Assembly (NCBI GenBank): GCA_000310025.1
Contig: FN649727.1
Location: 1,751,158-1,815,157, forward strand
Length of the DNA: 64,000 bases
Source of the DNA: Ectocarpus siliculosus
Lineage: Eukaryota > Sar > Phaeophyceae > Ectocarpales > Ectocarpaceae
Reading direction: 5' to 3'
Part shown: in pieces, positions 1-64,000 of the stretch
How positions within the stretch are numbered: the stretch's first letter is position 1
How the letters are laid out: the number at the start of each line of letters is the position of its first letter
Program-made: the position numbers and the translations under genes
Notes under the pieces: generated by a model
Databases searched by the model: none
The model's input: the letters and a program-made list of their open reading frames with translations, nothing else
Told to the model about the DNA's origin: nothing

Positions 1-110
<110 letters not shown>

Positions 111-556
111 GTGGCTGAAAGGACACCCTTGGGGATGCGCAGGTTGCGTTCGCGCGCGAACGGCAATACCGAGAACACAAGACAAACACACCGGCGCTGC
201 TCTCCCGAGCCTCTGCTCGGCAGAACGAGAGTGCCTGATGGAACAGACCGCAACACGCCGACAGCGTCAACCCCACGACACCACAGCACACAGCCGCACA
301 CCGACATTGTTGCAGGGCGACACCCGGTGGTAGATCCGTGCGAGCGCGGAACGTGCAACAAACAACGTCGTTCTCTTCGGAAAACTTGACAGAAAACGCA
401 ACTACCTCACAGGGCGCAATTTCGCCCGACAGAGAGCAGACTGTTCGAACCTTGTTCAACCACCTCTGGAAGTTTATATGTACAGACACGCATACGGACC
501 GCCTGCGCAGGATTTTAAGAGTATCTAGGATAAGAATCGGGAGGGTGGCACGCAGA

Positions 557-584
557 CCCTATCCCTAACCCTAACACTAACACC
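557..584. repeat. Interstitial telomere-like CCCTAA block
   Basis: Short degenerate run of CCCTAA/CACTAA units. It lies beyond exon 3 of the proteasome gene and is oriented opposite to the TTAGGG block at 2522-2566. Confidence 0.7.
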
Positions 585-687
585 AAAGCACGGATTGAAT
601 ACTTTATCCCATATGTTTGCTTAATCAATTTTGCTGCGTAGACTAATGCGCAAAACGCGCTTGTTTCAGCCACGGCCTCCTGCTCAC

Positions 688-3226
688 CGATGGACGGGGC
701 GTCCTCGCACGTGAGCCGGTAGCTCTGGCACTCCAGCCGCGCCTTGTCCACGAGCACCTGAAGTGAATGGAGAGATGAAAAAGAAATTGAGGAAGCAGGC
801 ACGAACGAGCACTGGCAAGGGTCCCGCGGCACCCATACACGCACAGTACAACAGCAGGCTATTGTAGTAGAACATGGAGACAACAGTACCAAGAAGAGAA
901 AAGCGGCCTGATTCTGAAACTCTTCCAAGACAAGACAAGACAAAGGTTGCAGCTGCTGGACAAGGCGCAGAGCATCGCGTGTTGCCGTCACGCCCGACAA
1001 GAAAAAACGCACCGAAAAAAAACACAAGGAACCCTTGAAACAACGACCGCGTAAAGTGGTAGAACAGTAAGGACACGATGAAGGTATAAGACCCCGATTT
1101 ATGGGAACAAAATCTTGTCGATAAATCTTAATCTTGGCCAAGATCTGCCAGTTTCACGATTTATGGGAGCGAAATCTTCCGATATATCTTGGCCAAGATT
1201 TCTCGAGGCCCGAAATCTGCCCTTTCAAACAAATCTTGACCCAAGATCTGTCGAAATGAGCCTTCCGACAAATCTTGAGGCGGCGTAACAAATCTTGCCT
1301 CAGTGCGGCGCGATCACCCAAGGTCAGTCAACCTAATCGTCCATAACGCCATGAAATCTGCACGTGGCACACTCGCAAGGGTCTCTAACGCACCCTGGCG
1401 TCACTGTGTCGGCGCCACGGGCGCCGACAGCGAGCGAAAACAACCAAGGCGCGCAAAAAAAATGCGTTTTTGCCCTGGCTCGTTCTACGTGCGTCATCAC
1501 CAGTCTGTCGAGGGACCGTTCAAAGAGTACTTTATTTTGAAGTAGAAAAATAGAGCAGGAGGAACGTTTTGCCAACACTGCTCTGTCGTGTGCGACGCTT
1601 CCATCTCTTCATCGAATCACCCCACACCCAACCCGTGTGCACCCGAGCCAAATCCGTGGGTGCAGATGACAGCGCCGGAGGTTTGACCTCGGTACGCCTG
1701 CTACATCGTGAGATACGTGCATGGGTGTCATCGGCCTCGGGTTGATGTACTTTCTTGTCAGTTGGACAGCAATGGAACAGTTGTGTTTCTCCGCTTGACA
1801 TGAGCTCGTGGGCAACGGCTTCAATTTTGCACCCCAGGTAGGCGCCCATCGCTAGTATCCACCCACAGTGTTGAGGCAATACAGCTGGCGGAGGGATGCC
1901 CCTTCTACAACTGCGTCATGCTCACTTTTCGCCACACCTTGGCATTTTCCGTGGACCAAGTGGCCGTTGTGCCTTTTTCAACTTCAAGCAGAAGAGAGGA
2001 ACAACACGCCGCTTTTTCAACATTCAAGATATTTCCCCCATAAATCGCGATACTGCAAATCTTCGCGGAGATATATTGTGAGCAAATCTTGGGTCAAAAT
2101 GCCAAGATATAATTGCAAGATTATGTTTCCATAAAGAAGGGTCTAACAACAACAACAACAACTAAAACAAAAACAACAAAACCATCAACAACAACAACAA
2201 CAATAACGACAATAACAACAAGTTCTACCACCAGCTAGCTCTCACGCGTGCGTCAGCCGTAAGCCCTGCGAAGGCCAGCGTGATGTGGCTGTCGATCTTG
2301 ACGATCTTGCGGATCGTGCGAGGGTCCTGGAGCTTGGCGGTCGCTCGCCGCTCCACCCCCAACACCACGCAGTCCTTGCCCTTCACGCAGACTACCGAAG
2401 ACCCCTGTCCGGCCGTTGTACATAGTTCGAGGCGTTCGGGTGCGAAGGTCGCAAGGGAGAGGCGTTCGGTGAACATACTTGGGTCCAAGAAGCGAAGAGA
2501 AACAGGAGCAAAATAGCTGCCAGGGTTATAGGGTTAAGGTTAGGGTTATAGCGTTAGGGATAGGGCTTGCTGGGTGGCGTCGGACGCCATCATGACTGTT
2601 TTCGCGCTGCTGTTCAAACGACGGCCTGCAGCGGTCTCTGTTGTCGGCATTGTTCCCAAGGAACATTACGCCGTGGATACATTTGAAGAAGTTCGGACAT
2701 GACACGCTATTCAAACCCCAGCAAGATAGAAAAAATATCCTTACGAACAGTAAGTGTACTTGCATGCATAGCTCTTGGCTTGTTGGACTCCACACACACA
2801 CACACACATACACCTGGCTCCCTTCAAAACGCTCCAACAATACGCGGAGATGGCAAACATTGCACGGATACATGTACGCCCCAAAACCTCGCGCAATGAA
2901 GTGACCAACCACAGCAGTGCACACCACCCGTGTGCCCAGCATTGCAGGACCGCTTTGGACAAACAGAAGTGGGAAAGCCCACGCGGAAACCTCGCCAACT
3001 TTCTCCCTCTCACCCCCCTTCTCTCTCTCCCTCCCGCCCTCCCTCCATTTCTCTTTCTCTCTCTCTCTCCCTCCCCCCTTCAATCCCTCCCTCCCACTCC
3101 CCCGCCCTCCCTCTCTCTCTATATGCATGAAGCGTGCATTCACTCACCCGTTTGACGGCCTCGATGGCGTACTCCACCTGGAAGAGGTGTCCATCCGGCG
3201 AGAACACCGTGATCGCTCGGTCATAC
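688..3226 (-). CDS. PSMA7: 20S proteasome subunit alpha type-7, partial (5' exons only)
   Basis: Alpha-ring subunit of the 20S proteasome, the cytosolic/nuclear protease of ubiquitin-dependent degradation. Three minus-strand exons join in phase. Exon 3148-3226 carries the alpha-subunit signature [20 protein letters not shown]. Exon 2246-2404 reads [18 protein letters not shown] onward to FAGLTADAR. Exon 688-757 reads [20 protein letters not shown]. Donors are GTGAGT, GTGAGA and GTGAGC; introns are 743 and 1,488 nt. The start is unclear: either an upstream mini-exon supplies the ATG, or translation begins at 3255 and adds nine residues (MSLLYLLAA) before a pyrimidine-rich AG. Only about 102 of the usual roughly 245 residues are present. 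Exon 688-757 ends in phase 1 with a good donor, but nothing in 1-687 continues the family sequence (EYI..YIA), so later exons lie left of the window or are lost. Family assignment is secure; gene integrity is not. Confidence 0.88.
1089..2144. mobile_element. Probable TIR element in proteasome intron
   Basis: The left end (1089-1117, AGACCCCGATTTATGGGAAC...) and the reverse complement of the right end (2116-2144) agree at about 24 of 29 positions and both finish in AATCTTG. Both flanks are rich in AAATCTTG words in either orientation. A second copy of the left subterminal block (CGATTTATGGGAGCGAAATC) begins near 1157. I could not define a target duplication and see no transposase, so this is best read as a non-autonomous element of about 1.06 kb. 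Confidence 0.55.
2145..2221. repeat. (AAC)n-rich microsatellite
   Basis: Interrupted AAC/AAT trinucleotide tract directly beside the TIR element and just before the donor of the preceding proteasome exon. Confidence 0.85.
2522..2566. repeat. Interstitial telomere-like TTAGGG block
   Basis: Degenerate GGGTTA/TTAGGG units inside the first proteasome intron. It is the inverted counterpart of the block at 557-584. Confidence 0.7.
3000..3121. repeat. C/T-rich low-complexity tract
   Basis: Pyrimidine tract of CCCT and CT units in the first intron of the proteasome gene, read as a purine tract on the coding strand. Confidence 0.9.
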
Positions 3227-3255
3227 CTGGCGGCAAGCAAATACAACAGAGACAC

Positions 3256-4756
3256 GAGAGTCGTGACCGATTACAGCAGTGCTAGGCGTGCTGGGCGTCG
3301 CAAGGATCAGCCGCAGGGTCAGCCGCACTGCTAGCTACCTAAGTAACGGCCGACAGGAACCAAACGGAACTGAAAAGCAGTCGCATGAACCGTACGTGAG
3401 CCACGATGCAGATCATCCGAGTTCGGTGCACTATCGAGTACAGTATGACAAAGGCATGGTCGGACCGACAGCAGAATCGAGTACTAGGATGTCTTCGCGA
3501 GTCAACACATGGGACGGTGTAGGACGTGCGCGCTGCTGGCAATTTACGAAGCGCTGCAAATGCGGCGATTGTAGCAAGCTGTGATGCGGTTAAGCGGGAA
3601 TCAAAGGAAGAAGACCCTGATGAAGAAGAGTAGGGGCATCCCAGGGATTCCTTGAAAGAGGGTCAACCACAACATATACGGCCGCTGCTGTTGCACGGCC
3701 GTTTCATGAAGATACAGGGGTGCCGATTCCGCAGGCTGTGTACGCCGGCGCGCCCGCTCCGAGCTCTCTGCTTGTGTGTGCTACACAAAAAAGATACCGA
3801 ACATGCAAGCTGCGCCAACCATGCAGACAAAAATAACCCCCCCCAAGGAAGCTAGTGTGACACAGCCACACCCATACTGATGTGCGTGTGTGTGCTCACA
3901 GCACCCTTCCCTGTCTTCGGACTACCTACACAGCAGGAGTCGCGCAAACGACCCGCTGTCTAACTGAAACACTCTGTGTAGACTAATAGACCTTTTATAG
4001 CTTGTCTTCCAAGTGCAGAGAAGAAGTGCAAGATAGGTCCAACACGCACAACCCAAACGCGAATCCTGCCTGATACTCAACGCAGCAGCAGGGGCCATAG
4101 CACACCCGCAACGCACATTGTTGGAGAGCGGTAGTGGAAAGCAGACCTGGCCGTAAACATACTGATACGCTGATCATATAGGGCACAGGGAGAAGCTTGG
4201 CGAATCGAAAGCCGTGTGTAGCCCATGGATCGATCCCAGCAGACGACAAACCATCCATCCGACATCTCTCTCCCTCTCTTCGCTTTCTCTGTTTTGTTGT
4301 CGATTCGATCGCGAGTCACGAACTCCAGCTACCCTAGCCCATTGCCACCAACGCAATGCTCTCAAGGAAACTCTGTCTACCGAAAGCTCACCTCGACGCC
4401 ATAGTGGAACAGGACTACCGTTGCCTCTGCTGCTGCTAAGGAACACCAGAGAGCTCTTGTCTCCTGTCCTTCCTCTCCTCCTCTCAGAATAGCAAACCGA
4501 CCCCACTCCCTATAGATGTCCTTCCCGCAGTGTTGCACAACCTAAAACCCTGCGAGTTGTTCCCCTGCAACAGGTACAGCAAGGTGTGTCTCAGGGAGAG
4601 TGGATTTCGAGAGACGCCTTGGCTCCGCGGCGGGGGGGCTCGCAGCTGAGGCTCCATAGGGTATGTGGATGTGTGTACCGTACCCCTCACCCCTTCGTTG
4701 TGGAACGTTTCACATTTCTTCTGCTGTCTGTGTCTTGTTATCTCTCTCGCTTCCAG
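3256..4756. other. Intergenic / unresolved 5' region
   Basis: 1.5 kb between the divergent proteasome (-) and TPR-IQ-LRR (+) genes. I see no conserved coding segment. It probably holds both promoters and the missing first exon(s) of the plus-strand gene, but I cannot place them. Confidence 0.5.
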
Positions 4757-7700
4757 GCACGACGAAACACGAACCATTTCCTTCGGTTCTCACGCTTCAT
4801 CGCTCTTCTCTGGCAGTGAAGACACGACAGACCTGCTCCTTTTCATGCCTTGCCTTATGGGCATCATGCTCGAAGACGAGATACGGCTCGAAACTCTCCG
4901 GGGGCGCCTGGAGGATCGACCAAACAACCTAAAGACTACCGTCCAAGTCGGTACGGGAAACACAGACCGAGAGGTGGTGTAGTAGACGTTTGGACTCTTA
5001 ATTCAAAATTAATACGAAGAACTATAGACATGAACTTGCTCAATAACATAGGTTATGACTGAATCATGTCAGCCGTGCTGTCGTTTTGGACTAGTCTATG
5101 CGTTGGCATAAGTGTTTGTTTTTGGGGGTTCTGGTGTATGTGCCCCATACGACATGATACGGTCTGAATGGTGCATAATATAATGTTGTTACTGGAAAAT
5201 GGTGTTCCGCGGAGTAGTCTGTTCTGCTGTGTGTTGCGTATGCCTACAGCCATTAATACATGTACATTAACTCTCGTACGTAATGATCTGCGCTTTTGTC
5301 GTGTTTCTGCACCCCCCCCCCCCCAAGTCTGGGATTTTCGTTGCGTGCTACTTCGAAACATTCGTTTTGGAAAGCACGTGTTGTTGTGTATGTACGATGC
5401 AACGGACGGACGTACCAGCTGGGTACCTCTACGGTTCTTGCCTTCATTTATTTTAGCGAAAAGGCTTTCTATTTGCCTCGTCGGCATCATGTTGACTTTC
5501 TTTACTCGCGAACGCTTCGCAGTCCTTTATGTGGCATGCTTCATATTTCGACAAATCACAGCGCACCTGGCGTACTATCTTGGGTTGTACGACGAGGCCG
5601 AGGCCTCCATCGAGCGGGCCCTCGAGCTCGGCCATGAAGAGGACGGCAGCATGCAGCTGCGCCTGGCCCGGATGCACGTGCGCAGGGAGAAGGCCGACTC
5701 TGCCAACGCTGAACGGCACCTGCGCTCCGCCCTCGCTTCATACAGCGAGGCGATGAAGTTCGTGCGAGTTGCGTCTGAGGCCGTACACTACCTCGAGGTG
5801 AAAGAGAATTACATATTTTCCTTCCTTTGATTATATGTAGAAGCGTTTTCAAGCATTGCTTAGATTATGCTACACCTTGGGCGTTGTACGTGTTCAAGTT
5901 ACCTTGTTTGCCTCTCTACGGCGAGCACTCTGTACACAGGCCCGTTCTTGTATTTCAATTCACTCTTGCCTGGAATTGGCCGAGATTCACGCGTACCTCC
6001 CTAGTAAGACGGGTCCCCACCGCCAAGACTAAACTACGCGGATGTGTAGTCAAAGAGATGGGAGCAGAAGATTCGGGACATTAGCATATATTCATGCAAC
6101 ATCCCGCCGCCCATCCCAGGGCCCTAGGCCATTCAATTGGCGAAGAGGTTTGTGACTCGATGGCATTCAATAGACTTACCCTACCCAGTCAGAAATATGC
6201 ACAATGCAACAACATGTTCATTCGGAGGATACGAGTACACGACCGTCATTCAAGTGGTAGACATATGACTTTTTCATCCAACCTCCCTGCTTGCCGTATA
6301 TGGGCTGAGAATGATGATCTCAACAACGATAAAGCAACATCGATTGGTAGAACAGGTGCATCATGATGTGTGTTGGTCGCACGTTTTCCGCGGAGAGAAT
6401 AGGGAAGGCACCCGTGGCCCTCTCACCCCACTTTTCCCTTCTCAATCGGCTCTTTTTTGCGGGCAGGTTACGTCCGTGTACCTCAAGCTGAACGAGACGC
6501 AGAGAGCAGCCAACGCTCTGTCAACAGTGTTGGTTCGATGGCCGGTAAGAATTTCGATAGAGATCTGAAAGAATACAAGCTGACCGAAGCAGTTTGTAGG
6601 TACTGCTGTTCTTGAGGAATACCTGGTCGGTGTTGACAGCCACACGTACCCGGTCCCGTGTCCCGGTCATTGGAACAACGACAGGGCAAATACGATTTTT
6701 GGAGCAATAGCAGGACCTACCTTGGGAGCGTTCTGACGCCCCGAATGTTGTTGTTACGCCCATGCAGCAATCGAGGGAGGCCGTGCTTGCAAAGGAGACT
6801 TGCGCGCAAACTCTACTGACGCGGGGACAGGCTTCACAGGCCCTTGGTTTTTACAAGGTATTGTAGAACAACGGGTATAGGAGACATGGTAGATTATGGT
6901 ACATGCGGTGGTGTGCTTGGAGGACGTTCACCCTCCCCTGTGCTACGTATCCTTGTTGATGGTGGTGCCGGTTCGCGTACTACACGGGCGCTTTGTCGAA
7001 CGAAGCAATTCTCAGCCACTTTGTCTCACGCTGCCATCGAGTGCAGTTTCACCGAAATTGAATCAGGGGTACAGAGAACGCGGAGAAGAGTTTCACTTCC
7101 AAACATCACACCCGTTGCGCTTGTGTTGTCGTTGAGAACAGGCTCTTCTGGTGGACGCCGAGAACGACGGGCACGGCAGCGTGCCGGTAATTGAGGGTGA
7201 TCGTGCGGAGGTAGACCTCCCCGTAGCCAGCAACGTCCTCGGCGGGGAAAGCATTTTCTTGCAGGCAAGACTAACAAAGTTAGCGCTCCGCACGAGATAG
7301 TCGTCGTCCGATTCAGAACCCCATCGCTACCGCATCCGAAGGACTGTGACACCCAATACTGTGCGTTATCCGGGGATCAAGCAGCGTCCTCAAGTAGTAG
7401 GCCGTCTCCCACGTGTGCCTGTCGTCCGTTCCTTACAGAATACATTGACGAATACTAATACTTCTCTGCCCCTTCCCGACGCCATGGCGCCGACACGAAA
7501 ATCACAAAACTGGAAACAAAAAAAAACAAATGGACACAACCGAAAATGCCAGATGGGCTTCTGCTTCGAGACCCTGCGCCAGGATAAGATGGCCGCCGAA
7601 GCGTACCGACAAGCGTGGAACACCCTGCTCGAGCAACGCCATGCATCCGCAGCACCGGCAGGTCAGAAACCGCCGCCGTCTACCACAGCCGGCGACCCCT

Positions 7701-10700
7701 CGAAAACCAGAACAGGTTATGGAGCCGTTTTCGCAAAGACCGCAAAGAGCGGTGGGGGAAAGGAGGTGGGGGTCGTCGGCGTCGATGAGATCGGCGCGAT
7801 CCTTAGGCAGGCTCAGCTGGCTCTCGCTGCCAGTAGCAGGAGCACGTCCGCGGCGGGGGGTCGATCGCGGGATAGCACCCCCGAGCAGCAGTTGCAGAGA
7901 AGGTAGGCAATCGACGCTGTTGGAGGGGAGTCTGGGAAACGCGCAGCATGTTGGGGCAAACGATATATTAGTGGGTAGCAGCCTGTGTTTGCCCCCCTTT
8001 CGAACGAATCGCGACACCTTTTCAGGACAACAACACCAGCGCCAGCGGCAATGTCGAGGACAACGACAACAATACAACACTCGGGGTGCGAATTGCAAGG
8101 GTATTTTCGACATGAGAAGAGTTGACGGCCATTCTTCCCCCTCCCTTGTTTTTCAGGGGAAACAATCTTGGTCGCTACTGGACACTCGGGCGTGCTTCAT
8201 ATTGACCGCCGTCCCCAGCGTCCACGCCTTCTCTCCTAGGCATTTCCCAACAAACAGCCTTGTAGCTCTTCAGACACTCACATTCCAAATTCCTCTTTGG
8301 GTTAGGGAGAACTCCGGCACGCGTTCGCCTCTTTGCGCGCGGTGGACAAAACTTGCCTCCTTGTCCAATGAAGCTTGCAACCGACTTTGCGATGTTCGCC
8401 CTTCCTTAGCAAGGGGACCAGCTCTACCGAACGTCGTCCACCATCTTCCGGACAACAACCAGACCAACAGGGAGTTGGAGGTGGCCGCGGCGGGGTGCCT
8501 TCCTCGCTTCCATCAACAGCAGACTCCAGGTCAGGCCGTGGGTAATGGCGTTTTGCGCTAGGTTTTGGTGTTATGCGTAGCTCTGTCTAACGACAGCTGG
8601 CAAAGCAAGGCAGCTCCACATCAGCGGCGCATACGTCATAGCAAGGCCATCGACGTGATGATAGGCCTGACACAAAGTGATGTTAGCAAGCCTTGCAACC
8701 AACACCTGGCGATCTTCATAGGAATTTTCTCTCTCTTTCTTTGTCTTTGAGCAAGCGACTCGTGGCCACCGTACACAACTAGTCACTACCCAATCGGACC
8801 AAAAGCAGCTGCCATGTACGTTCTGTACTTCCTGCATTCAATAAACAGCTGTTTGGGGAGAGGAGGGGGGCGAGGGGACCATGGCGATAGCAGCTGTGGT
8901 GTGACGAAGAAGGAGACCGTCGTGGATGCAGCAAAGGCTCGGGCGCTCGGGTTCGAGCTGTGGTGCAAGGTAAGATGCTTGGAGCTGAAACTCTGGAAGC
9001 GGAAAGCAGCTGTAGTCGACGACGACATAGCGATACATCTTGTTTGTTTCGTGTCCTCGCCACCCTTGCTTTGTCAAGGAGTAGAGAATTGAATACTGCA
9101 CCACTACCCTCAGAGATGAGAAATCTGCGGTCATAATCTGAAGAAACCGTTGCACGAAGGCAGTGGAAACCTCAACGAGGAGCATGATGAGCAGGTGAAG
9201 TTTACGCTAGTCGTGATCACACGCGCAGAGCCGACCTGGTACACGTCAAGTTGTGGTGCTGGGGAGCCAGATTCACACCGTGTTTCTATGTACCAGCTCG
9301 GCACGCCGTGCGCAAGTTGGGTCTGGGCAAGCAAGGGCTGCCGCGGCCACCGCCGTCACCACTGCTGCCAGCCCACCTGCCGAACCAAACTGAGAAGATC
9401 GGCCTTCAACCACGCACCCCACGGTAGTGGACACCCACCGACCAGTCCGTGGTTGAAAACGGCACCGACGTGTCTCACACGCATTTACCTCTGATTCTTT
9501 TACACCCCCGGCGCAGAACCCCTACACGTGGTTCAGTTTCGGGGAGGTTGTCCTGGAGGGCGGCTGCTACGCGCTTACTCTAGCCTTCTTGGCTAAGGCC
9601 GTCGCCTTGCTCCCTTCGGGCCTCCACCAGCAGGAAAAGGTAAGCCTTAAGAGAAAAAGGCGGCTAATTCTTCGTTTTGTTTCATGTTTTATCCCTGTTT
9701 TTTTTGTGTATTGTAAGGCTATTGCAAGGAGCAGCACGGCACAGCTCGCGGCGTACTTCGCACTGGGATGCGAGACCGGTCTTTCACCGGCCGTTTTTTT
9801 ACGGCACTAAATTCCAGGACTCTCTTTTGAAACGGGCAACACGCGCCGTTTGGTTTGGTGCATACGGTTTTTCTCGTGTTACTACGTTCCGCAAAATAGA
9901 AAAACAAATACATGCAGCGAGCATGGAGTCGACAGGTTCACGGATTGAAAAACGGCCAAAATGCAGCTTCATCTCCGGACTCTAGAATAAGTCTAACAAG
10001 CCACCAGATGTGACTGGTCGCTCTACAGTAGCAAACATTGCTGTCAAATGTTCTGAACATGTAACTGAACAACCCAACACGTCAGACCATCAAATTGGTC
10101 GTATTTAACCGAACTTTCCCGTGGTTGTGGCGGCGTCCGGGAAGCATGAAGATGAGTGTAGATGTAAGCAACTAACACGCAAACGACGACTGTGCAACTC
10201 CTTCCCAGGAGAAACACCTGCCGATCTACATGCGCCGGCGAAGACATCCCGGGGAACCCCTACTTGAAACCCCTCAACAGTTCGGCCTCGCGCAGCTGCA
10301 CCTTCTCAGGGCGGAGGCCTTCTTTCAACTGGTGAACCGGGGGCGTAGAATGGCTTAGAACGACCTACTCGAGATACGCTAATTTCCGTTGCGGGCCCCT
10401 CACTACAGTATACCGTGCCAAAGCACTAGACGGACCGCACGCACGCGCGATTTTTCTCGCTCTCTACTCCACAGGAAATGCAAGAAACCTATCGTTGGTG
10501 CCGACGTAAAATCACCATCTTGAATATCTTCTGTATCTTCGGCCCCCCATCACTTTCGCGGCAGGGACGCTTCGGCGACGCGCACTCTGCCGCCGAAGAG
10601 GCCCGAGATCTCGATCCTTTCGGAAAGGCAGTGCGTCTCCTCTGTCCGAGGCTCATGGCGCTGCACAGCGTAGACGCGCGTTGCCAGGCAAGGGTCACCC

Positions 10701-13700
10701 GAAAACAATCGAGGCTGGAGATTCTAGCGCACTTGTGCCACCGAAAGAAACGATTCGAGCCGTTGCCTGCGTAGACGAGGGTTTGTTTATTGAAGCACGG
10801 GATTCGTTTCACATCACCACCTTCAAGGGTACACTGTTCTCCGTTCTGAAGCACGAGTTCGCTTCACGTTGTTATGTATTGCCACCATCAATGGTGCTTC
10901 ACATTGATTGGTACCACTACCACCATCATTGGCACTGGTGTTCTCAGTTCCTCTTGCCTGTAATCAGGCCGCGAACTGCACCCGGTCTTGCCTTAAAGCA
11001 CCGTCAGGTACACTCGAATACCGCTCCACACAAACACGGCGAACTTGCAAGCGATGTACACCTACGCATACACTCGCGCGCTGCCTTCCAACCCCGTACA
11101 CCACGCAAAGGAGCTCCCCGTTGACCCACCCATGCTCTTTCTTTGTATGGAAATCCAGTACACTCGCGAGAGCCAGTCAGCACTACGGGTCCAAAGGGCC
11201 TGGCGTGGGCACCGCGTGATCCGCGTGCTACACGACTTGGTTTCCAAGCAAACCGCCGCTCTTCGCATCCAGCGTTTCATGAGGGAGTGGAGGAAGCACG
11301 GGTTCATCCTCGCCCTACGACTGGTCGCTACCAGCGCGCTAGAACTCAGGCAGGTGGTGCGTAGGCGTCGATCGAGATCTTGGGTGTTGCATGAGCGGAG
11401 GGCGGCGGGGGTCGATGGAGAGGCAACTATCGCCCGAATCCACGCGTCACCATGTGTGTCCCCTCCAATAAAAGCCGGCATATGCACCGTTTCTCGTTGG
11501 AGGCACGTACAATCGGGGTTGTCCTAACATTAGGTCTCGGTCAGAAAATAACCTCGCGTAGATTCATCCGCGTATCGGTCCTCTCGTGTATTCGTTCCCA
11601 CCCACTACCCCTTGCCCACTCCCGCACGCTGGTGGGCCGGTCGCCCATCCTGCAGCAAGCTAGGCGCAAAGTACACAAAGGCCATGGGCCTGGCCGCCCA
11701 AGCGGCCGCTGCGGACCGCCTTCAGGCGCTGACCGCGTCGGCGGAAGCCGTGCAGCGAGCGGCTCGCGTCCTGATCGCGCACCGCAGGGTTTCCAGGCGG
11801 AAGGAGGCGATCGCCGCTCTCCAGGCTTTCTGCCGAGGATGCCGGTTGCGGTGGGCCCTGTCTGCGGCCTTCGAGGAAAGCTTACGGCTAGAATATGTCG
11901 CTCATGATCTGCGACAACAACGGGACTGTGGTGATGGGGGTCGTGAAGAAGGTGCCTACACTTGCGAGGAAGGAGTTGAGCCAGGTCCTGATCGTGAAGG
12001 CGTAGGGAACACGGACCGCGAAGGTAAGCGCGGTCCGTCAGCAGCGCCGCTACGGCCCCGGCACGGGGATGGATGTAAGCCGCACAAGGAGGAGGCCTTC
12101 GCGGGGTACAATGCCCCTCTCAACGTGCAACTGGGAGTCATCGCACGGCGCAACTTCCCCATGGATGCGGGCTGTGCTAAGGGTTTCCGCCCGCCGAACC
12201 TCGCGGCCTTCTTGTGGGAAAGTCGCGAGGAGGCGTACGGCTCGTGCTGTGCCGACGACGGCACGGACGACAACCCAACGCTCCTGGTCCCACACCTCGG
12301 CAACGAAACGGAGAGCCCCCGTTCTTACGTCGATTCGGCTGCCCGAAGTAGCCACGGTGACGACGGTGCGGTGTTCGAAGCATCCGCCACCGCAGTAGCT
12401 TCCTCGGCCTGCCGAGAGGACCCTGTCCGCATGGGGTCGGAACAAAACGAGGTGGATCTAGGCGATTGCTCGCCGGACCAACACGGAGGCGGTCGGCCGC
12501 CGGCGTTTGATGAGTTGCCGGCTTCGCCGGTGTCCCCGCTCCCGCTGCTGCAACCCCCGCGTTGGGTGCCGGCGACCGTGGCCCCGGAAGGAGCCTTCCA
12601 CCGCGCGCTGGCGTGTTCGACGCTGATCGTGAACAGCCCTTCGTTCGACTCATCCAGCGCCCGCCGTCTCTTCTCGCGGATGGGGAAGCCGATACCCGCC
12701 GCCTCCCCGCCTAGAGATGAACCCCAACAAGAGGCTGACGACGTGAAAGGGATGGCGGCTGGAGTAAGAAGGGGAAAAGCTGATCTAAATCCAACACACG
12801 GAGAGGAAAAAGAAAAACGGAGGCTAAAAAAACACCCAGGGTGTCTTCACGCCAATGGCCTCAAACACGTTTTGTTGGTGGGCGAGTCTCCGATCGGCGA
12901 TGGGGGGTTGTCGGAGCTCAGCTCGGCGGTGCGATGTGGCTGGTTGCCTAGGCTCACCACGCTAGTGATTGGAGGGCCCGGGTGTAAGGTGGGGCCGCGC
13001 GGGGTGGCGGCCCTGGCGACAGCCTTGTCGACTTCCGGCTGTTCGCAGCTCCAGCACTTGTCCATGAGGTGAGCGACGGCTGAGGCTTCGCGGGTCGCGG
13101 AAAGCCGAAAACGTGTACCACAAATACTTGTCCGCAGTCCCCCACGGCAGGGTTCATGTATTTCTTGAAAGACTGGGGTTTGCGAGGTTTTGTCTTAAGA
13201 GCAGCATTACCACGGGCCTGATGCCCCCCCTCCCCGGTACTTTCGATACGCGCTCGCCCGCCGACTGGTTTGACCGCGCAGCAACTGTTGCCTCGGGCGG
13301 CAGAAGCAACGACGTCGACGTCATCACCACGGCTGCAAGACTTCGTTGTTAAACCCGGCGTCAGTCTCGGCGGAGAAGGCGGCGGCAGAAGCCCACGCCG
13401 CGTGGGACTGCTTCTTCAGGCACTTGCAGCGCCTGCCGTCGCTGGCAACCCTGTCGATCCAGGACGCCGGCTTGGAGAACCGCGATGTCCGGTCCTTGTC
13501 CATAGCCCTGCAGATACTGCCGGCCGACCGACTGCGGTGCCTCCGGCTAAACGGGAACTGCGTCGGAGAGTCAGGGTTAAGGATGCTGTTGACGGCGCTA
13601 ACGTCGAGGAGAAGGCGGCTACCGGCCTTGTGGTTGAGGAGGCAAAGGCCGGCGCTCGTGGAGAGCGGGGCGCGGGACATTTTCGAGGGAGCGTTTCGAG

Positions 13701-14177
13701 ATGGGCTGTTTGCAGAGGTTAAGAGAGTTCCACATCCAATGAGGATTGAGAGAAGGGAGATGCCGCGCTGCGAATAGAAACACATGGTGATTGGTACGTA
13801 GCCTTTTCGCTCAGCGCACCTCGTAACAACTGGTTAGGCAGAGGAATGACTGAAGGGTCCACGTTTTATTCAGGCAATGCCGCCGCGTCGTAGCAAAATG
13901 CTGGTACTCTTTGAAAAATTCTACTCCGGAGTATTGCGACGAACAAGAAGCTGAAACATTCACATATGTACGGCTACGATGTAAGAAGAGCGGTCTCCGT
14001 AGTACTGACCACCGCTGTGCCACGTTAATCTTGTTTCATCACCGTCAGGTGGAATTCGAGCGACCGTTCGAGGTCATGGGGGGAAGGTCGCACCTCGCGC
14101 TGATAGAGTGCACAACCGAGACGGAGGATCTCGGGAGGCGCGCCCTAAAACACCCAACAAGCCACATATACATCTAA
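4757..14177 (+). CDS. TPR-IQ-LRR repeat protein, multi-exon, 5' incomplete
   Basis: Large scaffold-type protein; function not recognised. Phase-consistent exons: 4757-4950, 5562-5797, 6467-6544, 6768-6857, 7142-7264, 7553-7902; then, after an unresolved stretch (possible exon ending 8969), 9517-9639, 10209-10331, 10565-10687, 11159-11353, 11660-13068, 13282-13717 and 14049-14177. The N-terminal part is TPR-like helical pairs (AHLAYYLGLYDEAEASIERA; RAEAFFQLGRFGDAHSAAEE). Next come IQ motifs (ALRVQRAWRGHRVIRV, ALRIQRFMREW, then AVQRAARVLIAHRR), an acidic linker, and RNI-type leucine-rich repeats (LPRLTTLVIGG, QLQHLSMSNC, LRCLRLNGNCVGESGLRMLL). Two introns use GC donors (7265, 10688). The IQ motifs imply calmodulin or light-chain binding. 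The start codon and exons before 4757 are unknown. The end may be the stop at 14175-14177, or at 13775-13777 if the last intron is not used. Two adjacent genes cannot be excluded. Confidence 0.65.
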
Positions 14178-15320
14178 CCGATGTTCCGGGGTGGGGCGCG
14201 TGTGTCGCACATGTGTTGCCCAGTCGAGATAGAAGGTAAAGCGTTCCCGACTTATCTAGATGAACTTTACGATGGTTTGGACCGGAAGGCAGGGGTTCTC
14301 CGGCATGCGTGTTCCTGGGTCGGACCTACTTTTAGGAGAGCGGAAACGACAAGCGGTGGAGGTTTGCACTGAGGGTTTGAATTGAGCGATGACCTACGCA
14401 CGGATTCGACATCCCGAGCGAATCCAGCGCCAGCACGCTGGACCTTGTTCCCCGACTGCTGCCACCACACAGGCATGCTCTCCTGCCGAGTATAGGGACA
14501 GTCTGGTGCACGTGAACAAGAGGGACATTTCTTGATTGAATTATCATCCGTCGTGATTTCTAGTCGAATGGTTCTACACGCATCTCCACCGTGGTAGGAG
14601 TGCCGTAGAAAACGCTTCAACAACATGACGTCGGGAGGCTACAATATAGCCAGCCATGCATTTCATGTTCGAATTAAAAAAGGAAGAGCAATCGGCTTAC
14701 ATCGACCACATGTCACCGAAAGGGTTAAGTTTTAAGCGCACCCACAACCCACGAAAGAGCGGTGGAAGGCCATGCGGCGGTACCTCCGTAAACACGCAAT
14801 TTACAACGCGGCAGTAGTGGTCCATGTGTACGGCCGCATGGTGTCAAGGGAATAGGCTGGCCCTATACCGGGGCACCCAGCACTATTCAGAGGACTGTGT
14901 GAAACCGTTGAAGATCATGCCATCTGCGCCACACGATTTCACCGGCCATGGACAGGGCGAACGGCATTCTGCAGGGACCACCACTGCCGCACCAGCAAGA
15001 CCGTCAGCGAGATCTCTGAGTCTCTGAAAGTTGAGGTTGGAGTTTCGGGAAACCTCCCTATTGTCATGATCAAGGCATTTCCACCAACTTCAGGCACACC
15101 GGCACCATATTTCAACGGTCACGAGATCTACTCTATTTCTAGGAAGTCCGCTATCTGAAAGCGCGCCTGCATACAAAAAATCAGCGGCTCCGCACCTTCC
15201 ACAAACACAGCAGCGATTGCGGGGGCGATACCCACTTGGGAGACTTCTAACGACACAGGCATATGTTTAACGTCTCCTCTCTTGCCCTGGTCGCTTGCAT
15301 TGCTGTTGAGTCTGCGACTT
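14178..15320. other. Convergent intergenic region
   Basis: Lies between the 3' ends of the plus-strand TPR-IQ-LRR gene and the minus-strand thioredoxin gene. It presumably holds both 3' UTRs. No conserved coding segment or repeat seen. Confidence 0.5.
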
Positions 15321-16850
15321 TTAGTCACACATGTAACACTTCCCGCCGCACGACGGGCAGCGCAACCGCTTGTAGCCGACGCACGAGGGGCACGTGACCG
15401 CCATCGTGTGCTTCCCGTCAGGGCTCGCTCGGGACACCGCACCCCGCCCCCCGCACTCCTCGCACGGCACGAAGCCGGACCCGCCGCAGACGTCGCAGTT
15501 CTCCACGGCCTGCGAACCGGCGTGTAGCAGCTCCGTCTCGGCAATTGTACCCTCCGCTTCCGCGGTGGCGGTAGTGGCATCAGCTGCCACCCATCCGGCG
15601 GCACGGTCGCCGAATCCAAGTCCTTGAGCTTGCGACGATGCCCCAGCCGCGATGGCTGCCGTGTTTGGTGCTCGGGCTGCTACCGCTGTGGCTGCAGCCG
15701 CTGCTGCTGCTGTGCCTGCGGAAGCGACCGTAGATGGAGCTACGCTAGCACCACGCACGGCACGTCTTCTCCCCCACGACGGGTGGGAAACATCCACACG
15801 ACAGAACAACGGCCCTTCTGATGAACCCCTCTCGATGCTACTACCGCCGCCTTCCCTAACGCCAGCAGAGGGGGCCTGAGCGGCAGCGAGGCGGCGGAAC
15901 ACGGGGGTGAGGTAGGCGCACTTGCGGCACCAAGGGGCGTGGTACATGACCACCACAGGGCCCTGCCCTTCCCCCAGCGCGCCAAGAACGCGAAGCAAGT
16001 CGCGCTTGTCGGAAATCTCCACGATGTTGGTGGGGTTGCCTGTACCATCAACATTTGCGACCATGTCACCGCTACCGCGTCCCATGCCCGTGTCGGTCTC
16101 ATAGTCAAGACGATCTGGACCTTCTGCAGCCCCCCCAACCACAGCGGCACCATCGCTGCTAGTTCTAGCAGCACCGCCACCTACGCCTCCTTCTCCCGCT
16201 CCAGATGGCCGTAGAGGCGAGTCGTTGTCGTCAAGAGAACCCGAGTTTGTCCAGGTGCTTCCCGGCGACGATATAGATGCTAACCTTTCGCTTAGCTCAG
16301 TCGCGCAGGTTCGGGCGTCGCGCCCACCGATAACTTCCTCCCGCCTATGCCGCCCTTTGTCCCGAACGAAAAACACGAAGGTCGGCAGCTTCTCCACGTC
16401 CACGTTGGTGGGTTCTTCCCGCTCTTCCTCTCCTTCACCATCTAAGGCGTCGTTAGAGCTCAGCTGTACAGCGGAGGGGTTTAGGCTGGTCGGCGGCGCC
16501 GTTACTGGTGGAGGAGAAGAAGGCATGTTTTTCCACGCGTCGGCATCGAACATGCTGTGGCCGCTCCCGTGCCTGCGCCCCCCCGCCGCTGCGTTCACAC
16601 CTTCGCCACCTGTCCCCGGGCTTTCGTTTCCCGCTTGGAGACATCTCTTGCGCCTGCGCGCCGTCGACGCCAATGGTCCCGCACAATAATACCCCCGATG
16701 CGTGTCGCTCTGAAACAAGCTCGGTGGCGGATTGGGGGCACTCGGGCGTAAGGGCGAGAGTCCGTTTGGCGGAACCAGCGGCGGGTCAAGCAAGCCGCTC
16801 ACGGCGACAAGGAAGGTTGCGGAACCCAGAACGCCACGACTAGCTGTCAT
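15321..16850 (-). CDS. WCRKC thioredoxin-like protein with permuted halves and DnaJ/BSD2-type zinc finger
   Basis: Single-exon 509-residue protein. Residues 1-25 form a hydrophobic N-terminus that could be a signal or targeting peptide; I see no clear plastid ASAFAP motif. Residues 152-192 (KLPTFVFFVRDKG...EEVIGG) match the C-terminal half of WCRKC-type plastid thioredoxins, including the cis-proline. Residues 275-362 hold the N-terminal half, with PVVVMYHAPWCRKC (active site 307-311) followed by FCRVDV. So the beta4-beta5-alpha4 half precedes the beta1-to-beta3 half, joined by an acidic/Gly-Ser linker of about 80 residues. After an alanine-rich linker, residues 452-508 form a cysteine cluster: CDVCGGSG and CEECGGRG are perfect CxxCxGxG units, followed by CPSC, CPSCGG and CYMC, as in DnaJ zinc fingers and BSD2-like chaperones. 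Likely role: dithiol oxidoreductase/chaperone, perhaps plastidial; the compartment is inference. The start is the first ATG, and 15321-15323 is the TAA. Confidence 0.85.
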   Translation of the reverse strand: MTASRGVLGSATFLVAVSGLLDPPLVPPNGLSPLRPSAPNPPPSLFQSDTHRGYYCAGPLASTARRRKRCLQAGNESPGTGGEGVNAAAGGRRHGSGHSMFDADAWKNMPSSPPPVTAPPTSLNPSAVQLSSNDALDGEGEEEREEPTNVDVEKLPTFVFFVRDKGRHRREEVIGGRDARTCATELSERLASISSPGSTWTNSGSLDDNDSPLRPSGAGEGGVGGGAARTSSDGAAVVGGAAEGPDRLDYETDTGMGRGSGDMVANVDGTGNPTNIVEISDKRDLLRVLGALGEGQGPVVVMYHAPWCRKCAYLTPVFRRLAAAQAPSAGVREGGGSSIERGSSEGPLFCRVDVSHPSWGRRRAVRGASVAPSTVASAGTAAAAAAATAVAARAPNTAAIAAGASSQAQGLGFGDRAAGWVAADATTATAEAEGTIAETELLHAGSQAVENCDVCGGSGFVPCEECGGRGAVSRASPDGKHTMAVTCPSCVGYKRLRCPSCGGKCYMCD

Positions 16851-17760
16851 GGTAAGCGCGCTTGGCTCCGCAGTGAGTCAACTGGAGAGGCGCCATGAAA
16901 AGGAGGATCGAGTTTACAGGCAGGTTGGAGGTGTGGACGTTGCGATCAGTTATTGAGGGTGTTCGTGTAGCGAAGGAGGAATTAATCTCTTGACCTTGTG
17001 GGTTGCAATCTGCACACGATCGATTACAAATCTACGGGTGCCTAATTTTGCTGTGTTACACCAGCAGAGGCCAAGCTGCGGCATTGCCACGTATGGCCGA
17101 AATCCACCGGAGAGGGTATGTCAAGACACAGCAGCGTAATCCACTGCTGTACAGCAGTAGTTTAGATCTACCAAGAGGTCATCATCCACTGCTGTTTCCG
17201 CCGTCACCAACAGCAGGGCATGGGTACAGAACTGGCTCATTGTAGTCCGCGTTGTTGCATCGATCTCCTGCACCCCGATGATCATGCACGGGTAGTGCAC
17301 AACGAGAGCACGCAACGCCGAACTTCGAATGTTGGTACAACTGCTATAGACTAGAATACGGAGGGAAAGGGTCGACTGCTGTAACCTACACTAGCCTACC
17401 ATATCATCTTGCTTCGTAAGCAGGAACTCGAAGTCACGGAAACAAGCTAGAGGCAAAAAACTCACTGCGATCATTCTGGGATTTGCAGCATCGGCTCACC
17501 TCGTAGGCTCGTAGGACGTACGAGCGGAGCATGTACATGCTGATGTGCCTACCGCCGCCCGCGAGGTGCGGCGCAATAAGGGAGCTCCGCAGACCAGGAG
17601 GCGGTATGCCGCAACTGCAACGGTTGGCACGGTTGGTGATTTGATTTTTTTTGGCGTTTGGGGGTGTGCGTGTGTGGCCTCGGCTTGGGGGTAGACGGCC
17701 CATGAAACCAAGCATGCATATGATCTTGCTTTCAAGTGTGTAAGGCCCGTCGATCAAAGG
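16851..17760. other. Divergent intergenic region
   Basis: 0.9 kb between the start codons of the thioredoxin (-) and IQ-protein (+) genes, so it probably holds both promoters. At 17143-17160 it carries overlapping inverted copies of the ACTGCTGTA/TACAGCAGT word. A possible coding segment near 17507-17635 reads open on both strands and cannot be assigned. Confidence 0.5.
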
Positions 17761-20700
17761 ATGAATAACGGCCACCGAGGAGACTGCAGGCCGTTTGGTC
17801 CACCATTCTACCCCGTCGCCGTCGATCCTGGCGACGAGCGGCTCGGGCTGCTTCCGGAACAAAGATTTCCGAAGTCGTCAAAATTTACCCAGTCGATCTT
17901 GACACATGGGCGGTATTCAAACAACACATTGGATGAGGCGACCAACCTAAAGGAGAGAGAACGCCGGCTCAAGGAGAGAACAATGTAAGGGCGTTGGTCG
18001 CGCGTGTAGCCACACCGTGGAGATGTCTAACGGAATATGACTCCACTGAAACCCGGAACACAAATCGTTCAAAAGGTCCTACAGCAGTACATGTTTGGAT
18101 CCGAGACTGTCGCCGAAGGTCTTTCTCACAAATGTCTGATAGGTTGTGGTTCGTAAACTGTTCTCTTTGGGACACTGCACAGCACTTTATGAGAGTACAC
18201 AATAGCTTGATGCCCCGAGTGCATGTTGAGAATAATTACAACGGCAAGGAGCAACGACAACAGCAACACGAATGAACACTCATGAACCCCCCTTCCAAGA
18301 AGACACAAATGACCCTCCACAGCAAGCGGTAATCGCCATCTCGAAACGGGCATTTATCTCTCTCGTGCCATAGGCGAAAGATGGAGCAAATGTCCGACAA
18401 ATTTCGGTGGGAGGTGAAAGAGGTCAAGCGGATACGAAACGCGGTTCGCCGACGCCAGAGTCGAATAGCTCAGGCGAATCTCCGCGCTTGCTGCGCCATC
18501 ATGATCCAGGCCACGTGGAGAAGATATCAGGCAAAGCTCCTGGCATGGGCCCGGCGGGGCCTGAAGCTCGGTCAGATACTGATGCGGTGGTGGCGACGGT
18601 GAGAGAGAGAAAGAAAAAGGCTCTGAGGACAACCTTTGTTCTCTTGTAGGTCGATACAACACCTCAAACCCAAGATGCTATATTGCATTGGGAACCCCGC
18701 GCATTCGACACGTGTCCCGTGGACAAACGAAAAACAACAGCAGTATGTACTTCGCAAGTTATTCGTTGAGGTTTGTGTATCTGTTTTTCTCACTTTTGCC
18801 CCGTACTAAAATACGTCCCCGGGACGAGAGGGTTGAGCGTCGTAGTCTTGTCCGCCCTCCCTGGCAGGTGCCGGGAGTCGCACATGCTCTTGTACGCCCT
18901 GCCGCACTCCCGTGCGGTGCCAACGGTCGGCCTAGCAGATTTCTTCATCTGCCTTGTCATTCTGGGGAAGATTTCANNNNNNNNNNNNNNNNNNNNNNNN
19001 NNNNNNNNNNNNNNNNNNNNNNNNNNNNNNNNNNNNNNNNNNNNNNNNNNNNNNNNNNNNNNNNNNNNNNNNNNNNCCCGCACGGGAGTGCGGCAGGGCG
19101 TACAAGAGCATGTGGGACTCCCGGCACCTGCCAGGGAGGGCGGACAAGACTACGACGCTCAACCCTCTCGTCCCGGGCACGTATTTTAGTACGGGGCAAA
19201 AGTGAGAAAAACAGATATAGACCCCAAAGAATAACTCGCTTCCAAATGGTACTGTAGTTTTTCATTCGTCCACGGGACACGTGTCGAATGCGCGGGGTTC
19301 TCAATACAAAACATTGGGTTTGGGGTGTTGTTCTCTTTTGTTTTGGGTATTTTTTATCTTTCAGGTCTGGGGACGCAATATGGGCAACAGCAGCACCTTT
19401 GTAGTGATGTTGCAGGGCGCTCTGTCGGGCCGGTTTCCGTTGAAGCTGACACTACCATACGAGCCCCCCTGCCAAGCGACCTTCCCTTCAACTTGCATTG
19501 ACATTAATCGCATTTCACCAGTGGAGGCCAAAACAAGAGCGCAAAGTATATGTTTTCCCTTGAACCCGCTCCGACTTAAAGCTGAACTTCTACATGGTTC
19601 ACTGGTAGGACGCACTCGAGTTGCCTGCCTGTTGGTGGGCAACGCTGTTGAATGACGTCGACGAATGCCGCGAACCGCTCGCTGTTGATGTATGCAGTTG
19701 CTTATCTCATGGCTCCACACAAATGCGTTTTCGATATGTTTCTCTCTGCCTGGCTTTGTTGCACTCAGACACTCGAACTATATGTGATGCTCCACTCGTT
19801 TGCGGCACCTTTTTTCCGACTGTATGCTCGTGTGCTTATTCTTGTGTGTTGATCAAGCAACATCCTCGAAAACGACATCCACTGCAACCCCTTTCGCCCG
19901 CTGCTACATCTCGTTGCGTGCAAATTCAACCTGAAGCTTCAAAGTACGTCAAAGCTTGAAGATAGTGAAGCGGTTCGTCAGCAACAACGTCCAACGCCAC
20001 AGACGACTAAAGTACGAAAAACAGATATCGTCAACGAGGGTTCAGAGGGCATGGAGACGGTGGATGTTGCGCATGAGCTTGAGCCGGATGGTGTTGGCCA
20101 CGGCTGCAACCGAGGTTCGGTCAAGCGCGACGTATGTAACTGTAGTGCATTTTTAAAGGATATTTTGTCAAGAACATGCTACAACCTCTAGTCAAATCGG
20201 GAGCATCTCATCTGAAACGTCGCAATGAAATCGACGACTGCCTGTCTTGCCGAAGAACATCTGTAGATGATTCGATGCGGGACTGCGCTTTCAACAACAA
20301 GCCGACGCCGCCATGAGTACGAACAAGACCAACTTGTGAAGTTGCGCTAGGGGTTTCAGGATTGGGTTGATACCAACGCGGTCATTCCGTTCCGCCGCTC
20401 ACTGCAAACCACAAGGCTTAGTTGGCCATTGCACAGCCCTGTCACGGGTTCTCTCTTCGCCCTTGTCCAAAGCACTCTTGATGGCAGCTGGAAGGCCGGG
20501 GCGCTAGAGGCACGAGACCGTCGCGTTTGTTTCTTTGTCCCTCTTCTGCTCGGAACCCCTATCCTGGCTTCCCGTTTGACCAACCTCACTCCTTCTACTC
20601 CTTCTTGTGTTGTGACCAAACAGGAGGTAATTGAAAACGTGCTGATGGAACTAGCCCGGCAGGTGTACGTCGAAATCAAAGGCGCGGTCATAGCGCGGGC

Positions 20701-22788
20701 GTGGAAGCAATCCCGAAGACGATTCGGCAGCAAGAGCCGCAAGGTACGTTTCCCATTCAGTTCCATTTTCTCCGTGCTTTCTCAATGGCAGCGCGCATTT
20801 CGCCGCCATGCACATACGACAAGAAGGGTCGGCAAAGTTCATGTGTTACTTGGTTTGCTGCATCAGTTGGTTTTTGTCACGATTATTTGCGCAAGACGCA
20901 GCAGGCCGTGAGTGCTTCTCGGTACAACGAAACTATTGGTGTCTTCGTTCTCAGGGGGGACAATTCGATGTAATCATAAGATGTAATCATACGATTTAAT
21001 CATAAGATTTAGTGAAGACTCCTTCCGGCGGAAGACGGACTTCGCTTAGGATAGATACTCCCCGGCGGGTGCTGAGAGCGCCTCTTTTTTTCGCAGGAGG
21101 GGATATATCGCAGCAACACTACTGTAACATCGTTCTCGGTGCATATCAATTTGTCGTACCTAGTGGGTGTTGTGAATTATTATCCTACGGCGGTCGGCCA
21201 GTCCCGTCCAAGCTTCGTCTTGTTGTTGTACTTCAGACCATTGAACGAGGCCGCAATATGTAGAGACTCGCCGTGAACTTCACCTCTAAACATTGGAAAT
21301 CCTCCGAGCATGCCGCCGAGAAATCCAGCGACAAATTTCACCGCATCCTCCCTCTCCTCCCCCCTCCAACGAACAGACTAGAATTTCGCTCGAAAGATTC
21401 TCTTCCCCCTCTAATCGCTTTTACATCCCAAATCTTACTGCCGAGCGTTTTCAACCCGTTGCCGGCATGACCACCAACAGGGCAAGAACGGGCGGGTTTT
21501 CGTAACTCAGGGCGGCGGCTCGTCCCCGCGACGAAAGCCCGCCAGGGTGGGGGGCTCGCGGACTGGGGTGACGTCGGACCCTTCCTCTGCTTACCCCCCC
21601 CGGCGTTCCCCATCCGCCGCACCCGGTAACCGGGGCGGGAACAGGGGCAAGAACGGCCCGGCGGTTGCCTCCCCCCCTCCCGCTTTCCTCGGCGTCGTCG
21701 CCGCCGCCACGACAAGCACGGCCACGTCCGCGGGCGCGGCAGCGGTTGCTGCTGGTGGCGCCGGTGGCGACACGAACGAGGAGCGTCGGGGGTCGTCGCA
21801 GAGTAGTAATCCATTGCCGTCGTCACGTCAAAAGACGGTTTCGCCCTCCGAGGACGGCAGCAGCGCGCTTTACCCGCACCCGCGCTCTCGACGGGCGCGC
21901 TCTTCTGCCTCGGCGACAACGGAAGAAGAGGCGTTACGCGACGGGGGCGCCGGGGGCTCGAAAGTGCCGGACTCGTCGAGCGCTAACCGACCACCGTTTG
22001 AAGCCGTTCCGGGAGTCGAGAGCCCGAAGAGCGAGATGAGCTGCAGTAGCAGCTACGGTGTCGGTGACGGCGGCAGAGACGTTTTTGGACGCGTCGAAGA
22101 CGATGCTACTACGGGTGCGGTGGAGGGCAGCGTGGTAGACGGGGGGACAACGCTGAACGAGGAGGCACAAGAGCAAGCCAATGCCACTTCTACTGTGGCT
22201 GCTGCGGCCGTGGCGGTGGCATCGTCTTCGGGGAAAGTGGTGAAACAACCCATGCGGCCAAGCGGTGAAAAACCAAGCAAACTGTCAGAGGGTCGTCGCA
22301 GCTATAGCAGACCGCACGCAATCCAGGTCGGAGGCCGAAGCAGACTTCATAGCAGTGGTGCCGATGGCGGTAGCAGGACCGCAGCGGCAACAAAGGAAGT
22401 GGTGGCATCTGCGCTTGCTGGGAGTAGTGCCGAGAGTAACAACGGTGACCCTCTCGCAGCTGGAGAAGCAACAACGGCGGCGGGTTGTGTGACCGTTGCT
22501 TCAGGCGCTACGGGTGCCGAAGACACCGAGGCACTCCCCGCAGCTGGTGGCCTTGGAAAACGCGAGGTGAATTTTGAGGAGACGGTTCGACTTGGAGGGG
22601 ACGATGATGGCGACGATGGTGATGGTGATCGTGACAACGATGACGATGACGATGATGATGGTGATGCGAACAAGATCCCGGCGGCGGTCGGACCGGACGA
22701 AATAGACGCGGGCTCTAAAAAATCGAAGTTAGAAGAGTATGGTAGCGACGTGTTTGAAAGCGACGGCGAGCTTTCGTTGACACGCTGA
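17761..22788 (+). CDS. IQ-motif protein with acidic C-terminal tail
   Basis: Not a family I recognise; the IQ motifs predict calmodulin/EF-hand partners. Exon 17761-17984 starts at ATG (MNNGHRGDCRPFGPPFYPV...) and ends at donor GTAAGG. It joins in phase to exon 18374-18598 (RKMEQMSDKFRWEV...), which has a basic helix and an IQ motif (CCAIMIQATWRRYQAKLL). Later exons: 19962-20114 (a second IQ-like motif, STRVQRAWRRWMLRM), 20624-20743 (helical, ending in RRRFGSKSRK) and 21481-22788, a 435-residue low-complexity tail rich in Ser, Gly and Ala that finishes with an Asp run and FESDGELSLTR. Phases agree from 19962 onward. The link from 18598 (phase 2) to 19962 (phase 0) needs one exon I cannot find, and the intron contains the assembly gap. 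The antisense strand at 17434-17862 is also open, but lacks the spliced continuity seen here. Confidence 0.65.
18692..19300. mobile_element. Foldback/TIR element with about 225-bp inverted arms, interrupted by gap
   Basis: Sequence 18692-18917 reappears as its reverse complement at 19078-19300. Both outer ends read GAACCCCGCGCATTCGACAC, and a well-conserved inner block covers TTGCCCCGTACTAAAATACG. The middle of each arm is more diverged. The interior is the 100-N gap plus 59 known bases. The element lies in an intron of the IQ-motif gene. Apparent reading frames in the arms are shared inverted sequence, not genes. Confidence 0.8.
18977..19076. other. Assembly gap (100 N)
   Basis: Exactly 100 undetermined bases, a scaffold placeholder rather than a measured length. 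It sits in the loop of a long inverted repeat, a common cause of assembly failure. Confidence 0.99.
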
Positions 22789-23766
22789 CTGATATGAGCA
22801 CAAGTTGACCGTTCGATTGGCAGTCTTGGTGTTTATGTGCCCCTCGATGCTACTTCGCCACGGTGGAGAGCGGATGGATGCGGTGTGACATGCACACAAC
22901 AAGTAAGGTCATGACTGTTTTTTTTAGGCAGAGATTACCTACCACGTCTTCTCTGAAGGGGGATATTGCCCAAGAGCCTGATGACTCTGATCTTTGCGAC
23001 TACTCATTCATGCTATTGTGACAAACTGGAGTCCATTGCGCCTAGATTTTCGCTTGAAGCGATGGACAGCAATGATGAAGCCCGACTCTTGAGATGAAAA
23101 CCGACATTTAACCATACTTCTGCGTAACATCAAAGAGAGATACCCGTCCGAAGCGATGTCATGTGTTGAAGTGCAAGTTTACAGAACAGAGGGTTGACGG
23201 AAACCATCGCTGCTGGATACAATACAGGAGTACTGGAGTATTATTTGAGTCTATGATGTCTTCACCCTGCAGCCTGAGAAAGCAGTGGTTTGCGATGCAA
23301 GCCGGGACCAAACCACCTACTTCATTTCAAGTCTTGGAGAAAAAAAACTGCTTTCGAAACACCCCAACGCCAATTAATTGCCAAACAAACCAAACTGACA
23401 ATACTACTTGAGTACGATGATGATGCTCTTCTTCGCAGGACAAAGATACTGGTGAAAGTACATGTATCAGTATGCAACAACAAACTAAAACTACGGTGAC
23501 GACAAAAAACACGAAGAACATCACAAGGAGTACCTAAAAGAAAAAGAAGAAAAAAACGAACGGTGTTTACATGTACCCCCTCCTGTGTGACCCTGGATGG
23601 TTGGGTTGTAGTTGTAGAAAAAAAAAACACCGAAAAGTGTAGTACACGTCTCACCACGAAAAATGGGGGAACTGTCGTCATTAAAACACACACACGTATA
23701 TAATATTCAACGTATGGTGGTCTTGGCAAAGGCGCAAATCGACTTATCGTAGCCATCGCCAACCAC

Positions 23767-24180
23767 TTGGCATATGAAGCCTTTTGCAAGGGAAATTTCG
23801 ACAACGAAACAGTCTTGCTTCGCCTAAAGGTTTTTCATACCAATAATAGGATTCGGAGACGGTTTACCTTCGAGCTGGCTCGTTTTCTATCCGTACGAAC
23901 TCGTGATGTTTTCAAACGTCATGGGCTACTTCTTTATCAGTTCCCACCACGGCCAATAGGTTGGGATCTCGGTAGTAGTGAGGATAGCAACGACCAGGAT
24001 GGCAATGAGGGGAATTCGTTTGGCAGCGATGAAGGAGGAGAGGAGAGGGAACAGGAGGAGGACAAGACAGAGACCAAAGCAGCAGTCGAGGAGAGAACAA
24101 AGGCGAGGAAGAGAGCAAGAGCTTTGACCCAGATGACCTTCCCCACCACCAACGACGCAGGGCTAGAGAAGAAATGTTGA
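23767..24180 (+). CDS. Hypothetical protein fragment, acidic C-terminus
   Basis: Open frame extending upstream to a stop near 23699 and reading on through GKGANRLIVAIANHLAYEAF, then a basic patch (NNRIRRRFTFELARF) and an acidic Glu/Asp-rich tail ending in KKC and a stop. Amino-acid use looks like real protein up to about GWDLGSS, but I recognise no family. There is no clear start codon before the conserved-looking part. It could be an exon of an unknown gene or a transposon remnant. Confidence 0.3.
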   Translation: MAYEAFCKGNFDNETVLLRLKVFHTNNRIRRRFTFELARFLSVRTRDVFKRHGLLLYQFPPRPIGWDLGSSEDSNDQDGNEGNSFGSDEGGEEREQEEDKTETKAAVEERTKARKRARALTQMTFPTTNDAGLEKKC

Positions 24181-24349
24181 CAAGTTGCTGTGAAAACGAC
24201 CATCAGAACGAACGATGGAGCGAGTTGGAATTGGAAAAGGAAGGAGCATGCATGACGGTGAAAGCACTCCAAAACGAACTCGAGTGCAAGGTAGCAGCCT
24301 TCGTAGACGTGTGCAGTTTCTTCTGTTGCTATTGTACCGTTTCTTCTGT

Positions 24350-24805
24350 CTTTGATCCGGAGAATAGTTTAGTCTCCACCAATTCCCCCCCTCACGGGGT
24401 CCCAGTTAATGGCATTTAGAAGTGTTTTGTGTTTTCAACCGCACTGAGACTGACGACGTCTTTTCATTTAGCGCGGTCGATGCTAATAATAAAAACACAC
24501 ACACATTAGGACACACAGTGTGACACATAATAAGGAAAAATAAAAACACACACAGAAAAAGGTACACATCTTTGATCCGGACAATAGATTAGTCTCCCCC
24601 ATGCCGCCCCCTAACGGGGTCCCAGTTGATAATGGTATTTAGAAGTTTTTTTCTTCTTCTTATATGACACAACGAATCCATCTCTATCTCAGAAAAGAGT
24701 CTTCTTGTGTTTTCAACCGCACTGAGACTTGCTGGCGTCTTTTCATTGGTCAGCCGGTTAGCGCGGTCGATGCCAACATGCTAATAATAAAAACACGCAC
24801 CTACA
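24350..24805. repeat. Diverged tandem duplication, two copies
   Basis: Copy 1 starts at 24350 and copy 2 at 24570, both with TTTGATCCGGA.AATAG. They share GGGGTCCCAGTT, TGTTTTCAACCGCACTGAGA, GCGCGGTCGATGC and CTAATAATAAAAACAC in the same order. Copy 2 has an extra block near 24650-24710. A further partial copy (GTTTCAACCGCACTG) lies near 25021. Confidence 0.8.
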
Positions 24806-24865
24806 CGCCACACACCTGCCTGTACGGAAAACACACGTACGGAAAACACGAAACACGAAGATATT

Positions 24866-24943
24866 TAGTTAAGGAAAAATAAATACACGCACAGAAAGAC
24901 TACAACCCATTCGAGATATATATACCCACAGTCGAACGGGATG
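24866..24943 (-). repeat. Dispersed repeat, copy 1 of 3
   Basis: The reverse complement starts CATCCCGTTCGACTGTGGGT, continues through TCTCGAATGGGTTGTAGTCT and TTTCTGTGCGTGTATT, and ends with CCTTAA. The same block recurs on the plus strand near 38280-38375 and, more diverged, near 57985-58052. Confidence 0.75.
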
Positions 24944-25203
24944 TATGCGCGCGGCGAGATCTCTAATTTTTTAAGAAGTTCCTTTTCGGCGAGATTTTAT
25001 TTCCCTGCATGTTTGTTTCGGTTTCAACCGCACTGCTTTATGGTGACATCAACAAAGGCATGACCAGCTTTGACAATTGAACATTGCTTGCCATCAGAGC
25101 GCGCGCATGGAGAGCCTGCAGCTTAGAGGTATACATACAACACCTGGACTTGGTTCTTAATGGGTTCGTGTGCTTTGCGGGGTCGACCGTGTAAAGCTCT
25201 CGC

Positions 25204-25578
25204 ATGCCTAAGCGTGCTTTGCGTCGCAATGCTCCAGATCGCACCCAGCAGGGGGCCTCCGTGCACGGCAGACATCCGTCGGACGATCGAGCTACCCGAA
25301 ACAACAAGTATGTCTTGCTCGAGGAGAGAGATCGCGAGGAGAGAAGACTACAGAGGATAGAGGATCGGGAACTGTCCGGGCAGAGAGGAGGGCCCAGGCC
25401 GCAGTGGATGCCTGCCGCCTCGGCCGGACCCGCCGCTGCAGGAGGATGGGTTTCGCCAGGCGGCAGCAAGAGAGGAGGAGCGGGATCGAGGCTGAGGATG
25501 ACGAGAGTCGATGGGTTCAACTCAACAGTGGGGTTCTCGCCTCGGAATAGAAAGGTGTGCACGCTACAGCAGCAGTAG
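25204..25578 (+). CDS. Hypothetical open frame, doubtful
   Basis: A charged stretch (KYVLLEERDREERRLQRIED) suggests a helical segment, followed by Gly/Pro/Ala-rich sequence. All three plus frames and the antisense are open over much of it because of high GC, so coding status is uncertain. No family recognised. Confidence 0.2.
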   Translation: MPKRALRRNAPDRTQQGASVHGRHPSDDRATRNNKYVLLEERDREERRLQRIEDRELSGQRGGPRPQWMPAASAGPAAAGGWVSPGGSKRGGAGSRLRMTRVDGFNSTVGFSPRNRKVCTLQQQ

Positions 25579-27297
25579 ACTGCGTAGAGTAGATGGTTGG
25601 CCAGTACATACTACTGCTGTGCGTTGTCGCCGCTGGGCAGCGTTCCTTCTATTGTACAGGTGCATACAGTAGTAAAGTAGTGTCGCCGAGCGCACTTGGA
25701 GTGTTTGTATAGCAGTCTTTCCTGTAGCTATATTTGTAGGAATTGTCGAGTGTACGTGGATGCCTACAAATCGGCATCAGCATTACAGCCTATCAGTCAT
25801 ACGAATTGTAGTCTATTCTCCGATCGATACGAAAACTGGGGCATCGAAGGCCATCAGCTCTCCACCTCAACACTACAGTAACTCAATGAGAATGTTGCCG
25901 CAACGTTTGGAGTTCCAAACATCATATCTTTAACATAATTTCCTTGGTTCTAGTTTTTTATCGCCACCCGGTGGGTGCGGAACCCTGCTCCCGGTGCGGA
26001 ATGCGATTCTGTGTTCGTTCTGCATACAAGCTTCCCCAAAGTACCCCTGGTGCGATAGCTCCGATATGTGCGATACTTACATAGACTGTAGAGATATTTA
26101 GCAGATTTGCGGTTGTACAGGATCCATCAGTAGCAAAGCGCACTCACCACCGAACGTAGATGTATATTGGCGGGGGCATTTGAAACGCTGCGTAGTTCTC
26201 GTACGAATTCCCGACAAAAGGTAGCGAACTACAATAACACCCTCCGGTGCGATGACTCTGAGGGATGTGAAACCGCGGGGGTGCCCTGACCCACCACAAC
26301 TTCGGTATCATTTGTAGACGACGGTGAAAGCCACACTGAAAGAAACCCGATAGTTATGGCACAGGCACTAATATGCATACGATGCGGGGGTTGGCACTCT
26401 AGTGAGCTAGCTCACCCCTTCCCCCCACTTCCCCCCCATCACCCGACGTTTTGCCGAACCTACGGTCGGCGTACCTTGTTTCTTGACTTCGGGACCTTGT
26501 CTAAAAAATACGAGAAGAGAATAGCAGTTATCATCCCTTTCTCGAGAAAGGCTCTTTTGCACGCTGCAACGAACACATCACTCTTCCCCGCGACATCAGT
26601 GGTAGTGCTATAAACAGGTTTGTAGCCAGTCAGACGAGCAAAATGGGCTGCGCCTCTCTACATGTTGTGCCCTGTGAGTACTGTCCTTACGTCGCCTTGG
26701 TTGAGGCTTGCTGGGCCGCACATGAACCCGCTACAACCTTCCTCTCGTGCACGACACCCCGAATACTGATGCACAGTACGGCCGTGCACAGACATGGTAC
26801 AGTAGAGAACCGCCCCGTACTTGTCTTGCGTGTCGGAGATGAAAGTGTCCACGTGTCCATGCCTAGAAACACGTTTCTCGAACACAGCAAGCTAGAAGAT
26901 GAGATAGACTATTTTCCTTTGGTTGTAGTCCCGACGCCTTCAAATACCATGCTTACCGACGGTACATTGTCGGTGCACCGTAGAGAGCGTCGCGGAATCG
27001 GCTCGTCATGTCAGAGGAATAAGTGAGCGAAGTCTTGGCGATCTTTGATCCAACAACAAACGAGTGCCAGCCTGTTATTTCAGACTGTCAGACGTCGACC
27101 TTCATGTTTCGTGTTGGGGGGTGCAGAGACATGTTGATGAAGACTCAGTATCTATCTCCGCATCCCCAGCCATATCAAGAACGATAATCTACGGAATAAA
27201 AAGCAAGAGGTAAACAAGCTTGCTACCTTTGCTTTCTACAGCGGGTTCGTTCTACGCATACTGCTGTATGTAATGGCTTCGAGGCATCTCTCAGAGC

Positions 27298-28115
27298 TGT
27301 TAAGGAGTGTGGCTGCTAGCTTAAATAGGGTACATCTTATTGTTGATAGGATGTGGGTCGGTCTCAGGAGGTATATATACCCTTCAGACACCTACCCTCT
27401 TAGGATTTTGTCTAGTCTGCGTACCCCCCTGAGGTGAAGTTGGATCCCCACTTCACCTCAGACCCTTGCTGATCGTCTCTCAGCAATAACAAGCAACTTT
27501 CTCATCTCTACGTGATCGTGGACAAGCGTGTCAACGACAGAACCTACCTTCATCTATCTCTAGGAGCAAGCTACCACCCACGGCTTCCCCTCCTTTAAAC
27601 TTGGCGTCAGCGGCAGGATTATGTGCGAAGGTGTACCGATTCTGGTAAAAGTCAATCGACGGATACCCTGCGAATCGGGTCCTCCTTAACACTCTCCACC
27701 CACAGAATTTACCCTCAACTGGGAACCTCTTGTGGCCAGGACGGGTAATTCGATGGAAGTGTCACAAGGTTCTTTATAGGATCGATTCCAAGAGGTGTTC
27801 TCAGGACTGACACACATGGTGTCCATGGGAAATGTCCAAGTCAGGAGAAAAAATGTGCACCCAAGGAGATTCGAACCAGTATCCTGCCGCTGACGCCATG
27901 TGCGAAGGTGTACCGATTCTGGTAAAAGTCAATCGACGGATACCCTGCGAATCGGGTCCTCCTTAACACTATGGGAAAATGTCCAAGTCAGGAGAAAAAA
28001 CGTGCACCCAAGGAGATTCGAACCAGTATCCTGCCGCCGACGCCATATGCGAAGGTGTACCGATTCTGGTAAAAGTCAATCGACGGATACCCTGCGAATC
28101 GGGTCCTCCTTAACA
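27298..28115. mobile_element. Small LTR-type (TRIM-like) retroelement with triplicated terminal block
   Basis: It begins TGTTAAGGAG and ends CTCCTTAACA, a perfect 10-bp inverted terminus. It is flanked by direct repeats GAGC (27294-27297 and 28116-28119), or AGAGC if the terminal A is shared. An 18-nt primer-binding-like site, TGGCGTCAGCGGCAGGAT, lies at 27602-27619; its complement ends in CCA and matches a tRNA 3' end with acceptor CGCTGAC. The same 18-mer occurs inverted at 27881-27898 and, with one change, just before 28046. A 71-bp block ending CCTTAACA occurs at 27621-27691, 27898-27968 and 28045-28115. On the minus strand this block plus the 18-mer reads as a short LTR followed by its own primer site. 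No gag or pol seen, so it is non-autonomous. Confidence 0.65.
27370..27461 (+). promoter_or_regulatory. TATA-like palindrome followed by 12-bp-stem hairpin in the left terminal region
   Basis: GGTATATATACC at 27370-27381 is followed by a perfect hairpin: CTGAGGTGAAGT (27429-27440), a 9-nt loop, and ACTTCACCTCAG (27450-27461). The spacing suits a TATA box and a structured 5' leader of an LTR transcript. That role is inferred. Confidence 0.45.
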
Positions 28116-28630
28116 GAGCCCTGTGCCATCCGTGTCATTGGCCTGCCCCTTCTTCGATGTTCACGTTTTGCTCATGAGCGATGAACACGACCTGTGATTG
28201 CATTGCCCACCCTCCCGACAACGCGCATTTGGGCAACAATCTTCCTGGTAAAAAAAGCTTGAAGTGCGCCTGTAGTGCGAGGCCGGCCACTTTGTTCCAC
28301 CACCTATCTGTTTGTGTGCGAATGTTTCACTCTGCCTTTTTGTCGACTGAAACCGCCAATGCAGCTTCGAGCGAGCACAGCCTACCGGCATCTGTATCTT
28401 CACCGAAACGTAAAACCATCCCGGCGCATACCGCCCTCGTGTACGACTCGGTGCACGTACGCACACGCGCCATCGGAACAGGCCAGCCCTTTGCTCTCTC
28501 GCGAGCCAAATAGTCCTTGTCCGCTTCTTTGGGCAACCACCGCCATCACCACTTGCACGCACGCACTACCCGCGCATTGCATCCGTTCTACCGGCTGACG
28601 AACCATAACCTGTCCCCCACGAACGAACAG

Positions 28631-31418
28631 GACCGACCGTTCGCGGAGCGGGCTTGCATTCCGGCGACAGAGGTGATCGACGTTCTCGAGAACCTGTCGG
28701 GCACCTTGATTTTTAACACCGCCACCTCGCAGGAGCGGCTCGCGCTTGCCAGTCGGTTGCGGCACTGGGTCGTCGAGGACGGCACATACCTCATCCGAGA
28801 GGGCGACGGGGATAGGAATCGATCGGCGATTTTCATGATCGGTGGGTCGATGCGCGGCGGGGTTCGGTGGCCTCACGATATGTACCGTGTTTGATGTTCA
28901 AAAGGCGTCTGAAATTGGACTGGTCATGCACCCACTCTCCTTGGGCCGGAAATTTTCTCGTAAGATGCGCCACGCAGTTAGGCGCAGCAGGATGGGTCAC
29001 CTGTGGTCAGAGTCCGGGGAAGGGAGACTCTATCCGAAACGGCAATTCCTCGCAAGCAGTATGTTGAAGGCCGCGAATATGTTCGTTGGAATGAAAGGCC
29101 GTGCCACCATTTTCAACGCGTTGGGCGAATCGTCACAGTTCGACTGCTACGTCTGCATGTGCTCATGTAACACACTCTAAATAGTAGAGACATCGCCTCT
29201 AGAGCCAAGATATTCGTGAAGCAAATCCAACCCCAGCAGCAGCATCCCCCCCACCCGCACAGTCCCTGCAATACGGCGGGCTCATCGCAACCATCGCCCC
29301 GGAAACCCACTTCTTCCCTCACGCCCCCGGTCTGCCGTCCCCGACCTATCTCCGCCCATTCCTCCATCATGACCGCCTACTTCTCGTCCCGTGTTTGATC
29401 GTGTGGGTGCAGCCTCGGGGAAAGCCACGATATCCCTCAACAGAACCATCGAGGGCGGCTCTGTCCAGGAGGTGGACATCAAAGACATCAAGTCCCCCAA
29501 CTACTTCGGGGAAGGGAGGGTCCTGGGGGACAGTCAGGCGTACGCGAGCGTGAGGGCGAAAGAGGAGCTCGTCGTGTACTACCTCATGCGGGCCGACATC
29601 GAAGAGCTTGTCAGGTTGGTGGGGTCATCGCCCGTCTCTCCGCCCTCGAGTACCTCTTAGGCCAATCTTGTGGCGAGGTTGCTTGCGTACACGATCTGTG
29701 CCGGCGTTTCGGTATGCACCCGCTCGTGGATGGTTTTTGCGGGACGGGGCGGGTGTTGGACGGGGGCTTGAGGTCCCCCCTGCATCCTTTGAATCGATCA
29801 GTGTATCCATCGCCAGCCTGTGGCAACGTAGCGCCCTTCGTCAACACGACTACTTCGTCGAACGATTTTTTCTGGGGTGGAACGCCAGGCAGTGCGTCAA
29901 TTTGATTTTTTAGCGAGATCTTATAACAACGTTCTCTATACACCACAAACAAACATGGATTTGCGAAGTCGGTGAACGTACACCAGCGATCTTTCCACCA
30001 GCGATTACACGATGTATGCGACAGCGTGCGATGGTTTATTACGCAACAAGAGGGGTGCTCCATGCGAGAATGCCCTCCCTTGGCGTGTGTGCGGTGTGGA
30101 AAGGCTACGGTAACCCGGTGTGCAAAGGCTACGGTGGCCCCCCAACTTCTACGAATATTGCACGAATATTGCTGTGCTTCGTCGTACTCCTGGTCGTGCG
30201 GGAAGGAAAGTTTAACTCCCTAAAGGGCGGCTTAGGGCATTTTCCGGTCGTCTTGGTTGTTGTCTTTTTACCTGGGTAGGAATCATCCGATGGGGTCTGC
30301 GGAAACTGTCACAACGACACAAGGAGATGCGAAACACAGATGAAGCGACTTCTCTCTTCCTCTCCTCCACAGTCTTGCCACTCTTCTCTCTCTCCCTCGT
30401 CCGCTCCATCCCCATGGGCCTCCCCGCTTGCAAACGGTGGAACATCCCAACGTTATGAAGACATTTTGGTCTGACAGGGGAAGGGGGGGGGGCGGGGGGG
30501 GGTTCTGACGTTCCCACCGGAAACACGCACGGTCATCCCCGGGATTTTGGCACGTAGAACGGCTTCCTAGGCGAATCTTGGCAGGCAAGGACGACCGTTC
30601 AAACACCAACAAAAGGTGGTCCCGAACCAATCTTAGTCCTCTCAGTGCCAACGAAACGTGCTCTCGAATCAATCTTAGTCCTCTCAGAAGACCGAGCCCA
30701 GCAGCCGTGCCCTCTTTCGAAACATCGTGGGAAACAGGAACGTAGGCTTTCCCGTCCCAAGTTTGGAGTCCACAACACCACCAGCGGCAGAAAAAACTCG
30801 CGTTTCACACGGAATGGGCTGACAAATCCTCTGAACCAAGCCTCACATCGCGGCGTATCGCCTGACTGTTGTGCTGCGATTCATCTTTATGCCTCGCCGG
30901 GGCCATCAATCAATCCGCTCAGCCCAACGACGAGGGCTTTGATGGAGCGGGACATGCTCGTCAGAAAGTTCCAGAAGGAGCACCTTGACGACCTTTTTGC
31001 GGTCATCAGGAAGAACCTTTCGGGCATGGAATGCCTCGCGAGATTCGCGGAAGAGCAGCGGATGGGCGGGGAGGTCGGGTTCTTCATCGAGGTGGAAGGT
31101 ACGAGGACAGCCGTAGGGTGGCTCAGCCATCGGGAGCGATTCGATGAGGAAGCGCGGGACGGATTCAGAAGCGGGGAGGGGGGCTCCTATGTAGAGCATG
31201 AGAGCTCTCTCCATCTAGCTATCTCTCTCTATCTCTCTTTCCGTAAAGTAACGTAGACACGGGTACTCGATGGGGCGAACAGAACAAGGCATCGGAAGCA
31301 GTGCCTGCTGTCTTTGGGGTGGGAGGGTGAATCTGGCGGGAATAATTTCGGCCAAGGGCGAGGAAAATCTTCGCGTGTACTGGGGGGCACCTCTCTTCTT
31401 GATACGTCGAGAGGAGAA

Positions 31419-31463
<45 letters not shown>

Positions 31464-34400
31464 CAGAGGAACGGAGGGGAAGGAGGTTGTTAATGGGGTT
31501 GCTTGGTGATGGTGAAGGACTCCATACTAAATCCTTGCTGCGCTGGAGAGGTACCTTGACGTGGTACAGGTAGACCATGATGAGTTCGCGAGGCAAGGAA
31601 TATAGAGGCTTCCCGCGTTGATGGGTAGGCAGGCCGGTCTCATTTCATCGGCGCGGCTCTACCCTCCGGAATATTTCTTTTGAAAGCTCGAAGCTCGCCT
31701 AGGGGAGAGCAAAGGCCACGGTGTCACCATCGCCGGTTGCTGCCCTAGTTCCTTCGACTGCCGACCTACCGCCTCGCCCACACTTCCCGACAAACGGAAA
31801 CCTTTGCCTACTTTCCCACCGTGCGCCATCGCTTTTACTTCATTTTAACCCGCTTCGGCGATTCGCTACAACTCTCTTCCTTCTTTTCGAGCAGCGTACC
31901 AGAACGCTGAAACGAGCGAGGACGACGAGGCGCGAAAGCAGCACGCGGAGAGAATAGTGGCCAGCTACATCTCTCCGAGCTCTTCGGGGGTGCCTGGCCT
32001 GATCTACACCTCCGAAGCCCAGCGGAACGCCTTGGCGGCGAAGATGAGGAGGTTGTGGCCCAAGCACAAACCAAGGCACGAAAACAGCAGCATACCCAGA
32101 AATAGCGAGAAGGAGGGGAGCGGGGGCGGGGGCAAGGTCGACCCGCCGGTCGTGCACGGCGGTGGGCTTGTCGGCGACGGCCCCGCGGACGGAGAAAAGG
32201 GGGGGGGGGCGTCGTTGGACGACGACCGAGGAGTTGCAGGGTTAGGGCGGCATACACCCCCGGGTGTGGGTGGCGACACTCTTGTTGGCGAGGGCGAAGG
32301 TTGTGGTGACGTCTCACCCGATTCATGTTCAGGCAACGCCGGCGACGGTGGCGAAGGTCCGGGTTCGCAATGGTCGGGGTCGCGGGATGCTCGCACGGAG
32401 TCGTCTTCATCGTCCGCGCGTTGGGACAGCGGGCGGAGCGACAACGGCGACGGCGAGGGGGACGGGGAGATGATAGACGGGGCCGAGGACGAGGAGGGTC
32501 GCCAGGGGACCGACCGCAAGGCGCTGTCCAGGTCTCTGTTCGATGAGATCTTGGACCAGAACGCCATTCCAACGATACGGCAGAACAGTGAGTAGTACTA
32601 CTGTCCTTGGTTGGTTTTGGGTTGCGGACCCTTCTCTCCGTGTTGCGTTTCTCCGGCTTTGAGAGCTTGATCGCGTTTTGGAGAAGGGCGGCACCGGTGC
32701 ACGGGTCAGCTTGAAACCACACCAAAAGCACCGCCAGTGAAAATCTAGCCTGCCGCAAGCGAAACGCACCACGTCGCGAGAGTTCAACTCCGCTTCGAGC
32801 ACTACCTCTCCCTCCCCCCGTCTTCCCAATCACGCTCAGTCGTCCCCAAGTTCATCCAGAGCAGCTACTACGAGATCTTTCTGGCGGAGCTGTTCCCTCA
32901 GGTCGAGACGCCGGACATCGACGCTTCCGCCGGCAACGAGTCCCGCCTCGCGCACCTCAAGTCCGACAACACAAGCATGACCCTCGACGAGAGCGACGGC
33001 GGTCCATCGAGACAATACCGGACTACCTCTTTGGAGGAGGTCAGGGACAGTCCGGAGGCCCTGGCCGCGAGGATCGCCCAGGCGGTGGCGGCTGCCAGGA
33101 AAGTCGCGGAGGAGGCGGCGGTCGCCGCGGCGGCGGCGGCGGCAGCGGCTGTAGCTGCGGAGGTGGCGGACGGGGGACGGAGCAAGGTGATGCATCTATC
33201 TGTACGGGAGTCGTGCCAGCACCCGGCGGGTGTGGCAGCAGTAAATACGAAAAATTCGTATCGAAACGTCAGAAGAATTGTAGAATAGGAAGGATTGGTT
33301 GAAGTTTGCCGTGATTCTGTCGTTTCGAGCTAGGGAGGTCGATGGACCTAGGTGCATGTGGTGCCATGGGCTGTAGCATGCGGCACCGCATATATGCATC
33401 GAGTGCGGAGAAACAATGAACGTAAAGGGGTTGCATGTGATACGACCGCTTGTAAGGGCAAAAGCGTGGGAGGTCGGGGAGAAGTAGAGGGGGAGAAAGA
33501 GGGCAGGGAGTAGACTACAGTTGAGCGAGAGGAGTGAAATCCAAATGTTGTATCACAAAAGCGACGTGCAGACATCCCACGCGAAACATTGGTTCTAAGC
33601 GGCAGACCTCGCTGACTGGGCAAGCTCCGTGCATCTGCGTCTGACAGTCTCACCGTCGCTACCAAACACACAGAGTCTTGCTGTCGCGGTAGACTTCGAT
33701 TACAGCTCCAGCTCGGCCCACATACTTGGATAGTGAATAGTCGTAGGATTGATTGGCCCGCTCGGCATTCATGGCCTGAACCTATGTCAAATACCAGCTT
33801 CTTTATGGTGATGATGCACGTCACCACCTGTACTGCGAGCAAGAGATCTAGCCTCCAGAGTGGTATCTTCTTTCAGGAGTATGTGGGTGTCGAAATATCG
33901 TCACCGGTACGGTGACGGGGTGCAGAATGCTTTGGCAGGAGGCTGCAATATCAAAGCACCCTTTGCTAGATATTTGATTCGTACTTTGACTGTTGATTGC
34001 CTGTTACTGCTGCTACGCGTACGTGTCCCCCCCCCCGTTGTTTTGACCTGTGTGTGTTGCTTACACAACAGCCCTCAATCTCTCTTTCTCTCCCTCTTGT
34101 TGCCCCTTCCCCTTTCTCTCTGCAGCCCGCAAACCATTTGCCGATGAAACCTGTTTCCCTTCTATCGTGCTTCTCCCTCCACGGTATACCAGGACCCCGC
34201 CGTTGCTGCTGTTGAAGCATCTGACTCGGCCCTAGAAGTTGCAAGGGGTCAAAAACGCCTGCTCACATTGGACGAGGCTAGGAGCGTGAACGACAGCGCC
34301 GTCAGCGGACTTCGATTCGCCGAGGGGGATGATGGCACGGACCATTCCGGCGAAGAGGAGGACTTCAGCGATGAACTGCTGGTGGTGATAGGATTCCGGA

Positions 34401-34483
34401 AGGGGGGGCTAGTCAGGAGAGTGTCGACGGGGGGGCTCGCGAGAATAGAAGAGAAGGCAGGAAAACCTTGTTTGCTGATGTAA
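28631..34483 (+). CDS. Cyclic-nucleotide-binding-domain plus RGS-domain protein, 5' incomplete
   Basis: Exons 28631-28841, 29413-29614, 30923-31098, 31895-32587, 32840-33186 and 34193-34483 join without a phase break (1,920 nt, 639 residues plus stop). Residues of about 20-135 form a cyclic-nucleotide-binding fold (SRLRHWVVEDGTYLIREGDG, then ...YFGEGRVLGDSQAYASVRA). The phosphate-binding cassette keeps FGE but has SQAYAS where the family has an invariant Arg (PRAA), so classical cAMP/cGMP binding is doubtful. An RGS fold follows: HLDDLFAVIRKNLSGMECLA, GFFIEVEAYQNAE, AERIVASYI, then LFDEILDQNAIPTIRQNIVP and KFIQSSYYEIFL. Its last helices are separated by an acidic, Gly/Ser-rich insert of about 155 residues (about 32050-32510). 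An alanine-run coiled segment and an acidic C-terminus end the protein. RGS domains accelerate GTP hydrolysis by G-alpha subunits; target and ligand are unknown. An upstream exon ending in phase 0 is still missing. Confidence 0.75.
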
Positions 34484-35574
34484 CGTCCATTGCAGGGCGA
34501 TGATGATGTGTTGATAGCACTGGTGGTATTGAGTATGGATAACCACAAGCGTAGGGTATGGAGATCATGTTGTCAACAGGCTACGCATACAATGCTAGTC
34601 TAGAGTTCATAGAGTCCGTATTTTAGATATATACTGTCTTGGACTCCTTCTCTAGTTTGTTTTTCCCTTACAACGTCCCAATTCTTCTATCCGTGGAACA
34701 GAAACTACCATACCTGCGGCATATGCACTCTACGCCGTCGAGACCTAGATGGATAGGTAGAAATTGGCCATGAATGACGTAAAATTTACAGGCAGAGGTG
34801 TTTCAAAATGTTATTCCTCGGGAAACATGCATGATAGCTGTAGCTAAAGCTCCCCTGTTCCTGTAATGTGCAACAGGCTAATCAAGCTGTTCGCTTAATG
34901 GTCTTACTGTGTGTCGGGCAGCTCTTGTGCGTATGGTGGGACGGGCAAAATAGACGGTGTTTTCGTGAAGAAGTGCGTGAAGTGATGAGGCGGTGACAAC
35001 AACTGCTCCTTGTGAGATATACATTTGCTTGTATACATCATATATGTGCGAGAACTGGCTACAGTGTTTTCGTGTTTAGACGGGGCATTCGGAATAATAG
35101 TGCATTTTCATATGTTTTTTTCCAAGTTCCTCTAAGAGACCGATACGGTCTCTAGAGGTCTCACAGAACGGAAAAAAAAAACGTGAAGGAATGAATCAAG
35201 GAATGAACGAATGGTCACTTTCAGTCCGAAGGCCTGAACAACACACTTTTTTTGGCCGAACGCCCGAGACGCGATAAATCGCTCCATCGGTCGTCCTGCA
35301 CTACTTTTAGGAGCCCTCCGCAAGGTTCAGCTTGATTGGTGCCCTCTGTGTTGACGGTTGGCTGTGTCGGTGACCAGCGCTCTCAAGCACGAAACACGAG
35401 CATGCAGCAGGTCCTGCCGACGACACCAAATTGCATCGATCTCGATCGATTTGTGCCTAAACGTTGCCTGTCCTCCACCAAATTGAAGCCTCGTCCAATC
35501 TACAGCTGGATTGACAAGTCCTTCGGCGCTGGAATAGCTGTGTGCCTACCAATTTTGCCTGCCAACGCGATGAG

Positions 35575-35712
35575 CCCTAGCCCTAACCCTAAGTTAGGGC
35601 GGCCAATGAGAGCCCTTCAACCGAACCAGTGTACTCCTAAACAATAGATTATTACTTTGGAACGGGCACTATAACGGCTAATAACCCGAACGCTAACCCT
35701 AACCCTAACCCC
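35575..35712. repeat. Interstitial telomere-like blocks
   Basis: CCCTAGCCCTAACCCTAA followed at once by the inverted GTTAGGG (35575-35599), and a second block CTAACCCTAACCCTAACCCC at 35693-35712. The first is a head-to-head junction. Confidence 0.75.
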
Positions 35713-35743
35713 AAGCCCAAACGATACGTGCTAGGTTGGCGCT

Positions 35744-35820
35744 GGTGGCTAAGTTCTAGGTTGATATGAAGGTGGCTAAGTTCTAGGTTCATATGCCGGT
35801 GGCGAAGTTCTAGGTTGAAG
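35744..35820. repeat. 27-bp tandem repeat, 3 copies
   Basis: Unit GGTGGCTAAGTTCTAGGTTG plus ATATGAA, starting at 35744, 35771 and 35798 with small changes. Confidence 0.85.
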
Positions 35821-35847
35821 TGCCCACGGTGGGCACTTCATGGGCCG

Positions 35848-35921
35848 CCCATGAAGAGCCCATGAAGATCCCATGAAGAGCCCATAGAGCCCATGGTGAC
35901 CCATGGGTGTCCCATGGGCGG
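35848..35921. repeat. CCCATGAAGA-type short tandem repeat
   Basis: Degenerate CCCATGAAGA/CCCATGG units, preceded by the inverted pair CCCACGGTGGG. Confidence 0.75.
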
Positions 35922-36554
35922 TTTAGCAAAACTGTCAGTAGTGTGGGAGATTGAACTAAGAAGGTCGGGGGGGGAGCAGAGTAACTAAGTTTCCTTCACA
36001 TCCTTCAGAGCAACGATACCCTGTAGATTACAGCAGCAAAAGAGAGGACTCAAAAAACAGTTAGTTACAGGGATGACCGTGAAATCCTTATAACAAGATA
36101 TTTAGCGAGAGCGAAGTCGAATAGAAGACAACCCCCAGGACAGGATTGTAGAGACCAAAATATATTCTCATTGGGTCATGATGCTACTGCTGCTGTACGC
36201 ATACAACTACAGCAGTGTATGACGCGACTCAAGCAGCACCAAGTCTATAGCAGTAAGTCTACTTGTGGGTCTATCTCGATAGATTGCCAGCAGTAGTGCG
36301 GCTTTAGACTACTTTTATGTGTCGTCATATGTGAGAAAGCACTGATGATGCCTGGTCGGCGTTACGACTACAAGCAGGCTCACCTCCCATACATAGGGGT
36401 CCAACAAAAAAAAAAAAATTATTTCGCGCGAAGCGCGAAAAGAAGGGTCGGAGAGACACATCACAGCAAGCGTAGATAGATATGGATGGAGCCTACGCCA
36501 CCACGTAGGTCACCAGTGCGTTAGCTCTCATCATCATCAGCTCAGCGGCAGCAG

Positions 36555-36611
36555 TGCTGCTGCTGCTGCTGCTGCTGCTTGCTGTTACTGCGGCGCTGCT
36601 GCTGCTGCTGT
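36555..36611. repeat. (CTG)n microsatellite
   Basis: Two CTG/GCT trinucleotide runs, the first about 25 bp and the second about 18 bp, upstream of the 210-bp tandem repeat. Open frames over it are poly-Leu/Ala artefacts. Confidence 0.9.
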
Positions 36612-36669
36612 GCATGGGTGCGCACTTGCTTTCTTCGCTTTCGCTACTAGCAGAGGGCAACAGGCTCAA

Positions 36670-37140
36670 AAAATTGGGCCCGACCCCTCCCACGACGTGC
36701 GTATTTGGCCACCCATGGCTTACAGCGCTGTGTACGTCTCACTTGTTTCTGTTTCTGGGGTGCATCTGTTGTGGAAGCAAAGATCGGCCGGCAGACGAGA
36801 GACAGCAGACAAAGATCTCACTTGTGTGCACTCGCATGTTCCCTCGCTTACGCTGCTAGCAACAGGCCTCGGGGTCCAAATATAGCTTCCGACGCCAGCC
36901 ATGATGTGTGCCTTTGGCCGGCCTTGGCCTACAGCAGTGTCTAGGCCTCGTTTTCTCTGTTGTGGGGATACGTCTGTGCGGGAAGCTCCAAAGATCGGTA
37001 GGTTGAGGGTGATGCAGACGGACCGCGGGTTGACTTGCGTCGTCACTCGCTTGTGCTGCCGACAGCAGGCAACGGGCCGCAAGAGTCCCACCCAACGCCT
37101 CCCATGATGTATGCCTTTGGCTGCCCTTGGCCTACAGCAG
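36670..37140. repeat. About 205-210-bp tandem repeat, two copies plus a partial third
   Basis: Repeating landmarks about 200-210 bp apart: CCTTTGGCC...TTGGCCTACAGC (36700, 36911, 37111 region), TGTTGTGG, CAAAGATCGG, ACTCGC, GCTGC.AGCA.CAGGC, then ACGCC.CCCATGATG. It ends about 300 bp upstream of the YHS gene A start codon. Confidence 0.75.
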
Positions 37141-37445
37141 TCCGTATACTGCTGTGCTGGTTGTATCGTATGTTGTCTACGTGATGTGTATGGTGCTGCT
37201 GCGCGAGAGGATTTCAGTGATTCTGCCGAGAGCGTCGTGCCCATCGCCCAATCATCTGTCTCTGTCTTACAAAATGACTTACAAACTCGACGGGAAAAAA
37301 AAGTGATGCGTTTCAATCCATACATACGCCACAGAGTCTCTTGTAGCACTCCCGGATCTCGCCGCATTGTGACGAAAACAGTGATCGCGGAATCGCGGAT
37401 TACCACCGTGCGCCAGGCAAGTAGGGAGCACCTCAGGACACCGCA

Positions 37446-40400
37446 ATGGCGACGACAGAGGAAGATCGACCTCTGATGCAACGCTTACGTTCACCGGGCG
37501 CGGCAGACGCCTCGCCAGGGGCAGGGAGAGCTCTCAAGCCGCTGCCATTTTCCCTCAAGGGTTTTTTGACGACCTTCTTTGCGGTGCTCTTCCTCTTCCT
37601 TCTGGCCGCGATGGCAAGCCGCGTTATCAAGTGGGCGAGCGACGATAGCTTGACGGCGGAGAGGGTGGAATATTCTCTGGACGGTGCGGAGGGCACTCGT
37701 CTCTCTGGCCTCGTGAATCCCAACAACGGGTCACACCCGACATTGACCACCACGGCGGACTGCACGGGAGGTGCGTTGAGCGTTACTGCTCTGTCTTCTG
37801 TAGATAGATATGTAGCAGCACGTCCTGCAGCAGCAGCAGTACAGCGTTGTACACCCCGTTAGCTGCATGGGCGTCGGACCAAATGTAGAGACGTTTTAGT
37901 CTCAGCAGTGCGCCTGTGTGTGCGTGCGTGTGTGTGTGTGTGTGTGTGTGTGTCCGTTTGAGCCCGACTCTTGGTTTATTTCTACCCATTTTGTTTCCAT
38001 GCTTCCTCTCGCACGTGGCAAGTCGCTATGCGCGACTGAGCGGTGTGTCCCCTCTGTGAAGGTCACATTTTACATTTTACAATACACGACACAACAGAGG
38101 GATTCTCCCCGACATTTTGCCGTTGACCCAGTAGAGAACTAAAGGGATGTATTGTAAAATGTAAGTTACCTATACAGATGTTTTTGTACTTAGCACCAGC
38201 TGGCATCACTGATATAAATCATCAGTGTATTGTATAGACTTAAAAAGACTCGAAATAAGTCCAGTACTGAAAAGACTCCACACATCCCGTTCGACTGTGG
38301 GTGTATCTCGAATGGGCAGTCTTTCTGTGTGTGTATTTCTGTGTGTGTTCTTATTATTCCTTAATTTATTATTCCTTAATAATAAGTGATGGTTCTCTGC
38401 AGCGTTGCTGATCCGACAACGTGGGCACGGGTTGTAGTTTATAGTGCTGCTGCTAAGCCTTCGACCCTACCTGGCACTAAAACAGGGGCCCAGTCTTCCT
38501 GCCTTGAGTGAGCAGTCGGGGAGATAGCACTGGTCAGTGGTTTTGTGCAGGCCGGGTTGGAGCTAATTAGTAGGAATACATGCGAGACCAAACACAACTG
38601 GCTGCATCGCTTGTTTATCTTGACTCCATGTCTTGACTCCACGTAGTCCAGGAGGCAGACGAATTTGTTTCGTTTTGGTACAGGTATGTCCTGCTGGACG
38701 GTCCGCGAGAAACGCCGGTGCGGGCGATCGTTTGTTCTGGCCTACATCTGACTCTTAACTCTCTCTGGGAACACCCGCCTGGGCGAGTAAGGGTCGCGTC
38801 GTGCTGCGAGTGCCTCTGAAAACGTCAAGTTGCAGAGTGCGACAGAGAGCGGAGAGCGGTACATGCCTATGCATAGATGAATATCACCGGCCGGCGACCC
38901 AATATTATATCTCGGTGTGCCCATGATCTCGATGGCGGTGGTAAACGCGCATAAAAGAGCCGTTGTTTTCAGCAATCGGCAGTCGGTATTGCGATCCAAC
39001 CCTCCCATGTAAGGAAGAAGCACAGGTACGGTCTCTGCCACAACCTCAGCACTGCTGTACACACGTCCACACAGAGGACAGATCAGATCCATACAGATCG
39101 AGGTTTAGCTAACTTTGAGGGGTATGTCCTTGTTGATCGGTAGAGGACATGGTGATCGGTGTACGAATTCCCGAGGTGACCCGAAGGACATAGGTGATCG
39201 GGGTAGGTTTGCCAGAGGTGATCTGAAGGACATATGTAGGTGACCGGGGTTTGTTTGCCTGAGGTGGTCTGAAAGACATAACGTAGCGATCCGTGTGTTT
39301 TTGCCCGAGGTGATCTGAAGGACATACTGCTGTATAGGTGGCATTAGATACCACACCAGATACCACAACCCGGAAGTATAACATAGAGCCCTATCACATC
39401 GGGGTGTGGTACGGCCGTGGTCACACACAAAGCGCAGGCAAACCTGCGCTAGAGCTATTGCGACGGACAACACAGCGGAGATGAACGAAGCACGCAAGAC
39501 TGCTGGCATCGCGGCTCAGACTGCATTGGGTCAGACTCCTTGGCGGCGCCACGCCCAATTACGTCATTTTTTTCTGTGCCCCCTGAGACTAGCACCCGCT
39601 GTGCCTGCCACCGCCCGTGCTGCTGAGGCCCACACATGATACGTGTCACGTTATCACACCTCATGATTATAACAGAACACCTCATTATCACTCCCCCCGT
39701 AGGTTGGGTCGTGTGGGCGCACTTCATCTCACGGATGGCATCATCAATGCCCATCTTTAGCGCATCCCTTCCGAGTGTGGTTTATCACACGGGTCACACA
39801 AGATATCATATTCCCTACTGCAGATTACCACAAGCCTCTAACAATGTTATCACACGGGTGTGGTGTCTTATGTCTCCTACGGTAGGTGATCGGGGCATGT
39901 TTTCCCGAGATGATCTGAAGGACATAGGTGATCGGAGTATGTTGCTCCATGGCGATCTGTAGGACATACGTGAGCTGCATAGCTCACGATCTGTCCTATG
40001 TGTGCACACGTCGCCAAGGAAAGGCGGTTGTCGTGAACACATGTCGTTCTTGCGATTATTTCGACGCGTACAGGCTGAACAGTTTTACCCCGTGCATCAT
40101 TTCACTGACCACTCAAACCCTCGCTTCGCTTTCTCGGCGGTTGTTGCAGACACGCATCTCCCCGTGCTGGGGGGCGTCGACGTGGTCGCGTATTGGACGT
40201 TACCGGCGGGGAGCAAACCGGTGTTTGGGACCCCTAACCTCGTCTCGTTGTTCGGAGACTACCGGTTCTACTTCTCTTCGATCGAGAACCTCAGAACGTT
40301 CGAGGTGGGTTAGGTTCGAGCGCCTCTCGTGAAGGAGGCCTAACCCTCAAAACAGCCGTCGGGCATGGTAAAGAATTGCGTGCGCCAACCATTCCGGATG

Positions 40401-42118
40401 GAAGCAGCGGGTGGTCGAACGGGTGGTTATATGTGTAGGCTGGTCCTGGTTTTGTCCGCCGTTGCTGCCGCTGCTGGGAGGCGCGCAAACGTCGTAGCAG
40501 TAGTGGCGGATGTGCTGCTGGTAATTGTACGCTGTTGTTGTTATTGAGTGTTGGGTGACTTTCGCTGCTGCTGACAGCAACATGTGCATTTTTTTTTTTA
40601 TCAAAATGGCCCAAAGCACTTGTGGGGTTCCATGCCAGCAGCAGCGTTAGGCGCACGCAGAAATCAACAATGTTGTGGCGGACACATATGATGTTTCCCT
40701 GGTCGAAAGCCTTCTTCCGTTGTGGGCGGGCCACTCTTGACGAAGGATCGCGTTGGAGCTTAGGTCCGTCCTCATGATGAATCAAACACATCGTGTCGGA
40801 CTACACTATTAACGTGTACATTCCACAGCCCGACTGTTTCTAAAGCTTGGGTGACCCTTCTTCTCGAAAATAAGACGACAAAGCCAAGGAACAAGCGCAA
40901 CGGGCAACCCCACCCCCCCCCTATCATACAACCCCCCTCACGGTACGCTCTTTGACTGCCCCCAGAGTGATCCGGTGAGATACATCCCGGCCTGGGGTGG
41001 CTTCTGCTCCTACGGCGTGGCGGCTGAAACATTTTGGAGGCCCGACATCTTGGGGCCATTTGGCGACCCTTCCAAGTGGCTGATTTTGCCCGGCGATGGA
41101 AAGCTGCACGTGTTCCGAAGGTATGCATACGTTTGTATAGGCACAGGTTGTCGTCTAGTATTCTTGTTCAGCTTATGTTTTTGAAGGTTGAAGTTACCTG
41201 TATGTCTTGTACGGGGTTGGGAAGAGGACCAGTGGTTTGTTCGGGCCATACAATCAAAGCGCGGTTATGTGGTGGCTTGGGTGGGTCCGGTCGATGAGTT
41301 CCACCACGCCCGTAATAAAGTGCGTGGCTCCGGCAGGCGATAGTCGATGGCATGTTTGCTGGAGGCCTTGTCTTGACGGCAAGACGACGCAGGGCAGCCA
41401 CCTGTGTGTCTCATAGTAGTCATGTGCTCGAATCAAGTGGAAGAAGCGGAACGAACAGGAGGATTTGGCCTTCCGTCTTCAGCCCCACCAAAAGATGGAA
41501 AACATGGTGTAGAACAGCCCATACTGCTGTACGTGCTGCACAAGAGCGCGGCCTTGGTGAAGAGCTCGGTCTTGACGCGCCCCAAACGCTCGTAGGCCGA
41601 TTGTTGGCTTAATTCGGCGCCCACAATTTACGTACCGCATGGCTTCAGCTCTCAACGCTGCCCCTCTCCCAACCCCCTTCCATTCGAGTCGCCGAATACC
41701 TCACGGTGCCTCTCGCCTGGTGATGTGCTAGCCGGGTTGGGTGAAAAACCGCGTGCTCCGTCCCGTCTTTGTAGGGGTGCGATTTCAATGGTCTAACGAC
41801 TACGGCAATGCACGACTATGAGTACACCCCCCCACCCCCCCACCCCCCACCCCCCACCCTCGTCTCAAATCTCCCGCCATTGATCCTCCTTGGTTGCCCC
41901 CCTGCCCCTTCCCCCATTCGCTTTTTCGCTCCATGCCGATTGTTGTTGGTGTACCTCGTCGCAGCGAACGACCTATGACCAAATTCCTCCTAGCCCCGGG
42001 GGAAAACCTCGAGGCTGGGGACGCCATCTGGAACGGCTGGTTCCCAGCGGAGAGGGGGGGTGCAGCACCCCTCAACACGGCTTGCCTGTGTAGCGAGGAG
42101 ATGTGCGTCAATGGCTGA
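37446..42118 (+). CDS. Membrane-anchored YHS-domain protein, paralogue A
   Basis: Exons 37446-37770, 40150-40304, 40966-41120 and 41965-42118 give 789 nt, 262 residues. The N-terminal tail starts MATTEEDRPLMQR. A membrane segment spans residues 39-60 (GFLTTFFAVLFLFLLAAMAS), with no obvious cleavage site, so a type II anchor is likely. The YHS domain of the long bacterial/algal type follows: LPVLGGVDVVAYW, YRFYFSSIENLRTFE, SDPVRYIPAWGGFCSYG, GKLHVFR, then AIWNGWFP, which lines up with the KADANWP end of the family. A conserved tail, LNTACLCSEEMC, ends the protein. YHS domains are often metal-associated; this subfamily has no assigned function. Introns are 2,379, 661 and 844 nt, all GT-AG, in phases 1, 0 and 2. 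It is first of three direct tandem paralogues. Its intron 1 lies five codons downstream of that in B. Confidence 0.85.
37917..37953. repeat. (GT)n microsatellite
   Basis: GT dinucleotide run in intron 1 of YHS gene A. Confidence 0.95.
38072..38162. repeat. 15-bp perfect inverted repeat
   Basis: ACATTTTACAATACA at 38072-38086 pairs with TGTATTGTAAAATGT at 38148-38162 across a 61-nt loop. Possibly a tiny foldback remnant in intron 1 of YHS gene A. Confidence 0.7.
38280..38375 (+). repeat. Dispersed repeat, copy 2 of 3
   Basis: CATCCCGTTCGACTGTGGGT, then ATCTCGAATGGGCAGTC and TTTCTGTGTGTGTATT, ending TTCCTTAATTTA. Same family as 24866-24943 (inverted) and 57985-58052. Confidence 0.75.
39176..39967. 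repeat. About 45-bp minisatellite in YHS-A intron 1
   Basis: The unit core GGTGATCTGAAGGACATA recurs at 39176, 39217, 39264 and 39309 (period 41-47 bp) with a GTGATCGGGG.... spacer between cores. Two more copies lie near 39909 and 39953. Intervening sequence 39330-39890 lacks the unit. Confidence 0.85.
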
Positions 42119-43782
42119 CGCGGCGGCAGGCAGGCAATGTTTTTTGTTTTTTTTGCTACACATTGTTGTTGTTTTTTACACCCATGTCGTTGTTAGTTCC
42201 TACGCGGTGGTAGGTGGTAAGGATGATCAAACATGTAAATCTTTTCCTTTCCTGGTAGTGGCGGCGTCTTGAGCAGCGCACTTGGCGGTGGTCGTTTTCG
42301 CGGCGAGGAACCTTGTTTTGGGGCACGTGTGTGGTTGTTCGTGGAGCTGGACATGCTTACCGGCGTTCGCCCGTGTTATATTTTCTTGAGTTTTGAGTAG
42401 CCGCCGCGATTGCTATGCGTAGGACGGCCGGCGAAGTGGGCAAATGCCGATTCTGATTGGTTCAGGCAGAGGAGTGAGTATCTTTTGTTGTAGGAGGTGT
42501 ACGCAAATCGTGATGGCTTTCTGCGTTAGTTTGTGGTGCGGTGGGCTTGCAGGGCATGGGGGGGTGCGCATGGGTTTCATGCGAGCACTGCTATTGTGCT
42601 TGTAAATTTATGGTGAAATTGGGAGATACATGCTGAGGTGACTCCCTGTCGTTTTTCTGTGGGCGTTATCTTGGGTGCTTCCGCTGCTGTTGTTGCTAGT
42701 CTACTCGTTCGTGTGCGTGAATTTGTTTTGATTGTTGAATTTGTGTGTGGTTGTGTTTGTTTGGTGTTCGGTACGGCTGCTGCATGTGATGGCCTACTCG
42801 TTGGGTTTTTCGAAGTGGTAATACAATAGTGATGCTCACTTCATCGGGGTAAATCGTAGGCATTCGCAAACAGCAATTATACGTGAGCACTTTGAATCCT
42901 ACGTAGATCGTTGCATGTATGTGTGACGGGGTACACAGCATATATTTTAATTTGTTTGCCTACAGCAGAGTGTACTCTGTGCGTTTTTTCGAGCTAAGGC
43001 GGACGGGAGTAGTAGGTGTTTCCTTTGTTTTTCGGCACCACCCCAGGCGCTGTCTAGCACCGCCCCTTGGGCATAAGTATTGTCCAGTGTGTCGATTGGT
43101 AAGTCTTGTTTCCTTGAAACCAGGACAAGTGGCTGAAGGAGGACGGTCGGCTGCCCTCTACATGTACAGCGGTAGTGCGGGTGAGTGCGTGCGCGGTATA
43201 GTGCCGATGGAATTGGCTGGCACAGAGTGAACGGTAGGCACTGATGTAGTCAAGATGGTCACTACGGTAGTTTGATTTTGGCGGGTGCACGCGGGTGTTG
43301 TGACATTCATACCTGCACTATAAGAGCACTACAAGAGGGCGCACCCAACTGCTGTACCGTACTTTTTTTTCCTGTGGGACCAACAGCAGAGAGAGTTGGC
43401 AACACCCTCCGGAAACAGGAACAATAAAAACTCTAGGCAGACCGTGGTGGGTGATTGCCCCCCTGATACCCCTGATACGAAAGGAACACGCTGATGATCT
43501 GGACTATTTGCATATCTATGCGCACTCTCAACTCATGTGAAAAGACATCCAACGCCTCTGTGTTCGAAAATGTTTCACATGTTTTCTCTGGGATCCTGAA
43601 TGAACATGAAGACTAAAATGCATACGAGGGGGAAAGTAGGTGCGACTCGGTTGCTCTCCGTACGGCAATTCTGCGCTGAATTTTTCTGTTTTGCCTCGCC
43701 ACACTCTTCCTGTAAGCGAGGGTGTGGTGGAGTAGACGCGGGCGGCCTGGATCAAGTGCAGCAGATAAACTACTGCTGTAGA
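42119..43782. other. Intergenic, YHS-A to transposon
   Basis: 1.7 kb of T- and G-rich sequence with no conserved coding segment, presumably the 3' UTR of YHS gene A and spacer. A TACTGCTGTA word lies at 43771-43780, three bases before the transposon target duplication. Confidence 0.5.
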
Positions 43783-43788
43783 CCACAG

Positions 43789-46700
43789 GCGGGTTCCGCG
43801 GTAAAGCCGAATTTATTTGGGGGGGGGGGGGACGGATTGTGACCATCCCCTCCCCAACATTTGAAAATTAAATACAATGATCCTATGTCATACTTATGAT
43901 GATATGCAAAATTTTAAAAACAAACTCGATGGTAGTGGCCGGGTTTCAATAGATTATGCTCTTTTTCGCTCGCCAATTTGCGAAAACGCACAGACCGGGG
44001 ATGATGCCAAAATATCCCCGGTTTTGAAAAATCGTCAGATCGATCTGAAAAATTCAGGGTTTGTCAATTTTGGGGCGGGGATCACGAATCCGTCGTTGGA
44101 TTTGTTTTTCTCGCGTTCTGAACAAAGTTATGATGGGTGTTGTACGTTACACTTTTCTCGCCGCCGCCGATTGAAGCACAACAGAAAAACTGCAAGTTTA
44201 CAAGTCGCAACACGCACAATCTCCACCAAACCACGCGCTTATCTCCACAAAATACAGCAAAAATGCAAACCAAGATTTGAACGCACCATCACCCAGCCCC
44301 TCAATAATATCTACTTGCTGCTACCGCAGAATGAGACCCCAAACTGTGTACCGGTAACCCTGTCCATCTGGCAGGTGGTCGCCCCCTTCCGGAAAACAAT
44401 TTTCTTCGCCTTCTTTTTGCTCCCGACCACAGGATCCACCCCAACCACAGGATCTACACCAGTGACCATGATGACTGTCTCCTCTACTACCTGCTCTTCG
44501 AGCTTCGTGCCGCAGGCCGGGTACTTGCTCCTGGTATAGCACCGCTCGTACTCATGCACGCGACAGGCAGAGCAAAAACAAGAGGCCGAACCGGTGTGCA
44601 GTTTGTGCCGGAGAACCACCTTCTCGACACAAACCGTCTCTTTCGCCAGAGTCGGACCTTCCTCCCCCCCCTCCTCCCCGCCCTCCTCTTCCTCCCCCTC
44701 CCCCTCCCCCTCCCCCTCGTCGTGCTCGTCGTCCTTGTCGTCCTCGTCGTCCTCCTCATTCTCGGAACTTTCTTCCTCTTCGGACTCCTCCGACGACTCT
44801 TCCTCGCTGCTCGCTCTAGCCCCCCCGCCCCCGCCCTTCAAGTTCCCGCCAAGGAGGGCGATATGCCTCACACTCACTGCGGTCGTCCTCTTGCTCCTCC
44901 TGATGCCGTCAGAACCGCCCCCCGCCTCTGCCGCCCGCCCCTCCTCTTCTTGCTCGCCACGGAGGGCGCCTTGCCTCCCTGAACGCTTCCTCTTACCCTT
45001 CCTGGTGCCGCCCGCCCCGCCCCCTGCACCCCCCGCCCCTCCCTCTTCGGGCACGCTGCCCTCTTCCTCCTCCCCAACCTTCCTCGCCGTGAGCACAACC
45101 ATTTCCGTTCCCGCCACCTTCCCCGTCTCCGTTCCCCTCGCCAACTCCCAATCCTTCTTCATGACGTCTGGAATGCGTGAGTTTCCGCTGAGCCCGGTGG
45201 TAGTGGAAGCGTCTCTCGCCGTGTTCGCCCCGATGAAGACGTAAGTGTCCCGCGTACCTTTAATCCCCTTCAGGACCGGCTCCGGCCGATAGATCTCCGT
45301 TGGTCCGACGAGCTTCACATACACACGTCGAATGCGATACGGCGTCCACGAGGCGAAGAAGTCAGCTAGCGTCCTGTCTCCGATGCTCTTGAAGTACTCG
45401 GCCAAGAAGTTCACCACGCCGGCCGCGCCGGTGATGAGCTTACCCCCTGGCCTGAGCATCTCTCTCTTCATGGCACCCTTGGCTATGGCGCCGATGCCGT
45501 CGTGGCTGCCTTTGAAGTGAGACGTAACCGCGAAATGGTGCTCGACGATGTAGCCGAGCTGCCGCACGCTGTTTGACAGAAACCGAAAGTTCCGCTTGCC
45601 CTTGTATTGCTTGGCGCAGCCGTCCGTGAAAATGTGCATGCGGGGCGTCCGCTTCTCCTCTCGAGCGGCCGCAGTTGCTGCGCTTCCGTCTCCGTCAAGG
45701 TAGTGATCGGCGATTTGACGCATCCCATGGAGGTGGAAGTCGAAGTCGTGGCGAGGGTCTTCGGAAGCAAAGATCCATGTCTCGGTGAGGTGCACCCTGC
45801 CGCCGCCTTCCAACACTTGCGGGCTGAAGTGTACCACTGCGACCATGAGGGTGGTCGATTCGTGTCTCGCACACGTCAGAACGGATGGAGGGACATGTTC
45901 GAACTTCTCGATGAAGTCCACCTCAATAACCAGGTCGCCGTTTGGGAACGTGTACATGTCCTCCCTGTGGCAGTTCCTCCCCCACATGGCCTTCGTGTGG
46001 TGATCCATGTACACCTTGCTGTGCTGCTTGAAATCCCTCCAAAGATCGCAGAGCTTGCCCTCCTTGGTCACTAGTTGGTTCGGCAGCGGTTTCTTCCCCT
46101 CCCTGTCTAGATCTTCGTAGCGCGTCCACTCCACCAGCTGCTGAGACTCCTCCAGTGCCTTGCACGTGGGAATGCCCCCCTCCCGCCCGAACCCACAGAC
46201 CTCACAGTCCGAAGAACCGCATTCCGGCTTCCGCCCCATGAACTCACCCGTGGCGTCGGGGTCCCCAGCTCGCAGGTCAACCTTTGGGCACGCGATGGCT
46301 TCCGAGAAAGACCCAAGGTTCGACCACATCTTCTTCCACTCGGAGCCTCCATTCTCCACGCTGCACCACCGACAGTTGCACGCGTCACGCCCCTGCACGT
46401 CAACCTCACGAAGCGCAGCCAGGTAATAAGTTTGCTGCGTGTGGATCTTGCACGCGCACTGGTCTGTCTTCGGGGAAGTCAAGCACCTGCACCGCGTCGA
46501 GAGGAACAGAGTGCGGCCGGGGTCCGCCAGGACCTCGCCGTTCTCCTCCTTCCAGACCCTCTTGAAGTTGATCCAACCTGGCCACACCAAGAACTTTTCG
46601 TAGACTGCCTCACCCTGTCCCTCCACGATGAGCTGCCGACGAGGGTGTCCTTTCGCACTGGGCGACTTGGATTCCCGCCAGATGTCCTTGGAGTTCCCCG

Positions 46701-48399
46701 ATGCACGAGATACCTCGTCGGTGTGCCAGAATGTTCCCATGAGCTCCAGCATTTCTGGAGGGGTTGCGTCGCTCCTCTTGGTCCGGGAGTGGAAGTAGTA
46801 CGCCTTCTCGTCGATTGCCTGAAGTGGAGGGAGCTCAGGCCTCAGCGCTGTCACCCGCCGTCGGGCGACGACGAGGTGCTCTGGGTGAACGCCAAAGATC
46901 TCGGACTTGCGCTTGGCTGTCACCTTCGAAGGCCCGTCTCCATCGTACGCAACAGCCGTGAGCAACGTCTGGAACGTTCTCCTTCCCTCTTTGGTTCGCC
47001 CTTGGATTGCGGCATCCTTTAAGGCTCTACGACATGCCGATTGGAGCTCCCTCGCTTCCTCCAGCTGCTCTCGAAGCTTGTCAGCGGCGGGCACCTTGAG
47101 CTCTGCCAGACACCGCAACAACTCTGTTGTGGTCATCGCTCTCATGGCCGCCACGAATTGCTGGCGAGGTGTCACTCCACTCGAATTGCTCTGGTGGCTG
47201 GAAGGTTTGAGCGGCAGGGTGGGTCAAGTGCAACGTACAGCAGTGGGGGCATTTGGAAACGTCAGCGCTGGGGTAGCAGCAGAAGAAATCAAGAATGAAA
47301 GCCTGTGATTCAATTTTTACTTCGATGCGAATACCAAATGTACACTCGCCGTAGACAGCAATCGGAAGTTGCGCCAGTGGTGGCATACAACGCATCGAGC
47401 GAGAGCAATCCACAACTCTGGAGGTAGAGAAGAAGTCTCGCATCACAGCGAACACTCGTTGTTACCTTCAGCAGTCGGCAGGCATCTACGGTAAAGAGAG
47501 CAGACAGCAGTCTACAACCAAAGGTGGTACCAGTACATGCAGGCAACCTTTCAGTTTTGTTTTCCCATACAGCAGTACCCTCAAGGTTGTTGTTTTTTCA
47601 TCTAGTACAACAGAAGAGGAGAGGGGTTCAAGAGGGGATAGCGAGAGAAAGACAGCAGACAGACCCAGCAGCACCCAGCAGCAGCAGATTCTTACCTCTT
47701 CCTCAGGGGGGCGATCGGGAGCAGTCGGCCTTGTAACGCCAGCACGAGTCTTCCGCGGCAACGCCGCTCTCACTGGACAGCTCATCTCGCTGTCTGCCCT
47801 CCTGCCGGTGTTGCCGCATCTTCGCACGCCGCTGCTAGGCTGCAGTGTTTTTTCGTATCTGTCCCTTCTCGTCTTCAAGATTTCCTCGGCCTTTTCCCTA
47901 GCTTTCGAGCATAAGGCATCCTCGTCATCCTTGCGGTAGGCCACAAGCTGTACGACAACGCGGGTATCCTTCCGCTGGTCCATCAGCTTGGTGGTGAGCT
48001 TGAGGCCTAGGTCGTGTGGAACCCATTGGTGCGTTACTTTCCACTGCTTGTCTCCCAGCGGTACGATGCGGATGCAGTTGCCCGCTGGGATGCCAGCTCC
48101 AGCCCCAGCCCCACTCATATATGGCCCCCTCCCGCGGCCACTTTTGGTCAGACCAACTTTCTGAGTGGCTCTACCCCCCCTAAATCGGCCAAGCGGAGTC
48201 GATTGCCGAGGAGAAATGGAGGCGGCGAGATCGGGAATGCGCCGAAAAAAAAAGTTCGGCATGATCCGAACTGATTTTTTTTTATTTCTCTTTTTTCTAT
48301 GCGCTGAAACGTCGTTTTAGACTTAGAACCAAAAGCGTTTTTTTGAAAAAAGTTTTTTTCGCCGCGGGAGACCCAATTCGTCTTGACCGCGGAACCCGC
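43789..48399. mobile_element. Complete 4.6-kb TIR DNA transposon, superfamily not recognised
   Basis: The left terminus 43789-43813 starts GCGGGTTCCGCGGTAAAGCC. The reverse complement of 48375-48399 starts GCGGGTTCCGCGGTCAAGAC. The two agree at 23 of 25 positions. Direct repeats CCACAG at 43783-43788 and 48400-48405 form a 6-bp target duplication. A single two-exon gene on the minus strand fills the interior. Near the left end there are an 8-bp-stem inverted repeat (ACCGGGGA/TCCCCGGT, 43994-44022) and a palindrome CAGATCGATCTG (44036-44047). Near the right end AGTTCGG...CCGAACT (48251-48270) may be subterminal transposase sites. Near-intact ends and open reading frames suggest recent activity. 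Confidence 0.9.
44311..48262 (-). CDS. DDE-like transposase of the 43789-48399 element, two exons
   Basis: Exon 1 is 48262-47696 (donor GAG|GTAAGA) and exon 2 is 47190-44311; phase 0 is kept, giving about 1,148 residues. Exon 1 encodes a basic N-terminus with RIVPLGDKQWKVTHQWVPHD. Exon 2 encodes, in order: a helical region; cysteine clusters (CRCLTSPKTDQCAC, CNCRWC, CEVCGFG) that look zinc-binding; then a catalytic-looking core with LVIEVDFIEKF, HIFTDGCAKQYKGKRNFRF and FAVTSHFKGSHDGIGAIAKG. Candidate acidic residues are D420, D518 and D559 or E593 (numbered from the first codon of the ORF at 47175; add 194 for the spliced protein). The C-terminus has Gly/Glu-rich acidic repeats and a final cluster, CFCSACRVHEYERC. 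I know similar DG..QYK/SH.KG..DG.G proteins only as unannotated families, and assign no superfamily. An alternative start is at MSGAGAG (48115). Confidence 0.8.
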
Positions 48400-48405
48400 C
48401 CACAG

Positions 48406-48842
48406 ATACTGCTCTGCTGTGGAAACATTTGCATGCTCACACTCACTCCTCCGGTACTTGTAGGACATACACGTACACATTCCGTATTCCGTAAAAAAAG
48501 AACAAACAATTGAATCAAGCAGAGACGCGATACGGAAAGTCATCACGCGGGAGGGGCGCGAAATAATGGGGTTGCAAGTGTGGCGTACTGCAGAGCAGCC
48601 TCAGAAATGGCACGGGAATCAGCCGATGGCGCACGGCCTCTAATCTTCGGCGTTCCACCACGAATGAAACGTGGAATGTCCCACAACAACACGTCATTTA
48701 CTTGCTTGGAAGAGGAGAGGTTAATTGCCCGTTTCCGCACGATTTCGAACCAAAAAAAAGAAGGGGTCAAAGTCCAAAAGGGCCATCAACCCACAACCAC
48801 ATTTATTTGCAGCAACCTACCTAGCAGCCGCAGCAAGAAGCA
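48406..48842. other. Intergenic, transposon to YHS-B
   Basis: 437 bp between the right target duplication and the YHS gene B start. It presumably holds the gene B promoter and 5' UTR. No motif recognised. Confidence 0.5.
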
Positions 48843-51800
48843 ATGATGTTGAAGATGAGACGATCGAGCCACCCAAGCTCGCCCAGCCTTAGCGGGCCCC
48901 TCTGCTTCGCCTGTGGCATATTCGCGTTCGCCCTGGTGGCCAGCGTCAACCTCAAGAGAATTACTACTAAACCACCCGAGCCTGCGGAGATGGTGGCTGA
49001 AACAACAGCAACAGCGGCAACAGCAGGAGCAGCGGCGGTGGTGGATAGTGCTGATACAGCTGTGCATAATAGTGCGACATCGATGTATGCGTATGAGCTG
49101 TTGTCGGGGCTGATAGATCCTCACAACGGAGACAACGGTACGGATCCTGCGCAGACTGTCACAGGTGTGTGTACCTGCAAGGAAGAGTCTGTAGTTAAAG
49201 AAGTTGTAAACAACTACATGTAGTCTTATGTAGTTTACAAATGCTCCATCTTGTGGGTGAACTTTGGTGCGGGCATGAATGTCAAACCGCTCTGCAACCA
49301 CCGTCAAACGTGGTGCGTGGTGTTGTGAGGCGTGAGCGCGCATGTGTGGATAAGTCGGTATGGATATCCCGCCCGCTTAGGGTGTTGAGCTCTCTCTCCC
49401 ATTTGGAACGCCGATCAGGGTAGTAGGGATCGGGCGGGATGCTTGCTTACGAACCGCAGCATCGCTGGAGAACAAGACCAGTTTTACGTGATCGCGGCTG
49501 CCGAAAGGCGCGTAGAAATTTTCAACGGATCAACCGCACAGCACAACAGCTTGTTGCAACAAGGCACTGCGGGAGCAGCAACATGAGGCCACAGCACTGC
49601 TGTGTGCAACCCAACCTGGTTGTGTGCATACCGCCAATACGGCACGTACCACATGTTGTGGACAGTGGACAGACGTGACGGGAACCAGTTTTTTTTTTCT
49701 TTGATCAGCGTGTTGTACAATCTACGTAAAACAGCTAAGGATCGGTCCCGGAGGGGACGTCTGACAAGAGCCAATACCCCTTCGACATACAATACAGCAG
49801 TAGAGGTCCCTGTTTAAGGCCACCTAATAGTTGTTGAGTAGCTTTGTGCGTGGGTTGCCTCGGCGCGGGGTCCCGTAGTGGGAAACAAAAGGTGCCAGCA
49901 GCTGGGTACTGCCAACGGTCAAAATGTAGAAACTATCCGCGGGCGTGAAAGCCCTTCTACGTGGTGGAGCGTGGAAGCTCGTGTATAATATAGTTGTGGC
50001 GTGGAAGCCGGGTTGGCGTGATAGCCGGAGTATGGGCGTGGAAGCCGGGGTTGGCGTGAGAGCCGGAAAAAGGACTTGATGATACACAGAAAAGGAAGTG
50101 AGGAACCACAAACCACGCACACAAATTCCGTTGTAGACACCCATACCCTCAAACCTGCAATATGTGATAAAGTTGGTACCACCAAATCTAATCCATAGCA
50201 ACCATTGAACCCCCAAACTCCCCGCTCCATCTGCTCGGGAAATTCTTGCTCGCAATAATCTGTTGATGCTGTGAGTACATACAACAATAGTGTCAAGGGG
50301 AAAAACCGGCCTTATTGAGGAAATCACAAGAGTGCTAGGGTGTACCAGGCCAGCAGGGGTGCACATCACACAATCACAGTGAGTGAGTGCCACAGCGCCG
50401 CTTTGGATGTGCACCACCTGGCATTTACATAAAGTAATGTCAAACGCACCACACAAATACGTTCGCATGTTCCCACATGTCCTTGCCCGCCAGTATGTAG
50501 CTGATGCCCGCCAAATACAAATGCCATCAAGTATCTCCCCCTTCATGCTGTAACTGGTCAAAATTTCTCTTTCTTGGCTAACCAACCTATACGGCAGAAG
50601 GAAACGCAGAGAATGAGATAAAGTCCAAGCTTCCCCGTAAGCAATTTGTGAAGCAAATATTGAAGACGAGAAAGTACGGGACGGCAACGAAACCACAAAA
50701 CGAAATAATAAAAGTGAAGGGTCGACAAAAATGCTGCATCCGCGCTGATCTTGATCAGATTGAGAGGACTTCCACAAGGAAAACCTCCAACGACCTACAC
50801 ACTCCAACATTTAAATTACATCTGTCGCAACGAGCACCAACTGAAATCTCTACCCGTCCAACGAAGAGGGCACACACAAGAAAACAAACAACACATCTAC
50901 GCATGCGACGAGTCCACCGACCTCTACTGTACGCTAAAGGGTTGTAGATTGCTGCTGTGTTGTGGCTGCAAATGCGGCCGAACCTGCGTTCGTCACTTCA
51001 AAACCGGCCTTGTTCGGGGTGGGCGTAGGGTCCCGACATGCCTTAAAGAGGGACGTGCGGCCTTGAAAAGGAAGGCGATTTGTTCAGGCGATTCCACCAG
51101 CCTTAAACAGAGCAACCGGCCTTAAATTTGTGGCCTTAAACAGGGACCTCTACTGTACAGTACTTGTACAGCGGCTAAGCGCACAGTATGCATGTACGTC
51201 CGCGGGGGATGTGCTTACAGCAGTAGTTCTTTGCAGGCGGTGGGGGTGGAGTGAAACCTGCCGCCAAAGAGGGGTGCTGAGCGCGTTGGTTGCGTCTGTC
51301 TCCGTTCAAGTCCGGCCCAACCTCCCAGGCTGGTGAGGACAACCTCAGTGGTGCAAGCAAAGTAAACAGCCGGGAACAACTGCGGTGTACATCGTCACTT
51401 TGCGGTCTCCTGGTGTGCTTACTTCATCATGAAAGAAGGACCGTACGTGCCCAATTGAACTCATCTGTACCCCACCGCGAAAGCAGCCTAAACCTAAGCA
51501 TTCTGTGGCCTACCTTGAAATGAGAGAATCAGGACGACGAGTCCTCCGCGTTACTATACTAATAGCTGTAGATAACGTGCATGCGACGGGGGGATGTAGT
51601 GTAACAGTTTTAGTAAATAGAGCTGCGGCCTACGGAGAAATAATGGTAGGTATGCTTACAAGCGAGACGCTTTGCCCACCGTTGGTGAATAATGCATACA
51701 GTACTTGGGAGTATTGTATGCACAATGAAAGAGTCGACTGGGCGAGCTCCGCCGGCCTGTTTTCGGCCTCCGTTTCGGCCCTCACATATATACAGCAGCC

Positions 51801-52554
51801 ATCACCCAGCCGTTGGTCCTCGGCGAAATGGAGAAGTTTTCGTTTTTTACGTAAATATCCCGGAAGTGCGGATCGTAACCCCACCGCAAGCATCCGTTAC
51901 ACCGCCGCCGCCCACAGCAGTAGTCCGGCCGTCAACAGTTGGAGTGGTTGTTGTTCTTGCAGCTGACGTCGCAACCCACTGCCACCACCTTCCTCTGCCG
52001 GCCATGTACATGTAGTAAAGGCAAAGACGACAACGATACGGCGGTTGAGGCTTCTCCATGGGGGATAATAAGGTTAGCGACGAAACGGGTAGATGCAAGC
52101 GTCGAGAATCGGGCAAATGCATATCGAACCGGGTAAGCGCTCGGGCGCCCGCCCGCCCGCCCGCCTGCCCGCCCCGTGGGTAACTTCCCGGGTAGAGCAG
52201 CGTATCGTGGTGAGCCCGGCAGAAAGAGTGGCGCGATGAAAGCGCCGGGCGGGCTGGCTCGGAGCATGCGGCGGGCCTTTGTGGTGGAGGTTATGGGGTC
52301 GTGTTTCTGTTGCTGGTTGTCGTTGCGCGCCGGTTGACAAGGCACGCCTACGACGGGAGGCTGCTGATGCGACCCATCGCGTTGGAACCCTGTTTTCCGG
52401 TTGCTGGGCAACAGGGGAGGGCACGAAAGAAGTTTTGGCAGTGACCAACCAAAGCCCGAGGTTGTTTGCTTGTCGTGTGTAGCACCCGCATCGACTTCCG
52501 CCACATTTTGTGTTCAATTGGATAATTGACTGAGTTGCGAGGCGGTCGTTCCTA

Positions 52555-52597
<43 letters not shown>

Positions 52598-55104
52598 CTT
52601 TCTATTTGTGTGTGTGTGTCGAAAACGCCCGAAAACGACTCTGGTTTGGGAGCCCCGCGCATGAGTATGAGAAAAAATGGGGTGTCCGCTCACTGTCTGT
52701 CGTCTCCGTGTGCTCCCCCGATAGGAGCAAGACTAGTCGCGCTTCGTGGACGCATGTGTATCCTTGACGCTCGTTTTGGTAAGTCTAGAGCAACGTACGA
52801 GAGTCCCGGGCGCAGCTGATGCAAGGTACCCACCAGGTTTCTTCTTCGCACTCTTTGTCCTGCTGCTTGCGAGTTAGCTGTCTTCGGGGGTAAGCCTTGG
52901 TTGAGGGCTTCGAGAAGTTCGAACTGATTGCGCGGAGTTGGGATTGTTGTTTGTTGGACTGGGTGCTCCGGAAGCTGCTTCTGCCCTTCGACCTCGTCCC
53001 GTGGCAATTTCTTCCGACCAGCGAGCATTCTCCCCACGACCATAAATCTTCGAAAGACACAACTGAGTGTATGTATGTATCTTGGTTGAACTCTCGCGCC
53101 AATATTCAAGCTTTACACCTTCAGCAGAGGGTCGCTTCCACTTCCGACAGCGGTTCTCCGCCCCCGCACAAACACTCATGATGTGACCCTCTCCCTCTCC
53201 TATGCCCTTCGATTGTTTCGGACGAGCAGCTAACCAACCAACCACCCCGGATACCGCCTCTATCTTTGTTTGCTCAGCGGAATGCGCAGGGCAGTTCGAC
53301 CTGCCCGTTCTGGGTGGCGTGGACGTCGTGGAGTATTGGAGATTACCGTCTGCAGCGGAACCAGTCTTGGGGAGTCCGAATCTGATGTCGGTGTTCGGAA
53401 ACTACCGGTTCTTCTTTTCGTCGGTCGAAAACCTCCGGGTGTTTGAGGCAAGAGGTTTTTCGCTTCGTTGAGCAGGGTTTTAGGATTTTGCGGATTTTTC
53501 ATGTTGGAAGTATATCACAGTATCACCCCGCACCCTCCCTCTTCTCGCTCCTTCTTAGACGCTGGCCACGACAAACGTGGTGAGCATCTGGGTTTTGTTG
53601 GCTTGCCCTGTGGCGTGTGTATCCCGTTCGGATCAAACGGACGTTCCTTGCTTCGAAAATAGGGGTCCTGGATGTAGCTGCTCTCTTGCTGCTCTGCCAC
53701 CACATTTTCTGGTGATTTTCCGCACCCCCCGCTCTCGGTGGTACGTGCGTCGCTGCACGGTCTTTTTTGTCATATCCTACGTACGACGGCACTGGCGCGC
53801 ATGGAAGGTCTACACAATCAATCGTGGTGCTTCAGTACATACCGTAACTTTCTTGCTGCATACTATTATATCGTTTCTTACAAACGTCAGCTGGTGATGC
53901 TTACACCCCGCCCCCGCCCCCCCCCCATCAATCGCACCCTCCGTTTCTCTCAGCATGACAAGCTCAAGTACGTCCCAGCCTGGGGAGGCTTTTGCTCTTA
54001 CGGTAAGCTCTAGGGTGCGGGGGCTTGCTCAAACACGCCTAACGTTGCTGTGTTCAGGGAGAAGAAGGGCAGCATACGTACATGTACGGTAGCGCACGCT
54101 GGAAGCCAGCAGCCCAAGGCAGCAGTGCAGTGGACAGGCAAGAAGGAAACGCGCCAACTCGTAGATACGACACGAGGCTGTCGTCTAACAAAGAAATTGC
54201 AGCAGACCCCGTGGATGGTAGGAATTATTTTTTCCGTTGCGCATCCCTAACATGGCTTATTGCACGCTACGTCTCTGCTGGGACACAGGTAAATCTCCCG
54301 TGTGAGTGCCATGCGCCTTTTTCGTCACACCTTGGTAAATAAATGCCTTGCCACGCAATCAATGACATGGGTCCTGTTTTTGTGTGCCTGTCATGAACAA
54401 ACGGTCGTGCCTCGATGTTCCAGGCATCGCGAACGAGTCAGTTTGGACGTCCACTACCCTAGGGCCTTTTGGGAATCCCTCGAAATGGGGAATATATGGC
54501 GGCCGCCTACACATCTTCCGAAGGTAACTGGGCCTTTGGGGCGTAACCTGTATCAGTATCATATGCCATGTAGTAGTAGTGAGCTATATGAGAACGCACT
54601 GGGACGTACAACAAGGTCCGCCCACTGGGGGTGTCGAGTTAGCGAGCGGGGTGCGTGAAAAAACAGGGAGAGAAGTGGTTGTTTTACTCCTATCGCCCCG
54701 GTACGTGAATTCCACACGTTGGTATACATCTACTGTATGACAAAGGTTCGAAAAGGAAGTACTTGGTATTCACAGCACCATCACCCGCACGGTGGTTTAG
54801 GCCGTATACCCTTCTCTCGCGTTTTTTTTTTTTTTCGTTTCCGCGTTGTTAGGTACTTGCCGTGCCCTTCGCGCTGTACAGACCACTTACCCTCGCTCCC
54901 ATGTCCTGTTTTTTTGTTTGCTGCTGCTACGTCGCCCGTTGCAGTTCCACGCCGAAGGAAGAGTTCGAGGAGGATATTCCGGGCAACCTCGATCGGGGCA
55001 ACGCCGTGTGGGAAGGGTGGTTCGGGGGTATGGAAGAGAGCCTTATGGTGCCTCCGATCAACACGGCCTGTTTCTGCAATGACCATATTTGCGACGACCA
55101 GTAG
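48843..55104 (+). CDS. Membrane-anchored YHS-domain protein, paralogue B
   Basis: Exons 48843-49164, 53278-53447, 53954-54002, 54424-54523 and 54945-55104 give 801 nt, 266 residues. A basic tail is followed by a membrane segment at about 18-36 (PLCFACGIFAFALVAS) and a Thr/Ala-rich stalk. The YHS domain reads AECAGQFDLPVLGGVDVVEY, YRFFFSSVENLRVFE, LKYVPAWGGFCSYG, GGRLHIFR and AVWEGWF, and the tail reads INTACFCNDHIC. Intron 1 is 4.1 kb and contains the TIR element 49798-51155. Intron 2 appears to use a GC donor (GAG|GCAAGA at 53448). An extra phase-1 intron (54003-54423) splits the exon that is single in A and C, right after the conserved SYG. The spliced product aligns with A and C across its whole length, supporting the model. 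Start chosen at the first ATG of MMLKM; MLKM is equally possible. Confidence 0.8.
49798..51155. mobile_element. TIR DNA element with perfect 26-bp termini in YHS-B intron 1
   Basis: Termini 49798-49823 and 51130-51155 are exact inverted copies, beginning CAGTAGAGGTCCCTGTTTAA. Direct repeats TACAG at 49793-49797 and 51156-51160 form a 5-bp target duplication. Subterminal copies of GGCCTTAAA/GGCCTT occur near the right end (about 51010-51140). Inside the left half (about 49982-50065) is a 37-bp tandem pair with GGCGTGGAAGCCGGG. A 328-codon minus-strand frame (50810-49824) covers most of it, but its residue composition does not resemble a transposase. Superfamily not assigned. Confidence 0.8.
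52557..52593. repeat. (CT)n microsatellite
   Basis: CT dinucleotide tract in intron 1 of YHS gene B. Confidence 0.95.
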
Positions 55105-57620
55105 AACTACAGTAGCTGCGAAGGAGTTTGATTGATACACTGCTTCGATTTCGAAGGCCGAAGCCGAAACGAAGTGACCTGTACGTTTGTGCAGCAGGCG
55201 GAGGAGTGCGACACGCTGGCTCTTGCTACAAGTGGTGGTGGTGGTGGCGATGCCCGATGGCGGGAAGCGGTAGATGATGCTGTAATGCTGTATGTGGTGC
55301 GAAGCGAGTCCCTCCTGCCGTCTGCGGCTGCTATTTTTTCTGAGGTTTCCTCCTGCTGCATCTCTCTTGCACAGATTTTTTTTTTTACCCCGATAACCTA
55401 CGGAGCTATGCATACAAGCCAACATTGATAGAACAGCGACGGAGGAAAGGAAGGGAGACACTGGCTTCTTCGACGGCCGTGATATGCATGGCCCGGCCGT
55501 TTCTCAGGATTTGTAGAATAACTTGTCCGGGATTTGGACGAGATGGAGCCCGATTTGTTTTCCCGCTCTTGTAGCTGGCCTTTCGGAGTGTTAGAATCGA
55601 GTTTCATGCCGGATCCTCAAATTTCGCGGACTGCTTTTGCTCGCCGTCCAGTTGCTGCTGAGGTGATGTGGGTTTCTAGTCGATAGGAAGGCGGCGAAAA
55701 GTAGGTCGCGCCGGCACGCGGTGGGTGTGCCTGGGGTTGATGTACCCCGCGATTTCTCCGGTCATTTGTCCTCGCGTTACATCTTGTTGTATTTTGATTT
55801 GAGTGCTGAACCCTTGTCTTGTAATTAGTGTTGTCCTCTTTGTATTTTCACACGTTCATGCGCTCCTTTTAGCGCTACATATTGTATTGTTGTGTTTGAT
55901 TTTGAGGGTCGAATCGTCTTGTCTTGTGGAGGAGATCGATATTCCCCTTGTTATTTTCATACGTGCATGCTTGGTCAATTTGTCTTGGCGCTACAAATTA
56001 CTTTGTCGTGCTGAGTAGAGCGTTGAACCCGTCTTTGGAACAGATAGATTTGATTGCCTCTGTTTCTTTTCGCAGGTTCAATGTGTTGTGCCGTTGGTTG
56101 AGCTGTCGTCCTGCTTGTTGTTTGTCTTTGCATCTGAAAAGTCCCCACCCTTTCGGACACCGGTAATTTTTCGCTTGCAAATACACTTGTAACTACATAG
56201 CTCTGCTCTTGCTCCAGCGGATGGCAGCATCGATTGTTTTTCGGGTTGTCGGTGGGTGCTGTGCTGGCGGGCGCGTGTGGAACTACTGTAAGTTGGAGTG
56301 TCCACAAACTTTACCACACGGCGTCGTGTTGAACGTTGTGACGCCTTTTGAGCAAGGGAAGCCCGCGGGTTACTGGGATCCCTTGTGGATAGTTTCGAGC
56401 ATGAGATAGCTCTTAGGTTAGTGGCGTGGTGGCCCTGCGGTGGTTTTACCCTTCTATATGCACGAGTACTCTTGTTCGAGACCAATTAGCTAGGTGCAGA
56501 TACGGGGGGGGGGGGGGGGGCTATACGCGGGCGGTCTAAATCGACTGATTGTAGCCTGTGGTCACGCTCCTTTTCTGCCAAGGTGCGCGAATTGGTACCA
56601 TGTGTATGATGAACACGGGAAGGGGGTTCGCAGAAGGACGTAGCAGGTGGTGGCGGTGGTCTCTGCCAACCTTGGCTTCATTCGGCTAAATAAACTTTTG
56701 TACCAATTGGGAAACCCGCGGTTTGGTGGTGCGTCCAATATGCCTTGGGACATCGGGACATTGGGACGCCGCCCAGAGGACAATGTGCCGCAGTGCACTG
56801 CCGGACGTGGGTGTGTCCATCCTTCCCTGCAGCAGGAAATGATTTGCAGTATCACATGCATAGTACCGACAAAAAGAGTGTGTGCGCCACAGAGTGGGTC
56901 TTGGGTCTTGGCAAGACAAAGAAGGAAAAGTTTGCACTTGTACAGCAGTATCTGTGTCTTGACGTGATGGCTTCCCCACTCAAATTTGACGGGAAAAATC
57001 ACAATCAGTCACCACCAGCAAAGAAACCGGTATGGTCTCTTGGGACGACTTGTTGTACATACATATGCACTCTTGTCTGGGCGATTGGTTGGTTGGGTGA
57101 CGTACTTCCCTCCAACCAAGATGCATTCATTCGCAGATCGTCGGTAGGTGGCAGCAACACAGAAAGTGGATGGCGTATCTCAATCCACAGGAGGAGGAGT
57201 GAGTTTGAAAGGCGTTGCCAAAACTGATGATGCGAAAGCAGCCAGAACATCCCCTGCTCGTTGGGTTGTCAATCATATAACCAAGCTGACACCGGGCACT
57301 GAATGTGAGAGTTGCTCTTCATCCGCTTGGGGCTTCTGCTTTATAGAATGTACTCGTGTGTGATCGTTTCGGCCCCCTTCGCATGATGGCATGTTGTAGC
57401 TGCTTCCATCATCATCATATATATCGTCCTCCTTCCGTGTGTTCACGACTCTCTGTCTCTCTCTTCCTCCTTCGCAGGTGTTTCTACCACAACTTTTTTT
57501 CTCGTTATGTATCTGCGCACGTTTCTTGAACTGATTTATTGTGTCCAGAGCGTGTCATCCTTCTCTGTTCGTATGTACTGCTGTACAATACAACTTGTAG
57601 TAAACGGACAGTAACGACGG

Positions 57621-57642
57621 CGGCTGGTTTCGAAACCAGCCG
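57621..57642. repeat. 22-bp perfect palindrome
   Basis: CGGCTGGTTTC followed by its exact complement GAAACCAGCCG, with no loop. About 0.8 kb upstream of YHS gene C. Function unknown. Confidence 0.85.
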
Positions 57643-57984
57643 CGGATGAAAATCACGGTCCATCCAGCCTCGGATTCAGAGTGAGTGATTGCCTGCTGTG
57701 CAAGACAAGACGACACAACGCCACTACCTGTTGTTGTAGTCTAAGTACTCCTCGTGGCGATGTGTACTAAAGCTGTACTAGTACCGCTGTAACATTATTT
57801 CCCCGATGTCGTTGGGGTTGGGGGTTAGGGCGCCCACGACCGACGGTGGGGGGGTAAAGACAGGTCTTCGGGGGATGCCTGTTATTATTACAGACAGTAG
57901 TAGGCTAGGTTATTTTCTCCGGGCGAAGAGAAATGCACGTGCCTGTGTAAGGAGTATATAATACCCGAATCCACAACATCATCA

Positions 57985-58052
57985 TCGTCCATCCTGTGGT
58001 CTTATCTCGAATGGGTATTGTAGTCTTTCTGTGTTTGTATTTCTGTTTCCTA
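57985..58052 (+). repeat. Dispersed repeat, copy 3 of 3 (diverged)
   Basis: CATCCTGTGGTCTTATCTCG, AATGGGTATTGTAGTC, TTTCTGTGTTTGTATT. Matches the copies at 24866-24943 (inverted) and 38280-38375. Confidence 0.65.
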
Positions 58053-58460
58053 ACATCATCACGCGTAGATGTACCACAGACCCACCAAAGACTGCAGGCC
58101 ACTATTTCGGCACAGCCTTATCCCTTCGACCCCGCGTCAGGAAGGTTTTGTTTTTCTGCCGTCTGTGTGTAGGATTGTGTGTTTATGTGTACCTTTGGCG
58201 AGAGCAGCAGCGTGTGGAGGAGACGTATCCGAGACGCCTGCCTCATGTGTCACGTGCTGTCAACGAGTCAACGATGATATGTTGGTTCGAGATGCTCCCG
58301 AAACGTCAACAACGCCCCCGCTATTCCGCTATTCCACCGCTTGCACCGCCGAAAGGAGGCCGGGCTTGCACGCATTCCGGCTATACCCCGGGCACCCGTT
58401 TTTGTGCACAGCAGAGAGCTCCAAATTCGCGCTTTTTCTCCACACAACAACCTCCGCGTC

Positions 58461-61400
58461 ATGGCAGCCGACGAACGAATGCCGCTGGTGGGGCCTGACG
58501 GCGCGGCGAAGGTAGCAGCGCCTCTACACCCTAACTCAAGGCCAATAAGCCTTCGAGGCGGTGTCACGGTGCTTGTCGGAGCCACCTTGCTGTTCGTGGC
58601 GGCCTTGGCAAGCGCGCGTGCATTCCCACGCGGCGTCAAGGGACGGGCATCGCCGCCTTCTCCGTACAAGGGGTTGGATGTCGACGAGAGCTCGGTGGAG
58701 GGGGCGGGGTTGAGGTTGGATGAGATTGACGGGACGACCTTGGCTCCAGGTGCGGTGATCGTGGACAAAACTCAACTTGCTTCCAACTGCTTGCTTCAAA
58801 TGTCTGATGTCTGTTGTACAAGCAGCATATGTTGGACGGGGTAGTAGTAGTCCACCAGTTAAAAGACCACCCGTACCCATCTACAGGCATGCCACCATAC
58901 CTGCCGTCCACGGCAATCCCGCCTGCCTCCCTCTGTCGTGTTCAGCATCACAACTGCTCTCTTTCGGCCGCCCAGTCCTCTGCACTGCTTTAGAGCACTA
59001 TTTCTCGGAATCATCATCTATACAACTTCTCCCCGATGACTTATCTTCCTATTGTATGTACTCCCCAAACCCAAAAACAATTAATTAAATCAAACACCCC
59101 TATACAATTAATATTTATATTTGTTTACTGATGGCGTGAAGGGCTTTTTTTTCTTCATATGCGTATGTACTCACGGGGAACGGCGCTCAAAAAGTTGTCC
59201 CTTGTATTTAGTGGTATAGATTCTGGTACGTACAACCAACAGAGGGTTAATAGATTCTGGTACGTACAACCAACAGAGGGTTACGCAGGTTCCCCGCAGT
59301 TGTGCATGAAGAAGTTCGTGTGCCCGTCGCCTGTTGCAGTAACACGGGATGCGTTTCGACAAGCGTGACAGAGCACTCGGTCACCTTTCAGCAACCTTCC
59401 GGGAATCTGCTGGGCGATACACGCCCCTACATGTATTAGTTTCATCCCACAAGGAATGTCGTAGAAGAAATAGAGGCAGGCACATGCGCCGAGCCGCGGA
59501 AGGTACCCCATATGCAACTCTTTTATCTTTATCTTGCAGCCCCCGTATGGTAATCTGCTGCGTCCGCGCCCCTTTGTCTGCATATGCTGTTGTCTCTCGC
59601 TCGTTTGTTTCCGTCATGCTGCTGTGCCCTTCCACGCACCGACGCTGGCGGTGTGGTGCAGTTCACGTAACGACCGCGGAGTGCACTGGGGACACGAGCA
59701 AACCGGCGGTGGAAGGGTTCGATCTTGTGGCGTATCGATCCCTCCAACCCGGCACGCACGGGGTCCGCGGCTTGTGGGAGTTTTCGGTACAGTACGGCCA
59801 AGGATATACTTTCCTGTTTTCTACACTCGAAAACAAGCTAGAATTTGAGGTGGGTCTGTCAAATATTGACCACAAGTGTCGTGGTTGGTGTTGCACGGTA
59901 TGTGAACAGGGAGTGCCTGCGACCTTGTGCGATCGTGAAGGATGGCTCGTCTGCATGTAATGTGTTTTGTTTCTTCGAGACAAGTCGCGAAAACACGGAA
60001 CAGTTTTCAATCGAACGATGACATACCAGTTCAAGATATCTTACCGAGGTGTCGCGCTTATTTTTTCCCGATCAAGAACACAAGTACGGGTCAGCTGCTG
60101 CGGGTGCACAACATAAGAAGCTGTTTGGTTAAAAGGATGATACGACTTGATATTTATTCCCTGCTTTCCAATCGTGTTGCAAGTGGCCTAGACCGAGAAC
60201 CGCTGGGTTCATCCTAGTCGTCTATTTTCTCGCCGTCGCCCGCGCTTTCTACCTTCCCTGACGGTATATATCTCTCTCAACAACCGCGCGTCCGGCATGC
60301 TTGATGCAGTCTTCATTCAGCCGACCATCACGCCTATTTATCCTAATGTTGAACTTTGGATTGTTTTGCACTACATACCGTAGCAGACTTTCCGTGCTTT
60401 CTTCTGATATCCCTCCCACCTTTTTCCCTCGGCAAAGTAGGAGTGAATGGTGAGGCCATCGGTGATCGGTCCTGTGGGAACAATGCTCCGTCCTGTCGAG
60501 GACAAATGGTCAATGATCTCACCCGCTACGGCATCCAAAATTATGAGAGTACGCCCCCCACCCACCCTCCTTCGCGTGTTTGTGTGCAGAGCGATCCAGA
60601 GAGATATCTCCCCGCTTGGGGCGGCTTCTGCGGCTTCGGAATCAGCCACGAAGTTGTTTGGGGTCCCGACGTCCTCGGGCCACCTTCCAACCCCGATTTC
60701 TGGTTGATCGAGGATGATCGGCTGTACCTGTTCCGAAGGTAGTGCTTGCTTGGTTCTCTTGGTCGTGTTCTTGTGTTTGTTCTGGTTCGATAGGATGATG
60801 GCTGTTCCTGTGTTTGCAAGCGCGCGTGTGTATGAGAGGGCTTTTTTTTATTTGCATCGATCTCGCCAGACCAATTGGATTGCACGGCTTGAGAAATGGC
60901 AGGCCGCGTGGCCCACCGGCAGGGGGGGGGGGTGCGGGCGGATGAGACTGGACGTGGGGGTGCAGCCTCGGGGTTACGGAGCACCCACCACATACAATAC
61001 GTCATCGCTACAATGACGAGTGTTTTTGACTCCTCGTGGTAATCGGGCATCCGAAAGCTAGCGGCTGAGTCCAACGGGGACCAAAGACCCAAACAATGCC
61101 TCGTCGCTGGTTGTGTGTAAGTAGGTGTGGGTGGAAGCCTTTCTTGTACGCGTGTTTTTTCGCTACGCTACAGCTCTCTCTTTTGTCTACTTGACCCCGT
61201 ATAGATGCTCCACCCCAGCTACTACTGCTGCCCGCAATGCGTTGAAGCACACCATGCTTGGTTCGGTGGTGGCCAAGGGCCTTTGATTCCGTACCCGCGT
61301 TCTCCACCCAACCCGTCTCTCTTTGTCGTTTGTCGTTGTCATACGACTGCCCGTCCCAAAGCGAAACACCATATGGAAAGTTCATGGACAACAAGGCGCG

Positions 61401-61527
61401 GTGCATCAAGCACGGGAACCAAATGTGGACAGAATGGTTCGCGGGGAACCCGTCCAATGAGGGAACGGTGATGACCCCCTTCAACACCGCCTGCTTCTGC
61501 AGCGAAGAAACATGCGCGGATGGGTGA
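58461..61527 (+). CDS. Membrane-anchored YHS-domain protein, paralogue C
   Basis: Exons 58461-58749, 59662-59849, 60591-60739 and 61362-61527 give 792 nt, 263 residues. The start MAADERMPLVG is preferred over the upstream in-frame ATG at 58341 because it aligns with MATTEEDRPLM of A. Membrane segment about 34-54 (GVTVLVGATLLFVAALAS). The YHS domain reads AECTGDTSKPAVEGFDLVAY, YTFLFSTLENKLEFE, SDPERYLPAWGGFCGFG, DRLYLFR and QMWTEWFAG, and the tail reads FNTACFCSEETC. The N-terminal glycine pair of the domain (LGG in A and B) is VEG here. Introns are 912, 741 and 622 nt, GT-AG, in phases 1, 0 and 2. Intron 1 interrupts five codons upstream of the B position. It is the shortest of the three genes and the last of the array. 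Confidence 0.85.
59217..59283. repeat. 34-bp-period tandem duplication
   Basis: TAGATTCTGGTACGTACAAC followed by CAACAGAGGGTTA is present twice, at 59217-59249 and 59251-59283, with no mismatch. It lies in intron 1 of YHS gene C. Confidence 0.95.
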
Positions 61528-64000
61528 CAAGACCAAACGAGTTTTAGATGAGGGAAAAGCCTACCCTCCTTTTTTTTCTTGAAGTCCTCGCTCAACGTGT
61601 ACCGTTCGATTCGTTAGATGGGCATCATTGCTAGCCGAACATGTGGCGGAGATTTGCGGGGACCGGAAGCAAATGATTGAGCGCGTCGGTTTGACACCTC
61701 GACGTTTGTATCGGTTCATATTTACCAGTCGTGACAGTAGTTTCGGTGCATGTGTCCGTCCGTGCACCCGCTTGTTAGTTTTTATCCCTTCATGTTTCTT
61801 GCATTGTCGTGACCACCTTTTTTCCTTGCACTCACCCTTCGTTGTCGATTCACGTTTCACTTGCCGTGCTTGTTTTAGGCCCCTCATATTAGTGGGCGTT
61901 TTTTTGTTTGGGTGGTGAAGGTATTGTGTTTGATTGGTACGGTGGTGTGCATCACCTCAGTGCCTAGCCTGGGGGTGCGCTTTATCTCTTGTGCCGGTGC
62001 GGACCAGCAAGTGCAATGGCACTTGACACTGCTGTGGCTTTGGGTGGAGGTTGTTGAGTCTTGGTGCATGACCTGCGGTTCGATTTGGTGGTCTGTCGAA
62101 AAAGCGAGCAGCAAAGTTCGCTCGGAAGTGATTTTGATTGCTGTGTCTTGAAGGGGGTTATGTTGTACATGTTTTCACTTATTTTTGATGTTATGCTCAC
62201 TCTGTTTTCGCACACATACGTGCGTGCGAGGAAGCGACAAAGGTACCACCTGCTGCTGCCGTCAGGAAGCGGAACCTGACGCTGTTGGTGCGTATGGTAG
62301 AAGTAAATGCTGTTAGCAGACGTTGCGTGTCTTGGAGGAATTTCACCAAGTCTACGGGGGGGTGATTTGACAACACAACGAGTGTTGTAGATGAAATCTG
62401 ATTCTTAGAAGCTCATGGAGGTTTTCTGCTTCAGCTTGACAACATAGACTGGAGTTTCGTGAGCGTTACAGAAAATCAGTCTCACTTTTGCTCACAAAGA
62501 ACCTAGCCGTTTTCAGCCGGGGATTTTATTTTTTTTCAGTCGGGGAAAAACAAAAACAAGCCAGCAAGTTCCCCCCTTCGTGACGGATTTCTCTACACAG
62601 CTCGGGCTCTGTCCCACAGGGGAGGAAATGCTCTTTACATACGCTTACTTACCATGTGCCGCAAGGCTGAAAGAGATTGTTGTTCTATTGAAACAAAGAG
62701 GGGTGGGTGCACGCAACCGCTGTTTCTTCGACGGCTGGGCGCGACATTCCGAGGCGGTTCACTCTTCCCGAGAACACACACACGTAGACGCGCAAGAGGG
62801 TCTCTAGCTCAACTACTGTAACAACGAAAAAAAATTACAAATACCAGTGTGACTCTTTCTTCGGGGGAAGATTCGTTGTGTTCAAGAAAAAAAAAAGCTG
62901 ACCTGGCGGGGTCGCGAACGAGTTGGTCTCTCGGTCCTTTTCTTTGGGTCCTTGCTACCATCCTGTGATATTCGGGCTCCACCCTCTTGTGCATGTAGCC
63001 TTAAGTTTCTGAACGACCGTTGCGGCAGCCGGTGCAGTCGAGAGAACAGGTTGCAGCCACAAAAAACTAGACACGTTTGTTTCCCGAACTAAAGAGGTCC
63101 ATCGAGAGCGTTCGAGAGGGGTAACGTTTGTCCAAACGCGTCTGGACCAAACGAAAACCACGCACATCTGGTACTATGGTCTTGCCTGTCCCCTTTTTCT
63201 CTTGCTTGCCCCAGGGCAAGTGATCGTGCGTAGGGTAGTATGTGCTCCCGTTACAGAGCATCTTTTGCTTGCTTGGTATGGGAAAATGCGTGACACACCA
63301 CCTCTGACCACGGTTTCGGAGGTTATCAAGCTACATATATGTACGGAAGAGGTGTTGAATCGCAAAAGGAGATCGCAAGACAAAATTGTGGTTGACGGCG
63401 GGGTCGCCCGAAGCGTTTGAGCGTCACCAGTGCTTAGAGGACACACGTCACCAAAGCTATGTGGACTACGGCAATAAATACTACTGCTGTACCCCAAAAC
63501 CTTTGCAAGTTTCCAGAAGCTGTGCTACCTCAGCATGAAACGCTACCTCATTCCGGGCAAAATCGTGCCAATAAGAGAGAGCCACACGCCCTCGGCGCCA
63601 TGCCCACACCAGGGTCACGATCCAACAAGCCGTACATGGTGGCAAAATTGGGCAACTCACGCATCACCAAAACGCCGCCCCCTTCGCAACAGCAACATCA
63701 TCCTTCGCAACAGCAACATCAACATCCTACAGCATCGCACATACTACAGAGACGGCGCCAACGTACGGCGTCAACACACAAACGTTCCTCCTGCCGTGTG
63801 TACCCGAACTTGCGACAAAACAAGCTGTAGGCTGTTCGACGTGTTAAGCCTCTGTCCGCCAACGGTATACGAGTGCCGCCGGTCTGGTCGTCTACCACGA
63901 CCAACAACCGACGTCACTCACTCACCGCGCTCCGCCCGAGCCAGTACCGTACCGTGCAAAGGGCACAAGCCGGGGAGGACTTACAACAAAGGGAAGAGGG
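61528..64000. other. Region downstream of YHS-C, no gene seen
   Basis: 2.5 kb with no conserved coding segment on either strand. It presumably begins with the 3' UTR of YHS gene C. A CCTTCGCAACAGCAACATCA short tandem pair lies near 63681-63720 and a TACTGCTGTA word at 63482-63491. Confidence 0.5.

What the first reader, a model, noticed from the sequence alone, without database searches (positions are those of the whole stretch)
43789..48399. Intact DNA transposon with a transposase of no superfamily I can name
The element is delimited on three independent grounds: 25-bp termini with two mismatches, a 6-bp duplication CCACAG, and a two-exon gene lying wholly inside. The termini start GCGGG, which I do not associate with a named 6-bp-duplication group. 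The protein has three candidate acidic residues set in VIEVDF, FTDGCAKQYK and SHDGIG, plus several Cys clusters. Similar motif proteins are familiar to me only as uncharacterised.
Basis: partly seen in the sequence, partly recalled or inferred. Interest (0 to 1): 0.83.

Follow-up and report, generated by a model that had tools for sequence, protein, structure and literature searches.

The report
Recently mobile brown-alga DNA transposon
This is a real, recently mobile cut-and-paste jumping gene in what looks like a brown alga, present in several nearly identical copies; its enzyme matches no family in the libraries we could search, and its insertion footprint is most likely 4 bases rather than the 6 first reported.

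Summary
The finding is a genuine DNA transposon. The window's genome (189.5 Mb, probably a brown alga) holds six further copies, 99.6-99.96% identical over their matched parts; five copies, the window's included, are complete and lie on different contigs with different target duplications. The termini occur 23 times, a reversed control pattern 0 times. Three shorter two-ended derivatives exist. Two corrections. (1) The duplication is most likely 4 bp, not 6: the inner 4 bp match in 8 of 8 two-ended copies, 6 bp in 6 of 8, and at one site six of six uninterrupted repeat copies show that the outermost C came with the element. The element is then 43788-48400 (4613 bp), with 26-bp inverted repeats beginning GGCGGG and a preferred target CNNNNG. 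(2) The window copy has one extra base in exon 2; two of seven copies read a 1150-aa protein. Distant relatives in the genome (22-29% identical) keep three aspartates, D616, D714, D755, suggesting a DDD RNase H-like transposase. No credible match in Pfam, NCBIfam or PDB sequences; structure prediction failed. DDD plus 4-bp duplication is the published profile of Sola, but membership could not be tested. The catalytic fold is inferred.

The parts
43788..48400 (-). whole element as corrected (4613 bp); gene on the minus strand
   Evidence: 26-bp inverted arms; five complete copies with the same limits
43788..43813 (+). terminal inverted repeat at the gene's 3' side (GGCGGGTTCCGCGGTAAAGCCGAATT)
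   Evidence: base next to GCGGG is G in 23 of 23 ends
48375..48400 (-). terminal inverted repeat at the gene's 5' side (GGCGGGTTCCGCGGTCAAGACGAATT read on minus)
43784..43787 (.). target-site duplication CACA, low-coordinate copy (within the C-CACA-G that was read as 6 bp)
   Evidence: 4 bp identical in 8 of 8 two-ended copies, 6 bp in 6 of 8; six uninterrupted repeat copies at L011
48401..48404 (.). target-site duplication CACA, high-coordinate copy
   Evidence: as above
47696..48262 (-). exon 1 coding part, ATG to GT donor (189 codons)
   Evidence: same GT..AG borders in 7 of 7 copies
47198..47695 (-). intron (GTAAGAATC ... CTTCCAG), 498 bp
   Evidence: inferred from the open frame in two other copies, no transcript data
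44311..47197 (-). exon 2 coding part to stop; the window copy has one extra A near 47159
46186..46491 (-). Cys/His cluster upstream of the core (CRC..CACKIH..CNCRWC..CGSSDCEVCGFG), candidate zinc-binding module
   Evidence: sequence; most of the Cys by eye also in relative L051; zinc binding is inference
45916..45918 (-). first catalytic Asp candidate (VIEVDF; D616 of the 1150-aa protein)
   Evidence: invariant in 4 of 4 aligned sequences, window included; position
45622..45624 (-). second catalytic Asp candidate (FTDGCAKQ; D714)
45499..45501 (-). third catalytic Asp candidate (SHFKGSHDGIG; D755), six residues after invariant His749
44512..44580 (-). C-terminal Cys/His cluster (CFCSACRVHEYERCYTRSKYPAC)
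   Evidence: sequence

Best explanation
A recently mobile, autonomous cut-and-paste DNA transposon. Its one gene, a two-exon gene giving a protein of about 1150 aa, encodes a transposase. The transposase is thought to bind the 26-bp inverted repeats (probably through its Cys/His clusters), cut the element out with an RNase H-like active site made of three aspartates (D616, D714, D755), and insert it at a 4-bp staggered cut in a CNNNNG site, which leaves a 4-bp target duplication. Shown: element limits, several near-identical copies, distinct duplications, uninterrupted repeat copies at one site, shorter two-ended derivatives (presumably moved in trans), and conservation of the three D's. Inferred: the catalytic fold, the chemistry, the role of the Cys clusters, and splicing in vivo.
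For: Copies: 7 near-identical places, of which 5 are complete with both ends. Reversed-pattern control 0 against 23. TSD: inner 4 bp equal in 8 of 8 two-ended copies; at L011, 6 of 6 uninterrupted repeat copies that span the site read T before the 4-bp stretch, as the left flank does. Two right ends whose left end is not seen (L044, L045) have A and C where the 6-bp or 5-bp readings expect G. Catalysis: D616, D714, D755 with H749 and K751 invariant in window, L049, L050 and L064, whereas the E of SDSEGA or SDAEGG in the relatives is I in the window. L010 and L012 read 1150 aa without a stop.
Against: E741 is also invariant in the four aligned sequences, so the third acidic residue could be E741 instead of D755. 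AlphaFold2 without an alignment gave no usable model (pLDDT 31.6 and 31.9). No profile or PDB match supports a transposase fold. Only 2 of 7 copies read through the whole frame; single-base indels are common, and assembly error cannot be told from decay. dN/dS against the older copy L039 was 0.68 over 630 codons, which is not informative. No orthologous empty site, transcript or transposition data.
Confidence: 0.85

Rival explanations
1. It is a member of the Sola superfamily (DDD transposase, 4-bp duplications), possibly the very family listed as Sola-2 in the published Ectocarpus catalogue. This would refine, not replace, the best explanation.
For: A review describes Sola as encoding DDD-TPase, flanked by 4-bp TSDs, mostly 2-9 kb, TIRs 11-1124 bp, variable termini (PMC10741241, passage); a choanoflagellate Sola1 element has 32-bp terminal repeats and a 4-bp TSD (PMC6875170, passage). 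This element has three D's, 4 bp, 4.6 kb and 26-bp TIRs. The Ectocarpus table lists one Sola-2 family with 48 copies, 14 intact, 0.04% of the genome (PMC12477816), a size compatible with a 4.6-kb element.
Against: No Sola protein sequence was available for comparison; the paper defining Sola is not held. The resemblance is of general anatomy only.
Confidence: 0.4
2. The duplication is 6 bp (CCACAG), with a palindromic CNNNNG target.
For: 6 of 8 two-ended copies have identical 6-bp flanks.
Against: L009 and L011, both nearly identical to the window copy, mismatch at exactly the outermost base. At L011 the uninterrupted repeat copies show the left T is native in 6 of 6. L044 and L045 flanks also depart from CNNNNG.
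Confidence: 0.1
3. It belongs to Dada, a superfamily with 6-7-bp duplications reported from Ectocarpus.
For: Dada-1_ES from Ectocarpus siliculosus spans 4688 bp (CABU01001069 5888-1201, PMC3706591, first two of four parts of the text read), similar in length; Dada also has introns and Cys motifs.
Against: Dada elements with definable termini lack terminal inverted repeats and insert in snRNA or tRNA genes; this one has 26-bp repeats, and no tRNA (ARAGORN) or Rfam match at gathering threshold was found in the window or in nine copy loci. Ectocarpus Dada carries a DEDDy exonuclease domain; no such Pfam match here.
Confidence: 0.03
4. It is the founding member of a transposase superfamily not yet described.
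For: No credible match in Pfam, NCBIfam or PDB sequences, phage or plasmid records, IMG/VR contigs or GTDB genome contigs; profile comparison with in-genome DUF7869 proteins is at chance.
Against: None of these collections is a eukaryotic transposase library such as Repbase, so absence says little.
Confidence: 0.15

Closest known systems
Sola DNA transposons (Sola1/Sola2)
   Same: three catalytic D's, 4-bp duplications, 2-9 kb size, short and variable terminal repeats (published description, PMC10741241 passage; PMC6875170 passage)
   Different: sequence relationship untested; no Sola reference available
Dada-1_ES of Ectocarpus
   Same: similar length, probably a related host, intron-bearing gene
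   Different: Dada has no terminal inverted repeats, targets snRNA/tRNA genes, 6-7-bp duplications, exonuclease domain (PMC3706591)
DUF7869 proteins (PF25273) in the same genome
   Same: by eye: an Asp motif (DNxxxENKN) and a later HTHIxID motif with D-to-D distance 42 against 41 and His six residues before the last Asp
   Different: profile comparison at chance: hhalign probability 0.6%; 88 of 200 shuffles score as high
'DNA/Unknown' families of the Ectocarpus catalogue (51 families)
   Same: unclassified brown-alga DNA transposons; this element may be one of them
   Different: sequences in supplements not readable here

Membership tests
cut-and-paste TIR DNA transposon | inverted terminal repeats at both ends | tested here: met
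   26 bp, 92% complementary; 23 ends in the genome
cut-and-paste TIR DNA transposon | target-site duplication of constant length at different sites | tested here: met
   4 bp in 8 of 8 two-ended copies; 7 distinct 4-mers among the 8
cut-and-paste TIR DNA transposon | several near-identical copies at unrelated sites | tested here: met
cut-and-paste TIR DNA transposon | empty site without the element | tested here: inconclusive
   4 of 8 joined flanks were searched. L011: six paralogous repeat copies uninterrupted, not the orthologous site; L009 and window gave only their own flanks, L010 only its right flank is repetitive
cut-and-paste TIR DNA transposon | RNase H-like DDE/D catalytic core | tested here: inconclusive
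   three invariant D's; structure prediction failed
Sola | 4-bp target duplication | tested here: met
   an asymmetric 5-bp reading is disfavoured but not strictly excluded
Sola | DDD-type transposase | tested here: inconclusive
   three invariant D's, but E741 is invariant too and catalysis is not shown
Sola | transposase sequence similarity to Sola proteins | not testable with these tools
   no Sola sequences held; defining paper not held
Dada | no terminal inverted repeats | tested here: not met
   26-bp TIRs
Dada | insertion into snRNA or tRNA genes | tested here: not met
   no tRNA or Rfam match in the window or nine copy loci
KDZ / Zisupton | KDZ transposase domain (PF18758) | tested here: inconclusive
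   no Pfam match, but the profile rang nowhere in this genome or in 14 controls
DUF7869 | profile match to PF25273 | tested here: not met
   no Pfam match; profile-profile at chance

The most novel reading that the evidence does not exclude
The element and its distant in-genome relatives (L049, L050, L064) define an undescribed superfamily of DDD transposases, with motifs DFxE, TD(N/G)CAKQ(F/Y)K and HxKxxxDxxG, and, for this element, 4-bp duplications at CNNNNG sites and GGCGGG termini, very recently mobile in a brown alga.
Probability: 0.15. Interest if true: 0.6.

Novelty: new member of a known kind. Interest (0 to 1): 0.4.

Why it matters
A young transposon with a clean anatomy in a brown alga would be a tractable starting point for a transposition assay or gene-delivery tool in that group. 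It also gives a well-delimited test case for one of the many brown-alga DNA transposons that remain unclassified. The corrected 4-bp footprint changes which superfamilies should be compared with it.

Tried and rejected
Chance termini: rejected by 23 against 0 in the reversed control. 6-bp duplication: disfavoured. A 5-bp duplication with unequal ends: not fully excluded, because in all 8 two-ended copies the base after the 4 bp is G; disfavoured because L044 and L045 have A and C there. Dada: rejected on TIRs and targets. DUF7869: motifs looked alike by eye, but profile comparison was at chance. The PDB profile hit to IFT172 (E 0.0035), a PDB hit at E 0.25 and the weak Pfam hits DUF4226, DUF7121 and GspL_C were judged spurious. 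Two AlphaFold2 runs failed to give a usable model. No confirmed relatives in viral contigs, GTDB genome contigs, phages or plasmids. dN/dS against L039 was uninformative. Boundaries of the L050 relative could not be found because both copies lie in a segmental duplication of about 7 kb that runs to the ends of the stretches fetched. A family search for KDZ rang nowhere and shows nothing. The accessions PF25273, PF19114 and PF18758 were recalled; the tool confirmed their names.
Full report
OBSERVATION. The termini reported at 43789 and 48399 are there: 25 bp with two mismatches, or 26-bp arms if the adjoining base pair is counted. The letters CCACAG stand on both sides. A minus-strand gene lies inside, with the three motifs named.

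COPIES. The window lies in a held genome of 189.5 Mb in 492 contigs. The core of exon 2 matches eight places: seven at 100% and one at 71%. Over the whole element, L009, L010, L011 and L014 are complete at 99.85-99.96%. L012 matches 4602 of 4611 bp (99.8%) and has lost its last bases. L013 matches at 99.6% until an assembly gap. The termini as a pattern with up to three mismatches occur 23 times; the reversed pattern occurs 0 times. Further ends belong to copies interrupted by runs of N (L042, L043, L044) or by a contig end (L045), so the copy number is a lower bound. Shorter two-ended forms are L039 (3049 bp, two main aligned blocks at 92% and 95%), L040 (900 bp) and L041 (857 bp), the last two sharing only about the first 250-270 bp at 80-82% plus the far terminus. 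L046 shows one related end (74% over 270 bp).

TARGET DUPLICATION. In 23 of 23 ends the base next to GCGGG is G; six bases out it is C in 19 of 23. In the 8 two-ended copies, the inner four bases agree in 8 of 8 and six bases in 6 of 8. L009 (ggtgag/cgtgag) and L011 (tcgtgg/ccgtgg) disagree only at the outermost base. L011 sits in a dispersed repeat: one search gave eight matches besides its own two flanks, six of which span the insertion point. Five of these (L052-L056) were aligned and the sixth, which lies beside the insertion itself; six of six carry T before the 4-bp stretch (CGTG in four, CATG and CGCG in one each), so the C on the element's right side is not from the target. The simplest account is an element that begins and ends with GGCGGG...CCCGCC, a 4-bp duplication and a preference for CNNNNG targets. 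The base following the 4 bp is G in all 8 two-ended copies, so an asymmetric 5-bp reading is not strictly excluded; L044 (A) and L045 (C) speak against it. Joined flanks of four of the eight copies were searched: the window copy and L009 returned only their own flanks, and only the right flank of L010 is repetitive, so no empty site was seen there.

GENE. Seven of seven copies keep the same GT..AG intron borders. L010 and L012 read 1150 codons from the ATG; the other five stop at 92 to 799 codons. The window copy has an extra A near 47159 that six of six other copies lack; spliced at the first acceptor it stops after 227 aa. An AG seven bases downstream would put it in the frame of the long window ORF (by eye, untested). 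Single-base indels private to one copy occur in several copies, and assembly error cannot be told from decay.

RELATIVES AND ACTIVE SITE. A protein search of the genome gave 26 matches, and a second one from L049 gave 15. L015 (31-59% in pieces) and L051 (29-45% in pieces) are broken and were read in pieces. L049 (315 aa), L050 (284 aa) and L064 (340 aa) are uninterrupted frames at 22-29% identity to the transposase. In the alignment of window, L049, L050 and L064, D62, D160 and D201 of the core (D616, D714 and D755 of the protein) are invariant, with H749, K751 and also E741; the E of SDSEGA/SDAEGG in the relatives is I in the window, so the third acidic residue is most simply D755, although E741 is not excluded. 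The order of strand-like and helix-like stretches around them fits an RNase H-like fold by eye, which is inference only. AlphaFold2 without an alignment gave no usable model.

COMPARISON. No match in Pfam for exon 1, exon 2, the core, 895 residues of the L010 protein and the relatives L049, L050, L051 and L064, apart from weak hits below cut-off; none in NCBIfam for the two exons; nothing credible in PDB sequences. No confirmed relative in phages, plasmids, viral contigs or GTDB genome contigs. None of these collections is a eukaryotic transposon library. DUF7869 proteins in the same genome (15 matches, 12 over the cut-off) looked alike at two motifs, but hhalign gave 0.6% probability, and 88 of 200 column shuffles scored as high as the real D2-D3 pairing.

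LITERATURE. PMC10741241 (passages): Sola encodes DDD-TPase, 4-bp TSDs, mostly 2-9 kb, TIRs 11-1124 bp. PMC6875170 (passages): a Sola1 element of a choanoflagellate, 3270 bp, 32-bp repeats, 4-bp TSD. PMC4455052 (passages): how Repbase separates superfamilies. PMC3706591 (parts 1 and 2 of 4): Dada lacks TIRs and targets snRNA and tRNA genes; Ectocarpus has Dada-1_ES with an exonuclease domain. PMC12477816 (abstract, section 5 and passages): the Ectocarpus catalogue lists Sola-1, Sola-2, Dada, KDZ and 51 DNA/Unknown families; supplements were not available. The papers that define Sola and compare the superfamilies' catalytic domains are not held. Paper searches answered; nothing visible in the listings names this element, which does not show that it is unpublished.

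HOST. 150 EsV-1-7 repeat matches (150 of 880 candidates were scored) against none in 14 control genomes, a domain said to have proliferated in brown algae (PMC12477816). The host is therefore probably a brown alga, perhaps Ectocarpus; the species was not determined.

VERDICT. A real, young, probably autonomous DDD-type cut-and-paste transposon with, most likely, a 4-bp duplication. Superfamily unresolved here; Sola is the leading candidate by anatomy.

Noticed in passing
window 18778-19217: Near-perfect 140-bp inverted repeat (99%) whose arms flank a stretch containing a 100-base run of N (18977-19076); a foldback element or an assembly artefact.
   Followed up: partly
L049:701-1645, L050:411-1262, L064:195-1214 (minus strands): Uninterrupted frames of 315, 284 and 340 aa, distant relatives of the transposase. 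Each has a second match elsewhere with a frame of the same length (C90, C15:3382117, C27); other transposons or domesticated genes. L050's two copies lie in a segmental duplication of about 7 kb, 97.7% identical.
   Followed up: partly
L060-L063: DUF7869 proteins in the same genome (15 matches, none in 14 control genomes) with DNxxxENKN and GHTHIxID motifs, possibly another uncharacterised transposase group.
   Followed up: partly
L012 around 6702; L043 around 5782: Two copies have lost about 7-10 terminal bases at one end; imprecise excision or end repair is possible. L043 is interrupted by an assembly gap, so its halves may not be one copy.
   Followed up: no
window 27825-28115: Tandem pair of a 147-bp unit, 97% matches.
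   Followed up: no
L015: Older, broken relative of the element on contig C456 (best piece 55-58% protein identity); a scan for the 26-bp terminus allowing 9 mismatches found one weak match only.
   Followed up: partly
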